DNA of 64,000 nucleotides from Hydrogenimonas thermophila (lineage in GTDB: Bacteria > Campylobacterota > Campylobacteria > Campylobacterales > Hydrogenimonadaceae): assembly GCF_900115615.1 (NCBI RefSeq), contig NZ_FOXB01000002.1:62001-126000 (forward strand), in the 5' to 3' direction. A model generated the notes under the pieces. It saw only the letters and a program-made list of their open reading frames with translations, searched no databases and was not told the origin of the DNA. Shown here piece by piece: positions 1 through 64,000 of this stretch. Each line of letters opens with the position of its first letter. The first letter of the stretch is position 1. A program made the translations under genes and the position numbers.

Positions 1-494
1 ATGTGGCAAAACTTCCAGGTACGCTTGGTGGGATGCTTGCTATGAATGCAGGTGTAAAATCGTATGAAACATTTAACACTCTTTTAGAGGTTAAAACTGA
101 TATTGGCACTTTTGCCAAAGAAGAGATTGAGCATGGATATCGTTATGCCAATCTGCCTGGTATTGCACTGGAGGGTACTTTTAAGTTTGAAAAAGGATTT
201 AACAAAAATCTTGCTGAACAACTTTTGCAGCTTAGAACAAATCAACCACAATTGCCAAGTGCAGGTAGTGCTTTTAAAAATCCTCCGGGTGATTATGCAG
301 GTCGCCTTATAGAAGCAGTTGGGCTGAAAGGAGAGCGTATAGGCAATATGGCGTGGAGTGATATGCATGCAAATTTTCTTGTTAATCTTGGTGGTGGTAT
401 ATTTGATGATGCCATAACTCTTATTGAGCTTGCTAAAAAAAGAGTTTTTGATATGTTTAATATTGAATTAGAAATTGAAATTAAGATAATATGA
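1..494 (+). CDS. murB: UDP-N-acetylenolpyruvoylglucosamine reductase MurB (3' part)
   Basis: MurB reduces UDP-GlcNAc-enolpyruvate to UDP-MurNAc with NADPH and FAD in the cytoplasm, an early peptidoglycan step. The window opens inside the gene: about 163 residues are present and the N-terminal FAD-binding part is missing. Visible MurB signatures are PGTLGGMLAMNAG near the start, GSAFKNPPGDYAGRLIEA around residues 88-105 (with the family's active-site Ser) and HANFLVNLGG near residue 123. The GTG at position 3 is only an internal Val codon, not a start. The reading ends at a TGA at 492-494. The next gene is 119 bp away on the same strand. Confidence 0.93.
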   Translation, partial: VAKLPGTLGGMLAMNAGVKSYETFNTLLEVKTDIGTFAKEEIEHGYRYANLPGIALEGTFKFEKGFNKNLAEQLLQLRTNQPQLPSAGSAFKNPPGDYAGRLIEAVGLKGERIGNMAWSDMHANFLVNLGGGIFDDAITLIELAKKRVFDMFNIELEIEIKII

Positions 495-613
495 TTAGTT
501 ATAAAAATGATATAATAATTTAGGTTTAATTTTATCACTGGTTCACAAATAGGTTGCAATAAGTGTAGGAGTGAAGGTAGTAAAACTGAATTAAAAAAAG
601 TTGGAGTATTCTA

Positions 614-1438
614 ATGATTGAAAAAATTATAAAAAAAATAAGATCTCTTCCTCCTCTTCCAGAAAGCGTTCAAAGAGTACGAGAAGTTTGTTCTAATCCT
701 GAAGGTACTGTAAAAGATTTGATTCCTGTTATAAAACAGGATCCAATGTTTACAGCTGATATTTTAAAAGCTGCAAACTCTCCTCTTTATGGTTTCAGTA
801 AACAGATAGCATCTATAGATCAGGCAGTATCACTGTTTGGAATGGGGACAATACAAGGGTTTGCAATTGCTTATGCGATGAGGAAAAGTTTTTCTGTTGA
901 TCTTTCAGTATATGGCATAAATTCAAATGATTTAACTAATGTTTCAACTATGCAGAATGCGCTAATATGTAATTGGGGTAAATTTCAAGTATTTACATAT
1001 AAAGATGAGATGACAACCCTCTCTTTAATTATGGAACTTGGAAAAATGATAGCTGCAAAAATTATTGAAGAGAACAATAAAACAGAGATTTTTAAAGATG
1101 AAATGTCAAAAGTACGAACTTATAAAGAGATACTAGGTGTTGAAAAAGAGTTTTTATCAATTTCTAGTGAACAAATAAATGCAATGATGTTTAAACATTG
1201 GAAATTTAGCGAGACAATGATTGAAATCATGCAACATATTGTAGAGCCTGAAAAAGCAGATGAAGATGTTAAAAAGCATACACAGATTTTAAGGGTAGCT
1301 AAAGAGGCAATACCAGTAACATCTCCATTATGTGAAAAATCTATTGGACTAGCATTAGAAAAATGTAAAGAGTATAAGTTGGATTATCAAAGTTTAAATA
1401 GTGAAATCAAGGCACTAAAATCCTTAATAGCTAGCTAA
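614..1438 (+). CDS. HDOD-domain protein
   Basis: A 274-residue cytoplasmic protein. Residues about 10-200 match the HDOD domain, an HD-related fold found in bacterial signalling proteins: an LPPLPESV-type opening, then IKQDPMFTADILKAANSPLYG and a SIDQAVSLFGMGTIQGFAIA segment. No GGDEF, EAL or receiver domain is attached. HDOD proteins are tied to signalling, motility and stress, but the exact role is not readable here. The ATG follows a GGAG ribosome site (603-606). It converges with the transporter at 1456, and a shared hairpin lies between them. Confidence 0.8.
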   Translation: MIEKIIKKIRSLPPLPESVQRVREVCSNPEGTVKDLIPVIKQDPMFTADILKAANSPLYGFSKQIASIDQAVSLFGMGTIQGFAIAYAMRKSFSVDLSVYGINSNDLTNVSTMQNALICNWGKFQVFTYKDEMTTLSLIMELGKMIAAKIIEENNKTEIFKDEMSKVRTYKEILGVEKEFLSISSEQINAMMFKHWKFSETMIEIMQHIVEPEKADEDVKKHTQILRVAKEAIPVTSPLCEKSIGLALEKCKEYKLDYQSLNSEIKALKSLIAS

Positions 1439-1450
1439 AATATTTTGTTC

Positions 1451-1485
1451 AACTATTACCATAAAATTAGAGCTATGGTACTAGT
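1451..1485. terminator. Bidirectional hairpin between convergent genes
   Basis: TACCATA (1457-1463) pairs with TATGGTA (1474-1480), and an outer AACTA/TAGTT extends the stem past one mismatch (1451-1485). It sits where the HDOD gene and the minus-strand transporter converge and overlaps the transporter stop codon. Factor-independent termination in both directions is an inference. Confidence 0.5.
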
Positions 1486-2769
1486 TAAAACAATAGCAAT
1501 AATATTAAACACAAATCCAAACTTTGCCATCTGTTTAATAGTTAAAACACCACTACTCATTGCAATAGCATTTGGAGGAGTGGCAATAGGCAACATAAAT
1601 GCATAACTTGCGCATATTGTAGCTACCATTAAGATCAAGTAAGTATCAATACTTGAAACTTTTCCTAATGCATAAATAATTGGTAATGCTATAGAAGTAA
1701 GTGCTGTATTGCTGGTTATTTCTGTCGTAAAAGTTATTAATGTAGCAACAATTAAAATTAGCATAATAGGTGGTAGTGTAGTTAGCTCTAAAAGCATATT
1801 TGATATATCTTTTGCCAAGCCTGTACTTGAAAATCCAGAAGCAATAGAAAATCCGGCACCAAATAAAAATATAATCTCATACGGTATTTTTTTTGCATCA
1901 TCCCAAATCAAAAAACCGATTTTTGGTAAAAACATAGCCAAGCCAAAACTTAGAAGTATTACTGATTCATTAAATTTTAAAAAAGAGTTAACTAATAAAA
2001 TAGCTATTAAAAGTAGTAAAATATTTTTTAATCTTCTTTGATCAATATTTAATCTTACTACAGATTCTGAAACATTTATACCACTCTTTTTTAAACCAAG
2101 TGACAAAATAGATGAAACTATAACTAACATAACTATAGCAAGAGGTAGAGTTTTTGCCATCCATACAACAAACGACAGGCTTTCTAAATTATTATCTTGC
2201 AAAAAGCCCATCAAAATTAGATTTGGAGGTGTTCCAATAGGAGTAATTATACCTCCTATGCTAGCTCCGTAAGCTATTGCAAGAACAAACCTAATTTTTA
2301 AATTATGTTCATCAGTTAAAAAGAGTGCTATTGGCATCAACAAAAGAGCTGTTGTTGTATTTGATAAAAAAGAGCTTAAAAGAGCTGATGTAATAGATAA
2401 TGAAAATATTATTCCTCTATTTGTTTTTGGAAAAATATTCAATAATTTATTTGCTATGATTTTATGCAATCCAGTTTTTTCTACTGCTATTGCAAGTAAA
2501 AAACCACCTAAAAAGAGAAATATAATTGTTTTTGAGTAGTTTGCGGAGACACTTTTAGGATCAAGTATTCCAAGTGTTGGAAACAAAACAATAGGAAGCA
2601 GTGATACTACTCCCAATGGTAATGCCTCATTAGTCCATAGTGTTACAAGTAAGGCAACTACAGCTATTAATTTAGACTCGATATCATTAAAAACTAGTCC
2701 ACTTAAAAAATAAGCCAATATAGAAATTGCAATAGCAATTAAAATACCTTTTACCTCTTTTGTAAACAT
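1456..2769 (-). CDS. SLC13/DASS-family anion (dicarboxylate/sulfate-type) transporter
   Basis: A 437-residue inner-membrane protein with about 11-12 hydrophobic segments. It carries the two inverted-repeat SNT signatures of the divalent anion:Na+ symporter family, SNTTTA at residues 136-141 and SNTALT at 353-358, each followed by a hydrophobic stretch and a TPPN motif (GTPPNLI, ATPPNAI). Members import dicarboxylates, citrate, sulfate or similar anions with sodium; the substrate cannot be read from sequence. The start lies only 9 bp after the stop of the upstream chemoreceptor gene, with AAGGT before the ATG, so the two are probably cotranscribed. The receptor may sense the same or a related compound, which is an inference. 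Confidence 0.85.
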   Translation of the reverse strand: MFTKEVKGILIAIAISILAYFLSGLVFNDIESKLIAVVALLVTLWTNEALPLGVVSLLPIVLFPTLGILDPKSVSANYSKTIIFLFLGGFLLAIAVEKTGLHKIIANKLLNIFPKTNRGIIFSLSITSALLSSFLSNTTTALLLMPIALFLTDEHNLKIRFVLAIAYGASIGGIITPIGTPPNLILMGFLQDNNLESLSFVVWMAKTLPLAIVMLVIVSSILSLGLKKSGINVSESVVRLNIDQRRLKNILLLLIAILLVNSFLKFNESVILLSFGLAMFLPKIGFLIWDDAKKIPYEIIFLFGAGFSIASGFSSTGLAKDISNMLLELTTLPPIMLILIVATLITFTTEITSNTALTSIALPIIYALGKVSSIDTYLILMVATICASYAFMLPIATPPNAIAMSSGVLTIKQMAKFGFVFNIIAIVLTSTIALILW

Positions 2770-2778
2770 GATTTTACC

Positions 2779-4380
2779 TTATTTTTCAGATATCTCATCT
2801 AATATTGACAATATTTCATCCATACTTTGACGTAAATTCCTTATTTCTTGAGCAAGATTTTCCATATTTTTAGCATTCTCAACTATAATCTGAGAAGTTG
2901 AATTTATTTGTTGAGTTACTGTTGTAATTACAATAGAAGTTTCATCTAAACCTTTTTGAGATTTTTCAGCTAAATTTCTAACTTCATCAGCGACAACAGC
3001 AAATCCTCTTCCGTGTTCTCCTGCTCTAGCTGCTTCAATTGCTGCATTAAGTGCTAGTAAATTTGTTTGATCAATTACACCTTCTATAAATTCAAGAGTT
3101 TTAACAGTCTCTTCTGCTTGCTCATTTAAATTTTTTAAAGATACAGCTTGCTCATTTTCTTTTGTACTTGCTTCTATAATTTCATCAGATACTTTTTCTA
3201 TTAATATGCCAAGATTTTTAAAATTATTCTCTTTTAAATTTAAGATTGCATTTTTTAGGAAAGTTGTTCTTTCATTAATATGCTCAGTCTGTTTAATATT
3301 TCTCTCTTTTTGCATTTTTAAGGATTCACCAAGAGAATTTACTCCATCTGTTAATTTTTGCATATCTGCTTGTATATTGTCACTTAGTAATATTTTTGAA
3401 TCAAATTTTTCTTTTGAATAATCATCAAGAACCTTTAATATTTGATCAATATTAAACTTTATATTTTCTAACATTTGATTAAATACATCTTTAAAATTAT
3501 TTATATCTGGATTGGAAGAAGATGCTTGAATACGCTTACTAAAATCACCCCTATTTACCGATTCTGCAACAACAAGTGCTTCATTGACAATTTTTTTATC
3601 TTCATTTATATTGATATTTATTTCAGATATAAGCTTATTAAATAATTTACCAATTTCACCTATTTCATCATCACTAACTTTACTTAGTTCAATTTGTAAA
3701 TCACCACTACTATATTTAAAATGATTTAGTAACTCTCCAAAACTATTTTTTAACTCTTTAAACGGTTTTATTACAATTATATTTAGTAAATATGTTACAA
3801 CTCCTCCTATAATAATGGCAATAAGTGATAATGCTAAAACAATTAATATTGTTATATTAGATATATTTTCATCCATTTCATCTAGAGAAATTTCTAATTC
3901 TAATACTCCAAGAACATCACCAACATTTGCATTATAGTGGCATTGTTGACATCGCTTTTCTGCAATAAATGGTTTTACTACTCTTAAAATATGTTCATTA
4001 TTTGTATAATCATTTATTATTTTGCTCTTTTTTGTTATAAAAGCCTCTTTTATATCATTGTTTGTTTTAGAGCTTTTATTACCGCCAAAAATTTCAATAA
4101 CTTTATGTGATTTTTCAATATGTAAATTTTTTATACCTTTTATATTTTTTGCTGATGATTCTGCCTCTTTTACAATTTCAGAACTTCCTGACATCATAGC
4201 ATTTGTAAGAGATTGATATACAAGTTCGGTCATAATACTCATATCTTTAGCGGCAAAAGATTGCAACTCATCTTTACTGCTTTTATAAGATATTACAGTT
4301 ATGATCAAAGTTAATATAGATATAATTATTGCTAAACTAATTAAAAATTTACTTCTAACTGAACCACTTTTTTTTATCAT
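2779..4380 (-). CDS. Methyl-accepting chemotaxis protein with a CxxCH periplasmic sensor
   Basis: A 533-residue chemoreceptor. Membrane segment 1 is at about residues 11-32 and segment 2 at about 176-200, with a periplasmic domain of about 140 residues between them and HAMP after it. The signalling tip lies around residues 432-474 ([21 protein letters not shown] then [16 protein letters not shown]). It has no C-terminal CheR/CheB pentapeptide. The periplasmic domain contains C144-Q-Q-C147-H148, a c-type haem attachment motif, directly before the second membrane segment. That suggests a redox or gas (O2, NO) sensor rather than a plain small-molecule receptor. It is followed 9 bp later by an SLC13 transporter. 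Confidence 0.9.
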
Positions 4381-4585
4381 AATTATATTATTCCTTATTA
4401 TTGTTAAATTTGATGTTTGCTTATAACTTACAATTAACTTTATAATTATATTAATATTAGATTAATGCATTATTAATTTATACTTAATAATTTAATATAT
4501 TTTAATTGAGTAGCTTAGTCTGAAAATTATGAATATTTCTTTACATAAAATGACATACTCAGAGTGGTTATAAGCTTACATTTGA

Positions 4586-4591
4586 TATAAT
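4586..4591 (+). promoter_or_regulatory. -10 element upstream of the class-V aminotransferase gene
   Basis: TATAAT preceded by TTTGA, 30 bp before the start codon at 4622. No convincing -35 box is visible, which fits the weak -35 preference described for Campylobacter sigma-70 promoters. The remainder of 4381-4621 is A+T-rich and shows no gene. Confidence 0.45.
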
Positions 4592-4621
4592 CAGCTCAAA
4601 TTTCTGTTCAAAGGTAGGCGA

Positions 4622-5734
4622 ATGCTGCTTTTTACTCCCGGTCCTACTCCGGTTCCAGAAGCTGTCCGAATGGCGATGGCAGGTCCAACTGTTCATCATA
4701 GAACACCAGAATTTGAAGCTATTTTCAAAGAGGCTCGTGAACGTTTGATGCGGCTCTTTGGTATGGATGAGTGTGTTATGCTGGCATCTAGCGGCACAGG
4801 TGCGATGGAAGCGTGTGTAACAAATTTATCTGCAAAAAAGGTTCTTACTGTCAATGCCGGTAAGTTTGGTGAGCGTTTTGGCAAGATTGTTCAAGCTTTT
4901 GGTCTTGAGCATGTAGAGTTAAAGTACTCTTGGGATACTCCTGCAAGTGTTGAAGATGTTAAAAATGCATTGGCAGAAAATCCTGATATTGATGCTTTCT
5001 GCATTCAGGTAAGTGAGAGTGCAGGTGGTTTGCGACATCCTGTTGAAGAGATAGCTGCTTGCATAAAAGAGATTAATCCTGAGATAATGGTTATTGCTGA
5101 TGGTATTACAGCAGTTGGTGTAGAGCCGATTGATACGACAAATATTGATGCATTGATTGCTGGTAGTCAAAAAGCATTAATGCTTCCTCCTGGAATGGCA
5201 ATGATTGGCTTAAGTGATACAGCAGTTGAAAAAATTGGTGATGGTGACGGGTACTATTTTAATCTTGCAAGTGAGATAAAGAAACAGCGTCAAAACACTA
5301 CTGCATATACTGCTCCTACTACACTGATCATTGGTTTGAACAAGATGCTTGAGCTGATTGAAACTGTAGGGTATGATAAGTTTTATAGAGACACAAAAGC
5401 ACGTGCTTTGGCAACTAGAGCAGCACTTGAAGCGATAGGTTGTAAACTGTACCCTAAAATACCGGCTCTCTCTATGAGTGCAGTCTATGATGAAGACGCA
5501 AATGCAATTAGATCTATTCTCAAAACTGAGTTTGGTGTCAATATAGCAGGTGGTCAAGATCATCTTAAAGGTAAACTTTTCCGCATCAATCAGATGGGTT
5601 TGATTCCTGTTTATGAGAGTGCTTGGGTTGTCAATGCTATTGAGTGGGCATATGAGCGGTTAGATCGTCGTCCATATGATGGATTGGCATCAAAAGTATT
5701 TAATGAAGTCTATTTTAAAAACGAGAAGCAATGA
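4622..5734 (+). CDS. Class-V PLP aminotransferase (serine-pyruvate / alanine-glyoxylate type)
   Basis: A 370-residue cytoplasmic fold-type I aminotransferase. It opens with FTPGPTPVPEAV, as in serine-glyoxylate/serine-pyruvate aminotransferases. SSGTGAMEA (about 56-64) is the cofactor-phosphate region, and SQK184ALMLPPG holds the likely PLP lysine. Family members have often been labelled 'soluble hydrogenase small subunit', which is a legacy misnomer; nothing here binds a hydrogenase metal. The start follows an AAAGGTAGGCG site. The stop overlaps the hisZ start by 4 bp (ATGA), so the two are translationally coupled. The likely role is serine/glycine/glyoxylate amino transfer; the true substrate is unproven. 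Confidence 0.82.
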   Translation: MLLFTPGPTPVPEAVRMAMAGPTVHHRTPEFEAIFKEARERLMRLFGMDECVMLASSGTGAMEACVTNLSAKKVLTVNAGKFGERFGKIVQAFGLEHVELKYSWDTPASVEDVKNALAENPDIDAFCIQVSESAGGLRHPVEEIAACIKEINPEIMVIADGITAVGVEPIDTTNIDALIAGSQKALMLPPGMAMIGLSDTAVEKIGDGDGYYFNLASEIKKQRQNTTAYTAPTTLIIGLNKMLELIETVGYDKFYRDTKARALATRAALEAIGCKLYPKIPALSMSAVYDEDANAIRSILKTEFGVNIAGGQDHLKGKLFRINQMGLIPVYESAWVVNAIEWAYERLDRRPYDGLASKVFNEVYFKNEKQ

Positions 5735-6585
5735 TTTTTGAACACGAAATTCCTGCAGGAAGCCGTCTCTATTTTGGTGAGAGTGCCAGGGTAAAACGAA
5801 AGATAGAGCAGATTGCCAGTGAGATACTGGAGCGTGAAGGGTTTGAAGAGATCGTTACTCCACTCTTTTCTTACCATCAGCATCAAAGTATTCGCGACAA
5901 TAAAGAGCTTATACGTATAAGTGATCCGCAAAATCGTGAAGTAACGCTAAGAGCAGACAGTACAATAGATGTAGTTCGTCTGGTTACAAAGCGGCTTGGA
6001 CGTACAACTGCTCAGAAGAAGTGGTTTTATATTCAACCTGTTTATCGATACCCAACGAATGAGATCAATCAAATTGGTGCTGAGTGGTTAGATGGAAAGT
6101 TGTCTGATGTACTTGATGTTACTATGTCAATATTTAAAGAGTTAGGTATTAGCCCTGTATTACAAATCTCAAATATTCAGATTCCAGTGATCATCTCACT
6201 AGAGTTTGGTATTCCTTTAGAGTGGTTTGCCTGTATGCAAATTGAAAAGCTTTTAGGAACAGAATATAAATGGCTTGAAAATTTGGTACGTGTCCAAACT
6301 CTTGACCAGTTAGATAGTGTTATACAAAATGTTCCTGAAGTTCTTCGACCAGAACTAGAGAAGATGAGAGAGCTAAAGCAGTCTATACATTATGAACATA
6401 CAGTGCTAGCACCTCTTTACTATGCAAAGATGCGTTACTATGATGGTCTATTTTTTCAATGTTTTAAAAACAATACACCACTTGCAAGTGGTGGACACTT
6501 TAATAATGATGAAATTTTAGCAGCCGGATTTGCACTCTATACAGATGCTCTGATAGAGCACATTAGGAATATGAACTTTGTATAA
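5731..6585 (+). CDS. hisZ: ATP phosphoribosyltransferase regulatory subunit-like protein HisZ
   Basis: A 284-residue paralogue of the histidyl-tRNA synthetase catalytic core. In the known system HisZ binds short-form HisG, which makes the first histidine intermediate, and mediates feedback inhibition. Visible features are an N-terminal PAGSRLYFGESA segment, a motif-2-like LRADSTIDVVR and a motif-3-like LASGGHFNNDEILAAGFALY near the C-terminus. It lacks the anticodon-binding domain, and its length is short for a synthetase. It overlaps the aminotransferase by 4 bp and precedes purA. HisG is not in the window, so partner assignment is by family. Confidence 0.78.
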   Translation: MIFEHEIPAGSRLYFGESARVKRKIEQIASEILEREGFEEIVTPLFSYHQHQSIRDNKELIRISDPQNREVTLRADSTIDVVRLVTKRLGRTTAQKKWFYIQPVYRYPTNEINQIGAEWLDGKLSDVLDVTMSIFKELGISPVLQISNIQIPVIISLEFGIPLEWFACMQIEKLLGTEYKWLENLVRVQTLDQLDSVIQNVPEVLRPELEKMRELKQSIHYEHTVLAPLYYAKMRYYDGLFFQCFKNNTPLASGGHFNNDEILAAGFALYTDALIEHIRNMNFV

Positions 6586-6637
6586 AAAAGATTTAGAATT
6601 TGATTTTAGTAAAATTTGGTAATTTTAAAAAAGGTAG

Positions 6638-7894
<1,257 letters not shown>

Positions 7895-7923
7895 TAGTTA
7901 GGCTTTTTCAGTGAAGGTTGGTG

Positions 7924-8367
7924 ATGCTAAACAACTATAAGGCACTTGTTAAATTAAGAAAACAGCAGTTTGATCAAGCTGAACAAGATTTGGCATCTGC
8001 TAATGCAATGGTTAGAAAGTTGCAACAGCAAAAGGAAAAATTGCAGCAGGAGTCTTATAGCATAGCTTTACCAACTGTTGGAAAAGGTGGTCAGTTAGCT
8101 GCGCTAATGGCACAAAAAGAGGCAATGAGAAGAGCAATTGAGGCTTGTGAAGCTCAAATAGAAGCAGCTAAGCGTACAAAAAAAGAGAAAGAGAATGCAC
8201 TTAAACAAGCTAGTATTGCATATGAGCAGGCAAAGGCAATAGAAGCTTATTATGTTAAAAAAATCGTTGAAAAAGAGAAGCGTGATATCCAAAACAGTTT
8301 AGATGAGATTGCATCACAGCGTTTTTGGCGAGATAATGTAGGGGTTAGGATGGAGGATGTCGAATGA
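7924..8367 (+). CDS. fliJ: FliJ-like flagellar export chaperone
   Basis: A 147-residue, almost entirely alpha-helical protein rich in Gln, Lys, Glu and Ala, with FliJ-like spacing (LRKQQFDQAEQDLA, then a long coiled coil ending in SQRFWRD). In the type III flagellar export apparatus FliJ links the FliI ATPase to FlhA and escorts export chaperones. I chose ATG 7924, six bases after an AAGG site; TTG 7918 and GTG 7921 are in frame but poorly placed. Its stop overlaps the next gene by 4 bp (ATGA). Coiled coils are easily confused, so the call leans on its place between purA and the MgtE_N-like gene. Confidence 0.7.
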   Translation: MLNNYKALVKLRKQQFDQAEQDLASANAMVRKLQQQKEKLQQESYSIALPTVGKGGQLAALMAQKEAMRRAIEACEAQIEAAKRTKKEKENALKQASIAYEQAKAIEAYYVKKIVEKEKRDIQNSLDEIASQRFWRDNVGVRMEDVE

Positions 8368-8891
8368 GATTAGGATTTTTGTGGTTTCTTTTGCCTGTTT
8401 TAATTTATGCACAAAATAGTAAATTGTTGGAGTGTAACAAAATTTTTGAAGAGCGAAAACATGAATTAGAATTAAAGCTTGAAGCTATAGATGAACAGCA
8501 ACAGGCATATGAAGCTCTTAAAGAGGCTACAGAAGCTATGATGAAACGTAAAGAGGAACAGCTTCTGAAAAAAGAGCAAGAGTTAAATGCTACAAAAGAG
8601 AAGATAGAAGCTGAACGAAGAGCTATTGAAGATTTAATAGAGCAAAATAAAAAGATTTTAGAAGAGATTAAAAAAGCTAAAACAGATAAAATTTCACAAA
8701 CTTATGCAAAGATGAAAGCATCAGCTGCTGCACAGATTTTACAACAGATGGAGCCTGAGCAAGCTGCAAATATTCTTTTATCATTGAAGCCTAAAACAGT
8801 AGGACAGATTTTAGCAAAAATGAGTCCAAATAAAGCTTCTGAAATTACTGTTTTGCTTCAAAATGATGAGAAATCAAAGAAAAGAAAATGA
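8364..8891 (+). CDS. Secreted coiled-coil protein with MgtE_N-like (MotE-type) C-terminus
   Basis: A 175-residue protein with an N-terminal signal peptide (residues 1-16, ending IYA), a charged coiled coil at about 30-105, and a C-terminal helical repeat at about 115-165 (ILQQMEPEQAANILLSLKP then ILAKMSPNKASEI). The C-terminus resembles the MgtE N-terminal superhelix, which occurs without the Mg2+ channel in flagellar-motor accessory proteins (MotE type). From memory, the gene in this position in C. jejuni (Cj1496c) encodes a periplasmic glycoprotein affecting colonisation. It overlaps fliJ by 4 bp. A periplasmic flagellar-motor or stator-support role is inferred, and it is not a magnesium transporter. 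Confidence 0.68.
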   Translation: MRLGFLWFLLPVLIYAQNSKLLECNKIFEERKHELELKLEAIDEQQQAYEALKEATEAMMKRKEEQLLKKEQELNATKEKIEAERRAIEDLIEQNKKILEEIKKAKTDKISQTYAKMKASAAAQILQQMEPEQAANILLSLKPKTVGQILAKMSPNKASEITVLLQNDEKSKKRK

Positions 8892-8967
8892 TAGTTTTAT
8901 CAAACTTTAGATAAACTACAAAGAAATTATGTTTACTAAGATTAAGTGAACTGGATAAAGGCGCGTT

Positions 8968-9519
8968 ATGAAGTTGAGTTCTGCACATGCACCATATATA
9001 GCCAATAAAATAGGAATAGATTTGGCTAATGCATCTTTTGTAGAGATTATCCGTGGAATTGAGCCGGTGATCGAAAAAGCCAAAGAGGTTATTGAAAAAG
9101 ATGTTAAAAATGAGCGGGCACTTGAAGAGCGCGTTAATGAACTTATTGAAGAGAAAGAGGATGAGATTGAGTTCATGCGTGCTGATGTGCGCCAGCTTTT
9201 TTGGATGATTAAGAAAAGATTAGCACCTGAATATGGTGTTATTCTAAATTATGAAGAGCGTTATAGTGATATCTCTCATAAAATCCTGAATGAGCTTTGG
9301 GAAGAGGATCTTATTGATTACAGTGTAAGTGAAAATCAGGTTAGAGGTGTCATCTTTAAAGCGATTGAAGATTATATGAAATCTTTTGAGCAGATTGAAG
9401 ATATTGTACTGGAAAAGATTTCACACTATAAAAGAAAATTGATTCCAGGGACAGAAGAGTATGATCTTATTTTTGAGCGTCTTTATGAAGAAGAGCTTCG
9501 TAAACGAGGGATGATGTAA
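8968..9519 (+). CDS. DUF507 family protein
   Basis: A 183-residue cytoplasmic protein made of charged helices. It starts MKLSSAHAPYIANKI and contains the repeated Glu-rich segment around residues 50-60 and an LIDYSVSENQVRGVIFKAI segment typical of DUF507. The biochemical function is not known. ATG 8968 follows AAAGGCGCGTT. The TAA stop shares its last A with the carA ATG (1-bp overlap), so translation of the two is likely coupled; this DUF507-carA pairing is also seen in Campylobacter. That does not prove a role in pyrimidine or arginine synthesis. Confidence 0.8.
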   Translation: MKLSSAHAPYIANKIGIDLANASFVEIIRGIEPVIEKAKEVIEKDVKNERALEERVNELIEEKEDEIEFMRADVRQLFWMIKKRLAPEYGVILNYEERYSDISHKILNELWEEDLIDYSVSENQVRGVIFKAIEDYMKSFEQIEDIVLEKISHYKRKLIPGTEEYDLIFERLYEEELRKRGMM

Positions 9520-10646
9520 TGCAACCAATATATATTTATCTTGAAAATGGTACATTTTTAGAAGCAAAAAGTTTTGGAAGCTGTGGAACAAGTGTTGGTG
9601 AAATAGTTTTTAATACATCAATGACAGGTTACCAGGAGATTGTAACTGACCCTAGTTATGCTGGACAGTTTGTAACTTTTACAATGCCAGAAATTGGTAA
9701 TGTTGGTTGCAATGCTGAAGATATGGAGTCAAAGGGAGCCTGGTGTAAGGGAATTATAGTTCGTCAATATCAAGATGTTCCTTCCAACTTTAGAAGTGAA
9801 GAGCCTCTTCATGAGCTTTTAAAGCGTTTTGGCGTACTTGGAATATGTGACATAGACACGCGTTTTCTGACAAAAATGGTTCGTGAAGAGGGTGCTATGA
9901 TGATGATAGCATCAACAGAGGTAAGTGAAAAAGAGAAACTTGCCGAAATGCTTAAAAATGCACCTCATATTAGTGAAGTTAACTACATAAAAGAGGTTAG
10001 TACAAAAGAGCCATACATTCATAAAAGCGGACATTACGATGCAATGCGTTACTGCTATAACGATGCTCCTGAACCAAAAGCAAAGATTGTAGCTCTTGAT
10101 TTTGGAATAAAACGTAATATTCTTAATGAGCTTACACAAGCTGGTATGGAAGTAGAAGTTGTTCCAAACAGTGTAGATGCTGATGAACTCATTTCAAGAT
10201 TCAAAAGTGGTGATATTGATGGTGTCTTTCTTTCCAACGGTCCAGGAGATCCTCTGATTCTTAAGTCTGAACAGGAAAAGATAAAAAAATTGATTGAAGC
10301 AAAAGTTCCAATGTTCGGTATTTGTCTGGGACATCAGCTTCTATCTATTGCTCATGGGTATGAGACATATAAACTAAAATTTGGTCACCATGGAGGCAAC
10401 CACCCTGTAAAAAATAGAGCAACAGGAGCAGTAGAGATAACTGCGCAAAACCATAACTATAATGTGCCTGATGAAATTACTGAAATTGCTGAAGTTACCC
10501 ATACAAACCTTTTTGATGGAACTATAGAAGGTGTTAAATATAAAGATAGCCCTATAATGTCTGTTCAGCATCACCCTGAAAGTTCACCTGGTCCACATGA
10601 AAGCAGATATATATTTAATGAATTTTTAAAAATGATTCAAAGATAA
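9519..10646 (+). CDS. carA: Carbamoyl-phosphate synthase small (glutaminase) subunit
   Basis: A 375-residue protein supplying ammonia from glutamine to CarB for carbamoyl phosphate, used in pyrimidine and arginine synthesis. The N-terminal CPSase small-chain domain covers about 1-140 (VGEIVFNTSMTGYQEIVTDPSYAGQ). The class-I glutamine amidotransferase domain covers about 185-375: SNGPGDP, nucleophile Cys in MFGICLGHQLL, and the catalytic His/Glu in QHHPESSPGPHES. The length is normal. carB is not adjacent downstream. The start is fixed by the 1-bp overlap with the DUF507 gene. Confidence 0.97.
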   Translation: MQPIYIYLENGTFLEAKSFGSCGTSVGEIVFNTSMTGYQEIVTDPSYAGQFVTFTMPEIGNVGCNAEDMESKGAWCKGIIVRQYQDVPSNFRSEEPLHELLKRFGVLGICDIDTRFLTKMVREEGAMMMIASTEVSEKEKLAEMLKNAPHISEVNYIKEVSTKEPYIHKSGHYDAMRYCYNDAPEPKAKIVALDFGIKRNILNELTQAGMEVEVVPNSVDADELISRFKSGDIDGVFLSNGPGDPLILKSEQEKIKKLIEAKVPMFGICLGHQLLSIAHGYETYKLKFGHHGGNHPVKNRATGAVEITAQNHNYNVPDEITEIAEVTHTNLFDGTIEGVKYKDSPIMSVQHHPESSPGPHESRYIFNEFLKMIQR

Positions 10647-10677
10647 ATAGTTAGGAGTTTCTTACTCCTGACTATTA
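10645..10677 (+). terminator. Hairpin after carA
   Basis: AATAGTTAGGAG and CTCCTGACTATT form a 12-bp stem with one G-T pair around a short loop, starting at the carA stop codon. The downstream sequence is A+T-rich but has no clean U-run, so it may terminate weakly or protect the 3' end. Confidence 0.5.
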
Positions 10678-10717
10678 ACACTAAATTAACACTTCTATTT
10701 TATAATTATCTCACATA

Positions 10718-10763
10718 ACCGCTTCTGTATTAATTTCATTCTTACTCCTTAACACGAAGCGGT
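10718..10763 (+). promoter_or_regulatory. Inverted repeat in the leader of the TonB-dependent receptor
   Basis: ACCGCTTC (10718-10725) and GAAGCGGT (10756-10763) form an exact 8-bp inverted repeat 30 bases apart, ending about 25 bp before the start codon. It could be a metal-regulator operator or a leader RNA stem that affects ribosome access; sequence alone does not decide. Confidence 0.4.
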
Positions 10764-10787
10764 AATCCACTATGAAAGATGTATATT

Positions 10788-12788
10788 ATGAAAAAAACAC
10801 CATTTATAAGTATGTTGTCAATGGCAGCAGTGTTATGTTTGCAAGCACAAGATTTTGATTTGCAGGCAATTGATGTAGAAGAGAGTGCAAATATAACTAT
10901 CGTTAAAGATGTTGCCGGTGAAGAGGTTAGATCTGCTGACTTAGCAGATGCTTTGTATAAAATAGACCCAAATATTCAGTTAATAAGAAGAAGCGGGATC
11001 GCAAATGACATTATTTTGCGTGGTTTGCGTAAAGATAATATTAATGTATTGATAGATGGAGGAAAGATTTATGGTGGATGCCCAAATAGAATGGATCCTC
11101 CTTTATCGCATGTTCTTGCAAGTAATGTTAAAAATATAATAGTAAAAGAGGGTCCTTATGATGTTGAGAACTTTGGGACACTCAGTGGTGTTGTAAATGT
11201 TGAAACATTACCACCAAGTAAAGGCTTTCACGGTGAAGGTTACTTAAATGTAGGAAGCTGGGGCTATAGAAAAATAGGAGCTCAGGCTAGTGGAGGAAAT
11301 GATAAAGTCAGAGTTTTTGTAGGTGCATCTACTGAAAGCAGTGGGCAGTATGAAGATGGAGATGGAAATACTTTGGCAGAGCAGGTTGATAATTATGCAG
11401 AAGCCAATCCAGCAGTTGCAGGATCAAAATATGCACCTGCTTATCATGATATGAAAGCATACGATAAAAAGAGTGCAATGGTTAAGCTTTATGTTAATGT
11501 AACAGATAATCAAGAGCTTAAATTAAGCTATACACTAAATAGAAGTAGTGATGTGCTTTATCCAAATTCGAAAATGGATGCTCTCAAGGATGACTCTGAT
11601 CTTTTTAATGCTAAATATACAATTCATAACTTGGGACAATACTCTAAAGAGCTAGATTTTGAATTTTACAATTCATGGGTTTATCATCCAATGGGAACAT
11701 ATTATCGTGACTCTGTTGCAAGTATGGGTATTATGGAAAATGTAATGAATTCACGAATATATGGTGGAAAAGTCAAAAATAGTATGGATCTTGCCGGAGG
11801 AACATTAACGTATGGCATTGATGCAAGTAAGAGAAAATGGAATGGAGAGTATTTAAAAAATGGTGATCCTACAGGAGTGTTAAGCATTAATTATTCTGAA
11901 ACAAAAAACAGTGCACTATTTACAGAGTATGATAAAAGTTTTGGCAATTTAGATATGCAGATAGGTTTAAGGTATGATGATACATCTGTAAGTAATGAAG
12001 ATCCTGTAATTAATTCAAAAGATTATAATTCCTTTAATGGATATCTATTTGGTACATATACTCTAAATAATAGAACAAAGCTTTTTGCAGGTTTAGGTAA
12101 ATCTTCTAGAGTTCCTGATGGTAAAGAGCTATATTTTCAAGATAAAACAGGTCTCTACATTGGAACATCAGATCTTGACCAGACAAAAAATTATGAGGCA
12201 GATTTTGGTGTTGAACACAATTTTGCAAATTTAGCATTTAAAGGAAAATTCTTTTACAGCATATTAAAAGATTTTATTGCTTTTAACAGTAGTAAAACAG
12301 AGAACAAGTATGAAAATGTAGATGCAAAACTTTATGGTCTCTCCTTTGATGGAACATACACTATTACTGAAAACATCTATACAGATTTTGGAGTAGCATA
12401 TTTGCGTGGTAAAAAAGATGAACCTCTAGTTGGTCAAACAGATACTGATATGCCAAATATAACTCCATTAAAGGGTAATGTAGCTGTTATTTATGATTAT
12501 GATGATTCTTTAATGGTTAAACTAAGTATGGTAGCTGCAAGTGGCTGGAATGATTATGATAGCGACAATGGAGAGCAAGAGCTATCTGGTTACACCGTAT
12601 TTAATTTTAAAGTTAAAAAGGATGTAACAAAGCATTTTGAAGTTACTGCAGGTATAGATAATATTTTTGATCGAACATATGCCATAACAAATACTTATGC
12701 CGATATGACATTAGTTACTGGTGGCGAACCTATGCTTCTTAATGAGCCTGGAAGATATTACTACTGCAATTTAAAATACCACTTTTAA
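10788..12788 (+). CDS. TonB-dependent outer-membrane receptor, OprC/NosA (copper) type
   Basis: A 666-residue outer-membrane protein with a signal peptide (residues 1-21, ending LQAQ), a plug domain at about 40-150 (RRSGIANDIILRGLRKDNINVLIDGG, then PYDVENFGTLSGVVNVE) and a beta-barrel ending in Phe (LKYHF). The plug carries C98-P-N-R-M102-D-P-P. This CxxxM pattern binds copper in Pseudomonas OprC and is conserved in NosA, so copper rather than a siderophore is the likely cargo. I chose ATG 10788 (MKKTPF), 9 bases after GAAAG; ATG 10779 has no room for a ribosome site. It lies just upstream of the copper-containing cbb3 oxidase operon, which fits metal supply. Confidence 0.85.
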   Translation: MKKTPFISMLSMAAVLCLQAQDFDLQAIDVEESANITIVKDVAGEEVRSADLADALYKIDPNIQLIRRSGIANDIILRGLRKDNINVLIDGGKIYGGCPNRMDPPLSHVLASNVKNIIVKEGPYDVENFGTLSGVVNVETLPPSKGFHGEGYLNVGSWGYRKIGAQASGGNDKVRVFVGASTESSGQYEDGDGNTLAEQVDNYAEANPAVAGSKYAPAYHDMKAYDKKSAMVKLYVNVTDNQELKLSYTLNRSSDVLYPNSKMDALKDDSDLFNAKYTIHNLGQYSKELDFEFYNSWVYHPMGTYYRDSVASMGIMENVMNSRIYGGKVKNSMDLAGGTLTYGIDASKRKWNGEYLKNGDPTGVLSINYSETKNSALFTEYDKSFGNLDMQIGLRYDDTSVSNEDPVINSKDYNSFNGYLFGTYTLNNRTKLFAGLGKSSRVPDGKELYFQDKTGLYIGTSDLDQTKNYEADFGVEHNFANLAFKGKFFYSILKDFIAFNSSKTENKYENVDAKLYGLSFDGTYTITENIYTDFGVAYLRGKKDEPLVGQTDTDMPNITPLKGNVAVIYDYDDSLMVKLSMVAASGWNDYDSDNGEQELSGYTVFNFKVKKDVTKHFEVTAGIDNIFDRTYAITNTYADMTLVTGGEPMLLNEPGRYYYCNLKYHF

Positions 12789-12806
12789 TTTTTAAAGCTA
12801 CTTCTT

Positions 12807-12838
12807 AATGTGTTAGGAGAACATTTTCCTGACACATT
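12807..12838 (+). terminator. Hairpin after the TonB-dependent receptor
   Basis: AATGTGTTAGGA (12807-12818) pairs with TCCTGACACATT (12827-12838) in a 12-bp stem with one G-T pair and an 8-base loop. It separates the receptor gene from the cbb3 operon. No strong U-run follows. Confidence 0.5.
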
Positions 12839-12909
12839 CTAATAATAAAAACAATCTTAATTAAAAAATTAATTCTAAGTTAACAGATTTTAAGCCTATT
12901 TTCAAAAAA

Positions 12910-12928
12910 ATGTCACTATGATGTCACT
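12910..12928 (+). promoter_or_regulatory. Direct repeat upstream of ccoN (candidate operator)
   Basis: ATGTCACT occurs at 12910-12917 and again at 12921-12928, an 11-bp period that puts both copies on the same face of the helix, 61 bp before the ccoN start. Such tandem half-sites often bind a response regulator or oxygen/redox regulator. The regulator is unknown. Confidence 0.4.
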
Positions 12929-12988
12929 GTAATAATCTTGTAATATTCTCTTGAGTAGTATCAAGATAATCAAATTAAGGAGGTTTGC

Positions 12989-14452
12989 ATGCAAAATGCA
13001 GCGTTGGAATACGACTATACCGTTGCAAAATGGTTTACTTATTTAGCCATTATTTTCGGTATTGTCGGTATGGTCATCGGTACATACATTGCCTTTGAAT
13101 TGGCGTTTCCTAGTATGAACGAATGGTTTGGACAGTATGGTACATTTAGTCGATTACGTCCTCTACACACTAATGTTGTAGCATTTGGATTTACTTTAAG
13201 TGGTATATGGGCAGCAATGTACTATATTGCACAAAGAACATTAAAAGTTTCTCTTAAAGAGAATAGTTTTGTAAATGGTCTTGCAAAGTTACATTTCTGG
13301 CTATATTTAATTCTTGCAGCATTGCTAGTTGTAACTGAGTTACTTGGTATTACAACATCTAAAGAATATGCAGAGATGGAGTGGCCTCTTGATGTTCTTA
13401 CAGTTGTTGTATGGGTTATTTTTGGTATGGCAATGTTTGGACTAATAGGTATGAGAAGAGAAAAAACTCTTTACATCTCAATGTGGTACTTCATTGCATT
13501 CTTCCTTGGCGTTGCAATGCTTTATCTATTTAACAATATGGAAGTACCAACATACTTTGTTACAGGGATGGGTAAATGGTATCACTCTGTTTCAATGTAT
13601 GCTGGAACAAATGATGCGCTTGTTCAATGGTGGTATGGACACAACGCTGTTGCATTTGTCTTTACTGTTCCTATTATTGCTATGATTTACTACTATCTTC
13701 CAAAAGAGTCTGGTCAGCCGGTATTCTCATATAAACTTTCTCTTCTTTCATTCTGGGGATTGATGTTTGTTTATCTTTGGGCTGGTGGACACCATTTGAT
13801 CTATTCTACTGTTCCTGATTGGATGCAGACAATGGGCTCTGTTTTCTCTATTGTGCTTATTCTTCCTTCTTGGGGTTCAGCTATTAATATGCTTCTTACA
13901 ATGAAAGGTGAGTGGAATCAGCTTAAAGAGTCTCCACTTATTAAGTTTATGGTTCTAGCATCTACATTCTATATGCTTTCTACTCTTGAAGGACCAATTC
14001 AGTCTATTAAATCTGTTAATGCTCTTGCACACTTTACAGATTGGATTCCTGGACACGTTCACGATGGTACTCTTGGTTGGGTTGCATTTATGGTTATTGC
14101 AGCTACTCTTCATATGGCACCACGCTTCTATAAGCGAGAGATTTATAGTAAAAAATTAATGGAGATGCAGTTCTGGGTACAAACAACTGGTATTGTTCTT
14201 TACTTCTCAAGTATGTGGATTGCAGGTATTACTCAAGGTATGATGTGGCGTGCAGTTGACCAGTATGGTAACCTTGCTTACTCATTTATCGATACTGTAA
14301 CAGTTCTACATCCATACTATACAATTCGTGCTATCGGTGGTCTTCTCTTTGTTGTTGGTCTATTTATGTGGGCTTACAACTTCTATAAAACGATGACAAA
14401 CAGTAAAGTTCTTGAAAAAGAACCTGCATTTGCATCGCCGATGGGCGCATAA
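12989..14452 (+). CDS. ccoN: cbb3-type cytochrome c oxidase subunit I
   Basis: A 487-residue inner-membrane catalytic subunit that holds low-spin haem b and the high-spin haem b3/CuB site, reducing O2 to water with high affinity. It has about 12 hydrophobic segments. His residues of the haem-copper family are visible in LRPLHTNVVAFGF, WWYGHNAVAFVF, AGGHHLIYSTVPDW and HFTDWIPGHVHDGTLGW. The start follows a near-perfect AAGGAGG site. It is the first gene of ccoNOQP, with ccoO 11 bp downstream. This is the usual terminal oxidase of Campylobacterota. Confidence 0.97.
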   Translation: MQNAALEYDYTVAKWFTYLAIIFGIVGMVIGTYIAFELAFPSMNEWFGQYGTFSRLRPLHTNVVAFGFTLSGIWAAMYYIAQRTLKVSLKENSFVNGLAKLHFWLYLILAALLVVTELLGITTSKEYAEMEWPLDVLTVVVWVIFGMAMFGLIGMRREKTLYISMWYFIAFFLGVAMLYLFNNMEVPTYFVTGMGKWYHSVSMYAGTNDALVQWWYGHNAVAFVFTVPIIAMIYYYLPKESGQPVFSYKLSLLSFWGLMFVYLWAGGHHLIYSTVPDWMQTMGSVFSIVLILPSWGSAINMLLTMKGEWNQLKESPLIKFMVLASTFYMLSTLEGPIQSIKSVNALAHFTDWIPGHVHDGTLGWVAFMVIAATLHMAPRFYKREIYSKKLMEMQFWVQTTGIVLYFSSMWIAGITQGMMWRAVDQYGNLAYSFIDTVTVLHPYYTIRAIGGLLFVVGLFMWAYNFYKTMTNSKVLEKEPAFASPMGA

Positions 14453-14463
14453 GGAGGTTTGGA

Positions 14464-15129
14464 ATGTTTCATTGGTTAGAACAACGACCGTTTTTATTCT
14501 CAGTAGGTGTTTTTCTGGTAATTGCTTTTGCCGGTCTTATTGAAATTGTGCCTGACTTTGCTCAGGCTTCACGTCCAGTTACAGGAAAGCAGCCATATAC
14601 ACTGCTTCAACTTGCAGGACGACATGTTTATATAAAAGATAGCTGTAATGCTTGTCATTCACAGCTAATTCGACCATTTAAATCTGAAACTGATCGTTAT
14701 GGTCCTTACAGTTTAAGTGGTGAATATGCATATGATAGACCTTTCCTTTGGGGTTCAAAAAGAACAGGACCAGATTTGCACCGTGTTGGACAGTATCGTA
14801 CAACTGACTGGCATGAAAACCATATGTGGGAGCCTACATCTGTAGTACCTGGATCAATTATGCCTCCATATAAACATATGTTTACACAAAATGCAGACTT
14901 GGAAACTGCTTATGCTGAAGCATTGACAGTAAAAAAAGTATTTAACGTACCATATGACAAACCAGGTTTTACAAAACTTGGAAGCTGGGAAGAGGCAAAA
15001 AAACAGGCACTTGAAGATGCTAAAAAAATTGCAGCAGATATGAAAAATCAAGATGTTAAAGATGCTGTTGCACGCGGAGAGATTCCAGAGATTGTTGCAC
15101 TTATTGCTTATATGAATAGTCTAAAGTAA
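14464..15129 (+). CDS. ccoO: cbb3-type cytochrome c oxidase subunit II (monohaem)
   Basis: A 221-residue membrane-anchored c-type cytochrome. One N-terminal membrane segment (about residues 10-30) is followed by the haem c motif C61-N-A-C64-H65 and an SIMPPYKHMF segment with the probable Met axial ligand. It passes electrons from CcoP to CcoN. An AAGGAGG site stands before the ATG, and ccoQ begins 9 bp after its stop. The length is typical. Confidence 0.96.
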   Translation: MFHWLEQRPFLFSVGVFLVIAFAGLIEIVPDFAQASRPVTGKQPYTLLQLAGRHVYIKDSCNACHSQLIRPFKSETDRYGPYSLSGEYAYDRPFLWGSKRTGPDLHRVGQYRTTDWHENHMWEPTSVVPGSIMPPYKHMFTQNADLETAYAEALTVKKVFNVPYDKPGFTKLGSWEEAKKQALEDAKKIAADMKNQDVKDAVARGEIPEIVALIAYMNSLK

Positions 15130-15138
15130 GGTGAAAAC

Positions 15139-15354
15139 GTGGAAAATATTAGAGAATTGCAGGCATATGCTTACTTTTTCTTCACTGTCTTTTTGACAGT
15201 GATTCTGTATGCCTATATCCTGCATCTCTACCGTGCAGAAAAGAAGGGTACTCGGAATTATGAGAAGTACGGTAAACTGGCATTAGATGATGAACTTGAT
15301 TCTGCGCCAGTTGAGCCGAAGGAAGAGATGAAAGAAAACAAGGAGCAGTCATGA
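15139..15354 (+). CDS. ccoQ: cbb3 oxidase small subunit CcoQ
   Basis: A 71-residue single-pass membrane protein that starts with GTG (15139) after a GGTGAAAACG spacer. The hydrophobic helix spans about residues 10-28 (AYFFFTVFLTVILYAYIL), followed by a charged, Glu/Lys-rich cytoplasmic tail. In known operons CcoQ stabilises the oxidase complex. It overlaps ccoP by 4 bp (ATGA). The assignment rests on size, topology and its place between ccoO and ccoP. Confidence 0.88.
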   Translation: MENIRELQAYAYFFFTVFLTVILYAYILHLYRAEKKGTRNYEKYGKLALDDELDSAPVEPKEEMKENKEQS

Positions 15355-16175
15355 ACAGTAATATTTTACAAGACAATATTAACCAGCTCTCCCTGCTAGC
15401 AGCGGTTATTATTTTCTTCTTGACGGTATTTGTTGCTGGTAAATATATTAAGCAGATGAAAACCGACAAGTCTACAGGTGAGCTTGCTGATGAAAATTGG
15501 GATGGAATCGGTGAATATAAAAATGAGTTGCCTGCTGGTTGGGCTTATACTTTTCTTGGAACAATGGTATGGGCATTATGGTATTGGACAGCAGGTTATC
15601 CTGTAAATGCTTACTCTCAAATTGGTGAATATAATGAAGAAGTTGCTGCTCACCAAAAAACTTTTGAAAGTAAATGGGCTAGTGCTGATAAACAAACATT
15701 ACAAGAGATGGGTGAAGGTGTTTATTTAGTTCAGTGTGCACCTTGCCATGGTATTGCAGGTGATGGAATGGGTGGAAAAGCTGCAGACTTAACTGTATGG
15801 GGTTCTGCTGCTGGTGTTCTTGAAACTATTAAAAATGGATCAAAAGGTTTAGGGTATCCAATGGGTGAAATGCCTGGTGGTATGCTAAGCGGCGATGCTG
15901 CAAAAAAAGTAGCTGAATATGTTGCTAATGGAATGAAAGGTGAACAACCTGCTGAATTTGCAACTTGTGCTGGATGTCACGGAGCAGATGGAAAAGGTAT
16001 GGGTGGAATGGCTCCAGACCTTACTAAGTATGGAACTCCTGCTTTTGTTGCTGATGTACTTGAAAGAGGTAAAAAAGGGTATATTGGTAAGATGGTCAGC
16101 TTTAAAGGAAGATTGACTCCAGTGCAAGAAAAAGCTGTTGGTAGCTATATTCTTAGCCTTGCACGTGGCGAATAA
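15351..16175 (+). CDS. ccoP: cbb3-type cytochrome c oxidase subunit III (dihaem)
   Basis: A 274-residue dihaem cytochrome c. Two membrane segments lie near residues 12-33 and 63-85, with the conserved DGIGEYKNELPAGW segment between them. The periplasmic part has two haem c motifs, C129-A-P-C132-H133 and C206-A-G-C209-H210, each followed by a Gly/Met-rich stretch. It accepts electrons from soluble cytochrome c or the bc1 complex and delivers them to CcoO. The DUF4006 gene follows 10 bp downstream in the same operon. Confidence 0.96.
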   Translation: MNSNILQDNINQLSLLAAVIIFFLTVFVAGKYIKQMKTDKSTGELADENWDGIGEYKNELPAGWAYTFLGTMVWALWYWTAGYPVNAYSQIGEYNEEVAAHQKTFESKWASADKQTLQEMGEGVYLVQCAPCHGIAGDGMGGKAADLTVWGSAAGVLETIKNGSKGLGYPMGEMPGGMLSGDAAKKVAEYVANGMKGEQPAEFATCAGCHGADGKGMGGMAPDLTKYGTPAFVADVLERGKKGYIGKMVSFKGRLTPVQEKAVGSYILSLARGE

Positions 16176-16185
16176 GGAGTAGGTA

Positions 16186-16446
16186 ATGGAAAAACAAGGA
16201 AGTGCATTTGGAATTCATGGCATAGGTGGTATGTTAGTTGCAACAGTTTTGTTATTAGCGATACTTGCAGGTTTAACTACTGCTGCGCTTGTAACACAAC
16301 AAGCAACTGCTCAACAATCTTATGAGATAAAAGATCCGCTTTCTATAAAAATGAGAGGTGATAACCTTTCTAATGAGGAGAAACTTGTTATTCATGGTAC
16401 TCCTGTAGGTGGCGATTCATTACATAAATATAAATTTGAAAACTAA
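16186..16446 (+). CDS. DUF4006 family membrane protein
   Basis: An 86-residue single-pass membrane protein. A Gly-rich start (GIHGIGGM) leads into a helix at about residues 15-38, then a soluble tail with LSIKMRGDNLSNEEKLV. DUF4006 proteins appear next to ccoP in Campylobacterota and have no proven function; a role in oxidase assembly or stability is a guess from context. The start has a GGAGTAGGTA ribosome site 10 bp after ccoP. A stable hairpin follows the stop. Confidence 0.8.
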   Translation: MEKQGSAFGIHGIGGMLVATVLLLAILAGLTTAALVTQQATAQQSYEIKDPLSIKMRGDNLSNEEKLVIHGTPVGGDSLHKYKFEN

Positions 16447-16454
16447 AAATTGAA

Positions 16455-16491
16455 AAAGACAACAAGCTATTATTTTAAGTTTGTTGTCTTT
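16455..16491 (+). terminator. 11-bp hairpin inside the cbb3 gene cluster
   Basis: AAAGACAACAA (16455-16465) pairs perfectly with TTGTTGTCTTT (16481-16491), loop 15 bases. No U-run follows, and a ribosome site starts 9 bases later. Partial termination or protection of the upstream ccoNOQP mRNA end is more likely than full termination. Confidence 0.5.
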
Positions 16492-16512
16492 CAAGAATAA
16501 AAGGAGAGTCAT

Positions 16513-16614
16513 ATGATTCAAGTTATGGATAAAGTACTCGGATGGGGCATGGTTATATTAGCTGCATATACACTTTGGGCAGTAACAACTGCAAATCATG
16601 CATTTGTAGGTTAA
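16513..16614 (+). CDS. 33-residue single-pass membrane peptide in the cbb3 cluster
   Basis: A short gene preceded by a strong AAGGAGA site (16501-16507) and a good ATG. Its product is a short N-terminal segment (MIQVMDKVLG), a hydrophobic helix of about 18 residues (WGMVILAAYTLWAVTTA) and an NHAFVG tail. It lies between the DUF4006 and TPM-like genes. In Pseudomonas stutzeri the cbb3 oxidase has a similarly small single-helix subunit, CcoM; this peptide has that size and topology, but homology is not shown. The spacing (11 bp to the next ATG) supports translation as part of the operon. Confidence 0.65.
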   Translation: MIQVMDKVLGWGMVILAAYTLWAVTTANHAFVG

Positions 16615-16625
16615 TCATTAATCAT

Positions 16626-17246
16626 ATGGTTACAATTTTTAAAAGGGCTTTTAGCCCTTTCTTTCTACTAGTAGTTTTTTTATCTCCTGTATTCTTATTT
16701 GCACAAGTTAATTTTATTTTGGTCAATGATGGAGTCATGCCTCCTAAAGAAGTTGATAAAATTGAGCAAATGGGAACTGAGCTCTATGAAAAAACGAAGG
16801 TTCCAGTTTTTGTTGCAGCAGTTGGTGATTTAAATAATACACGACCAGTTGATCTTCTTAATAAAATTAAAAAAGAGTACCCAACATATATTTTACTCTA
16901 TTTTTCAGTAAAACCTACAGCTGTCAATATTTTTGCTTCTGAAGATGCTAAAAAGCTGATTGATATTGATCAGATATTGAGTCCTCTTCCATGGAGGGGT
17001 ACAATTCGACCAGTTATGAGTCCAGCATTTAGTAAAAGTGACAGTGTAAAGCAGGAAGTTGCAATCTTTAATGGATATGCTGATATTGTTGATCAAGTTG
17101 CTGAGAGCAAAGATATTAAACTTACATCAAGTATAGGAAGTGAGAGTAGATCAACTTTTCAAATAGTTCGTACTATTTTTTATGCCATACTTGCATTTAT
17201 AATTTTGCAATTTATTTTAAAGAGGAAAAAGAATGCAACAAAATAA
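16626..17246 (+). CDS. TPM-domain-like membrane-anchored periplasmic protein
   Basis: A 206-residue protein with an N-terminal signal or anchor helix (residues about 7-27, ending LFAQ), a periplasmic domain at about 35-150 reminiscent of the TPM domain (VNDGVMPPKEVDKIEQMG, YEKTKVPVFVAAVGDL, PTYILLYFSV), and a C-terminal membrane helix at about 182-200 followed by a Lys-rich end. TPM proteins include phosphatase-like and photosystem/respiratory assembly factors. The true start is ATG 16626; a longer reading from 16542 would run through the preceding small gene. It overlaps the FixH gene by 14 bp. Confidence 0.6.
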   Translation: MVTIFKRAFSPFFLLVVFLSPVFLFAQVNFILVNDGVMPPKEVDKIEQMGTELYEKTKVPVFVAAVGDLNNTRPVDLLNKIKKEYPTYILLYFSVKPTAVNIFASEDAKKLIDIDQILSPLPWRGTIRPVMSPAFSKSDSVKQEVAIFNGYADIVDQVAESKDIKLTSSIGSESRSTFQIVRTIFYAILAFIILQFILKRKKNATK

Positions 17247-17727
17247 TAAAAAAGAGATAAATTATTGGCCATATGCTATTGTCGGGATGATCCTGACAGT
17301 AGTAATTTTAGGTATTTGGACAATCAAAGTTGCAGTAAACAATCCTGTACAATTAGATAATAGCTATATGATGAAGTATCAGGATGTTGATGAAAATATC
17401 AATGAAATAATGGCTAAACAGAAACTTTTTGACTTAAAGTATCAAATTGATTTAAGTAGCAATAAGTTGAAAATTGGCAAAAATAAAGTAGTAGTAAATT
17501 TGATTTCAAAAGATAGCAATATAATTAATAATCCTGAAATTACTGTTGTTGTTACAAGACCAACAACTACTCAATATGATATTCATTTAAATAATTTTGA
17601 GTTTAATGGTAAAAGTTATATAAGTGAAGAATTTGAAGTAAAAAATGGAGGTAGATGGAATATTGAAGTTAGAGTAAAAATAGGTGAAGATATTGGATAT
17701 AAAACTTATAAACTGTTTGTTAAGTAA
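17233..17727 (+). CDS. FixH/CcoH-family cbb3 oxidase assembly protein
   Basis: A 164-residue protein with one N-terminal membrane helix at about residues 12-33 (YAIVGMILTVVILGIWTIKV) and a periplasmic beta-rich domain. The NPVQLDNSYMMKYQDVDENIN segment after the helix is the FixH-like part that precedes the domain's Ig-like strands. FixH/CcoH proteins associate with and stabilise the cbb3 oxidase during maturation. It is the last gene of the cbb3 cluster here. Other maturation genes (ccoI, ccoG, ccoS) are not in the window. Confidence 0.78.
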   Translation: MQQNNKKEINYWPYAIVGMILTVVILGIWTIKVAVNNPVQLDNSYMMKYQDVDENINEIMAKQKLFDLKYQIDLSSNKLKIGKNKVVVNLISKDSNIINNPEITVVVTRPTTTQYDIHLNNFEFNGKSYISEEFEVKNGGRWNIEVRVKIGEDIGYKTYKLFVK

Positions 17728-17827
17728 TTACTGCTTATTTAGCTTACAGATGTCTTAAATTAAGCAACTTTTAAACTATATTACCCTACAATCCCCTCGT
17801 TCAAATCTTTTAAAAGGTCAAGCTGCC

Positions 17828-18259
17828 ATGAAAATGACAAAGATGGTAAACAGCGCTCAAGTAGAGCGTGACTGGATCGTACTCGATGCAGAAGGAAAAA
17901 CATTCGGACGATTGGTTACTGAAATTGCAACCTATCTTCGTGGAAAACATAAACCTTACTTTACACCTCATGTAGATTGTGGCGATCATGTAATCGTTAT
18001 CAATGCATCAAAAGTAAAGTTCAGCGGTGCAAATAAACTTGAAGACAAGCAGTACCACAGACATAGTGGCTACTTCGGCAGTGTAAAAAGTGAAAAGCTG
18101 GGCGAGCTCGTACAAAAAAACCCTGAGAAACTTTTCAAACTTGCAACTCGCGGAATGCTTCCAAAAACAAAACTTGGACGTGCAATGCTTAAAAAACTCC
18201 GTGTATATGCAGGTAGTGAGCATCCGCATACAGCGCAAGTAAAAGCAAAGGAAAACTAA
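17828..18259 (+). CDS. rplM: 50S ribosomal protein L13
   Basis: A 143-residue ribosomal protein. Family signatures include the [19 protein letters not shown] start, [17 protein letters not shown] and the C-terminal [14 protein letters not shown]. It binds 23S rRNA early in large-subunit assembly. The ATG at 17828 sits 10 bases after AAAGG; an alternative ATG at 17834 would remove two residues. rpsI follows one base after the stop, the standard bacterial L13-S9 pair. A TATATT at 17777-17782 is a possible -10 element. Confidence 0.98.
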
Positions 18260-18260
18260 G

Positions 18261-18650
18261 ATGGCAAACGTTTATGCAACCGGAAAACGAAAAACATCTG
18301 TCGCAAAGGTTTGGTTGAAGCCTGGTAGCGGAAAGATGACAATTAACGGTATGGGCCTTGATGAGTGGCTAGGCGGACATGAAGCGATTAAACGAAAAGT
18401 TATGCAACCGCTTCTTTTGACAAAGCAAGAAGCAAGCGTTGATATTGTAGCTCAGACACTCGGCGGCGGATACTCTGCACAAGCTGATGCATTGAAACAC
18501 GGAATTTCAAAAGCACTTGTAGCATATGATGAAGAGTTTAGAAAAATCCTTAAGCCACATGGACTTCTTACACGTGATTCACGTGTTGTTGAGCGTAAAA
18601 AATATGGTAAACATAAAGCTCGCCGAAGTCCTCAGTTCTCTAAACGTTAA
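18261..18650 (+). CDS. rpsI: 30S ribosomal protein S9
   Basis: A 129-residue ribosomal protein with the typical opening [17 protein letters not shown], the [20 protein letters not shown] core and the basic C-terminal tail [11 protein letters not shown]. The final Lys-Arg normally reaches the P-site tRNA. Its ATG is one base after the rplM stop. A GC-rich hairpin follows the stop codon. Confidence 0.98.
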
Positions 18651-18657
18651 TTTTTTT

Positions 18658-18672
18658 CCCGGGTTTCCCGGG
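18658..18672 (+). promoter_or_regulatory. GC-rich hairpin abutting the rhodanese ribosome site
   Basis: CCCGGG-TTT-CCCGGG forms a 6-bp stem directly after a run of seven T and directly before AGGAG, the Shine-Dalgarno of the gene starting at 18685. Because the T-run is upstream, this does not look like a plus-strand terminator. It could limit ribosome loading or mark an mRNA processing point. Confidence 0.45.
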
Positions 18673-18684
18673 AGGAGCCTCAAA

Positions 18685-19092
18685 ATGAAAAAACTTATTA
18701 CATTCATCCTTTTTTTACCATACTTCCTTTTTGCACAAGTAAAAGATATAGATATTAATACTTTTGAAAATATGAAACAAAATGGGGTGCCTGTCATAGA
18801 TATTCGTACTCAGCAAGAGTGGAAAGAGACAGGTATTATAGATAACAGTAAAACAATAGAGTTCTTTCATCCAGATGGAAGTTATAATGTTGAGCAATTT
18901 TTAGATAGACTAAAAAAACTTGGTATTGATAGAGACAAGCCTTTTGTATTGGTGTGCCGTTCATCAAATAGAACAAAATTGTTAGGTAATTTTCTTTCTA
19001 ATAAATTGGGTTATAAAGAGGTCTATCATCTCAAAGGCGGTATAATCAATTGGAAAGCTCATGGAAAACCGCTTAAACCATATCATAAATGA
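18685..19092 (+). CDS. Periplasmic rhodanese-like sulfurtransferase
   Basis: A 135-residue exported protein: signal peptide at residues 1-18 (ending LFAQ), then a single rhodanese domain with VIDIRTQQEWKETGII, the active-site loop VCRSSNRT whose Cys should carry the persulfide, and GGIINWKAHGKPL near the end. It would move sulfane sulfur or handle thiol chemistry in the periplasm; acceptors are unknown. ATG 18685 follows GGGAGGAGCC; a longer reading from 18526 runs through rpsI and is rejected. It overlaps the next gene by 4 bp (ATGA). Confidence 0.85.
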   Translation: MKKLITFILFLPYFLFAQVKDIDINTFENMKQNGVPVIDIRTQQEWKETGIIDNSKTIEFFHPDGSYNVEQFLDRLKKLGIDRDKPFVLVCRSSNRTKLLGNFLSNKLGYKEVYHLKGGIINWKAHGKPLKPYHK

Positions 19093-20585
19093 TACGGTTA
19101 ATATTTTTATTAATACCTCTCTTTTCATTTTCGTCTACTCTTCATCTTAGTATTGGAGCAAATCCAAGTAGAATTAATCCTCTGCTGGCTACAGACAGTG
19201 CCAGTGGTGAGATAACAAACTGGATATTTAATGGTCTTGTAAAGTTTGATAAAGATGCTAACATTGTTGGAGATCTTGCCAGTTCTTATTATTTTAAGGA
19301 TGAAACTCATCTAATATTCAAACTTAGAAAAAATGTAGTTTGGCATGATGGGCATCCTTTTACATCAGAAGATGTTGTATTTACTTATGAGCTATCACAG
19401 TCACCAAAGATTTTTACTCCTTATAGCAGTGATTTTAGGTATGTAGAGTCAGTTCGCGCTATAGATCAATATAGTGTAGAAGTAACATACAAAACTCCTT
19501 ATTACAAGGCTGTATCAATTTGGATGATTGGTATTTTGCCTAAACATTTGTGGAAAAATGAAAAAGATCCAATGACATCAAAGTTAAATAGAGAGCCGAT
19601 AGGTACTGGTCCATACAAGCTTCAAAGCATTTCTAATTCTGGTGATATTGTTTTAACTGCCAATGAAGACTATTTTGAACATGTACCGAATATAGAAAAA
19701 ATTCACTATCACTTTATTCCAGACCCTTCTACACAATTTATGATGTTTAAGGCACATAAACTTGATATTGGATCATTATCTCCACTACAGATTGAAAAAC
19801 AGATTGACAAAGAGTTTAAAGAGCATTATAGAGTAGTTCGCTTACCAGGTCACGGATATACTTATTTAGGATTTAATTTAACTCTTGATAAGTTCAAAGA
19901 TAAGCGAGTAAGAGAAGCTATAGACTTAGCAATTGATAAAGAACAGATAATAAAAATACTCTTTTTCTCTTATGGACAAATCTGTTATGGTCCTTTTATG
20001 CCAGGTACATTTGCTTATCCAAAAACTCCTCAAAAGAGTGAGTTTAATCTAAAAAAAGCAAAAGAGCTTCTTAAAGAGGCTGGGTATGACAAAAGTCACC
20101 CTTTGGAGTTTACAATATCAACAAATGCAAATAACAGTACAAGACTCTATGCTGCTCAGATTATTCAGTACCAATTAAGCAAAGTTGGCATAAAGGTAAA
20201 AATAAGAGCAATGGAGTGGCAGGCTTTTTTGAATACTGTAGTAACTCCAAGACGATTTGAAGTTATTTTACTAGGATGGAGTTTAGGGCTTATACCTGAT
20301 GCCTATGCTCTTTGGCACTCAGAATCTGATAAGCCAGGCGGTTTCAATCTTGTTGGATACAAAAACCCAATAGTAGACAAGCTTATTAAAGAAGCAGAAA
20401 AGAGAACTAATATGGCTGAAGTTGGAAAGCTTTACCGTAAAATGTTTAAGATAATTGCTAGTGATAGACCTTATATATTTTTATACATACCTGACTCTAT
20501 AACTGTAGTAAATCGTAAAATCACCCCAATTATTCCTTCTGTTACAGGTATTATGCATAATCAAATTAATTGGATTAAACCATGA
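19089..20585 (+). CDS. ABC transporter substrate-binding protein, peptide/nickel family 5
   Basis: A 498-residue periplasmic solute-binding protein with a signal peptide (about 1-16) lacking a lipobox Cys. Family-5 features include SGEITNWIFNGLVKFD, VWHDGHPFTSEDVVFTYE and GTGPYKLQS. Relatives bind oligopeptides, nickel or other small ligands and hand them to an ABC permease. No permease or ATPase gene is in the window, so the partner must be elsewhere. It overlaps both the rhodanese gene and the HAD gene by 4 bp, giving a tightly coupled three-gene run. Confidence 0.88.
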   Translation: MIRLIFLLIPLFSFSSTLHLSIGANPSRINPLLATDSASGEITNWIFNGLVKFDKDANIVGDLASSYYFKDETHLIFKLRKNVVWHDGHPFTSEDVVFTYELSQSPKIFTPYSSDFRYVESVRAIDQYSVEVTYKTPYYKAVSIWMIGILPKHLWKNEKDPMTSKLNREPIGTGPYKLQSISNSGDIVLTANEDYFEHVPNIEKIHYHFIPDPSTQFMMFKAHKLDIGSLSPLQIEKQIDKEFKEHYRVVRLPGHGYTYLGFNLTLDKFKDKRVREAIDLAIDKEQIIKILFFSYGQICYGPFMPGTFAYPKTPQKSEFNLKKAKELLKEAGYDKSHPLEFTISTNANNSTRLYAAQIIQYQLSKVGIKVKIRAMEWQAFLNTVVTPRRFEVILLGWSLGLIPDAYALWHSESDKPGGFNLVGYKNPIVDKLIKEAEKRTNMAEVGKLYRKMFKIIASDRPYIFLYIPDSITVVNRKITPIIPSVTGIMHNQINWIKP

Positions 20586-21226
20586 AAACGATCATACTTT
20601 TTGATTTAGATGGTACATTAATTGACTCTACTAAGGCAATTTTAGAAAGTTTTTCAGTTGCTTTTGAATCTTTTAATAAGCCAGTCCCAGATCAGGAAAA
20701 GATTAAATCTTTAATAGGCTACCCTCTTGATGTAATGTTTATTAGCCTTGGAATAGAAGAGGAAATTGCAGACAATTTTGTACAAGAGTATAAGAAGCAT
20801 TACAGGAAAATTAGTTGCCAAAAAACCATCTTACTTCCAAGTGCTGAAAGTGCTGTAAAAAAGGCATCAGAGTTTGCACGTTTAGGAATAGTTACTACTA
20901 AGACAGGTCGCTATTCAAGGGAGTTGCTGGAACATTTAAACCTTATGCAATATTTTGAAATACTAATAGGTCGAGAAGATGTAATCAATCCAAAACCTCA
21001 CCCGGAACCTATTTTGAAAGCATTGGAATATATGAATGTTAAAGATGAAACTTGTTGGATGATAGGTGATACTCTTTTGGATGTTCAATCTGCAAAATCT
21101 GCAAATATTACTCCTATTGCTTTAACCTGTGGCTATGGAAAAAAAGAAGAATTATGTGATTCTTGTGAACACATTGTTGAAAATGTATTCAGTGCAATTG
21201 AAATCATTGATGAAAAAAAAGCTTGA
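20582..21226 (+). CDS. HAD-superfamily phosphatase (phosphoglycolate phosphatase-like)
   Basis: A 214-residue cytoplasmic hydrolase of the HAD Gph/PGP type: motif I DLDGTLIDS (nucleophile Asp near residue 8), motif II VTTK, conserved Lys in INPKPHPEPILKAL, and motif III MIGDTLLDVQSAKSANI. The helical cap between motifs I and II is the C1 type seen in phosphoglycolate phosphatases. The substrate may be 2-phosphoglycolate, a pyrophosphate or a sugar phosphate. The start overlaps the preceding gene (ATGA). Confidence 0.85.
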   Translation: MKTIILFDLDGTLIDSTKAILESFSVAFESFNKPVPDQEKIKSLIGYPLDVMFISLGIEEEIADNFVQEYKKHYRKISCQKTILLPSAESAVKKASEFARLGIVTTKTGRYSRELLEHLNLMQYFEILIGREDVINPKPHPEPILKALEYMNVKDETCWMIGDTLLDVQSAKSANITPIALTCGYGKKEELCDSCEHIVENVFSAIEIIDEKKA

Positions 21227-21282
21227 TTTAAGAACCGCTTGATTACAATTAGGCTACCTTAGAAGTTCAATAATAAACGTAG

Positions 21283-21306
21283 TAAAAACCTAGTCTAAGG
21301 TTTTAC
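21283..21306 (+). promoter_or_regulatory. Hairpin in the leader of the por operon
   Basis: GTAAAAACCT and AAGGTTTTAC fold around a short AGTCT loop (21282-21306), 20 bp before the porG start codon. Its place between the HAD gene and porG fits a terminator of the preceding operon or a leader stem. No clear promoter is visible beside it. Confidence 0.35.
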
Positions 21307-21325
21307 GTTTTGAAAGGGAGAATCG

Positions 21326-21883
21326 ATGTTGGAAATTCGCTGGCACTCTCGTGCAGGGCAGGGTGCGGTTACAGGTGCTAAAGGTTTGGCGGATGTTGTT
21401 TCGCGAACTGGTAAGCATGTACAAGCCTTTGCTTTTTATGGATCAGCAAAACGTGGTGCGGCTATGACTGCTTATAATAGGGTTGATGATGAAGTAATTT
21501 TGAATCATGAAAAATTTATGCATCCAGATTATGTACTTGTAATTGACCCAGGATTAACATATACTGCAGATATTACAGCAAATGAGAAAGATGCAACTAA
21601 ATATATTATTACAACGCATCTTAGTAAAGAGGAATTGCTTGAAAGTCAGCCAAAATTAAAAGGCAGAGATGTATATGTTGTTGACTGTATGCAAATTTCA
21701 CTTGACACGATTGGTCGGGCTATCCCTAATACACCTATGCTTGGTGCTTTAATGAAAGTCTCTGGTATGTTTGATTTGGACTATTTCCAAAATGCAATGA
21801 AGAGTGTTTTGGCAAAATTCCCGCAAAAGATTATCGATGCCAATATGGCTGCGATAGAGAATGCGTATAATTCAGTTAAGTAA
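21326..21883 (+). CDS. porG: Pyruvate/2-oxoacid:acceptor oxidoreductase gamma subunit
   Basis: A 185-residue subunit of the four-gene oxidoreductase that converts pyruvate and CoA to acetyl-CoA and CO2 with a low-potential acceptor (ferredoxin or flavodoxin). It opens EIRWHSRAGQGAVTGAKGLADV, the gamma-family start, with the Rossmann-like CoA-binding core after it. ATG 21326 follows AAAGGGAGAATCG. The gene order gamma, delta, alpha, beta over 21326-24488 is the usual one. Pyruvate is the likely substrate because the order and subunits match Por, but another 2-oxoacid cannot be excluded. Confidence 0.93.
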   Translation: MLEIRWHSRAGQGAVTGAKGLADVVSRTGKHVQAFAFYGSAKRGAAMTAYNRVDDEVILNHEKFMHPDYVLVIDPGLTYTADITANEKDATKYIITTHLSKEELLESQPKLKGRDVYVVDCMQISLDTIGRAIPNTPMLGALMKVSGMFDLDYFQNAMKSVLAKFPQKIIDANMAAIENAYNSVK

Positions 21884-21893
21884 GGGAGAGACG

Positions 21894-22280
21894 ATGAAAT
21901 ATCTTGGATGGGATGAACTTGTCCCGGGGGCTATTCTCTTTTCATTTGATAAAGAACTTGAAAAGGATGCATCAGAAATTTTACCAGAAGATAGACCATA
22001 TGCAGAAACAAACTCTTATACAGCATATGTTGGAGATTGGCGAGTTTTAAAACCTGTTTATAACCGTGATCTTTGTATAGATTGTCAGTTCTGCTGGATC
22101 TATTGTCCTGATATTTCGATTATTTCAAGAGATAAAAAGATGATTGGTGTTGATTATGACCATTGTAAAGGGTGTGGTATTTGTGTTGAAGTATGTCCAA
22201 CCAACCCTAAATCACTATTGATGTTTGAAGAGCGTATAGATAATGATGAAGCTCTGGCACAGTGGCCTGAGAAAGAGTAA
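21894..22280 (+). CDS. porD: Pyruvate/2-oxoacid:acceptor oxidoreductase delta (2x[4Fe-4S]) subunit
   Basis: A 128-residue ferredoxin-like subunit with two [4Fe-4S] motifs, CIDCQFCWIYCP and CKGCGICVEVCP, which relay electrons from the TPP site to the outside acceptor. A short N-terminal extension (KYLGWDELVPGAILF) docks it to the complex in relatives. I chose ATG 21894 after TAAGGGAGAG; an earlier start at 21861 would overlap porG and lacks a ribosome site. Confidence 0.94.
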   Translation: MKYLGWDELVPGAILFSFDKELEKDASEILPEDRPYAETNSYTAYVGDWRVLKPVYNRDLCIDCQFCWIYCPDISIISRDKKMIGVDYDHCKGCGICVEVCPTNPKSLLMFEERIDNDEALAQWPEKE

Positions 22281-22292
22281 TAGGAGAGTTTG

Positions 22293-23513
22293 ATGGCTGA
22301 AAAAATGGAATTAAATGAAGTAGAGGTATGGGACGGTAATATGGCTGCAAGCCAGGCTTTGCGCCAGGCTCAGATTGATGTTGTTGCAGCATATCCAATT
22401 ACACCATCTACGCCAATAGTACAGAACTATAGTTCGTTCTTAGCTAACGGTTATATTGATGGTGAATTTGTTATGGTTGAATCTGAACATGCTGCTATGA
22501 GTGGGTGTGTTGGTGCCGCTGCTGCAGGTGGACGTGTTGCTACTGCTACAAGTTCGCAAGGTTTTGCATTAATGTCAGAGGTTCTTTATCAAGCAAGTGG
22601 TATGCGTCTTCCAATTGTTTTGGCAGTTGTAAACCGTGCATTGGCTGCACCTTTGAATGTTAATGGTGACCATTCAGATATGTATCTTGGTCGTGATAGT
22701 GGATGGATTCAACTTGATGCTTACAATTCACAGCAAGCATATGATTTGACTTTAATGGCATTTAGAATAGGTGAAGATCATGAAATCCGCTTGCCTGTTA
22801 TGGTTCATCAGGATGGATTCATTACTTCACATACTGCTGAAAATGTACATCCTTTGAGTGATGACGAAGCATATGAATTTGTTGGTGAATATAAACCAAT
22901 GAATGCAATGCTTGATCTTTCAAAGCCTGTAACATATGGCGTACAAACAGAAGAAGATTGGCACTTTGAGCATAAAGCACGCCAGCATGCAGACTTGATG
23001 ACAAAAGTATTTGGAAAAGTTGAAGAAGTTTTCGATGCTTTTGAAAAGAAGACAGGTCGAAAATATAACATTGTTGAAGAGTATTTGATGGAAGATGCTG
23101 AAGTAGCTATAGTTGCTCTTGGTACAACTGTTGAGACTGCAACAATGGTTGCAAATATGATGAGAGAAGAGGGGATTAAAGCAGGTGTTGTCTCTCCACG
23201 CTTAATTCGACCTTGGCCATATGAGCAGATTAAAAAAGCTCTTTCAAAAGTTAAAGCAGTTGCTTGTCTTGACAGAAGTAGTCCAAACGGTGCACTTGGT
23301 ATGCTTTATAATGAAGTAACAGCATCTTTATATCAGGGTGAAAACCATCCAGTTATTTCTAACTATATTTATGGTCTTGGCGGACGTGACTTTACAATTG
23401 ATCATGCAAAAGAGATTTATAAAGAGTTGGATGCCAATGCAAAAGAAGGTAAACTAACAACACCATTACAGCAGTTTGTAGGGCTTCGTGGTCCTAAATT
23501 GTCGTTTTATTAA
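22293..23513 (+). CDS. porA: Pyruvate/2-oxoacid:acceptor oxidoreductase alpha subunit
   Basis: A 406-residue alpha subunit. Family features are the AAYPITPSTPIVQ segment near residue 30, ESEHAAMSGCVGAAAAGGRVATATSSQGF, and the C-terminal CLDRSSPNGALG region. With PorB it forms the TPP-dependent active site and binds the substrate. I chose ATG 22293 after TAGGAGAG rather than the in-frame TTG one codon earlier. porB follows 12 bp downstream. Confidence 0.95.
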   Translation: MAEKMELNEVEVWDGNMAASQALRQAQIDVVAAYPITPSTPIVQNYSSFLANGYIDGEFVMVESEHAAMSGCVGAAAAGGRVATATSSQGFALMSEVLYQASGMRLPIVLAVVNRALAAPLNVNGDHSDMYLGRDSGWIQLDAYNSQQAYDLTLMAFRIGEDHEIRLPVMVHQDGFITSHTAENVHPLSDDEAYEFVGEYKPMNAMLDLSKPVTYGVQTEEDWHFEHKARQHADLMTKVFGKVEEVFDAFEKKTGRKYNIVEEYLMEDAEVAIVALGTTVETATMVANMMREEGIKAGVVSPRLIRPWPYEQIKKALSKVKAVACLDRSSPNGALGMLYNEVTASLYQGENHPVISNYIYGLGGRDFTIDHAKEIYKELDANAKEGKLTTPLQQFVGLRGPKLSFY

Positions 23514-23525
23514 GAGGAGTGCACG

Positions 23526-24488
23526 ATGAGTGAAATGAAAAAAATTAAAAACCTGAAAGAGTTTTCAACCTCTGCAGACCGTTTCGAGGGTGCTAACCTT
23601 TTGTGCCCAGGATGTGCACACTCGATTATTGTTCGTGAAGTTTTAAATGCAACTAACGATCCTTTGATCCTATCTGCATCTACAGGATGTTTGGAAGTAT
23701 GTACAGCAGTATATCCATATACATCATGGGATAACTCTTGGATTCACATAGGTTTTGAGAATAGTTCAACAGCAATTGCCGGTGCTGAAGCAATGTATAA
23801 AGCACGTAAGCGTAAAGGTAAACTTCCTGAGTCTTGTGAAGGTAAAACACCTAAGTTTGTAGCATTTGGTGGTGATGGTGCAACTTATGATATTGGTTTT
23901 CAGTGGATTTCAGGATGTTTTGAACGTGGGCATGACATGATGTATGTTTGTTTGGATAATGAAGTTTATGCAAATACTGGTGGTCAGCGAAGTTCAGCTA
24001 CACCAATTGGTGCTAGTACAACAACTTCTCCAGCAGGTCGTGTAAGCTATGGCGAGAAGATGAATAAAAAAGATATTGTTCAGATTATGGCTGCTCATGG
24101 TGCTCCATATGTTGCACAGGTTGCTCCAAACAAATGGAAAGATATGGTTAAAAAGATCCAAAAAGGATTTGCAACTGAAGGTCCTGTCTTTATTAATGCG
24201 ATGAGTGCTTGTACAACAGAGTGGAAGTTTGCACCGGATGATACAATCGCTGTTTCTGATCTTGCAACAGACTCTCTTGTTTTCCCTCTTTATGAGATAG
24301 AAAATGGAACTAAGTTGACAATCACATACCGACCTAAAAATAAAGTTCCTGTACGTGATTACCTTGGTGCGCAAGGACGTTTCAAGCATCTATTTAAGCC
24401 GGAATATGAGTATTTGATTGATGAGTGGCAGAAGCGTGTTGATGCTTATTGGGAATATTTACAACGTCGTGAAGAGGCAAGTGTCTAA
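23526..24488 (+). CDS. porB: Pyruvate/2-oxoacid:acceptor oxidoreductase beta (TPP) subunit
   Basis: A 320-residue beta subunit. CPGCAHSI near residue 32 supplies part of the proximal [4Fe-4S] ligands, and the TPP/Mg motif is GGDGATYDIGFQW followed by LDNEVYANTGGQRSS. The length and motif order match PorB of Campylobacterota. It is the last gene of the por operon. A perfect 9-bp hairpin follows 17 bases after the stop. Confidence 0.95.
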   Translation: MSEMKKIKNLKEFSTSADRFEGANLLCPGCAHSIIVREVLNATNDPLILSASTGCLEVCTAVYPYTSWDNSWIHIGFENSSTAIAGAEAMYKARKRKGKLPESCEGKTPKFVAFGGDGATYDIGFQWISGCFERGHDMMYVCLDNEVYANTGGQRSSATPIGASTTTSPAGRVSYGEKMNKKDIVQIMAAHGAPYVAQVAPNKWKDMVKKIQKGFATEGPVFINAMSACTTEWKFAPDDTIAVSDLATDSLVFPLYEIENGTKLTITYRPKNKVPVRDYLGAQGRFKHLFKPEYEYLIDEWQKRVDAYWEYLQRREEASV

Positions 24489-24505
24489 TATTTAAGTAGA
24501 GATTT

Positions 24506-24532
24506 AACGGGTACTAGAGTTAAGTACCCGTT
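24506..24532 (+). terminator. Hairpin after porB
   Basis: AACGGGTAC (24506-24514) pairs perfectly with GTACCCGTT (24524-24532), 9-base loop. There is no long U-run, and a ribosome site begins only 3 bases later, so read-through into the next gene is possible. Confidence 0.55.
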
Positions 24533-24545
24533 ATAAGGATATGTT

Positions 24546-24971
24546 TTGATAATTCGTCAAGATATTATTGAACAATGTGGCTCTATGCTTAGTGATTTAG
24601 AGTATGCTTACAATAGATACGGTGTGCCTTACTGCTTTCTTCTAATTGAAAGTTCTACAGAGTGTGATTGGATCTCTTCAATTGAATCAAAAATTCGTCA
24701 GACAGATAAAGTTTTTTCTATAAAAGAAAATTTGGTAGCAATTTTTTTCCCTTTCATAGAAGAGTGTAGTAAAGGGTTTAAAGCAGCTGAAAATTTATTG
24801 GTTCTGTTAGAAAATAATTTTCCAACTACCCGTTTTTATATGGGACTTTCTTGCAGAGAAAAATCAGATAAAGATAAATACATAGATGTTGTTGCAGGTT
24901 CAATTTATGCATTATCAAAAGCAAAAGAGTTTAATGAGAATCGTATAGAAGATGATTCAGATATAAGATAA
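24546..24971 (+). CDS. Small protein with a degenerate GGDEF-like fold
   Basis: A 141-residue cytoplasmic protein with a TTG start after TAAGGATATG. Its order of elements follows a diguanylate-cyclase domain: a YCFLLIESS strand, [22 protein letters not shown] where the active loop should be, [25 protein letters not shown], and the closing [14 protein letters not shown] that resembles the family's 'ALY.AK..GRN.V' end. No GG(D/E)EF or metal-binding acidic pair remains, so catalysis is unlikely. A c-di-GMP-independent structural or regulatory role is possible. The gene is 10 bp upstream of luxS. Confidence 0.5.
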
Positions 24972-24981
24972 GGAGAGTAAA

Positions 24982-25497
24982 TTGCCATTATTAGAAAGTT
25001 TTACAGTAGATCATACTATTATGCCAGCACCTGCTGTTAGAAAAGCTAAAACTATGAAGACACCAAGTGGAGATACAATAACTATATTTGATTTGCGTTT
25101 TTGCAGACCAAACAAAGAAGAGATGAGTGAAAAAGGTGTTCATACCTTAGAGCATCTGTTTGCAGGTTTTATGCGTGAGCATATTGTATCTGATGATGTT
25201 GAAGTTATTGATATATCTCCAATGGGTTGTCGAACAGGCTTTTATATGAGTGTTATAGGTGAGCCTGAAGAGAGCCGGCTAGTAAAAGCTTGGGAAGAGT
25301 CGATGAGAGATATACTGGCAGTTAAAAGTATGTCTGATATACCTGAATTGAACGAGTATCAGTGTGGAAACTGTAAAATGCATTCACTTGAAGAGGCAAA
25401 AGAGATTGCTGAAGATGTTTTGAAAAAAGGCATTGGTGTAATGCATAATGAAGATTTAAAGCTTGATCCTGAAAAAATAAAAGGGAGTGTATGTTAA
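24982..25497 (+). CDS. luxS: S-ribosylhomocysteine lyase LuxS
   Basis: A 171-residue enzyme cleaving S-ribosylhomocysteine to homocysteine and DPD, the autoinducer-2 precursor, in the activated methyl cycle. Metal ligands are H54 and H58 in HTLEHLF and a Cys in the QCGNCKMH segment (C128/C131). C83 in MGCRTGFY is the catalytic cysteine. It starts with TTG after AAGGAGAGTAAA, which explains why the Met is not encoded as ATG. It overlaps the following 100-residue gene by 7 bp. Confidence 0.96.
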
Positions 25498-25793
25498 TAG
25501 AATTACCATTAAGTAGCAGAGACCTTGATGAAGCTTGGCTAACTACTATGGATGATGCTTTAGTTTGGGGTCTTATAGATTTTGATGAGGGTGAAGTTAA
25601 AAGAGTTGAATTTTATGATTCAAGAGAAGATATTGAAGAGATGGTTGATTATGCTATTGTTGCCAAGCAGGGAGAACCTATTTGGCCAATGATAGAAGAG
25701 AATATATTTGTACTTGTTGCCAGAGAGGGTGCAAGTATTGATGAAGTTATGGAGGGATTTAAGTTTAAAGAGCTTCACGAAGCGAGTTTCTAA
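25491..25793 (+). CDS. Conserved small acidic protein of unknown function
   Basis: A 100-residue acidic cytoplasmic protein. I do not recognise it firmly. The alternation of short strands and helices ([18 protein letters not shown], then [29 protein letters not shown]) is reminiscent of the NifX/NafY-like Fe-Mo cofactor-binding fold, but the N-terminal half of that fold and its usual His are not evident. It overlaps luxS by 7 bp and ends one base before the MnmC-type gene, so it is almost certainly cotranslated with both. Confidence 0.6.
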
Positions 25794-25794
25794 A

Positions 25795-26544
25795 ATGGAG
25801 TTTGTCGAAACTGCAGATGGAAGCTATACTTGTCACTCTGAACAGTTTGATGAGTGTTACCACTCCACAAAAGATGGTGCTTTTAAAGAGTCATTGAAAA
25901 AGCATATAGAGCCAGCATTTACTCTCATTGACTCTTCAAAGAAAGAGTTGACAATTTTAGATATCTGCTTTGGATTAGGCTACAATACTCTTACAACACT
26001 CTACTATGTAAATAAAAATGTTTTTAACTATAAACTCCATATTGTATCTCCAGAGTTTGATGAATTTTTGGTTCGTTCTCTTGATAAATTTCCTTATCCA
26101 GAGCCTTTGCAATCATTTAAACCAATTGTCAGTGAAATCTCAAAAAATGGCTGTTATGAAGATGAGAATATTCGTATTAATGTTGTTTTTGGCGACGCAA
26201 GAGAGTTTCTAAAAAGGACAGATTTAACCTTTGACATTGTCTATCAAGATGCCTTTAGCCCTAAAAAGAATCCACTACTTTGGACTAAAGAGTATTTTGC
26301 AGATTTGTCAAAGCATTTAACAAATGATGCCATTGTAACTACATACTCTTCAGCAACTCCTGTACGTATGGGAATGGTAGAAAACTCTCTTTTTGTTTAT
26401 GAACCACCATCTTCAGGTGTAAGAAGCGGTACCATAGCTTCACCATCTTCAAATCTACCACTAAATAAAATAGATATGGCTTTAAAAAAAGAGCGTAATC
26501 CAAATGCAGCTCCTTTATATGATAAAGATTTTAAGGAACAATAA
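25795..26544 (+). CDS. MnmC-type SAM-dependent methyltransferase
   Basis: A 249-residue protein. Motif I of the SAM fold is LDICFGLGYNTL, and YQDAFSPKKNPLLWTKEYF matches the MnmC methyltransferase signature (DAF.P..NP.LW). Full MnmC also has an FAD-dependent oxidase half, absent here, so this is a stand-alone methyltransferase domain that may finish mnm5-type wobble-uridine modification. ATG 25795 begins one base after the previous stop; a longer reading from 25708 lies inside that gene and is rejected. It overlaps the AMMECR1 gene by 1 bp. Confidence 0.8.
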   Translation: MEFVETADGSYTCHSEQFDECYHSTKDGAFKESLKKHIEPAFTLIDSSKKELTILDICFGLGYNTLTTLYYVNKNVFNYKLHIVSPEFDEFLVRSLDKFPYPEPLQSFKPIVSEISKNGCYEDENIRINVVFGDAREFLKRTDLTFDIVYQDAFSPKKNPLLWTKEYFADLSKHLTNDAIVTTYSSATPVRMGMVENSLFVYEPPSSGVRSGTIASPSSNLPLNKIDMALKKERNPNAAPLYDKDFKEQ

Positions 26545-27089
26545 TGGGCGAATTACTGATTGAAATTGCTAGGAAAGCAATTGCTTCAGAGTTTGGTATA
26601 GTGAATGAGATAGAAGTTGAAGAACTAGAAAAAAAATATCCTGAACTAAAAAAAGAGCAAGCTACATTTGTAACTTTGACTATTGATGGTCAGCTTCGTG
26701 GGTGTATAGGCTCTATTATTCCACATAGACCACTATTGAACGATATTGTTTCAAATGCAAAGTCCGCAGCTTTTGGTGATCCTAGATTTTCACCTTTAAC
26801 ACCAGAAGAGTTTAAAAAGGTAAAGATAGAAGTTTCACTTTTGAGTGTTCCAGAGTTTTTGGAGTATAGCGACATAGAGGATTTGAAATCTAAAATTCGT
26901 CCGGGAGTTGATGGCGTTATTTTGCAATGTAATGGTAGACAGGCAACATTTTTACCACAAGTGTGGGAGCAGTTAAATGATTTTTATCAATTTTTTGCAC
27001 ACTTGTGTTTAAAAGCAGGCTTACAACAAAACTGTTTGGAGTGTCATCCTCAGATTTTTGTCTATCAGGTTGAAAAATTTTGTGAATAA
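26544..27089 (+). CDS. AMMECR1-family protein (AmmeMemoRadiSam protein A)
   Basis: A 181-residue protein with the AMMECR1 core, including FVTLTIDGQLRGCIGSI, the SAAFGDPRFSPLTPEEF segment and GVDGVILQCNGRQATFLPQVW. AMMECR1 proteins pair with a MEMO-type dioxygenase and a radical-SAM enzyme in the AmmeMemoRadiSam system, whose product is not settled. Neither partner is in the window. Its ATG overlaps the TAA of the methyltransferase gene. Confidence 0.85.
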   Translation: MGELLIEIARKAIASEFGIVNEIEVEELEKKYPELKKEQATFVTLTIDGQLRGCIGSIIPHRPLLNDIVSNAKSAAFGDPRFSPLTPEEFKKVKIEVSLLSVPEFLEYSDIEDLKSKIRPGVDGVILQCNGRQATFLPQVWEQLNDFYQFFAHLCLKAGLQQNCLECHPQIFVYQVEKFCE

Positions 27090-27232
27090 TTTATTTTATA
27101 GCCTATTTTATTTACTTTGAAAATATCTCACTAAAGAGTTTTTAATGCAAAAAAATATTCTAATTTTCTATTTTTCTTCTATTATTTTTTAATATAAACA
27201 AAAATTTATATGATCTTTGATGTTAAAACAAG

Positions 27233-27238
27233 TATAAT
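27233..27238 (+). promoter_or_regulatory. -10 element of the glycan island
   Basis: TATAAT 55 bp before the first glycan gene, in an A+T-rich spacer (27090-27292). A TTGATG at 27217-27222 is too close (10 bp) to serve as its -35 box. The rest of the spacer holds no gene. Confidence 0.4.
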
Positions 27239-27292
27239 CTATAAGATGAAAATAAAAGTTTACTATTATTGAAATAATATGAGGAATAAAAT

Positions 27293-28594
27293 ATGAATAA
27301 TCAAATTTTCAATATAAAAAATCCAAAAATAGCAATAATAGGCCTAGGCTACGTAGGTCTTCCTCTTGCCCATGCATTCAGCATTAAATACAAAGTAGTA
27401 GGTTTCGATATTGCTCAAAGCAGAATAGATGAACTTAAAAATGGTTATGACAGAACTTTAGAGTTAAGTGAAGAGCAAGTTAAAGAAGCTATCTCTAATG
27501 GAATGGAGTTTACAAACAAAATTGAAGATATTAAAAATTGCAATATCTACATAGTAACCGTCCCAACCCCAATAGATGAACATAAAACCCCAGACCTTAC
27601 ACCACTACTTAAAGCTAGTGAAACCATAGGAAAAGTTCTGAAAAAAGGTGATATTGTAATCTATGAATCAACTGTCTATCCAGGAGCTACAGAAGAAGAT
27701 TGTGTACCTGTTTTAGAAAAAGTAAGTAGATTGAAATTTAATGAAGACTTCTTTTGTGGATACTCACCTGAACGAATTAACCCAGGAGATAAAGAACACA
27801 CAGTTACAAAAATCCTAAAAGTGACATCTGGATCAACTCCAGAAGTTGCAAAATATATTGATGAACTATATAAAAGTGTAATCACAGCAGGAACCCATTT
27901 AGCACCAAGCATAAAAGTAGCAGAAGCTGCTAAAGTTATAGAGAATGCTCAACGAGATATAAACATAGCATTCGTAAATGAACTGGCCCTTATATTTGAT
28001 AAACTGGGCATAGATACACACGATGTCTTAAAAGCTGCAGGAACAAAATGGAACTTCTTACCTTTCAAACCGGGACTAGTTGGTGGTCACTGCATAGGAG
28101 TTGATCCATACTATCTAACATACAAAGCAAAAGAGGTAGGCTATCACCCAGAAGTCATCCTAGCAGGTAGAAGAATAAATGACAATATGGGAGTACACGT
28201 AGCAAACAAAGTTGTAAAACTTATGATCCATAAAGGACACACTATAAAAGGCTCCAAAGTATTGGTACTTGGAATAACATTTAAAGAGAATTGCCCAGAT
28301 ATTAGAAACAGTAGAGTAATAGATGTCATAAGAGAGCTTCAAGAGTTTGGTTGCAATGTAGATGTACACGACCCTTGGGCAGATGCTAAAGAGGTTAAAG
28401 ATGAGTATGGCTTAGATTTATTAGAAAATGGAAGCTGTAAGATAGAAGATTATAATGCAATTGTGCTTGCAGTGGCTCATAATGAGTTTAAAGAGTTAGA
28501 TGATATGATTCAAAATTTAAACCATAATATAAAAGATTCTTTAGTTATTTATGATATTAAAAGTACATTGAATTATTTTAATGAAAGGTTATAG
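27293..28594 (+). CDS. UDP-sugar 6-dehydrogenase (TviB/VipA, WbpA type)
   Basis: A 433-residue NAD-dependent dehydrogenase that oxidises a UDP-N-acetylhexosamine to its uronic acid. The N-terminal Rossmann motif is [12 protein letters not shown], the catalytic Cys region is [17 protein letters not shown], and the middle has [13 protein letters not shown]. The sequence style ([15 protein letters not shown]) is nearer TviB than UDP-glucose dehydrogenase, so UDP-GlcNAc or UDP-GalNAc is the probable substrate. It opens the glycan island and precedes the cytidylyltransferase by 7 bp. Confidence 0.85.
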
Positions 28595-28601
28595 TTAGAT
28601 T

Positions 28602-29375
28602 ATGAAAGTACTACTATTAGCAGGTGGTTTTGGAACAAGACTAAGCGAAGAGACAGATATACGCCCAAAGCCGATGGTAGAGATAGGTGGAAAGCCAATT
28701 TTATGGCATATAATGAAGATATATTCTTACTATGGCTTTAATGAGTTTGTAATTCTTCTTGGCTATAAAGGGTATTATATAAAAGAGTATTTTGCAAACT
28801 ATTTTCTTCATCAGAGTGATGTTACTATTGACATTGCTACTGGTAAAATGGAAGTTTTAAACAACTCAAGTGAACCTTGGAAAGTAACACTTTTAGATAC
28901 TGGCTTAGAAACAATGACTGGAGGAAGAATAAAACGAGCACAAAACTTTGTAGGTGATGAGCCATTTATGCTTACATATGGTGACGGTGTGGCAGATATA
29001 GATATTAAAAAGCTTGTTGAATTTCATAAATCACATGGTAAAGCAATGACAATGACATCAGCTCAGCCAGAAGGAAGATTTGGAGCATTAAATATAGATG
29101 AAAAAAATCAAGTAACAAACTTCCTAGAAAAACCAAAAGGTGATGGTGGATGGATAAATGCAGGTTTTTTTGTTTGTGAGCCAAAGGTATTTGACTATAT
29201 TACAGAGGGAGACAGTACAGTGTTTGAGCAGTCACCTTTACAAAACTTGGCAAAAGATGGAGAGATCTATACTTATAAACATAAAGGTTTTTGGAAACCC
29301 ATGGATACCTTAAGAGACAAAATGCAACTTCAAAAGCTCTGGGAATCAAAACAGGCACCTTGGAAAGTATGGTAA
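28602..29375 (+). CDS. rfbF: Glucose-1-phosphate cytidylyltransferase
   Basis: A 257-residue nucleotidyltransferase making CDP-glucose from CTP and glucose-1-phosphate. The signature LAGGFGTRLSEETDIRPKPM is at residues 6-25, TYGDGVADID holds the metal-binding Asp, and GGWINAGFFVCEP and GFWKPMDTLRDK are typical of RfbF. CDP-glucose is normally used by RfbG (CDP-glucose 4,6-dehydratase), but no intact rfbG follows. A 19-codon stub overlapping its stop codon may be what remains. Confidence 0.93.
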   Translation: MKVLLLAGGFGTRLSEETDIRPKPMVEIGGKPILWHIMKIYSYYGFNEFVILLGYKGYYIKEYFANYFLHQSDVTIDIATGKMEVLNNSSEPWKVTLLDTGLETMTGGRIKRAQNFVGDEPFMLTYGDGVADIDIKKLVEFHKSHGKAMTMTSAQPEGRFGALNIDEKNQVTNFLEKPKGDGGWINAGFFVCEPKVFDYITEGDSTVFEQSPLQNLAKDGEIYTYKHKGFWKPMDTLRDKMQLQKLWESKQAPWKVW

Positions 29376-29428
29376 TTCAAGAATTATTTGGCAGAATTTA
29401 TAATAGAACAGGACTTGAAGGTTCTTAG
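29369..29428 (+). pseudogene. Possible remnant of rfbG (CDP-glucose 4,6-dehydratase)
   Basis: A 19-codon reading starts at an ATG that overlaps the rfbF stop (ATGGTAA), as coupled rfbF-rfbG pairs do, and ends at TAG 29426-29428. Its residues ELFGRIYN then RTGLEGS recall the RfbG start, where an 'LFGGIY' stretch is followed by the nucleotide-binding 'TGxTGFKGSW'. The match would need a deletion of about 8 codons between the two halves. It is short, so chance is possible. Confidence 0.35.
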
Positions 29429-29462
29429 TTAATTTACTTTAAAATAGATATGTACTAAATTT

Positions 29463-29495
29463 AGATATTGTCTCAATGAATATTTGAGATTATCT
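29463..29495 (+). terminator. Hairpin between the nucleotide-sugar genes and the transferase genes
   Basis: TCTCAA (29471-29476) pairs with TTGAGA (29484-29489), and outer AGATA/TATCT extends the stem past a small internal loop. It lies in a 98-bp spacer between the rfbG-like stub and the first glycosyltransferase. Confidence 0.35.
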
Positions 29496-29526
29496 TGTTG
29501 TAATAAATGATCAGAAGGTTTAAAAA

Positions 29527-30351
29527 GTGAAAATTGATGAACCATTAATAACAATTTTAATAACTAACTATAATACTGTAGATTTTATAAAATTGAATTT
29601 ATTTTCAATTGAAAATTTAATAAAAAATTCATTTAAAGTTATTATCAATGATAATGGTTCAAATAAAAATGATATTTTAGAGTTAAAAAAATTAGAAAAA
29701 GAAAAAAAATATCTTAAAGTTAATTATAGAGTTTCAAAAAGAAAAGAAGCTTCATATGCTCATGCTGAAGCATTAGATATTTTAATAAATATGGTAGATA
29801 CAAAATATTTTGTAATTTTAGATAGTGATTGTACTTTTTTAATGAAAAATTGGGATGAATATTGTATTAATGAGTTAAATGATAAAGTTAAAGTAATAGG
29901 TACTCAAATGGCATCAGTCAAGGGAGTAGGACATAAGCCTAATGATTTTCCTTTTCAGTTTGCAGTATTTTTTGAAACAAAAACTTATAAGTTATTGAAT
30001 ATTTCCTGTATGCCTGAGAATTTAACAGATAAAGATACTTGTTGGCAATGGAAGCCAAAATATTTAAATGCAGGATATAAATCAAAACTTTTTTATGCAA
30101 AAAATACAAAAGAATTTCAAAATGGACCATTTAAAAGTATATATTGTGCTGAATATTATACAGAAAATAATAAGTTGATATGTTGTCATTTTGGAAGAGG
30201 TAGTAGTGGTGGAGTTGCTAAATATAATAATAAATGGTGGTTTAAAATACCATTAGTTTCAAGATTGATTCGTAAATATATAGGTTTTAAAGAAAAGAGA
30301 GAGTGGATAAATATTTGCTATAAAATAATTAATAATGAGAAGTTGAAATAG
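29527..30351 (+). CDS. Glycosyltransferase family 2
   Basis: A 274-residue GT-A-fold transferase with a GTG start after AGAAGGTTTAAAAA. ITILITNYNTVDFIKLNLFS is the GT2 opening, and LDSDCTF is the DxD-like metal and nucleotide site. No membrane helices. The acceptor and sugar cannot be read. Codon use is markedly A+T-rich. Wzx starts one base after its stop. It probably builds the lipid-linked glycan at the inner face of the membrane. Confidence 0.78.
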   Translation: MKIDEPLITILITNYNTVDFIKLNLFSIENLIKNSFKVIINDNGSNKNDILELKKLEKEKKYLKVNYRVSKRKEASYAHAEALDILINMVDTKYFVILDSDCTFLMKNWDEYCINELNDKVKVIGTQMASVKGVGHKPNDFPFQFAVFFETKTYKLLNISCMPENLTDKDTCWQWKPKYLNAGYKSKLFYAKNTKEFQNGPFKSIYCAEYYTENNKLICCHFGRGSSGGVAKYNNKWWFKIPLVSRLIRKYIGFKEKREWINICYKIINNEKLK

Positions 30352-30352
30352 T

Positions 30353-31522
30353 ATGTTAAAAAAAGAGAATATATATTTTTTATTTTTTTCATTAGTAAGT
30401 ACTTCTATAGGGATTTTTACAACTTTTCTCTTATCAAATTATTTTTCAATTGAGGATTTTGGAAAATTACAATATTTATTAACTTTAGTTGGGGTTTTTA
30501 CTATATTTTATTTATCAGGGTTTGATATAACTATTCAAAAACAGATATTTAAAAGAAATGACTATATAGTAAAATATTTACTAAAGAATGTTATGCCTTT
30601 TTCATTAATTTTATTGACTATTATTTCAATTGCGATCTATTTTTTTTTAGAGAAAAATAGAGAATTAATTTTCTATGCGGCTATCATTACGAGTATCGGA
30701 ATATTTGATAAGACAAATGCTATTTTAAATTCTAAATTAAAATTTAAGCAGTTAAGATATTTAAATCTATACACAAAAGTTTTTATATTAATAATAGTAT
30801 TAATTGCTATTGAGATTAATTTTAGTATAGAAACTTATATAATTGTTTTTACAGCAGCAAGTATTGCAATATTAATAGGAAGAATTTTATACAGTCAAAG
30901 ATATTTAGAAATAAGTAATAATATATTTGATAAACACTTTATAATAAAAGAAGGATTTTTAACTACACTCTCTTCATCTTATAATATTTTAGCTAACTGG
31001 TCAGAAAAAGTTATATTAGGAGTTTTAGATATAAATTCATTAGCTATTTTTACTATTGGACAGCTATTTCCTAAAGTAATAAAAGATAATGTTAAAGTTA
31101 TTTTAATACCTACATTAAATTTTTGGGCTTCAAAAGGTTTTGAACATTATAAATCAATGATAAAAAAGTACCAATATATTATGTGGATAGCTGGAATACT
31201 TCTTTATGTTGCAATATATTTTATGGCAGAAATAATAATTATAAATTTTTTTCCTAAATATGAAGATTCAATTATGATTATACAGTTACTTTCTATTCCA
31301 TTAGTCTTTAAATTTATTGAAAATATGAAAATGAGTAGTATGGCTCTAAGTAAATATACAAATGTGTTTAATAAAATTAATAATATTTCAAATACATTAA
31401 AAATTGTATTAGTATCAGTTTTAATCCCATTATATGGTGTTTTAGGAGCAATTGCTTCAATTTTAATTGTAGAAACAATAAGATTTATATTAGTAACTAT
31501 AGAATTTAATAAACTCTATTGA
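30353..31522 (+). CDS. Wzx-like polysaccharide/lipid-linked glycan flippase
   Basis: A 389-residue polytopic membrane protein with roughly 11-12 hydrophobic helices and the MOP-superfamily start (SLVSTSIGIFTTFLLSNYF, then EDFGKLQYLLTLVGVF). It would flip undecaprenyl-PP-glycan to the periplasm. In C. jejuni that job is done by the ABC flippase PglK, so a Wzx in a locus with PglB is a departure. It is short for Wzx (often 400-480). It overlaps the methyltransferase open frame by a few bases. Confidence 0.78.
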   Translation: MLKKENIYFLFFSLVSTSIGIFTTFLLSNYFSIEDFGKLQYLLTLVGVFTIFYLSGFDITIQKQIFKRNDYIVKYLLKNVMPFSLILLTIISIAIYFFLEKNRELIFYAAIITSIGIFDKTNAILNSKLKFKQLRYLNLYTKVFILIIVLIAIEINFSIETYIIVFTAASIAILIGRILYSQRYLEISNNIFDKHFIIKEGFLTTLSSSYNILANWSEKVILGVLDINSLAIFTIGQLFPKVIKDNVKVILIPTLNFWASKGFEHYKSMIKKYQYIMWIAGILLYVAIYFMAEIIIINFFPKYEDSIMIIQLLSIPLVFKFIENMKMSSMALSKYTNVFNKINNISNTLKIVLVSVLIPLYGVLGAIASILIVETIRFILVTIEFNKLY

Positions 31523-31533
31523 AAGGAATAGAT

Positions 31534-32271
31534 TTGGGTATTAAAATTAATAAAGAGTTCCAAAAATATAAAACTAGAGGAGCATATCACTGGGAACAAA
31601 TAGGTATACATCCTATAAAACGTAATTCATTTGTAATAGCTAGATACAAAAATATGTTAAGGTTAGCAAAAAGTGAATGTGGAAATTTAAATAAAAAAAA
31701 GGTTTTAGATATAGGATGTGGAGATGGAGTTTTGTCATACTTTTTTGCAAAAGAAGGAGCAATTGTATTTGGAATTGACTATTCTGATATAGCAATTGAG
31801 TTTGCAAAAGAAAAAACAAAAAGTTTTCATATTGATTTTAGACAAGGTAGTGCATATGAACTACCATTTGAAGATAATAGCTTTGACATAGTAATATCAT
31901 CAGATGTTATTGAACATCTTGAAGATGTACCAAAGTATTTATCTGAGATAAATAGAGTTGTAAAGAATAATGGTATAGTTGTAATCAGTACACCTATTAA
32001 ATATACAGAATACCCTCTTGATAAAGAACATATAATAGAGTGGTTTCAGGATGAATATAAGAAAGTCATAGAACAAAAGTTTAAAAATACAAAATATTAC
32101 TATTCACATCCGTTAGCTTTAGAAGAGATATATCAAGCTAAATATTTCAATAAGCAATGGGCTAGGGTAATAATGAACATAATTTCTTTTGTATATAATC
32201 CTTTTTATGGGTTTAATAGTCGATTTAAATATTTAATGCTTCAATATAGTGTATCAAAGGTAAGTAAGTGA
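31534..32271 (+). CDS. SAM-dependent methyltransferase (UbiG-like)
   Basis: A 245-residue class I methyltransferase. Motif I is VLDIGCGDGVLSYFFAKEG, and the region FDIVISSDVIEHLEDVPKYL is the motif II/III part common to UbiG-like enzymes. I chose TTG 31534, six bases after AAAGGA; the in-frame TTG at 31519 has no ribosome site and overlaps the flippase end. It overlaps the next methyltransferase by 4 bp (GTGA). In this locus it may methylate a sugar or lipid carrier, which is an inference. Confidence 0.75.
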   Translation: MGIKINKEFQKYKTRGAYHWEQIGIHPIKRNSFVIARYKNMLRLAKSECGNLNKKKVLDIGCGDGVLSYFFAKEGAIVFGIDYSDIAIEFAKEKTKSFHIDFRQGSAYELPFEDNSFDIVISSDVIEHLEDVPKYLSEINRVVKNNGIVVISTPIKYTEYPLDKEHIIEWFQDEYKKVIEQKFKNTKYYYSHPLALEEIYQAKYFNKQWARVIMNIISFVYNPFYGFNSRFKYLMLQYSVSKVSK

Positions 32272-32915
32272 GTTTTATAACCTTTCGCAGATACTATTTA
32301 GATGACCTCTTATTGCATACACAGTTTTATGGAAAAGTTTTAGATGTTGGTGGCAAAAAAGAGAATAAAAGAGGAAAGTTCAGACCACCATTAGATAAAG
32401 TTGATAGTTGGAAGTATTTGAATATTGATAAATCTACTAACCCAGATTATTTATGCAGTGCAGATGATATTCCTGTTGAAGATGAAAGTTTTGATATTGT
32501 TTTATTGGCTGAAGTATTAGAACATATAGAAAATCCAATAGAGGTATTAAAAGAGTGTAAAAGAGTTTTAAAGGAAAATGGCAAAATAGTTATAACTATG
32601 CCATTTTTATATTCTAAACATGCAGATCCTTATGATTTTCAAAGATGGACAGATTATAAACTTGAAAATGAGATGAAAAAGCTTGGTTTTAAAGAAATTG
32701 TAATAATACCAATGGGCAGCATATTTGCTGTAATTTATGATCTTTTATATGTATCTCTTGGTATGGCATCAAAAAATAGAAATGCTTTAAAAAATAGAGT
32801 GATAAATAAACTTATTATGCCACTAATAGCAAAAATATTTATGTGGTTAGATAATAAGTATAGTTATAAAAGTACTACTATAACTACAGGATATTATATT
32901 GAAGCAAAAAAGTAA
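32268..32915 (+). CDS. SAM-dependent methyltransferase
   Basis: A 215-residue class I methyltransferase starting at GTG 32268, which overlaps the previous stop. The SAM core is VLDVGGKKENKRGKF followed by SFDIVLLAEVLEHIENPIEVL. The C-terminus has a hydrophobic segment around residues 150-165 that may touch the membrane. Related enzymes sit in surface-glycan loci, but the substrate is unknown. It overlaps the next gene by 17 bp. Confidence 0.75.
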   Translation: MSFITFRRYYLDDLLLHTQFYGKVLDVGGKKENKRGKFRPPLDKVDSWKYLNIDKSTNPDYLCSADDIPVEDESFDIVLLAEVLEHIENPIEVLKECKRVLKENGKIVITMPFLYSKHADPYDFQRWTDYKLENEMKKLGFKEIVIIPMGSIFAVIYDLLYVSLGMASKNRNALKNRVINKLIMPLIAKIFMWLDNKYSYKSTTITTGYYIEAKK

Positions 32916-33918
32916 AAAAGTATATGTTTTAGGAAGTGACAGTACTGGTTGGTCAATAGATAAAGATAGACAATATACTATTAAAGCTATAAAATATATT
33001 GATGGATACGAAGTTGTAGATAATATTTTTAAAGCTGATATCATATATGCAGTTTGGTGGAATCAATTATTAAGTTATAAATTTAGAATATTTAATCTTT
33101 TTTTTAAAAAAAGAGTTATTGCTTGCATAACAAATGATTTAGCTCATCAACAAAAAGAGATAAAAAGTATTTTAAGTTTAGCAGATATATTTGTATATGC
33201 GAATAGTTTTCAAAAAGATCAATTATTTGAATTAGGAGTTAAAGAAGAACAATTGTTCTTTAATCCTTTCTATGTAGACGAAACAATCTTTAAGAAATTG
33301 AATTTTTCAAAGTATGAATTGGCAAAAAAGTTCAATATTAAGTATGAAACAATAAAAGATAAGTTATTAATTGGAAGTTTTCAGCGGGATAGTTTAGGCA
33401 CTGATTTAATGAAACCAAAATGGCAAAAAAATCCTGATTTATTGCTTGAAATTCTTAATAAGCTTGATAAAGATAAATATTTATTACTTTTAGCTGGGCC
33501 AAGAAGACATTATATAATTAAAAAATGTAAAGAGTTCAACATACCTTATTTTTTTATTGGTAATGAAGATTATATTGACAAAAATCAAGATGATTTATTG
33601 GTAAATGCTTTAAATATTGAAGATATGCCATATTTGTATAATTTGATAGATTTATATATTGTATCTTCTAAATCTGAAGGAGGGCCTAAAGCAGTTCCAG
33701 AAGCAGTTTTATGTCAAACAAATATTATTTCTACAGATGTTGGATTCGCTAAGGACTTATTAGATAATAAAGCTATCTACAAAGATAGCTATGAAGCTGT
33801 AAAATTAATAAATAATGTGATTGATAATAATATAGAGTTTAATCATAAAGTACATCAATTTTACAGTTTTGATAATTTTAAAAATAGAGTAGAAAATATT
33901 TTAAAGGCAATTGAATGA
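32899..33918 (+). CDS. Glycosyltransferase family 4-like
   Basis: A 339-residue protein with a TTG start inside the end of the preceding gene. The C-terminal half has the GT-B nucleotide-sugar pocket (IVSSKSEGGPKAVPEAVLC, then IISTDVGFAKDLL), while the N-terminal half is less conserved. No GT-A DxD motif is expected in this family. A retaining transfer onto the growing glycan is likely. It overlaps the next transferase by 4 bp. Confidence 0.72.
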   Translation: MKQKSKKVYVLGSDSTGWSIDKDRQYTIKAIKYIDGYEVVDNIFKADIIYAVWWNQLLSYKFRIFNLFFKKRVIACITNDLAHQQKEIKSILSLADIFVYANSFQKDQLFELGVKEEQLFFNPFYVDETIFKKLNFSKYELAKKFNIKYETIKDKLLIGSFQRDSLGTDLMKPKWQKNPDLLLEILNKLDKDKYLLLLAGPRRHYIIKKCKEFNIPYFFIGNEDYIDKNQDDLLVNALNIEDMPYLYNLIDLYIVSSKSEGGPKAVPEAVLCQTNIISTDVGFAKDLLDNKAIYKDSYEAVKLINNVIDNNIEFNHKVHQFYSFDNFKNRVENILKAIE

Positions 33919-34964
33919 AAATACATATATTGTATCCATTTGTTGATGGTCCTTGGGGTGGAGCTAACCAATTTTTAAAGGCAATAAAAAATTATTTTAT
34001 ATCATTAAATGCATATACAGAAGATGAGAATAAGGCAGATATTATACTTTTTAACTCTAGTCCATCAGCGTTACTGTTATTATTATTATCTAAAGTATAT
34101 AAATTAAAAAAACAAAACCCAAATTTAATTGTAATAAATCGTATAGATGGTCCTGTTTTTCTAATTAGGAATAAAGACTTAGAAATAGATACTTCATTTT
34201 ATAAATTTAATTACTCAATTTGTGATGGTACAATCTTTCAATCAAACTGGAGTAAAGATCAAAATTATAGATTAGGATTAGAAAAAAATAACTTTGAAAC
34301 TACTATTTTAAATGCTCCAAATCCTAATATTTTTAATAAAAATAACAAAATCCCTTTTAATAAAAACAGAAAAATAAAAATAATTGCTACAAGTTGGTCT
34401 AATAATTGGAAAAAAGGATTTAAAACTTATAAATGGTTAGATGAAAATCTTGATTTTTCAAAGTATGAGATGACTTTTGTGGGGAATAGCCCAGTTGAGT
34501 TTAAAAATATAGTTTATAAAAAACCAATGAATAGTGAAAATTTAGCATTAGAGTTAAAGCAGCACGATATTTTTATAACTGCTTCACAAAAAGATCCTTG
34601 TTCCAATTCACTTATTGAAGCATTGCATTGTGGATTGCCAGCTATAGGTCTAAATGATGGAGGACATCCAGAGATCATAGGCAAAGGTGGAGAAGTTTTT
34701 GATACTAAAGAAGAGATTTTAAAATCTATAGAAAAAATTGTAAATAATTATGAAAACTACCAAAATAATATTAACTTACCAACTATTGATGAAGTAGGTA
34801 AAATGTATTATGAGTTTTTGGAAATGATTTATAAAGAGCAACAAACTGGAAACTACAAGCCAAAAAAATTTAGTTTAGTTGATAATTTAGTTATCAAAAA
34901 AACTTTAATACTTTGGAAAATAAATGAAAAAATAAAAGGAATAATAAGTAGGTTTTTTAGATGA
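33915..34964 (+). CDS. Glycosyltransferase family 4-like
   Basis: A 349-residue GT-B transferase. The N-terminus has HILYPFVDGPWGGANQFLKA, and the C-terminal domain has the EX7E-type region SQKDPCSNSLIEALHCGLPA followed by LNDGGHPEIIG. It is soluble or peripherally membrane-bound, with a basic, hydrophobic C-terminal end. It overlaps its neighbours on both sides by 4 bp (ATGA), so it is translated as part of one long message. The sugar is unknown. Confidence 0.78.
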   Translation: MKIHILYPFVDGPWGGANQFLKAIKNYFISLNAYTEDENKADIILFNSSPSALLLLLLSKVYKLKKQNPNLIVINRIDGPVFLIRNKDLEIDTSFYKFNYSICDGTIFQSNWSKDQNYRLGLEKNNFETTILNAPNPNIFNKNNKIPFNKNRKIKIIATSWSNNWKKGFKTYKWLDENLDFSKYEMTFVGNSPVEFKNIVYKKPMNSENLALELKQHDIFITASQKDPCSNSLIEALHCGLPAIGLNDGGHPEIIGKGGEVFDTKEEILKSIEKIVNNYENYQNNINLPTIDEVGKMYYEFLEMIYKEQQTGNYKPKKFSLVDNLVIKKTLILWKINEKIKGIISRFFR

Positions 34965-36049
34965 AAGAATTAAATTGGATCTATACATTAAAAGATGAAG
35001 TTTTAGACTTTTTAGAGCACCAAAAAAGTAAAAAAGTAAAAGGGTACTACAAATACTCTTATAGCGGTGATTTATATGATGATTCAATACATTGGAATGT
35101 AGGAAGCAGCGTATTTGCTTTAAAAATTTATTATACTTTAGGAGTTAGTAAGAATCGAGAAATTGAAGAAGTAGCAAATTATATAAAATCGTTTTATCAT
35201 AAAGATAGTCAAATATATGATGATTTTATATTTAAAAAAGGGTTCGCTAGAAACTTATTATCTTCTATAAAACATAAGAATTTTGCAAATCTGTTTAATG
35301 AACAATATAAAAGAGCAGAAACTAGACAATCTTATAGTGCTTTAATGCTTTATGATGAGTTGCCTAAAAAGATTAATATAGATATACCTAAAGATGAAAA
35401 TGAAATAGATACTTATTTATCTAATCTAAATTGGTATGAGCCATGGGGTGCTGGCAGTCATTTTTCTCATCTAATGTTTTTTTATAGACTTGCTAAAAAA
35501 GTAAATTTAATTACAGATGAAGAGTTTGAAAGTCTAACTAGATATGCAATAAACTGGATAGATAAATTAAGACATCCAGATGATGGAGGATGGTACAAAG
35601 GTAAACAGTCAGATAGATTTATAGTAAATGGTGCTATGAAAATTATTACAGGATTAATAGCAGTTGATAAAGTAACATTTGATTATGCAAAAGAGTTAGT
35701 AGATACTTGCCTAAAAGCTACAAATGATGAGCATGCTTGTGATAACTTTAACATTATTCTGGTTTTAAACTATGCTAGTAAACTGCTTGGTAGAGATTAT
35801 AGACAAAATGAGATAGAAAAATTTGCATTAGACAGACTTGTAAAATATAAAGCTCATTATAAAAAAGAAGAAGGTGGTTTTAGTTTTTTTCCTTTTAATG
35901 CTAACGAGAGGTATTATGGGGCTAAGATAACAAGAGGTTTAAATGAAGCAGATATACACGGAACTGTACTGTTCTTATGGGGAATTGCTATAGTTTCACA
36001 AATATTGGGCATAGATAATGAGTTAGGGTTTAAGGAATTTAGAACATGA
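34961..36049 (+). CDS. Unknown protein, probable alpha/alpha-toroid fold
   Basis: A 362-residue protein I cannot assign to a known enzyme. Several regularly spaced helical repeats each end in a Gly/aromatic turn: IHWNVGSSVFALKIYY, WYEPWGAGSHFSHLMFFYR, PDDGGWYKGK, KEEGGFSFF, ADIHGTVLFLWG. These resemble the QW-type turns of terpenoid-cyclase/prenyltransferase and glycoside-hydrolase toroids. There is no signal peptide. It is embedded between transferases with 4-bp overlaps on both sides, so a role in glycan synthesis or modification is likely, but the reaction is unknown. Confidence 0.6.
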   Translation: MKELNWIYTLKDEVLDFLEHQKSKKVKGYYKYSYSGDLYDDSIHWNVGSSVFALKIYYTLGVSKNREIEEVANYIKSFYHKDSQIYDDFIFKKGFARNLLSSIKHKNFANLFNEQYKRAETRQSYSALMLYDELPKKINIDIPKDENEIDTYLSNLNWYEPWGAGSHFSHLMFFYRLAKKVNLITDEEFESLTRYAINWIDKLRHPDDGGWYKGKQSDRFIVNGAMKIITGLIAVDKVTFDYAKELVDTCLKATNDEHACDNFNIILVLNYASKLLGRDYRQNEIEKFALDRLVKYKAHYKKEEGGFSFFPFNANERYYGAKITRGLNEADIHGTVLFLWGIAIVSQILGIDNELGFKEFRT

Positions 36050-37191
36050 CGTTGTCTCTATTTTTTACAAGGGGTGTATCGCTTGAGCAGTGGCTTAAAC
36101 AAGGGTTGTTTGAAAGAGAAAAGCTTATTTATGAAGAGCACTTAAAACAAGGTAATTTAGATAAAGTTTATTGGTTTACATATGGAAGTGAAGATAGGAA
36201 GCTAGCGAATAGATTAAAAAGTGAAAATAGACTTCATAAAAATATAGAAGTATTTGAAATGCCAAAGGTTTTTAATATTACTAAAATTGGTAGTTATTTA
36301 TATAGTTTTTTTTTACCTTTTATCTATAGAAAGGAGTTACAAAAGTCTAATATCTTAAAGACAAATCAAACAGATGGTAGTTGGACTGCAGTTATATCTA
36401 AAAAAATATATGGCAAAAAGTTGCTTTATCGTACCGGGTACACGATGTCACAATTGGAAAATAATCTTAAAAGATTTAATATTATTATTAGGAAATGTAT
36501 AGAACTTGTTGAAAAGTTTGCATATAATAACTGTGATAAAGCTATTGTATCAAGTAACCATAATGTAAGATATCTTGTAAATAAATATAGTATAGATACT
36601 AAAAAAATTGAAGTGATATATAACTTTATAGATAGAAATAGATTTTATGATTTTAACAAACAAAGAGAAAAGAAAGTAGTATTTGTTGGCAGGCTTTCAG
36701 AAGAAAAAAATATTTTTAATTTAATAGAGGCTATACATAGTGTAGATTTACCTTTAGATATTTATGGTTCAGGACCATTGAAAAATAAACTAGAAAGTTT
36801 TATAAAAGAAAATAATTATAATGTTAGACTATTAGGAAATATTTCTAACAGTTTATTGCCAGAAATTTTAAATAAAGCAAAATATTTTGCACTTGTTTCA
36901 ATACATGAGGGAATGCCAAAATCTTTGATTGAAGGTATGGCCTGTGGTTGTATTTGTATAGGTACTAATGTAAGTGGAATAAATGAAGTTATAACAGAAG
37001 GAAATGGTATATTGGCATTATCTACATCCTCTAATGATATTAGAGAAGCTTTTATAAAAGCTCTCTCTTTAACACCTGATGAAGAAGTAAAAATGAGGTT
37101 ATTAGCAAAGGAGTTTATTGATAAAAATTTTACACTGCATAATGTAGTTGCAAAAGAACAAGATATATTTAAAAAGTTATGTAATGAGTGA
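36046..37191 (+). CDS. Glycosyltransferase family 4
   Basis: A 381-residue GT-B transferase. FVGRLSEEKNIFNLIEAI marks the start of the C-terminal nucleotide-binding domain, and SIHEGMPKSLIEGMACGCIC the donor-phosphate region with the EX7E pattern, followed by IGTNVSGINEVI. The N-terminal acceptor domain begins MTLSLFFTRGVSLEQWL. Start and end overlap neighbouring genes. It adds a sugar to the lipid-linked glycan by inference from the locus. Confidence 0.82.
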   Translation: MTLSLFFTRGVSLEQWLKQGLFEREKLIYEEHLKQGNLDKVYWFTYGSEDRKLANRLKSENRLHKNIEVFEMPKVFNITKIGSYLYSFFLPFIYRKELQKSNILKTNQTDGSWTAVISKKIYGKKLLYRTGYTMSQLENNLKRFNIIIRKCIELVEKFAYNNCDKAIVSSNHNVRYLVNKYSIDTKKIEVIYNFIDRNRFYDFNKQREKKVVFVGRLSEEKNIFNLIEAIHSVDLPLDIYGSGPLKNKLESFIKENNYNVRLLGNISNSLLPEILNKAKYFALVSIHEGMPKSLIEGMACGCICIGTNVSGINEVITEGNGILALSTSSNDIREAFIKALSLTPDEEVKMRLLAKEFIDKNFTLHNVVAKEQDIFKKLCNE

Positions 37192-38080
37192 GCCTTTAGT
37201 ATCTGTAATAATGTCAGTTTATAATGACAGCAAGTTTTTAAATGAGTCTATAGAGTCTATACTTAATCAATCTTACAAAAACTTTGAGTTTATCATAGTC
37301 AATGATGGATCTAGTGACAGTAGTTTAAATGTAATAAATGAGTATGCAAAAAAAGATAATAGAATAGTAGTAATAGATCAGAAAAATAAGGGGTTAACAA
37401 AGTCTTTAAATATAGCTATAAAAAAATCAAATGGTGACTTCATTGCAAGAATGGACGCAGATGATATAAGTTGTAAAAATAGACTGAAAGAACAAGTTAA
37501 ATTTTTGGTAGAAAATAAAGAGTTTGCTCTTGTTGGTACAAATATAATAAAAATTGATCAATATGGAAATTTTATAGAAAAAAATAAAACCAAATATAGT
37601 GACAGTGAAATTCGAAAAACATTTTGTACTAGAAATTGTATTGCTCATGGCAGTGTTATGTTAAATAGAAAGCTTTTAGGAAATATATTATATTATGATG
37701 AAAACTTTAAGTATTCACAAGATTACAGATTATGGACAAAAATTGCGAGGCACTATAAGATTGCAAATTTAAAAGAATCTCTTTATAAGCTCAGAGTTCA
37801 TAATAAGTCGATTAGCAAACAAAAGATTGAAGAACAGTCAATATATGCTGGGGTAGTTGCTTATGAGTTTGAAAATAATGAAGTAGTTAATAATTTAAAA
37901 GATGAAGTTAATAATAATATTGATTTAAGAAAAAAGATTGGATTAATTCTTCTTATGAATTTTGAACCTAAAATTGCTATGAAATATTTTAGTAGAAGAG
38001 ATCTTTATTATTGGATATCATTTTTTGCAACTTTAATTGATTTAAAAAAAATAAAAAATTTAGTTAAGTTATTTAAATAG
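37184..38080 (+). CDS. Glycosyltransferase family 2
   Basis: A 298-residue GT-A transferase: PLVSVIMSVYNDSKFLNESI, then FIIVNDGSSDSS, and the DxD-containing FIARMDADDISCKNRL. I chose ATG 37184, which overlaps the end of the upstream gene by 8 bp; an in-frame ATG at 37148 would add 12 residues deep in that gene. The next gene starts 8 bp after its stop. This type commonly adds side-chain or terminal sugars such as glucose or GalNAc. Confidence 0.8.
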   Translation: MSEPLVSVIMSVYNDSKFLNESIESILNQSYKNFEFIIVNDGSSDSSLNVINEYAKKDNRIVVIDQKNKGLTKSLNIAIKKSNGDFIARMDADDISCKNRLKEQVKFLVENKEFALVGTNIIKIDQYGNFIEKNKTKYSDSEIRKTFCTRNCIAHGSVMLNRKLLGNILYYDENFKYSQDYRLWTKIARHYKIANLKESLYKLRVHNKSISKQKIEEQSIYAGVVAYEFENNEVVNNLKDEVNNNIDLRKKIGLILLMNFEPKIAMKYFSRRDLYYWISFFATLIDLKKIKNLVKLFK

Positions 38081-38088
38081 GAATATAA

Positions 38089-38907
38089 ATGAATGAAATA
38101 GCAGTAATTATTTGTGTATATAAAAATGATACTTTTGAACAATTTAAGCAGATGTTTGAAAGTTTAGAAAAACAGACTTTAAAAAATTTTGATATTTTTG
38201 TTCAGTTAGATGGTAAAATTAAATCTGATTTATATAGTTACTTAGATAATTTAAAAAATAGTTCTAAAATAGTTTATTTGGGTAAAAGAGAAGAGAATAA
38301 AGGGTTTGCATATTCACTTAATGAGTTAGTCAATATTGTTTTAGAAACTGGTCAGTATAAATATATTGTCAGAATGGATAGTGATGATATATGTATGATA
38401 GATAGAATAGAAAAACAGTATAAATTTATGGAAGAAAATCCTCAAATAGATGTTTGCGGTGGATGGATAGAAGAGTTTAATATAGATGATGGTTCATCAC
38501 AAATTATTAAATATCCCGAAAAGAATAGTGAAATAATAGCCCATCTTGCAAAAAGAAATCCAATAGCTCACGTAACAACTTTTTTAAGAGCAGATTTTTT
38601 TCATAAAGTAGGTTTATATGATACATCTAAGTTAAATGAAGATTTAGATCTTTGGATTAGGGCTTTAGCTCAAGGAGTATTATTTTATAATATACAGGAA
38701 GTATTGGTAAAAGTTCGTACTAGTGATGATTTTTTTTCAAGAAGAAAAAACTTCAAAAGAGCAGTTGAGGTTATGCAGTTAAAAATAATAGCAACAAAGG
38801 TTTTTTCATTTGGAATTAAAGGGTATATATATGCAGTTTTGCATTTTATATTGTTTATGTCTCCAAGCTGGTTAAAATCTACTATATATAAAAATTTGAG
38901 AGGATAA
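38089..38907 (+). CDS. Glycosyltransferase family 2
   Basis: A 272-residue GT-A transferase with VIICVYKNDTFEQFKQMFES at the start and YIVRMDSDDICMIDRIEKQ carrying the DxD-like site. WIEEF and DLDLWIRAL follow as in the previous transferase, so the two may be distant paralogues. A hydrophobic C-terminal stretch (about residues 240-258) may anchor it to the membrane. It lies immediately before the oligosaccharyltransferase gene. Confidence 0.8.
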   Translation: MNEIAVIICVYKNDTFEQFKQMFESLEKQTLKNFDIFVQLDGKIKSDLYSYLDNLKNSSKIVYLGKREENKGFAYSLNELVNIVLETGQYKYIVRMDSDDICMIDRIEKQYKFMEENPQIDVCGGWIEEFNIDDGSSQIIKYPEKNSEIIAHLAKRNPIAHVTTFLRADFFHKVGLYDTSKLNEDLDLWIRALAQGVLFYNIQEVLVKVRTSDDFFSRRKNFKRAVEVMQLKIIATKVFSFGIKGYIYAVLHFILFMSPSWLKSTIYKNLRG

Positions 38908-38911
38908 TCTT

Positions 38912-41047
38912 ATGAAACTTTTGGATATTGGTGAGTATAAGCTTTCTAAAAAAGCTACACTATTAATGATATTGGGAATATTTGTTTTTAGTGTTGCATG
39001 CAGAATGATATGGGTATATCAATTTAGTGATATGGATTCATTTAAATGGAATAATGAATTAATGATTAACACTAATGATGGTTACTATTTTGCTGAAGGT
39101 GCAAGAGATATACTCAATAATGATTTGACAGATAGTAGATCTCCTACTGATACCTTTGTATCAAAGTTAACTGCTTTTTTAACAAAAATTTTACCATTTA
39201 GTTTAGAAACTATAATATTGTATATGCCAGCTTTTCTAAGTTCTCTTCTTGTTATACCAATGGTATTAATTGGTCGAACTTTAGGAAATACTTATTTAGG
39301 TGGTATTGCCGCACTATTGTCTAGTATAACTTGGAGTTATTACAATAGGACAATGGTCGGATATTATGATACTGATATGCTAAATATTGTTTTTCCTATG
39401 TTTATTATTCTTGGATTTATGTTGTCAATAAAACAGCAACATATTAAATATACTCTTATTAGCATAATATCAATTATACTTTATCAGTATTGGTATAGTG
39501 CTAGCTACTCTTTAATATTGGCTTTAGTTGGTATTTTTGCTATTTATATATTATTTAAAGATAGAAAAAACAGACTAAACTTTCTATTTATTGCTCTATT
39601 GCTTTTTTCAATGGCAAGTATTCCAATTTTGTTAAAAGTATTATTAATTTCTGGTATCTATCTAGCAACATACTATTTAAAAGATAAAATATTAGCATAT
39701 AGTTTGTATATCTTAGCTATTGCATTTTTATTGGTATTATTTACAGGAGGATTTAATCCTATATTAACAAATTTGAAATTATATGTATTTAGGGAAGCAG
39801 TAGCCTCAGATTTAGAAAATTTGAAATTACACTATTTTGCTGTAACACAAACTGTTCGTGAAGCTGGACAAATACCATTTGAAGTATTTGCAAATCGTAT
39901 AAGTGGTCATACTATTACATTTATTTTATCACTTATTGGATATGTTTTATTATTAATAAGATACCCTATTATGATTTTAACATTACCTATGGTCGGTTTA
40001 GGATTTATTGCTTTAAAAGCAGGTTTAAGATTTACAGTTTATGCAGTTCCAATTATGGCATTTGGTTTTTCATATTTTGTATTAGTATCTTCAAAAATAT
40101 TTGAATCGTTTATATATAATGAAACTACATTAAAATATATTAAAGGAATATTTATTTCTATTGCAATTCTATATGCTTTATATCCAAATATAAAGCATAT
40201 AGAGCAGTATAAAGTTCCAACAGTATTTAATAAACAAGAGGTTAAGGTTTTAGATAAATTAGGTCAAATAGCAAAAAAAGATGATTATGTAGTAACTTGG
40301 TGGGACTATGGTTATCCAATAAGGTTTTATTCAAATGTAAATACTTTAATTGATGGTGGTTTGCATAGTGGTGATCTGAATTTTCCAGTTAGTTTTATTC
40401 TAACTAAAGATCAAGTCAGTGCTGCTAATATGGCTAGATTGGATGTTGAGTATACAGAAAGAAGAGAAAAAGAGCATTTTTCATCAAATTTAATTCAAGA
40501 GATGAAAGATTACAAATTTAATGATATCAATCAATTTTTAAATTCACTACATTCTAAGAATTTTAAACTTCCTGAAAAAACCAGAGATATTTATCTTTAT
40601 CTTCCAGATAGAATGTTAAATATATTTCCAACTGTCAATCTATTTTCAAACTTGGACTTAGTTACAGGAAAAAGATTACCACAAAACTTTTTTTATAAAA
40701 CTCAGAGATTTAGAGATTTGGGAAATATAATAGATTTAGGCAATGGTATAAAAATAATAAAAAATGGAGGAAAGATTCAAATAGGAAGAAAAGTTTTAAT
40801 GTTGAACTCATTTATAGTCACAGAGTATGATCGTTCTGGTAAATTACAGAAGCATATTCAAAATATAGATCCAACCTCTCCTATATATGTTATTTTTATG
40901 AAGAGTTATAATCGTTTTTTAGTACTTGATAAAAAGATGTTTAATTCAACATATATACAACTTTATGTTTTGGAAAATTATGACAAAGATTTATATGAAC
41001 CAATTATTTTAAGTCCATTTGCAAAAGTATATAAATTAAAAATTTAG
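38912..41047 (+). CDS. pglB: Oligosaccharyltransferase, STT3/PglB family
   Basis: A 711-residue inner-membrane enzyme transferring a lipid-linked glycan en bloc to Asn in periplasmic proteins (bacterial sequon D/E-x-N-x-S/T). The N-terminal part has about 13 membrane helices, with NTNDGYYFAEGARD in the first external loop holding the catalytic Asp. The soluble C-terminal part has the STT3 signature W463-W-D-Y-G467 and an M568-L-N-I571 motif like that of Campylobacter PglB, which reads the sequon. The length matches PglB. The gene lies between glycosyltransferases and the WecA-like and PglF-like genes. Confidence 0.95.
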   Translation: MKLLDIGEYKLSKKATLLMILGIFVFSVACRMIWVYQFSDMDSFKWNNELMINTNDGYYFAEGARDILNNDLTDSRSPTDTFVSKLTAFLTKILPFSLETIILYMPAFLSSLLVIPMVLIGRTLGNTYLGGIAALLSSITWSYYNRTMVGYYDTDMLNIVFPMFIILGFMLSIKQQHIKYTLISIISIILYQYWYSASYSLILALVGIFAIYILFKDRKNRLNFLFIALLLFSMASIPILLKVLLISGIYLATYYLKDKILAYSLYILAIAFLLVLFTGGFNPILTNLKLYVFREAVASDLENLKLHYFAVTQTVREAGQIPFEVFANRISGHTITFILSLIGYVLLLIRYPIMILTLPMVGLGFIALKAGLRFTVYAVPIMAFGFSYFVLVSSKIFESFIYNETTLKYIKGIFISIAILYALYPNIKHIEQYKVPTVFNKQEVKVLDKLGQIAKKDDYVVTWWDYGYPIRFYSNVNTLIDGGLHSGDLNFPVSFILTKDQVSAANMARLDVEYTERREKEHFSSNLIQEMKDYKFNDINQFLNSLHSKNFKLPEKTRDIYLYLPDRMLNIFPTVNLFSNLDLVTGKRLPQNFFYKTQRFRDLGNIIDLGNGIKIIKNGGKIQIGRKVLMLNSFIVTEYDRSGKLQKHIQNIDPTSPIYVIFMKSYNRFLVLDKKMFNSTYIQLYVLENYDKDLYEPIILSPFAKVYKLKI

Positions 41048-41080
41048 GATCATAAATGTCAATGATATGGTGTAACATTA

Positions 41081-42067
41081 ATGGTTGAAATCATAGTTTT
41101 TATATTTTCTGCACTATTAACACTGTTAATGCGTCATTTTGCACTTAAAAAGAAGTTGCTGGACATTCCAAATGAGCGTAGTTCTCATACTGTGCCTACT
41201 CCAAGAGGAGGAGGTTTAGCAATTGTTATCTCATTTTATGGAGCATTACTCTATTTTTATATGATTAATAGCATTGATCCAGCTCTATTTTATGCATTAC
41301 TTGCGGCATTGCCTATTGTAATAGTAAGTTTGATAGATGATGTTGTATCTTTAAGTGCTAAAACCAGATTAGCTGTACAGTTTGTTTCTACTTGTTTGGC
41401 ACTATTTGCATTAAAAGAACATCTTGTTCTTGATTTCTATTTTTTTAGGGTTGAGGGGTATTTATTAGCACCATTATTCCTTTTAGCTATTATATGGCTT
41501 ACAAATCTTTACAATTTTCTTGATGGAATTGATGGGTATGCTGCATCTCAAGCTATTTTTGTCTCTTTAGGGGCATATCTCTTTTTTAACTCAGAGATAC
41601 TACTTGTTTTAGCTGCTACAGTTTTAGGGTTTTTAATATTTAATTGGCAAAAAGCTTCTATTTTTATGGGTGATGTTGGAAGTGCATTTTTAGGATTTGT
41701 TTTTGCTGTTTTTACAATTTACTTTTCTAATGAATCAGGTTCTATGTGGATTTGGCTGGTACTATTAGGAGTATTTTGGTTTGATGCTACTCTAACTATC
41801 TATAGAAGATTTAAAAATAAAGAGCAACTTTCTAAGCCACATAAAAAACATGCTTATCAAAGAATTGTTCAAGCTGGGTTTTCTCATCAAAAGACGGTAG
41901 TGCTTGCAATGAGTATAAATTTAATTGGTTTATTACTTATTTTAATAACATATAATACTATTTTTATTCCTCTTGTTTCAGTTTTGTATATAGTACTATT
42001 ATATTTTATAGTACTTTATATAGATAGAAAAAAAGCTTTTGACACCAAGGTCTTAAATGCTCATTGA
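41081..42067 (+). CDS. Undecaprenyl-phosphate sugar-1-phosphate transferase (WecA/WbpL type)
   Basis: A 328-residue polytopic membrane protein of the MraY/WecA superfamily. Visible motifs are PNERSSHTVPTPRGGG, the DD pair in SLIDDVVSL, NLYNFLDGIDGY, FMGDVGS and the loop HKKHAYQRIVQAGFSHQK. It starts glycan synthesis by moving a sugar phosphate (GlcNAc, FucNAc or similar) onto undecaprenyl phosphate. C. jejuni uses the unrelated single-helix PglC instead. The start has no strong ribosome site. It overlaps the PglF-like gene by 11 bp. Confidence 0.88.
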   Translation: MVEIIVFIFSALLTLLMRHFALKKKLLDIPNERSSHTVPTPRGGGLAIVISFYGALLYFYMINSIDPALFYALLAALPIVIVSLIDDVVSLSAKTRLAVQFVSTCLALFALKEHLVLDFYFFRVEGYLLAPLFLLAIIWLTNLYNFLDGIDGYAASQAIFVSLGAYLFFNSEILLVLAATVLGFLIFNWQKASIFMGDVGSAFLGFVFAVFTIYFSNESGSMWIWLVLLGVFWFDATLTIYRRFKNKEQLSKPHKKHAYQRIVQAGFSHQKTVVLAMSINLIGLLLILITYNTIFIPLVSVLYIVLLYFIVLYIDRKKAFDTKVLNAH

Positions 42068-43832
42068 AAAACTTTTAACACCATCAATATTGAAGCGTAC
42101 AATATTTTTTATTTTTGCAGATATACTACTTTTTGCATTGAGCTTTTATTTATCTTACCTATTTAGACTTGGGTTTTATATCTCATCTGAGTTTTATGTT
42201 GGATTTTATAATGCTCTTCCATTGTTAATTGGATTAAAGTTATTAATGTTATATCTTTTGAAGATATACCATGTGGTGTGGCGTTTTTTCTCTCTTACAG
42301 AAGCAAAAAAACTGATATTTGCTATATTTATGGGTAATCTGATTTTTGCAATTCTATTTTTGCCATTTGTTCAAGTACCTTTTCCAAGAAGTGTTATTTT
42401 AATTGATTTTTTTATATCTGCAATATTGGTTGGTGGATTTAGAATCTCTAAGCGTCTTTTACTTGAAACAAAACGCAAACCTGGATTAAAACGGGCATTG
42501 ATAATAGGTGTAAACTCTAAAGCATCCAATCTTATTAAAAGCTTTCTAAGTAATGAAATAGATTATTATCCTGTGGGGATTATTACTGATAAAGATAAAA
42601 TGGTTGGAACATATTTATCAAATATAAAAATCCATGGTTTTGACAAACTAAAAACATTGATCGATACATTTAAAGTGAATAGTGTGATTATAACGGAAGA
42701 TTACTCATCGAAAGAGCTTGATAATCTATTTGAAATGTTAAGTGAGCTTGGAATTAAAGAGATTAAAATAGCAAGACTTTTAGGAGATAAAGAAGATAAA
42801 CTAAAAGATATTGCTATTGAAGATCTGTTGGCTAGGAAACCAAAAGATTTAGATACATCAGCTATTCAATCTTTTATAAAAGGAAAAAAAGTTTTAATAA
42901 CAGGAGCAGGTGGTAGCATTGGTAGTGAAATTGCTAGGCAGTGTAAGGTATTTGGAGCAAAACAACTTATTTTAGTCGAATCATCAGAATATAACCTATA
43001 TAAAATATGTGAAGATTTAGATAGCAAAATAGCAGTTCCAAAGCTTCTTTCTGTATTGGAGAGAGATAAACTAGATAGTATATTTGAAGAGTTAAAGCCA
43101 GATATAGTAATTCATGCAGCTGCTTATAAACATGTACCTCTTTGTGAAAGTAACATAGATTCAGCAGTAAAAAATAATATTTTAGGTGCAATAAATGTCA
43201 TAGATATAAGCATAAAACATGGTGTTGAAAAGATAGTAAACATTTCAAGTGATAAAGCTGTTCGACCTACAAATATTATGGGTGCTACAAAGCGTGTAAT
43301 AGAGCTTTATGCGCAAAATGTACCAAGTGGTAAAACAGAGATTGTTTCAGTACGTTTTGGTAATGTACTTGGCTCAAGTGGAAGTGTTGTACCTAAGTTT
43401 AAAGAGCAGATACAAAATGGTGGACCAGTTACCGTTACACATCCAGAAATTACCAGATATTTTATGCTTATTCCTGAAGCTTGTCAGTTGGTTTTACAGG
43501 CTGGTGCAATGGCAAAGGGTGGAGAACTTTTTATTTTAGATATGGGAGAGCCTGTTAAAATTGTTGATCTGGCTAGAAAGATGATTCGTCTTTATGGTAA
43601 AGAGGGTGAAGTAGAGATAGAGTTTACAGGTTTGCGCCCAGGTGAAAAGCTTTATGAGGAACTTTTAATAGATGAAGCTGAGTGTAGAACTAAATATGAG
43701 TCTATCTATGTAGCCAAGCCTACGGAGTATCCTATTGAAAAGTTAAGAGAGAATATTGAAGAGCTTTTAAATTCAGATGACAAAATTGGTGCACTTAAAA
43801 AGATTGTCCCGGAGTTTAATCACCGGGACTGA
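42057..43832 (+). CDS. pglF: UDP-GlcNAc 4,6-dehydratase, PglF/WbpM/FlaA1-like
   Basis: A 591-residue membrane-bound nucleotide-sugar dehydratase: about four N-terminal helices (residues about 10-125), a Rossmann-like domain, then the catalytic SDR domain with LITGAGGSIGSEIARQC near residue 282 and SSDKAVRPTNIMGATKR. It converts UDP-GlcNAc to the 4-keto-6-deoxy sugar used for bacillosamine or FucNAc-type sugars. PglE- and PglD-type partners are absent from the window. The gene ends 4 bp before the end of the opposing ilvD, with a shared hairpin inside the coding end. Confidence 0.88.
   Translation: MLIEKLLTPSILKRTIFFIFADILLFALSFYLSYLFRLGFYISSEFYVGFYNALPLLIGLKLLMLYLLKIYHVVWRFFSLTEAKKLIFAIFMGNLIFAILFLPFVQVPFPRSVILIDFFISAILVGGFRISKRLLLETKRKPGLKRALIIGVNSKASNLIKSFLSNEIDYYPVGIITDKDKMVGTYLSNIKIHGFDKLKTLIDTFKVNSVIITEDYSSKELDNLFEMLSELGIKEIKIARLLGDKEDKLKDIAIEDLLARKPKDLDTSAIQSFIKGKKVLITGAGGSIGSEIARQCKVFGAKQLILVESSEYNLYKICEDLDSKIAVPKLLSVLERDKLDSIFEELKPDIVIHAAAYKHVPLCESNIDSAVKNNILGAINVIDISIKHGVEKIVNISSDKAVRPTNIMGATKRVIELYAQNVPSGKTEIVSVRFGNVLGSSGSVVPKFKEQIQNGGPVTVTHPEITRYFMLIPEACQLVLQAGAMAKGGELFILDMGEPVKIVDLARKMIRLYGKEGEVEIEFTGLRPGEKLYEELLIDEAECRTKYESIYVAKPTEYPIEKLRENIEELLNSDDKIGALKKIVPEFNHRD
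43806..43829. terminator. Bidirectional hairpin between pglF and ilvD
   Basis: GTCCCGG (43806-43812) and CCGGGAC (43823-43829) form a 7-bp stem with a 10-base loop inside the last codons of the PglF-like gene. Only 4 bp separate the two convergent genes, so it may serve both strands. Confidence 0.5.
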
Positions 43833-43836
43833 TAGA

Positions 43837-45516
43837 TTAGAGTTCAGTTTTTAAAACTGCACCGTTAGCGGCATTTGAGACAAGAAGGCTGTATCGTTTA
43901 AGCCATTTGCCTGGAATATCTTTCTTCTTTGGTTTCCACTCTTTGCGTCTTGCTTCCAACTCTTCATCGCTAAGATTTACACGAAGGATGTGTGCATCAA
44001 CATCTATCTCTATGATGTCACCATCTTTAAGAAGACCTATGACACCGCCTTCAGCAGCTTCTGGACTTACGTGACCTATGGATGCTCCTCTTGTTGCACC
44101 ACTGAAACGACCGTCAGTAATGAGTGCTACTTTATCGCCCAAGCCCATACCCATAATTAGGCTGGTAGGAGCAAGCATCTCTTGCATTCCAGGTCCACCT
44201 TTTGGTCCTTCATATCGAATAACTACAACATCACCCTCTTTAACTTTTCCGCTCATAATACCTGTAATTGCTTCAGGCTGGCTGTCAAAACATACTGCAG
44301 GACCACTAAATTTTCGCATATTTGGATCAATTCCAGCACTCTTAACGACTGCTCCTTCTTGAGCAAGGTTTCCGTAAAGAATAGAGAGACCACCAACTTC
44401 ACTGTATGGTTTGTCTATGGTGTGGATGATATTGGTATCTTTTATTTCTGCATCTTTAATGCGTTCACCAAGTGTTTCACCTGTTACAGTCATTGCATCA
44501 AGTTTTAAAACATCTCCACGTTTGCTGATCTCTTTCATTACAGCATTAACGCCGCCTGCTTTGTTGATGTCTTCCATATGTACAGTTGAAAGAGATGGAG
44601 AGATTTTTGCAATGTGTGCTACACTGTCGCTAAGCTCATTTATACGAGCCAAATCAAAATCAACTTCAGCCTCTTTTGCAATAGCCATCATATGCAATAC
44701 TGTGTTAGTACTTCCACCCATTGCCATATCTACTACAAAAGCATTGTTAATAGCTTTTTCATTTAGAATATCGCGAATATTTGGACCTTCTGCTTTTGCC
44801 ATCTCTACAATGCGTTTTGCTGCTGTACGAACCATCTCAAGACGCTCTTCAGTCATAGCAAGAACAGTTCCGTTGCCAGGTAGTGCAATTCCCATTGCTT
44901 CACAAAGTGTATTCATAGAGTTTGCTGTAAACATACCAGAGCAAGAACCGCCGCTTGGACATGCTTCACACTCTATTTCATAAAGCTGTTCATCTGAAAT
45001 TTCACCTTTGGCACGTTTTCCAACTGCTTCAAATGCTGTAGCAAGATCGACAGGTGTACCATCTTTAAGGTGTCCGGCTCTCATTGGTCCACCAGATACA
45101 AAGATGGTAGGAACATTTACTCTAAGTGCACCCATAATCATTCCAGGGACAATTTTGTCACAGTTTGGAATGCAGATGAGTGCATCTAATTTATGTGCAT
45201 TCATTACAGTTTCAATACTATCAGCAATAAGTTCACGGCTTGGAAGAGAGTAGAGCATACCATCGTGTCCCATTGCAATACCGTCATCAACACCTATAGT
45301 ATTAAACTCAAACGGTACGCCTCCTGCTTCTCTGATAGCTTCTTTAACAATTCGACCATACTCTTGCAAAAAGAAGTGACCGGGAATAATATCTATGTAA
45401 CTGTTTGCTATACCGATAAATGGTTTATCAAAATCTTCATCTTTAAGCCCTGTGGCTCGTAAAAGGCTTCTATGTGGTGCACGTTCAAAACCACGTTTGA
45501 TGATATCACTTCGCAT
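43837..45516 (-). CDS. ilvD: Dihydroxy-acid dehydratase
   Basis: A 559-residue Fe-S enzyme dehydrating 2,3-dihydroxy-acids in isoleucine, valine and pantothenate synthesis. Signatures include [31 protein letters not shown] (cluster Cys) and the C-terminal [21 protein letters not shown]. Cys residues for a [2Fe-2S]/[4Fe-4S] centre are all present. I chose the second Met (MRSDIIKRG), with AAGGA six bases upstream; the first ATG, at 45522, abuts that site and is implausible. It stands alone on the minus strand. Confidence 0.96.
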
Positions 45517-45633
45517 ACACATTCCTTACTAAATAGTTTTGTTAATTGTATCTAAATCTGCCTAATAGAAAAGAAACATTCATGATTTTCAGTTAAAATC
45601 ACAGACTAGAATGAAAATCAAGAGTGTTTCTTT

Positions 45634-45645
45634 CTTACTAGTAAG
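45634..45645. repeat. 12-bp perfect palindrome upstream of ilvD and the first tRNA array
   Basis: CTTACTAGTAAG reads the same on both strands. It sits between the divergent ilvD and tRNA transcription units and could be an operator or part of a short RNA stem. The remainder of 45517-45737 shows no gene. Confidence 0.3.
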
Positions 45646-45737
45646 AGTAAAGCTTTAGTAAGAGGAATTTTTGCTAGAACTTGTTTTAGTAAAAAGGAGA
45701 TTTTATAGGTAAAAATTAGAAAATTTCGCAAAAACCC

Positions 45738-45766
45738 TTTACAACTTAAAATTTTTGAGCTATAAT
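45738..45766 (+). promoter_or_regulatory. Sigma-70 promoter of the first tRNA array
   Basis: TTTACA (45738-45743) and TATAAT (45761-45766) are separated by exactly 17 bp and stand 17 bp before the first tRNA base. Both boxes are close to the E. coli consensus. Confidence 0.8.
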
Positions 45767-45783
45767 ACCACTCCCAAAAATAT

Positions 45784-45858
45784 GCGGGAGTAGCTCAGTG
45801 GTAGAGCACAACCTTGCCAAGGTTGGGGTCGCGGGTTCGACCCCCGTCTCCCGCTCCA
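45784..45858 (+). tRNA. tRNA-Gly (GCC)
   Basis: A 7-bp acceptor stem (GCGGGAG/CTCCCGC), encoded CCA end, normal T-loop (GGTTCGA), and anticodon GCC at 45816-45818 in the loop TTGCCAA. First gene of the array. Confidence 0.97.
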
Positions 45859-45939
45859 TCTTTAATTTAAATCATATCTGATATTTAAAGATGATATTTA
45901 AACTGTTTTGATACGTATTTAAGATGTTCTAATATGCCC

Positions 45940-46026
45940 GCCCGGGTGGCGGAATTGGTAGACGCAAGGGACTTAAAATCCCTCGAACATTTGTTCGTGC
46001 CGGTTCAAGTCCGGCCCCGGGCACCA
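45940..46026 (+). tRNA. tRNA-Leu (UAA)
   Basis: Acceptor stem GCCCGGG/CCCGGGC with encoded CCA. A long variable arm (CGAACATTTGTTCG) marks a class II tRNA. Anticodon TAA at 45974-45976 in the loop CTTAAAA. Confidence 0.96.
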
Positions 46027-46039
46027 TAATCTTTTATAC

Positions 46040-46113
46040 GGCGACATAGCCAAGTGGTAAGGCACGGGCCTGCAAAGCCCTGATCCCCGGTTCGAATCCG
46101 GGTGTCGCCTCCA
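46040..46113 (+). tRNA. tRNA-Cys (GCA)
   Basis: Acceptor stem GGCGACA/TGTCGCC, encoded CCA, anticodon GCA at 46072-46074. It lies 13 bp after tRNA-Leu. Confidence 0.97.
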
Positions 46114-46133
46114 ATTATCTGCTTCTTCTTTGA

Positions 46134-46221
46134 CGGGAGATGGCTGAGTGGTCGAAAGCGGCGGTCTTGAAAACCGTTGAGGGTCACACCTCCCAGGGTT
46201 CGAATCCCTGTCTCCCGGCCA
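46134..46221 (+). tRNA. tRNA-Ser (UGA)
   Basis: Acceptor stem CGGGAGA/TCTCCCG, encoded CCA, long class II variable arm, anticodon TGA at 46168-46170. Confidence 0.96.
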
Positions 46222-46277
46222 GCTTTGCAAAGAATTCAGCATTAACTATCCAAAAACTAAACTTTCTTTTAATATAT

Positions 46278-46365
46278 AGAGAGGTGGCCGAGTGGTCGAA
46301 GGCGCACGCCTGGAACGCGTGTGTGGCGCAAGCCACCGAGGGTTCGAATCCCTTCCTCTCTGCCA
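46278..46365 (+). tRNA. tRNA-Ser (GGA)
   Basis: Acceptor stem AGAGAGG/CCTCTCT, encoded CCA, long variable arm with inverted TGTGGCG/CGCCACA-like pairing, anticodon GGA at 46312-46314. Last gene of the first array. Confidence 0.96.
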
Positions 46366-46388
46366 GTTAACTAGATAAAAAACAAGAT

Positions 46389-46394
46389 TATAAT
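46389..46394 (+). promoter_or_regulatory. -10 element for the DEAD-box helicase leader
   Basis: TATAAT 24 bp after the last tRNA and 217 bp before the helicase start. The -35 position reads GTTAAC, which is weak. A transcript from here would carry a leader of about 200 bases. Confidence 0.4.
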
Positions 46395-46442
46395 TTACTA
46401 CCTTTACAAATAGATAAACTTCAGCTATACTTCCACCAACCA

Positions 46443-46480
46443 AAAGATACTTCGGTCTATCTTTAAATGCTCTTCGGAGC
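46443..46480 (+). promoter_or_regulatory. Two UUCG-loop hairpins in the helicase leader
   Basis: AAAGATA (46443-46449) pairs with TATCTTT (46458-46464) around a CTTCGG-type loop. GCTC-TTCG-GAGC (46469-46480) follows as a second, perfect tetraloop hairpin. UUCG loops are unusually stable, so the leader RNA is probably structured and may control helicase translation. Downstream, CCCGAGACCGG and a 3' GCGGG may form a further stem near the start codon. Confidence 0.5.
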
Positions 46481-46610
46481 GAGTAAACTAAACGTGCTGC
46501 AAAAAATTTTCCTCTTTTAGACTACTCATCAATCAAAATAAACACATTGTTAAACCCGAGACCGGACAAGATATTCAATATTTGTGCGGGTAAAAACAGA
46601 AAGAAAACAT

Positions 46611-47879
46611 ATGTCATTTGAGACTTTAAACCTAAACCCACAAATCGAGCGTGCCATTAAAGAAGTTGGCTATACTGAAGCTACACCTATTCAAGCAGAA
46701 GCAATTCCAGCTATTTTAGATGGTAAAGACCTTTTGGCAGCTGCTCAGACAGGTACAGGTAAAACAGCAGCTTTTACACTTCCAATGTTACAAAAACTTA
46801 GCCTTAAAAAATCTAGTGGTAAAAGATATGTAAGAGCACTTGTATTAACACCTACTCGTGAACTTGCGGCTCAGGTACATCAAAGTGTAAGAACTTACGG
46901 TAAATATTTGAAACTAAAAAGTGCTGAAATTTATGGTGGCGTAAATATTCAACCTCAAACAAGGACTCTTCGTAATGGCGTTGATATTCTTGTAGCTACC
47001 CCAGGTCGTCTGCTTGACCATGTTAATCAGGGTCATATTGATTTAAGTAAAGTAGAGTTTCTAGTTCTTGATGAAGCAGATAGAATGCTTGATATGGGAT
47101 TTATACATGATATCAAGAAAATAATTTCAGACTTGCCACACTTTAAACAGAGTCTTCTTTTCTCAGCAACATTTTCTGATGAGATAAAGAGATTGAGTAA
47201 ATCTATTTTACAAGATCCTGTAATGATAAAAGTAGCTGCAGACAATACAACAGCTGATCGTATAAAGCAGACTGTTCATCCTGTTGACAAATCAAAAAAA
47301 GCAGATCTTCTTTCTTATCTTATAGGTAAAAATAACTGGCAGCAGGTTTTGGTCTTTACTCGTACCAAGCACGGTGCCGATAAGCTTTCTAAAAGATTGG
47401 CACAAGATGGTTTGCCATCAACATCTATCCATGGAAATAAAACACAAGCAGCACGTATGAAAGCACTTAAAGCTTTTAAAGATGGTCGTGTTCGTGTATT
47501 GGTTGCAACTGATGTTGCTGCCAGAGGTATTGATATTGATAAACTTGGTCAGGTAGTAAATTTTGATCTTCCTGAAGTTGCAGAAGATTATGTGCATCGT
47601 ATCGGAAGAACTGGTCGTGCAGGAAATGCAGGTGAAGCCTATTCATTAGTATGTATAGATGAGAAACATTTGTTGCATAGAATAGAAAAACTTACCAATA
47701 GAACCATAGAGAAGGTGATGATTGATGGATTCCACCCAGATCCTTCAATTAAATCTGAGCCTGTCAAACAGCGCAGAAGCCAGAATAGACGCAGAAGTTT
47801 TAGCAATCGTGGAAACCAAAGCCAAAATGGCAGAAGCAGTCGTGAAGGCAGAAATTTTAGCAGACGTGCTAACGCATAA
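46611..47879 (+). CDS. DEAD-box ATP-dependent RNA helicase (RhlE-like)
   Basis: A 422-residue helicase. Motifs in order: Q motif near residue 25 ([10 protein letters not shown]), Walker [39 protein letters not shown], then [28 protein letters not shown] and [10 protein letters not shown]. The C-terminal 45 residues are rich in Arg, Ser, Asn and Gln, as in RhlE/CsdA-type RNA-binding tails. I chose ATG 46611 (MSFETLN), which matches the family start; an in-frame ATG at 46584 would add 9 residues. It probably acts in ribosome assembly or mRNA decay. Confidence 0.92.
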
Positions 47880-48009
47880 CTCTTTACCGCTCTTATGAGC
47901 GGTATTTATAATTTCCTCAAAAACAACTTCTTTTTCTGACTAAAATCAATTTCTTTATATATAAAAGTTAGGTACAATCATCCAATTTTTTCTATAGGAT
48001 GATTTAGGT

Positions 48010-49698
48010 ATGAAACTTACACTTAAAAAATATGAACAATTTAAGGCTGCATTGCGTCCATATGACTACTTTCCACAGGTTGAAACCCTTGATTTTATGA
48101 GTCTTGGTGAAGGTGACCGTTTTTATCTTCAAGATTTTGGGATATTTAACAGTGAGCTGGAAGAAGAGAGCTTTATGCTTCGAGTACGCGTACCAGGAGG
48201 GCGTATAAATGCTGAAAACTTTAAAGCTATTGCAGATATTGTAAAAAAACATGATCTTAAGATGATATTGACAGCACGATCTGGAATGCAACTTCATGGG
48301 TTAGAGCCTGATAATATCCTTGAAGTTTTTAAACAGATTAATGCAATGGATGGATTGAGTACATGGCAGACTTTTGGTGATAACATAAGAAATGTTATTA
48401 CTGATGTGTTTGATGGAAGAGGAAAAAGCTGTGAAATAGAAGTTTTTCCATTGATTAAAAAGATGCAAGACTTTTTTCTAAGAAATTCTGATCTTGTCGG
48501 TTTGCTTCCTAGAAGAGTTTCGACAGGAATTACAGGCATGAGAGAGAATGTTTCTCTTTTCTTTTCTAATGACATATTTTTTGGACTTGCACAAAAAAAT
48601 AATATTTATGGGTTTAATGTATATTTTGGCGGGAAGAATACAGAAACAGCCCAATCAGCAGATATATTTTTAGAGCCTGATGAGGTTGTTGATTTCTTTG
48701 AAGCTGTAATATTTGCATTTAACAAATATGGGTCCCGTAAAAAGAGGATGCAGAGTCGTATATTCCATATGATTGAAAGTATCGGTATGGATGAGTTTAA
48801 ATCAAAAATATCCGAGTTTTACAAAAAATCCTGGCAAAGTAGTGGTAATTTACTTTTAAATAAAAAAATATTTGATGATTTTGAAGAGCTTGCAGATGGA
48901 AGTTATGCTTATCGATATCGGACTAATTTTGGTCTGATAGAGGCTGAAGAGGTAGAGCAGATAGCAAACTTTGCTATAAAAAATTGCTTAGAAGTTAGAC
49001 TTGGTACAGATCAGCAAATTTATCTTTTAGGACTGCCAGACAAAAGTGTTCCTTTTGAGCAAAGAAGTGTTGCTCCAACAGTAGTTGCTTGTGCAGGTAG
49101 TGAATATTGTCCATTTTCTTATTGGAGTATAAAAGAAGAGTCACATTATCTGCCACAGAAAAAGTTGGAAAAGCATGGAATAAAAGTTGGCTTTTCTGGA
49201 TGCATGAAAGGTTGTGGAAGACATAAACATGCAGACATTGGTATTGTAGGACTCAGATCAAACAAGTTTGGCAAGAATGACAAGGCAGCAAGAATTTTTC
49301 TTGGCGGGGAGTATACGTATGGCAAAAGAGCTACGGAAGCAGTTTTTAGAAGTATACCTGTAGATGAGATGGAAAGAGTCATATCTCTTGTTATTGATAC
49401 ATTTGAACTTAGCAAAGAAAAAGATTTTGAAACATTTTCATCAAATATTTTAAATAAATTTACACCACAATTTTTAGAGTTTTGGTTTTTGGCAAATCTT
49501 CAAAGAGAAGAGTGTAGAAAGCTTACGCTAAAAGATGAAATGAGTTTGGCTGAAGAGATTGGAGATGAAAAATATATAGAAATTGTAAAAAATAGAGGAT
49601 TTAATGCAGCAGCAGAGAGTTTAGTAAGAGATATGTGGCATGTAACAAATGTGCAAGAAGTGTATCATGTAAATCCAAATGAAAGAAAAGTCAGGTAA
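48010..49698 (+). CDS. Siroheme-[4Fe-4S] nitrite/sulfite reductase
   Basis: A 562-residue enzyme with two repeated ferredoxin-reductase-like halves. The coupled siroheme/[4Fe-4S] ligands are C361-x5-C367 (CAGSEYC) and C398-x3-C402 (CMKGCG); the last Cys bridges to siroheme. RVRVPGGRINAENFKAIADI and RSGMQLHG are the N-terminal substrate-side signatures. It reduces nitrite or sulfite by six electrons, using ferredoxin or an NAD(P)H partner elsewhere. Whether nitrite or sulfite is used cannot be decided: no siroheme-synthesis, nitrate-reductase or sulfate-assimilation gene is next to it. Confidence 0.88.
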   Translation: MKLTLKKYEQFKAALRPYDYFPQVETLDFMSLGEGDRFYLQDFGIFNSELEEESFMLRVRVPGGRINAENFKAIADIVKKHDLKMILTARSGMQLHGLEPDNILEVFKQINAMDGLSTWQTFGDNIRNVITDVFDGRGKSCEIEVFPLIKKMQDFFLRNSDLVGLLPRRVSTGITGMRENVSLFFSNDIFFGLAQKNNIYGFNVYFGGKNTETAQSADIFLEPDEVVDFFEAVIFAFNKYGSRKKRMQSRIFHMIESIGMDEFKSKISEFYKKSWQSSGNLLLNKKIFDDFEELADGSYAYRYRTNFGLIEAEEVEQIANFAIKNCLEVRLGTDQQIYLLGLPDKSVPFEQRSVAPTVVACAGSEYCPFSYWSIKEESHYLPQKKLEKHGIKVGFSGCMKGCGRHKHADIGIVGLRSNKFGKNDKAARIFLGGEYTYGKRATEAVFRSIPVDEMERVISLVIDTFELSKEKDFETFSSNILNKFTPQFLEFWFLANLQREECRKLTLKDEMSLAEEIGDEKYIEIVKNRGFNAAAESLVRDMWHVTNVQEVYHVNPNERKVR

Positions 49699-49718
49699 AA
49701 TTTTCAAAAACAATTATT

Positions 49719-49756
49719 CAAATAGAAGATTTATTTTAATTCAAATCTTCTATTTG
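49719..49756. terminator. 14-bp perfect hairpin after the nitrite/sulfite reductase gene
   Basis: CAAATAGAAGATTT (49719-49732) pairs perfectly with AAATCTTCTATTTG (49743-49756), loop 10 bases. It is A+T-rich and has no U-run. It ends just before the AAAAGGAGAG ribosome site of the next gene, so it may both protect the 3' end upstream and sit in the next leader. Confidence 0.55.
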
Positions 49757-49772
49757 TAAAAAAAGGAGAGTT

Positions 49773-50129
49773 TTGGATAAGAGAAAAGAGAAGTATATTC
49801 AATCACGTTACAAAAGAGAGTTAGAAAGATATCTTAACAGAGTAGTTAATTTTGTAATGAATGGAGAGTTTGATAATGAAGATTATGTAAAATTTATAGA
49901 TAAAGTGCAAGAAAAACTAAATAGCTGTGATAAAGTCAAGCTTTATAATGACTATTTTGAAAAAATTGAAAAATTTATAGCTATGACTGTGGAGTTAAAA
50001 GAAAAAAATCAAGAGATAGAAGATTTAAAGACTAAAATTATGCATGAGGCAAATCTTATACGTAAGGCAAAAAGAAAGAAGAGTTATACAAGAAAACGGT
50101 ATAAAAATATAGAAAATGAAGAAATTTAA
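49773..50129 (+). CDS. Small basic coiled-coil protein of unknown function
   Basis: A 118-residue cytoplasmic protein with a TTG start behind a strong AAAAGGAGAG site. It is highly charged: an N-terminal basic helix (KRKEKYIQSRYKRELERYL), a middle acidic helix, then ELKEKNQEIEDLKTKIMHEANLI, which reads as a coiled coil, and a Lys/Arg-rich end (KRKKSYTRKRYK). The basic ends could bind RNA or DNA. I do not recognise a family. It sits between a large hairpin and the second tRNA array. Confidence 0.65.
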   Translation: MDKRKEKYIQSRYKRELERYLNRVVNFVMNGEFDNEDYVKFIDKVQEKLNSCDKVKLYNDYFEKIEKFIAMTVELKEKNQEIEDLKTKIMHEANLIRKAKRKKSYTRKRYKNIENEEI

Positions 50130-50148
50130 AAAAAATTTCCAAAAACTC

Positions 50149-50177
50149 TTGACATTTGAAAAAAAAAATATTAGAAT
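50149..50177 (+). promoter_or_regulatory. Sigma-70 promoter of the second tRNA array
   Basis: TTGACA (50149-50154, exact consensus) and TAGAAT (50172-50177) are 17 bp apart, 20 bp before the first tRNA base and 20 bp after the preceding coding sequence. Confidence 0.8.
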
Positions 50178-50197
50178 TGCACTCCAATTTTAAAGAA

Positions 50198-50274
50198 GCC
50201 GGTGTAGCTCAGTTGGCTAGAGCAGCTGATTTGTAATCAGCAGGTCGGGGGTTCGAGTCCCTTCACCGGCTCCA
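50198..50274 (+). tRNA. tRNA-Thr (UGU)
   Basis: Acceptor stem GCCGGTG/CACCGGC, encoded CCA, anticodon TGT at 50232-50234 in the loop TTTGTAA. Confidence 0.96.
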
Positions 50275-50310
50275 TTTTATTTTTGTCAGTGTTTGTACCA
50301 GAGTGACACT

Positions 50311-50396
<86 letters not shown>

Positions 50397-50411
50397 TGTT
50401 CACAAAGCGAT

Positions 50412-50488
50412 GCGGGAGTAGCTCAGTTGGCTAGAGCATCAGCCTTCCAAGCTGAGGGTCGCGGGTTCGAGTCCCGTTTCCCGCTCCA
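50412..50488 (+). tRNA. tRNA-Gly (UCC)
   Basis: Acceptor stem GCGGGAG with TTCCCGC (one G-T pair), encoded CCA, anticodon TCC at 50446-50448 in the loop CTTCCAA. A second glycine isoacceptor, distinct from that at 45784. Confidence 0.96.
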
Positions 50489-50578
50489 TTGAATCTGGGA
50501 GCTGAAATATTATTCTTGATTCTTGCAATTAGATTCACCCTGATATTCACTCCTAGTATATTTTTATATTTATTTTTT

Positions 50579-50653
50579 GCCCAGATAGCTCAGTGGCAGA
50601 GCACTTCCTTGGTAAGGAAGAGGTCGGCGGTTCAATCCCGCTTCTGGGCTCCA
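50579..50653 (+). tRNA. tRNA-Thr (GGU)
   Basis: Acceptor stem GCCCAGA/TCTGGGC, encoded CCA, anticodon GGT at 50611-50613. Last of the second array, 91 bp after tRNA-Gly. Confidence 0.96.
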
Positions 50654-50727
50654 CGCCACGAGCACCGATTTTATCGGAGTTCAGCAAGGTATTGGAGCGC
50701 ACAAGCACTTTTTTACAAAAAATTTGG

Positions 50728-50733
50728 TATAAT
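50728..50733 (+). promoter_or_regulatory. -10 element upstream of tuf
   Basis: TATAAT preceded by TTTGG, about 100 bp before the tuf start. A T-rich stretch lies upstream, but no clear -35 box at 17 bp. CCGA-TTTTA-TCGG lies about 55 bp further upstream. Confidence 0.5.
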
Positions 50734-50831
50734 TCAACCCGCAATTCGGCAGGGTGCCTCTGTAAACCTTCTATTTAGTATATGGAATGTTTGCAGAGGT
50801 ACCCTATTTCAATTCTTTTATGGAGGACATA

Positions 50832-52031
<1,200 letters not shown>

Positions 52032-52043
52032 CACACTAAACCA

Positions 52044-52064
52044 AAGGTGGCACAAAGCCACCTT
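52044..52064 (+). terminator. Hairpin between tuf and rpmG
   Basis: AAGGTGGC (52044-52051) pairs perfectly with GCCACCTT (52057-52064), 5-base loop. It lies 12 bp after the tuf stop; with tuf needed in excess, partial termination or 3'-end protection here would make sense. Confidence 0.55.
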
Positions 52065-52083
52065 GTCTTAAGGATAAACCAAG

Positions 52084-52242
52084 ATGAGAATTAATATAGG
52101 ACTTAAATGCAGTGAGTGTAGTGAAATAAACTACACAACAACTAAGAACAGCAAGACTCATACTGAAAAGTTTGAGACTAAAAAATATTGTTCACGCTGC
52201 AACAAGCATACGCTTCATAAAGAAGTGAAACTTAAGAGCTAA
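52084..52242 (+). CDS. rpmG: 50S ribosomal protein L33
   Basis: A 52-residue ribosomal protein. It has the zinc-ribbon form of L33 with C9-x2-C12 and C36-x2-C39, and the family segment [16 protein letters not shown] 52084 follows TTAAGGATAAACCAAG. It is too short for a long-frame search but unmistakable by motif and place between tuf and trnW. Confidence 0.96.
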
Positions 52243-52261
52243 TCCCTTTTAGAAGGGTTAG
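52239..52261 (+). terminator. Hairpin overlapping the rpmG stop codon
   Basis: CTAA-T-CCCTT pairs with AAGGG-TTAG (one bulged T) around a TTAG loop, at the rpmG stop codon. It probably helps separate the mRNA from the tRNA that follows. Confidence 0.35.
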
Positions 52262-52272
52262 CTTATTAAAAT

Positions 52273-52348
52273 AGGGCAGTAGCTCCAATGGTAGAGCATC
52301 GGTCTCCAAAACCGAGTGTTGTGGGTTCGAGTCCCTCCTGCCCTGCCA
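52273..52348 (+). tRNA. tRNA-Trp (CCA)
   Basis: Acceptor stem AGGGCAG/CTGCCCT, encoded CCA end, anticodon CCA at 52306-52308. It lies inside the tuf-nusG operon, between rpmG and secE, and must be cut out of the mRNA. Confidence 0.97.
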
Positions 52349-52365
52349 CTTTAAGGAAATAAATC

Positions 52366-52545
52366 ATGGAAAAAATGATTAATTATATTAACCTGTCAAA
52401 AATAGAACTATCAAAAGTAATTTTTCCAACCAAAATGCAGGTTAGACAGGCTTTCTTTGCAGTATTTCTTGTAGTATCGGTCGTTTCACTCTTTTTAGCA
52501 TTGATCGATCTAATAATGTCTGCATCACTTTCTGCACTAATTTAA
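52366..52545 (+). CDS. secE: Preprotein translocase subunit SecE
   Basis: A 59-residue single-pass membrane protein of the Sec channel. A short amphipathic helix (residues about 10-22) and the conserved FPTKMQVRQA segment precede one membrane helix (about 30-52). The length is that of the short, one-helix SecE of most bacteria. TTAAGGAAAT stands before the ATG, 17 bp after tRNA-Trp. nusG follows 11 bp downstream. Confidence 0.93.
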   Translation: MEKMINYINLSKIELSKVIFPTKMQVRQAFFAVFLVVSVVSLFLALIDLIMSASLSALI

Positions 52546-52556
52546 GGGGATTTTAT

Positions 52557-53087
52557 ATGGCAGCAAAATGGTACGCTATACAAACATATGCAGGAAGCGA
52601 GCAGAGCGTTAAAAGAGCTATTGAAGCTATGGCTGAGCAACTTGGATTGCAAGATCGCATAGAAGAGATAGTCGTTCCTACCGAAGATGTAATTGAAGTA
52701 AAAAATGGTAAAAAAAAGATAACTGAAAGATCTTTATATCCAGGCTATGCTTTTGCAAAAATGGATTTAGATACAGATTTATGGCAAAAGATTCAATCAT
52801 TACCTCGTGTTTCACGATTCATTGGTGAATCAAAAAAACCAACACCTTTAAATGAAAGTGATGTACAAAATATTTTAGATAAAGTTCAAAACAGAGCTGC
52901 ACCAAAACCAAAAATATCTTTTGAAACAGGTGAAATGGTAAGGATTGTGGACGGACCTTTTGCAAACTTTACTGGTATGGTCGAAGAGTATGACCTTGAA
53001 CATGGCAAACTTAAACTAAATGTATCCATTTTTGGAAGAAGCACACCTGTAGAGATTTTATACTCACAAGTAGAAAAGATAATCTAA
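52557..53087 (+). CDS. nusG: Transcription termination/antitermination factor NusG
   Basis: A 176-residue protein that binds RNA polymerase and links it to Rho or the ribosome. The NGN domain starts WYAIQTYAGSEQSVKRAIE, and LYPGYAFAKMDLD follows. The C-terminal KOW domain is GEMVRIVDGPFANFTGMVEE. The start follows AAGGGGATTTTAT. It is in the standard secE-nusG-rplK order. Confidence 0.98.
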   Translation: MAAKWYAIQTYAGSEQSVKRAIEAMAEQLGLQDRIEEIVVPTEDVIEVKNGKKKITERSLYPGYAFAKMDLDTDLWQKIQSLPRVSRFIGESKKPTPLNESDVQNILDKVQNRAAPKPKISFETGEMVRIVDGPFANFTGMVEEYDLEHGKLKLNVSIFGRSTPVEILYSQVEKII

Positions 53088-53108
53088 ACTTAACAGAAGG
53101 GAAACGCA

Positions 53109-53534
53109 ATGGCTAAAAAAGTTGTTGATGAATTTAAATTGCAAATTCCTGCCGGGAAGGCTAATCCGTCTCCTCCGGTAGGTCCAGCACTAGGGCAACG
53201 TGGTGTTAATATTATGGAGTTTTGTAAAGCTTTCAATGAGAAAACAAAAGATATGATGGGATATAACATACCAGTAGTAATTACTGTTTACTCAGACAGA
53301 AGTTTTACATTTATCACTAAAAAACCACCTGTAACTGACCTTATTAAAAAAGAGATTGGTTTGCAAAAGGGAAGTGATAATCCATTGAAAAACAAAGTTG
53401 GCAAGATCACTAAAGAGCAAATCATGAATATTGTGAAAACAAAAATGGATGATTTAAATGCTCATAGTGAAGAGGCAGCAGCTAAAATTATTGAAGGAAG
53501 CTGCCGAAGTATGGGTGTCGAGATAGTCGACTAA
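53109..53534 (+). CDS. rplK: 50S ribosomal protein L11
   Basis: A 141-residue ribosomal protein at the GTPase-associated centre. The N-terminal domain has [21 protein letters not shown]. The RNA-binding C-terminal domain ends [13 protein letters not shown]. Strong GAAGGGAAACGC site before the ATG. In many bacteria L11-L1 synthesis is autoregulated by L1 on this message. Confidence 0.98.
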
Positions 53535-53592
53535 TTGATCTTTACCGCAAGATCTAAAAGATGCGGTAGCAAAAAATTTGCGGAGAATTAAT

Positions 53593-54297
53593 ATGGCTAA
53601 AAAACTTTCTAAAAGAGTACAACAGTTACTCGAAAAAATTGATACTAAAAAAACTTATTCTATTGAAGAAGCAACTGCACTTGCAAAAGATTTAAAATCG
53701 GCAAAATTTGATGAGACTGTTGAATTGGCTCTACGACTTAACGTTGATCCACGACATGCTGATCAAATGGTTCGTGGTGCTGTTGTATTGCCTCACGGTA
53801 CTGGTAAAAATGTAAGAGTTGCAGTTTTTGCAAAAGGTGCAAAAGCTGACGAAGCTAAAGAGGCAGGTGCTGATGTTGTTGGTGCTGAAGACCTTGTTGA
53901 ACAAATTCAAGGTGGAAATATTGACTTTGATATTGTAATTGCAACTCCTGACATGATGGGCCAAGTTGGTAAGATTGGACGAATCCTTGGACCAAAAGGA
54001 TTAATGCCTAACCCAAAAACTGGTACAGTTACAATGGATGTAGCTCAAGCTGTTAAAAATGCAAAAGGTGGACAGGTTAACTTCCGTGTTGATAAAAAAG
54101 GAAACATCCACGCTGGTATCGGTAAAGCAAGTTTTGATGCTGATAAGCTTGTAGAAAACCTAAAAGCATTTGTTTCAGCTATCAATAAACAAAAGCCTGC
54201 ATCTGCTAAAGGTAGATATATTCAAAATGGTACTCTTTCTCTTACAATGAGTCCATCTGTAAAACTTGATACAAATCAATTAATGGAAATTAAATAA
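53593..54297 (+). CDS. rplA: 50S ribosomal protein L1
   Basis: A 234-residue ribosomal protein of the L1 stalk. Typical segments are [39 protein letters not shown] and [19 protein letters not shown] chose ATG 53593 after CGGAGAATTAAT; an in-frame TTG at 53578 adds five residues without a ribosome site. A 7-bp hairpin overlaps its stop, and the L10 leader follows. Confidence 0.97.
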
Positions 54298-54312
54298 GCA
54301 CAGTTTGTGCTT
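54296..54312 (+). terminator. Hairpin at the rplA stop codon
   Basis: AAGCACA (54296-54302) pairs with TGTGCTT (54306-54312) around a 3-base loop; the stop codon is in the left arm. It may set the end of the L11-L1 message or act as a weak attenuator. Confidence 0.4.
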
Positions 54313-54398
54313 TATCTTAGACTAGAGATAGTTAGGGGCTATACGCTTAATCGGCTATGTGCCGCCCTTCTTGAAGTCTCAGTCGGAAAGGAGGAAAA
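54313..54398 (+). promoter_or_regulatory. Leader of the rplJ-rplL message (candidate L10 leader)
   Basis: An 86-base spacer containing AGGGGC, GCCGCCCTT and GTCTCAGTCGG segments that can pair, ending in a very strong GGAAAGGAGG ribosome site. In many bacteria the L10-(L12) complex binds a structured leader here and represses its own translation. I cannot confirm the kink-turn by eye. Confidence 0.4.
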
Positions 54399-54884
54399 AT
54401 GACCCGAAGTGAAAAAGAACAGCTTGTTAAAGAGCTTTCCGATGCATTTAATGAAGCCAACTGTGTTGTTATCTGTGACTTTAAAGGTATGTCAGTTAAA
54501 GAGATGGAAGGCTTCCGTAAGATCGGATTCGAAGCTGGACTCGGTGCACGTGTAGTTAAAAACACACTTGCAGAAATTGCATTCAAAAATGCTGGAATTG
54601 AGGGTGTTGAACTACGCGAAACTAATATGGCAATATGGGGTGAAGATCCTATTGCTACTGCAAAAGCTGTCGCTAAATACGCTAAAGAGAATGACAAGTT
54701 TGTCATTAAAGGCGGTGTTATTGAAAAAGAGCCAGTTGATGCAGCAAAAATCATCGAGTACAGCAAACTTGCAGGTCGCGAAGAGTTGCTCGGAATGCTT
54801 CTGTCTGTTTGGACAGCTCCACTTCGCAATATGGTTTGCGGACTCGACAATTTGGCAAAGAAAAAAGAAGAAGAGGCTGCTTAA
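54399..54884 (+). CDS. rplJ: 50S ribosomal protein L10
   Basis: A 161-residue stalk-base protein that carries L7/L12 dimers on its C-terminal helix. Conserved parts are VVICDFKGMSVKEMEGFRK near residue 22, GARVVKNTLAEIAFKNAG and LGMLLSVWTAPLRNMVCGLD. The start follows GGAAAGGAGGAAAA, one of the strongest ribosome sites in the window. rplL follows 65 bp later. Confidence 0.97.
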   Translation: MTRSEKEQLVKELSDAFNEANCVVICDFKGMSVKEMEGFRKIGFEAGLGARVVKNTLAEIAFKNAGIEGVELRETNMAIWGEDPIATAKAVAKYAKENDKFVIKGGVIEKEPVDAAKIIEYSKLAGREELLGMLLSVWTAPLRNMVCGLDNLAKKKEEEAA

Positions 54885-54949
54885 TAATTGCAGCCTGAAA
54901 ATGGTAGCATAAAGTTATCTGTATAAAATATTCCTAATAGGAGATAAAA

Positions 54950-55324
54950 ATGGCAATTACTAAAGAAGAATTGTTTGAATATATTGAAGGTTTGTCTGTT
55001 CTTGAACTAAACGAACTTGTTAAAGAGTTTGAAGAAAGATTTGGTGTTTCTGCAACTCCTATGGTTGTAGCTGGTGCTGCTGGTGGAGATGCTGGCGGAG
55101 CTGCTGAAGAGCAAACTGAATTTGATGTAATTCTTACAAGTCCTGGTGCTAAGAAGATTAATGTTATTAAAGTTGTTCGTGAAGTTACTGGTCTTGGTCT
55201 TAAAGAGGCTAAAGAAGCAGTTGACGGAGCTCCAACAACTATTAAAGAAGCTGTTAGCAAAGAAGAGGCTGAAGAGCTTAAAGCTAAATTCGAAGAAGCT
55301 GGCGCAACTGTCGAAATTAAATAA
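54950..55324 (+). CDS. rplL: 50S ribosomal protein L7/L12
   Basis: A 124-residue stalk protein. The N-terminal dimerisation domain is about residues 1-35, then an Ala/Gly hinge and the C-terminal domain with [21 protein letters not shown], which recruits translation factors. The start follows ATAGGAGATAAAA. A 12-bp hairpin lies between it and rpoB. Confidence 0.98.
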
Positions 55325-55361
55325 AAATTTAAATCTCTTAAATAAAGGGAAGATAATATCT

Positions 55362-55390
55362 TCCCTTTATCTGTTTTACACTACACTATT
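55362..55390 (+). terminator. Attenuator-like hairpin between rplL and rpoB
   Basis: ATAAAGGGAAGA (55342-55353 in the left arm) pairs perfectly with TCTTCCCTTTAT (55359-55370), a 12-bp stem with a 5-base TAATA loop; CTGTTTT follows. It matches in position the rplL-rpoB attenuator of E. coli and would hold polymerase-subunit expression below that of ribosomal proteins. The exact span of the stem is 55342-55370. Confidence 0.55.
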
Positions 55391-55460
55391 AGCTTTACGC
55401 TTACTTATCGTATCAGATTCTGGTACTTCCTATGCAACACACTACTGAATGAGGTCTTAG

Positions 55461-64000
<8,540 letters not shown>

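Follow-up and report, generated by a model that had tools for sequence, protein, structure and literature searches.

The 33-residue membrane peptide between DUF4006 and the TPM-like gene in the cbb3 oxidase cluster of Hydrogenimonas thermophila is very probably CcoY, with relatives across Campylobacterota

The window analysed here, a 64,000-nucleotide stretch of a Hydrogenimonas thermophila contig, carries a complete gene cluster for the cbb3 oxidase, the high-affinity oxidase of Campylobacterota, the phylum that includes Campylobacter and Helicobacter. All genes of the cluster lie on the forward strand. It opens with ccoN, coding for the catalytic subunit (12989–14452; PF00115, E 1.5e-106, with cbb3 CcoN among the nearest solved chains), followed by ccoO (14464–15129; PF02433, E 3.9e-85), ccoQ (15139–15354; PF05545, E 2.4e-17) and ccoP (15351–16175; PF14715 and PF13442). 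Further downstream are ccoX, the DUF4006 gene and counterpart of Cj1486c of Campylobacter jejuni (16186–16446; PF13179, E 1.6e-23), ccoZ, a TPM-like gene and counterpart of Cj1484c (16626–17246; a weak match to PF04536, E 0.0018), and ccoH (17233–17727; FixH, PF05751, E 3.1e-9). Comparison of DUF4006 with solved structures returned nothing meaningful. With the short frame lying between ccoX and ccoZ, named ccoY hereafter, the order in the window reads ccoNOQP-X-Y-Z-H.

The ccoY frame (16513–16614, forward strand) comprises 33 codons and a TAA stop at 16612–16614, and its translation is MIQVMDKVLGWGMVILAAYTLWAVTTANHAFVG. Direct reading of positions 16500–16515 gives AAAGGAGAGTCATATG, with an AAGGAG ribosome-binding site at 16501–16506 placed 6 bases ahead of the ATG. 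The structural model of the peptide displays one helix covering residues 2–25 (mean pLDDT 86), which includes the hydrophobic stretch of residues 8–24, and a less ordered tail. A preliminary description of this DNA had reported a strong ribosome site, a clean ATG and a single helix in a 33-residue frame between DUF4006 and the TPM-like gene, and all of these features were recovered. The next gene, ccoZ, has no strong ribosome site to itself and starts 11 bases past ccoY. A terminator-like hairpin (AAAGGGCTTTTAGCCCTTT, 16642–16660) lies within the beginning of the ccoZ coding region.

Upstream of ccoY, the 66-base gap after ccoX folds on the forward strand into an RNA hairpin with a main stem of 12 pairs (16450–16494; -17 kcal/mol, z -4.2, none of 200 shuffles as good). 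This possible expression-tuning element may adjust the expression of ccoYZH relative to ccoNOQPX. It was not conserved among the congeners that were folded, one of which (locus L042) has a different hairpin before ccoY.

The frame occurs once in the window genome, and both its 33 codons and its ribosome site are intact in 17 genomes of the genus, the window genome being one of them. Across these genomes, pN/pS is 0.115 in frame, compared with 1.9 and 2.5 in frames +1 and +2, and third codon positions make up 30 of the 53 variable sites, while the other two forward frames are interrupted by stops in nearly every genome. In several relatives the DNA alignment starts precisely at the ATG (query base 334, corresponding to 16513), and a GGAG- or AGGA-type site is found at the position equivalent to that of the window. 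A frame kept at the same length, with such a pN/pS and with alignments starting at its ATG, is not a product of chance: ccoY is a genuine protein-coding gene under strong purifying selection. The possibility raised in the preliminary description, that relatives might hold no conserved frame, clearly fails.

The same data bear on the idea that the frame is either a chance ORF or a leader that only couples the translation of ccoZ. Among 115 distinct loci, a clear ribosome site specific to ccoZ is often missing, and most ccoZ starts lie no more than about 12 bases from the ccoY stop, an arrangement that a leader would explain. However, the peptide itself is under strong selection and is conserved across families, which leaves this reading with hardly any probability.

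Scans of the window peptide against Pfam and NCBIfam gave no matches, and a search of solved structures with the CcoY family profile gave none either. The lack of a Pfam or NCBIfam match, together with the reach of the family described below, would justify a new model for it. The peptide is, on the other hand, not a new protein. C. jejuni Cj1485c, named ccoY in 2021, has 33 residues and a central helix, and is flanked by cj1486c (DUF4006, ccoX) and cj1484c (TPM/DUF5130, ccoZ), followed by ccoH (PMC8267372). To anchor this correspondence in sequence, we used the published cj1485c deletion primer (PMC8267372): its reverse complement matches the C. jejuni-like genome G278 with zero mismatches and stops a single base short of the ATG that opens a family member of 33 residues, MNKALEYLIVIGLVVAAAITAWSVLTVNHLHIG. 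Family profile A1 matches this genome at 3.5e-12, and the window peptide is identical to the G278 peptide at 12 of 33 positions without gaps. Directly after ccoY in G278, profile A3, whose five rows include the window ccoZ sequence, matches with an E-value of 2.8e-26. Since the primer-anchored C. jejuni peptide is a homologous member of the family, we assign the window frame to ccoY, and hold with high confidence that 16513–16614 encodes CcoY with a role in normal oxidase function. The preliminary description was right that a small membrane protein linked to the oxidase is encoded here, but this is no overlooked new protein, because CcoY (Cj1485c) had been described in 2021 (PMC8267372). In C. 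jejuni the ortholog is annotated as a gene; the main text of a ribosome-profiling paper on that species does not mention cj1485c.

What is new, alongside the missing Pfam and NCBIfam matches and the case against CcoM membership given below, is the distribution of CcoY over the phylum, including diverged Helicobacter-like and Arcobacter-like versions. A search profile built from 20 peptides matched 249 of 397 Campylobacterota genomes, usually with one copy each, and 75 named loci come from Hydrogenimonas, Sulfurovum, Sulfurimonas, Nitratifractor, Nitratiruptor, Sulfurospirillum, Thiovulum and others. DUF4006 is present in 380 of the 397 genomes. None of the 17 genomes without it gave a match to the CcoY profile, and ccoO is missing as well in 16 of them. 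Genomes with neither DUF4006 nor ccoO include G031, G048, G074, G083, G084 and others in family f15, and G208, G242 and G331 in family f10; these f15 and f10 genomes seem to be missing cbb3 as a whole.

Two large families, f8 and f13, gave weak profile matches or none; we label them Arcobacter-like and Helicobacter-like by inference, including from gene content and peptides. Loss of ccoY in these families was considered and ruled out by the short helix frames found there after DUF4006. When the DNA 3' of DUF4006 was read in 45 genomes, a frame of 29–41 residues with a single helix followed directly in nearly every case, usually with a ribosome site; at locus L157, the filtered listing held no such short frame. 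The distinct peptides number 10 from f8 and 21 from f13, and a genome placed in f5 contributes one more that is similar; MEKIIGILLLVSAVMTVYYGFFDATKVFVG and MKFTTLEKVLALMVVATILMTIIISFVPNLFLFST are examples of the diverged forms. In profile-profile comparison, the diverged f8 and f13 groups reached 86–96% probability against the core CcoY family, whereas control helices from the same cluster (CcoX, CcoH and CcoQ) reached at most 14%; these controls argue against the notion that any two hydrophobic helices would align. As each E-value refers to a single pair and the peptides are short, it is the combination of position and profile that supports homology for the diverged groups. CcoY thus follows DUF4006 almost everywhere examined, which turns the C. 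jejuni observation into a general feature and supplies short sequences that can be sought when oxidases are purified or their structures solved.

The long frame taken as ccoZ starts between -11 and +54 bases from the ccoY stop in 104 of the 115 distinct loci, so coupling between the two genes is tight as a rule. Most of the congeners examined have ccoG between ccoX and ccoY; in the window genome, ccoG is found on another contig (C3:89869–91296 of genome G000). G051, a member of family f18, shows a ccoG-type motif close to its ccoX, and its ccoY is preceded by a gap of 1.5 kb. In G249 (locus L169), an unrelated gene follows the ccoX-ccoY pair and ccoZ is located on a different contig (C47). Either neighbour, ccoX or ccoZ, can therefore be separated from ccoY.

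Deletion of ccoY in C. jejuni significantly reduced oxidase activity without abolishing it, copper supplementation gave no rescue, and the defect was seen in the ascorbate/TMPD assay, which bypasses the cytochrome bc (Qcr) complex; ccoX and ccoH, for their part, were essential (PMC8267372). Part of the deletion effect might be polar on ccoZ and ccoH. These observations bear on a supercomplex-linker role, in which CcoY and CcoZ together would dock Qcr to the oxidase. CcoZ has similarity to a supercomplex protein of mycobacteria and migrates together with Qcr (PMC8267372), and the position of a ccoZ-like frame at or directly past the ccoY stop in most loci fits such a partnership. The separation of ccoX-ccoY from ccoZ in G249 speaks against it. 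Moreover, electrons enter this assay at the oxidase and the defect persists, so a pure linker fits less well; we consider it unlikely, at something like one chance in five.

The charge pattern of the family suggests how CcoY would sit in the membrane. The window peptide has one K/R residue before the helix and none after it, and in 97 of the 115 distinct peptides K/R are more numerous ahead of the helix than behind it, in 18 the numbers are equal, and in no case do more follow it. Following the positive-inside rule, the N-terminus is predicted in the cytoplasm and the conserved C-terminal tail in the periplasm. The most conserved residues (A17, T20, W22, V24, T26, H29 and G33) are spread over the C-terminal half of the helix and the tail, the part predicted to point towards the periplasm; the tail follows the pattern T-x-N-H-x-F/Y-V/I-G. 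Three loci (L098, L099 and L104, two of them from Nitratifractor records) carry VTGVSYVG in place of the T-x-N-H-x-Y/F tail. The haem domains of CcoO and CcoP are on the periplasmic side of the membrane.

CcoY is best explained as an accessory protein of the Campylobacterota cbb3 oxidase, small in size and spanning the inner membrane a single time. Its helix would pack against the oxidase core or against the accessory helices of CcoX and CcoH, while the tail would contact CcoO, CcoP or CcoZ on the periplasmic side. By stabilising the assembled enzyme in this way, CcoY would account for a loss that lowers activity without abolishing it. In our view CcoY is most likely a peripheral subunit with a stabilising effect exerted from the periplasmic side, its orientation, physical association and binding site being inferred. 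We put about even odds on CcoY being a permanent subunit with a stabilising role, as opposed to an assembly factor or a linker.

The main alternative is a transient assembly factor that would aid the insertion or joining of CcoNO and CcoP and then leave. It owes this standing to the mass spectrometry of C. jejuni oxidase bands, which listed CcoX, CcoZ and CcoH but not CcoY (PMC8267372). The partial phenotype of the mutant agrees with such a role, as does the assembly gene ccoG adjoining ccoY in most congeners. The absence from the protein list is, however, weak evidence, because a 33-residue helix offers few tryptic sites and is hard to detect by mass spectrometry after trypsin digestion. The conserved tail with W22, T26, H29 and G33 speaks for a fixed contact, a property that an assembly factor could nevertheless share. 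Overall, we judge a transient assembly role possible but rather improbable, though less so than the linker.

Compared with known systems, the closest is CcoY of C. jejuni. Both peptides have 33 residues, one central helix and a position between ccoX and ccoZ, the order ccoNOQP-X-Y-Z-H is common to both clusters, and the C-terminal motif V-x-T-x-N-H-x-x-(V/I)-G is shared. The two belong to different genera and differ in the spacing of the genes: ccoY overlaps ccoZ by 4 bases in C. jejuni, whereas an 11-base gap separates them in the window, where the 66-base gap with its hairpin also follows ccoX. CcoQ (FixQ) is likewise a small single-helix protein from the same operon; nevertheless, it is encoded by a separate gene (15139–15354), has its own Pfam family and reaches a profile probability of only 0.4% against CcoY.

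The preliminary description had likened the peptide to CcoM of the Pseudomonas cbb3 oxidase. As reference we used chain N of PDB 5djq (Pseudomonas stutzeri). The likeness holds as far as size is concerned, both proteins being tiny (36 residues in CcoM, 33 in CcoY); both also consist of a single helix and are linked to cbb3, and these are the features that would speak for true homology or direct equivalence. The rest of the comparison points the other way. In hhalign, the CcoY family reached 0.4% probability against 5djq_N, and although the CcoM side consists of a single sequence, which leaves a slight chance of a very distant relationship, the alignment of the window peptide with CcoM was no better than shuffles, 82% of which scored as well. 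The charge pattern is also reversed: CcoM has no K/R before its helix and three after it, while the positive charges of CcoY are N-terminal, so that by the positive-inside rule the two proteins are predicted to have opposite orientations. Judged by sequence and charge, CcoY is not a member of the CcoM family, and we consider homology or direct equivalence very improbable; it may nonetheless fill a similar role, that of a small helix with a stabilising effect. Somewhat short of an even chance, in our estimation, is the broader reading in which CcoY would be a universal, phylum-specific structural subunit, of separate evolutionary origin from CcoM and inserted in the opposite orientation, present also in the relatives of Helicobacter and Arcobacter and perhaps overlooked there.
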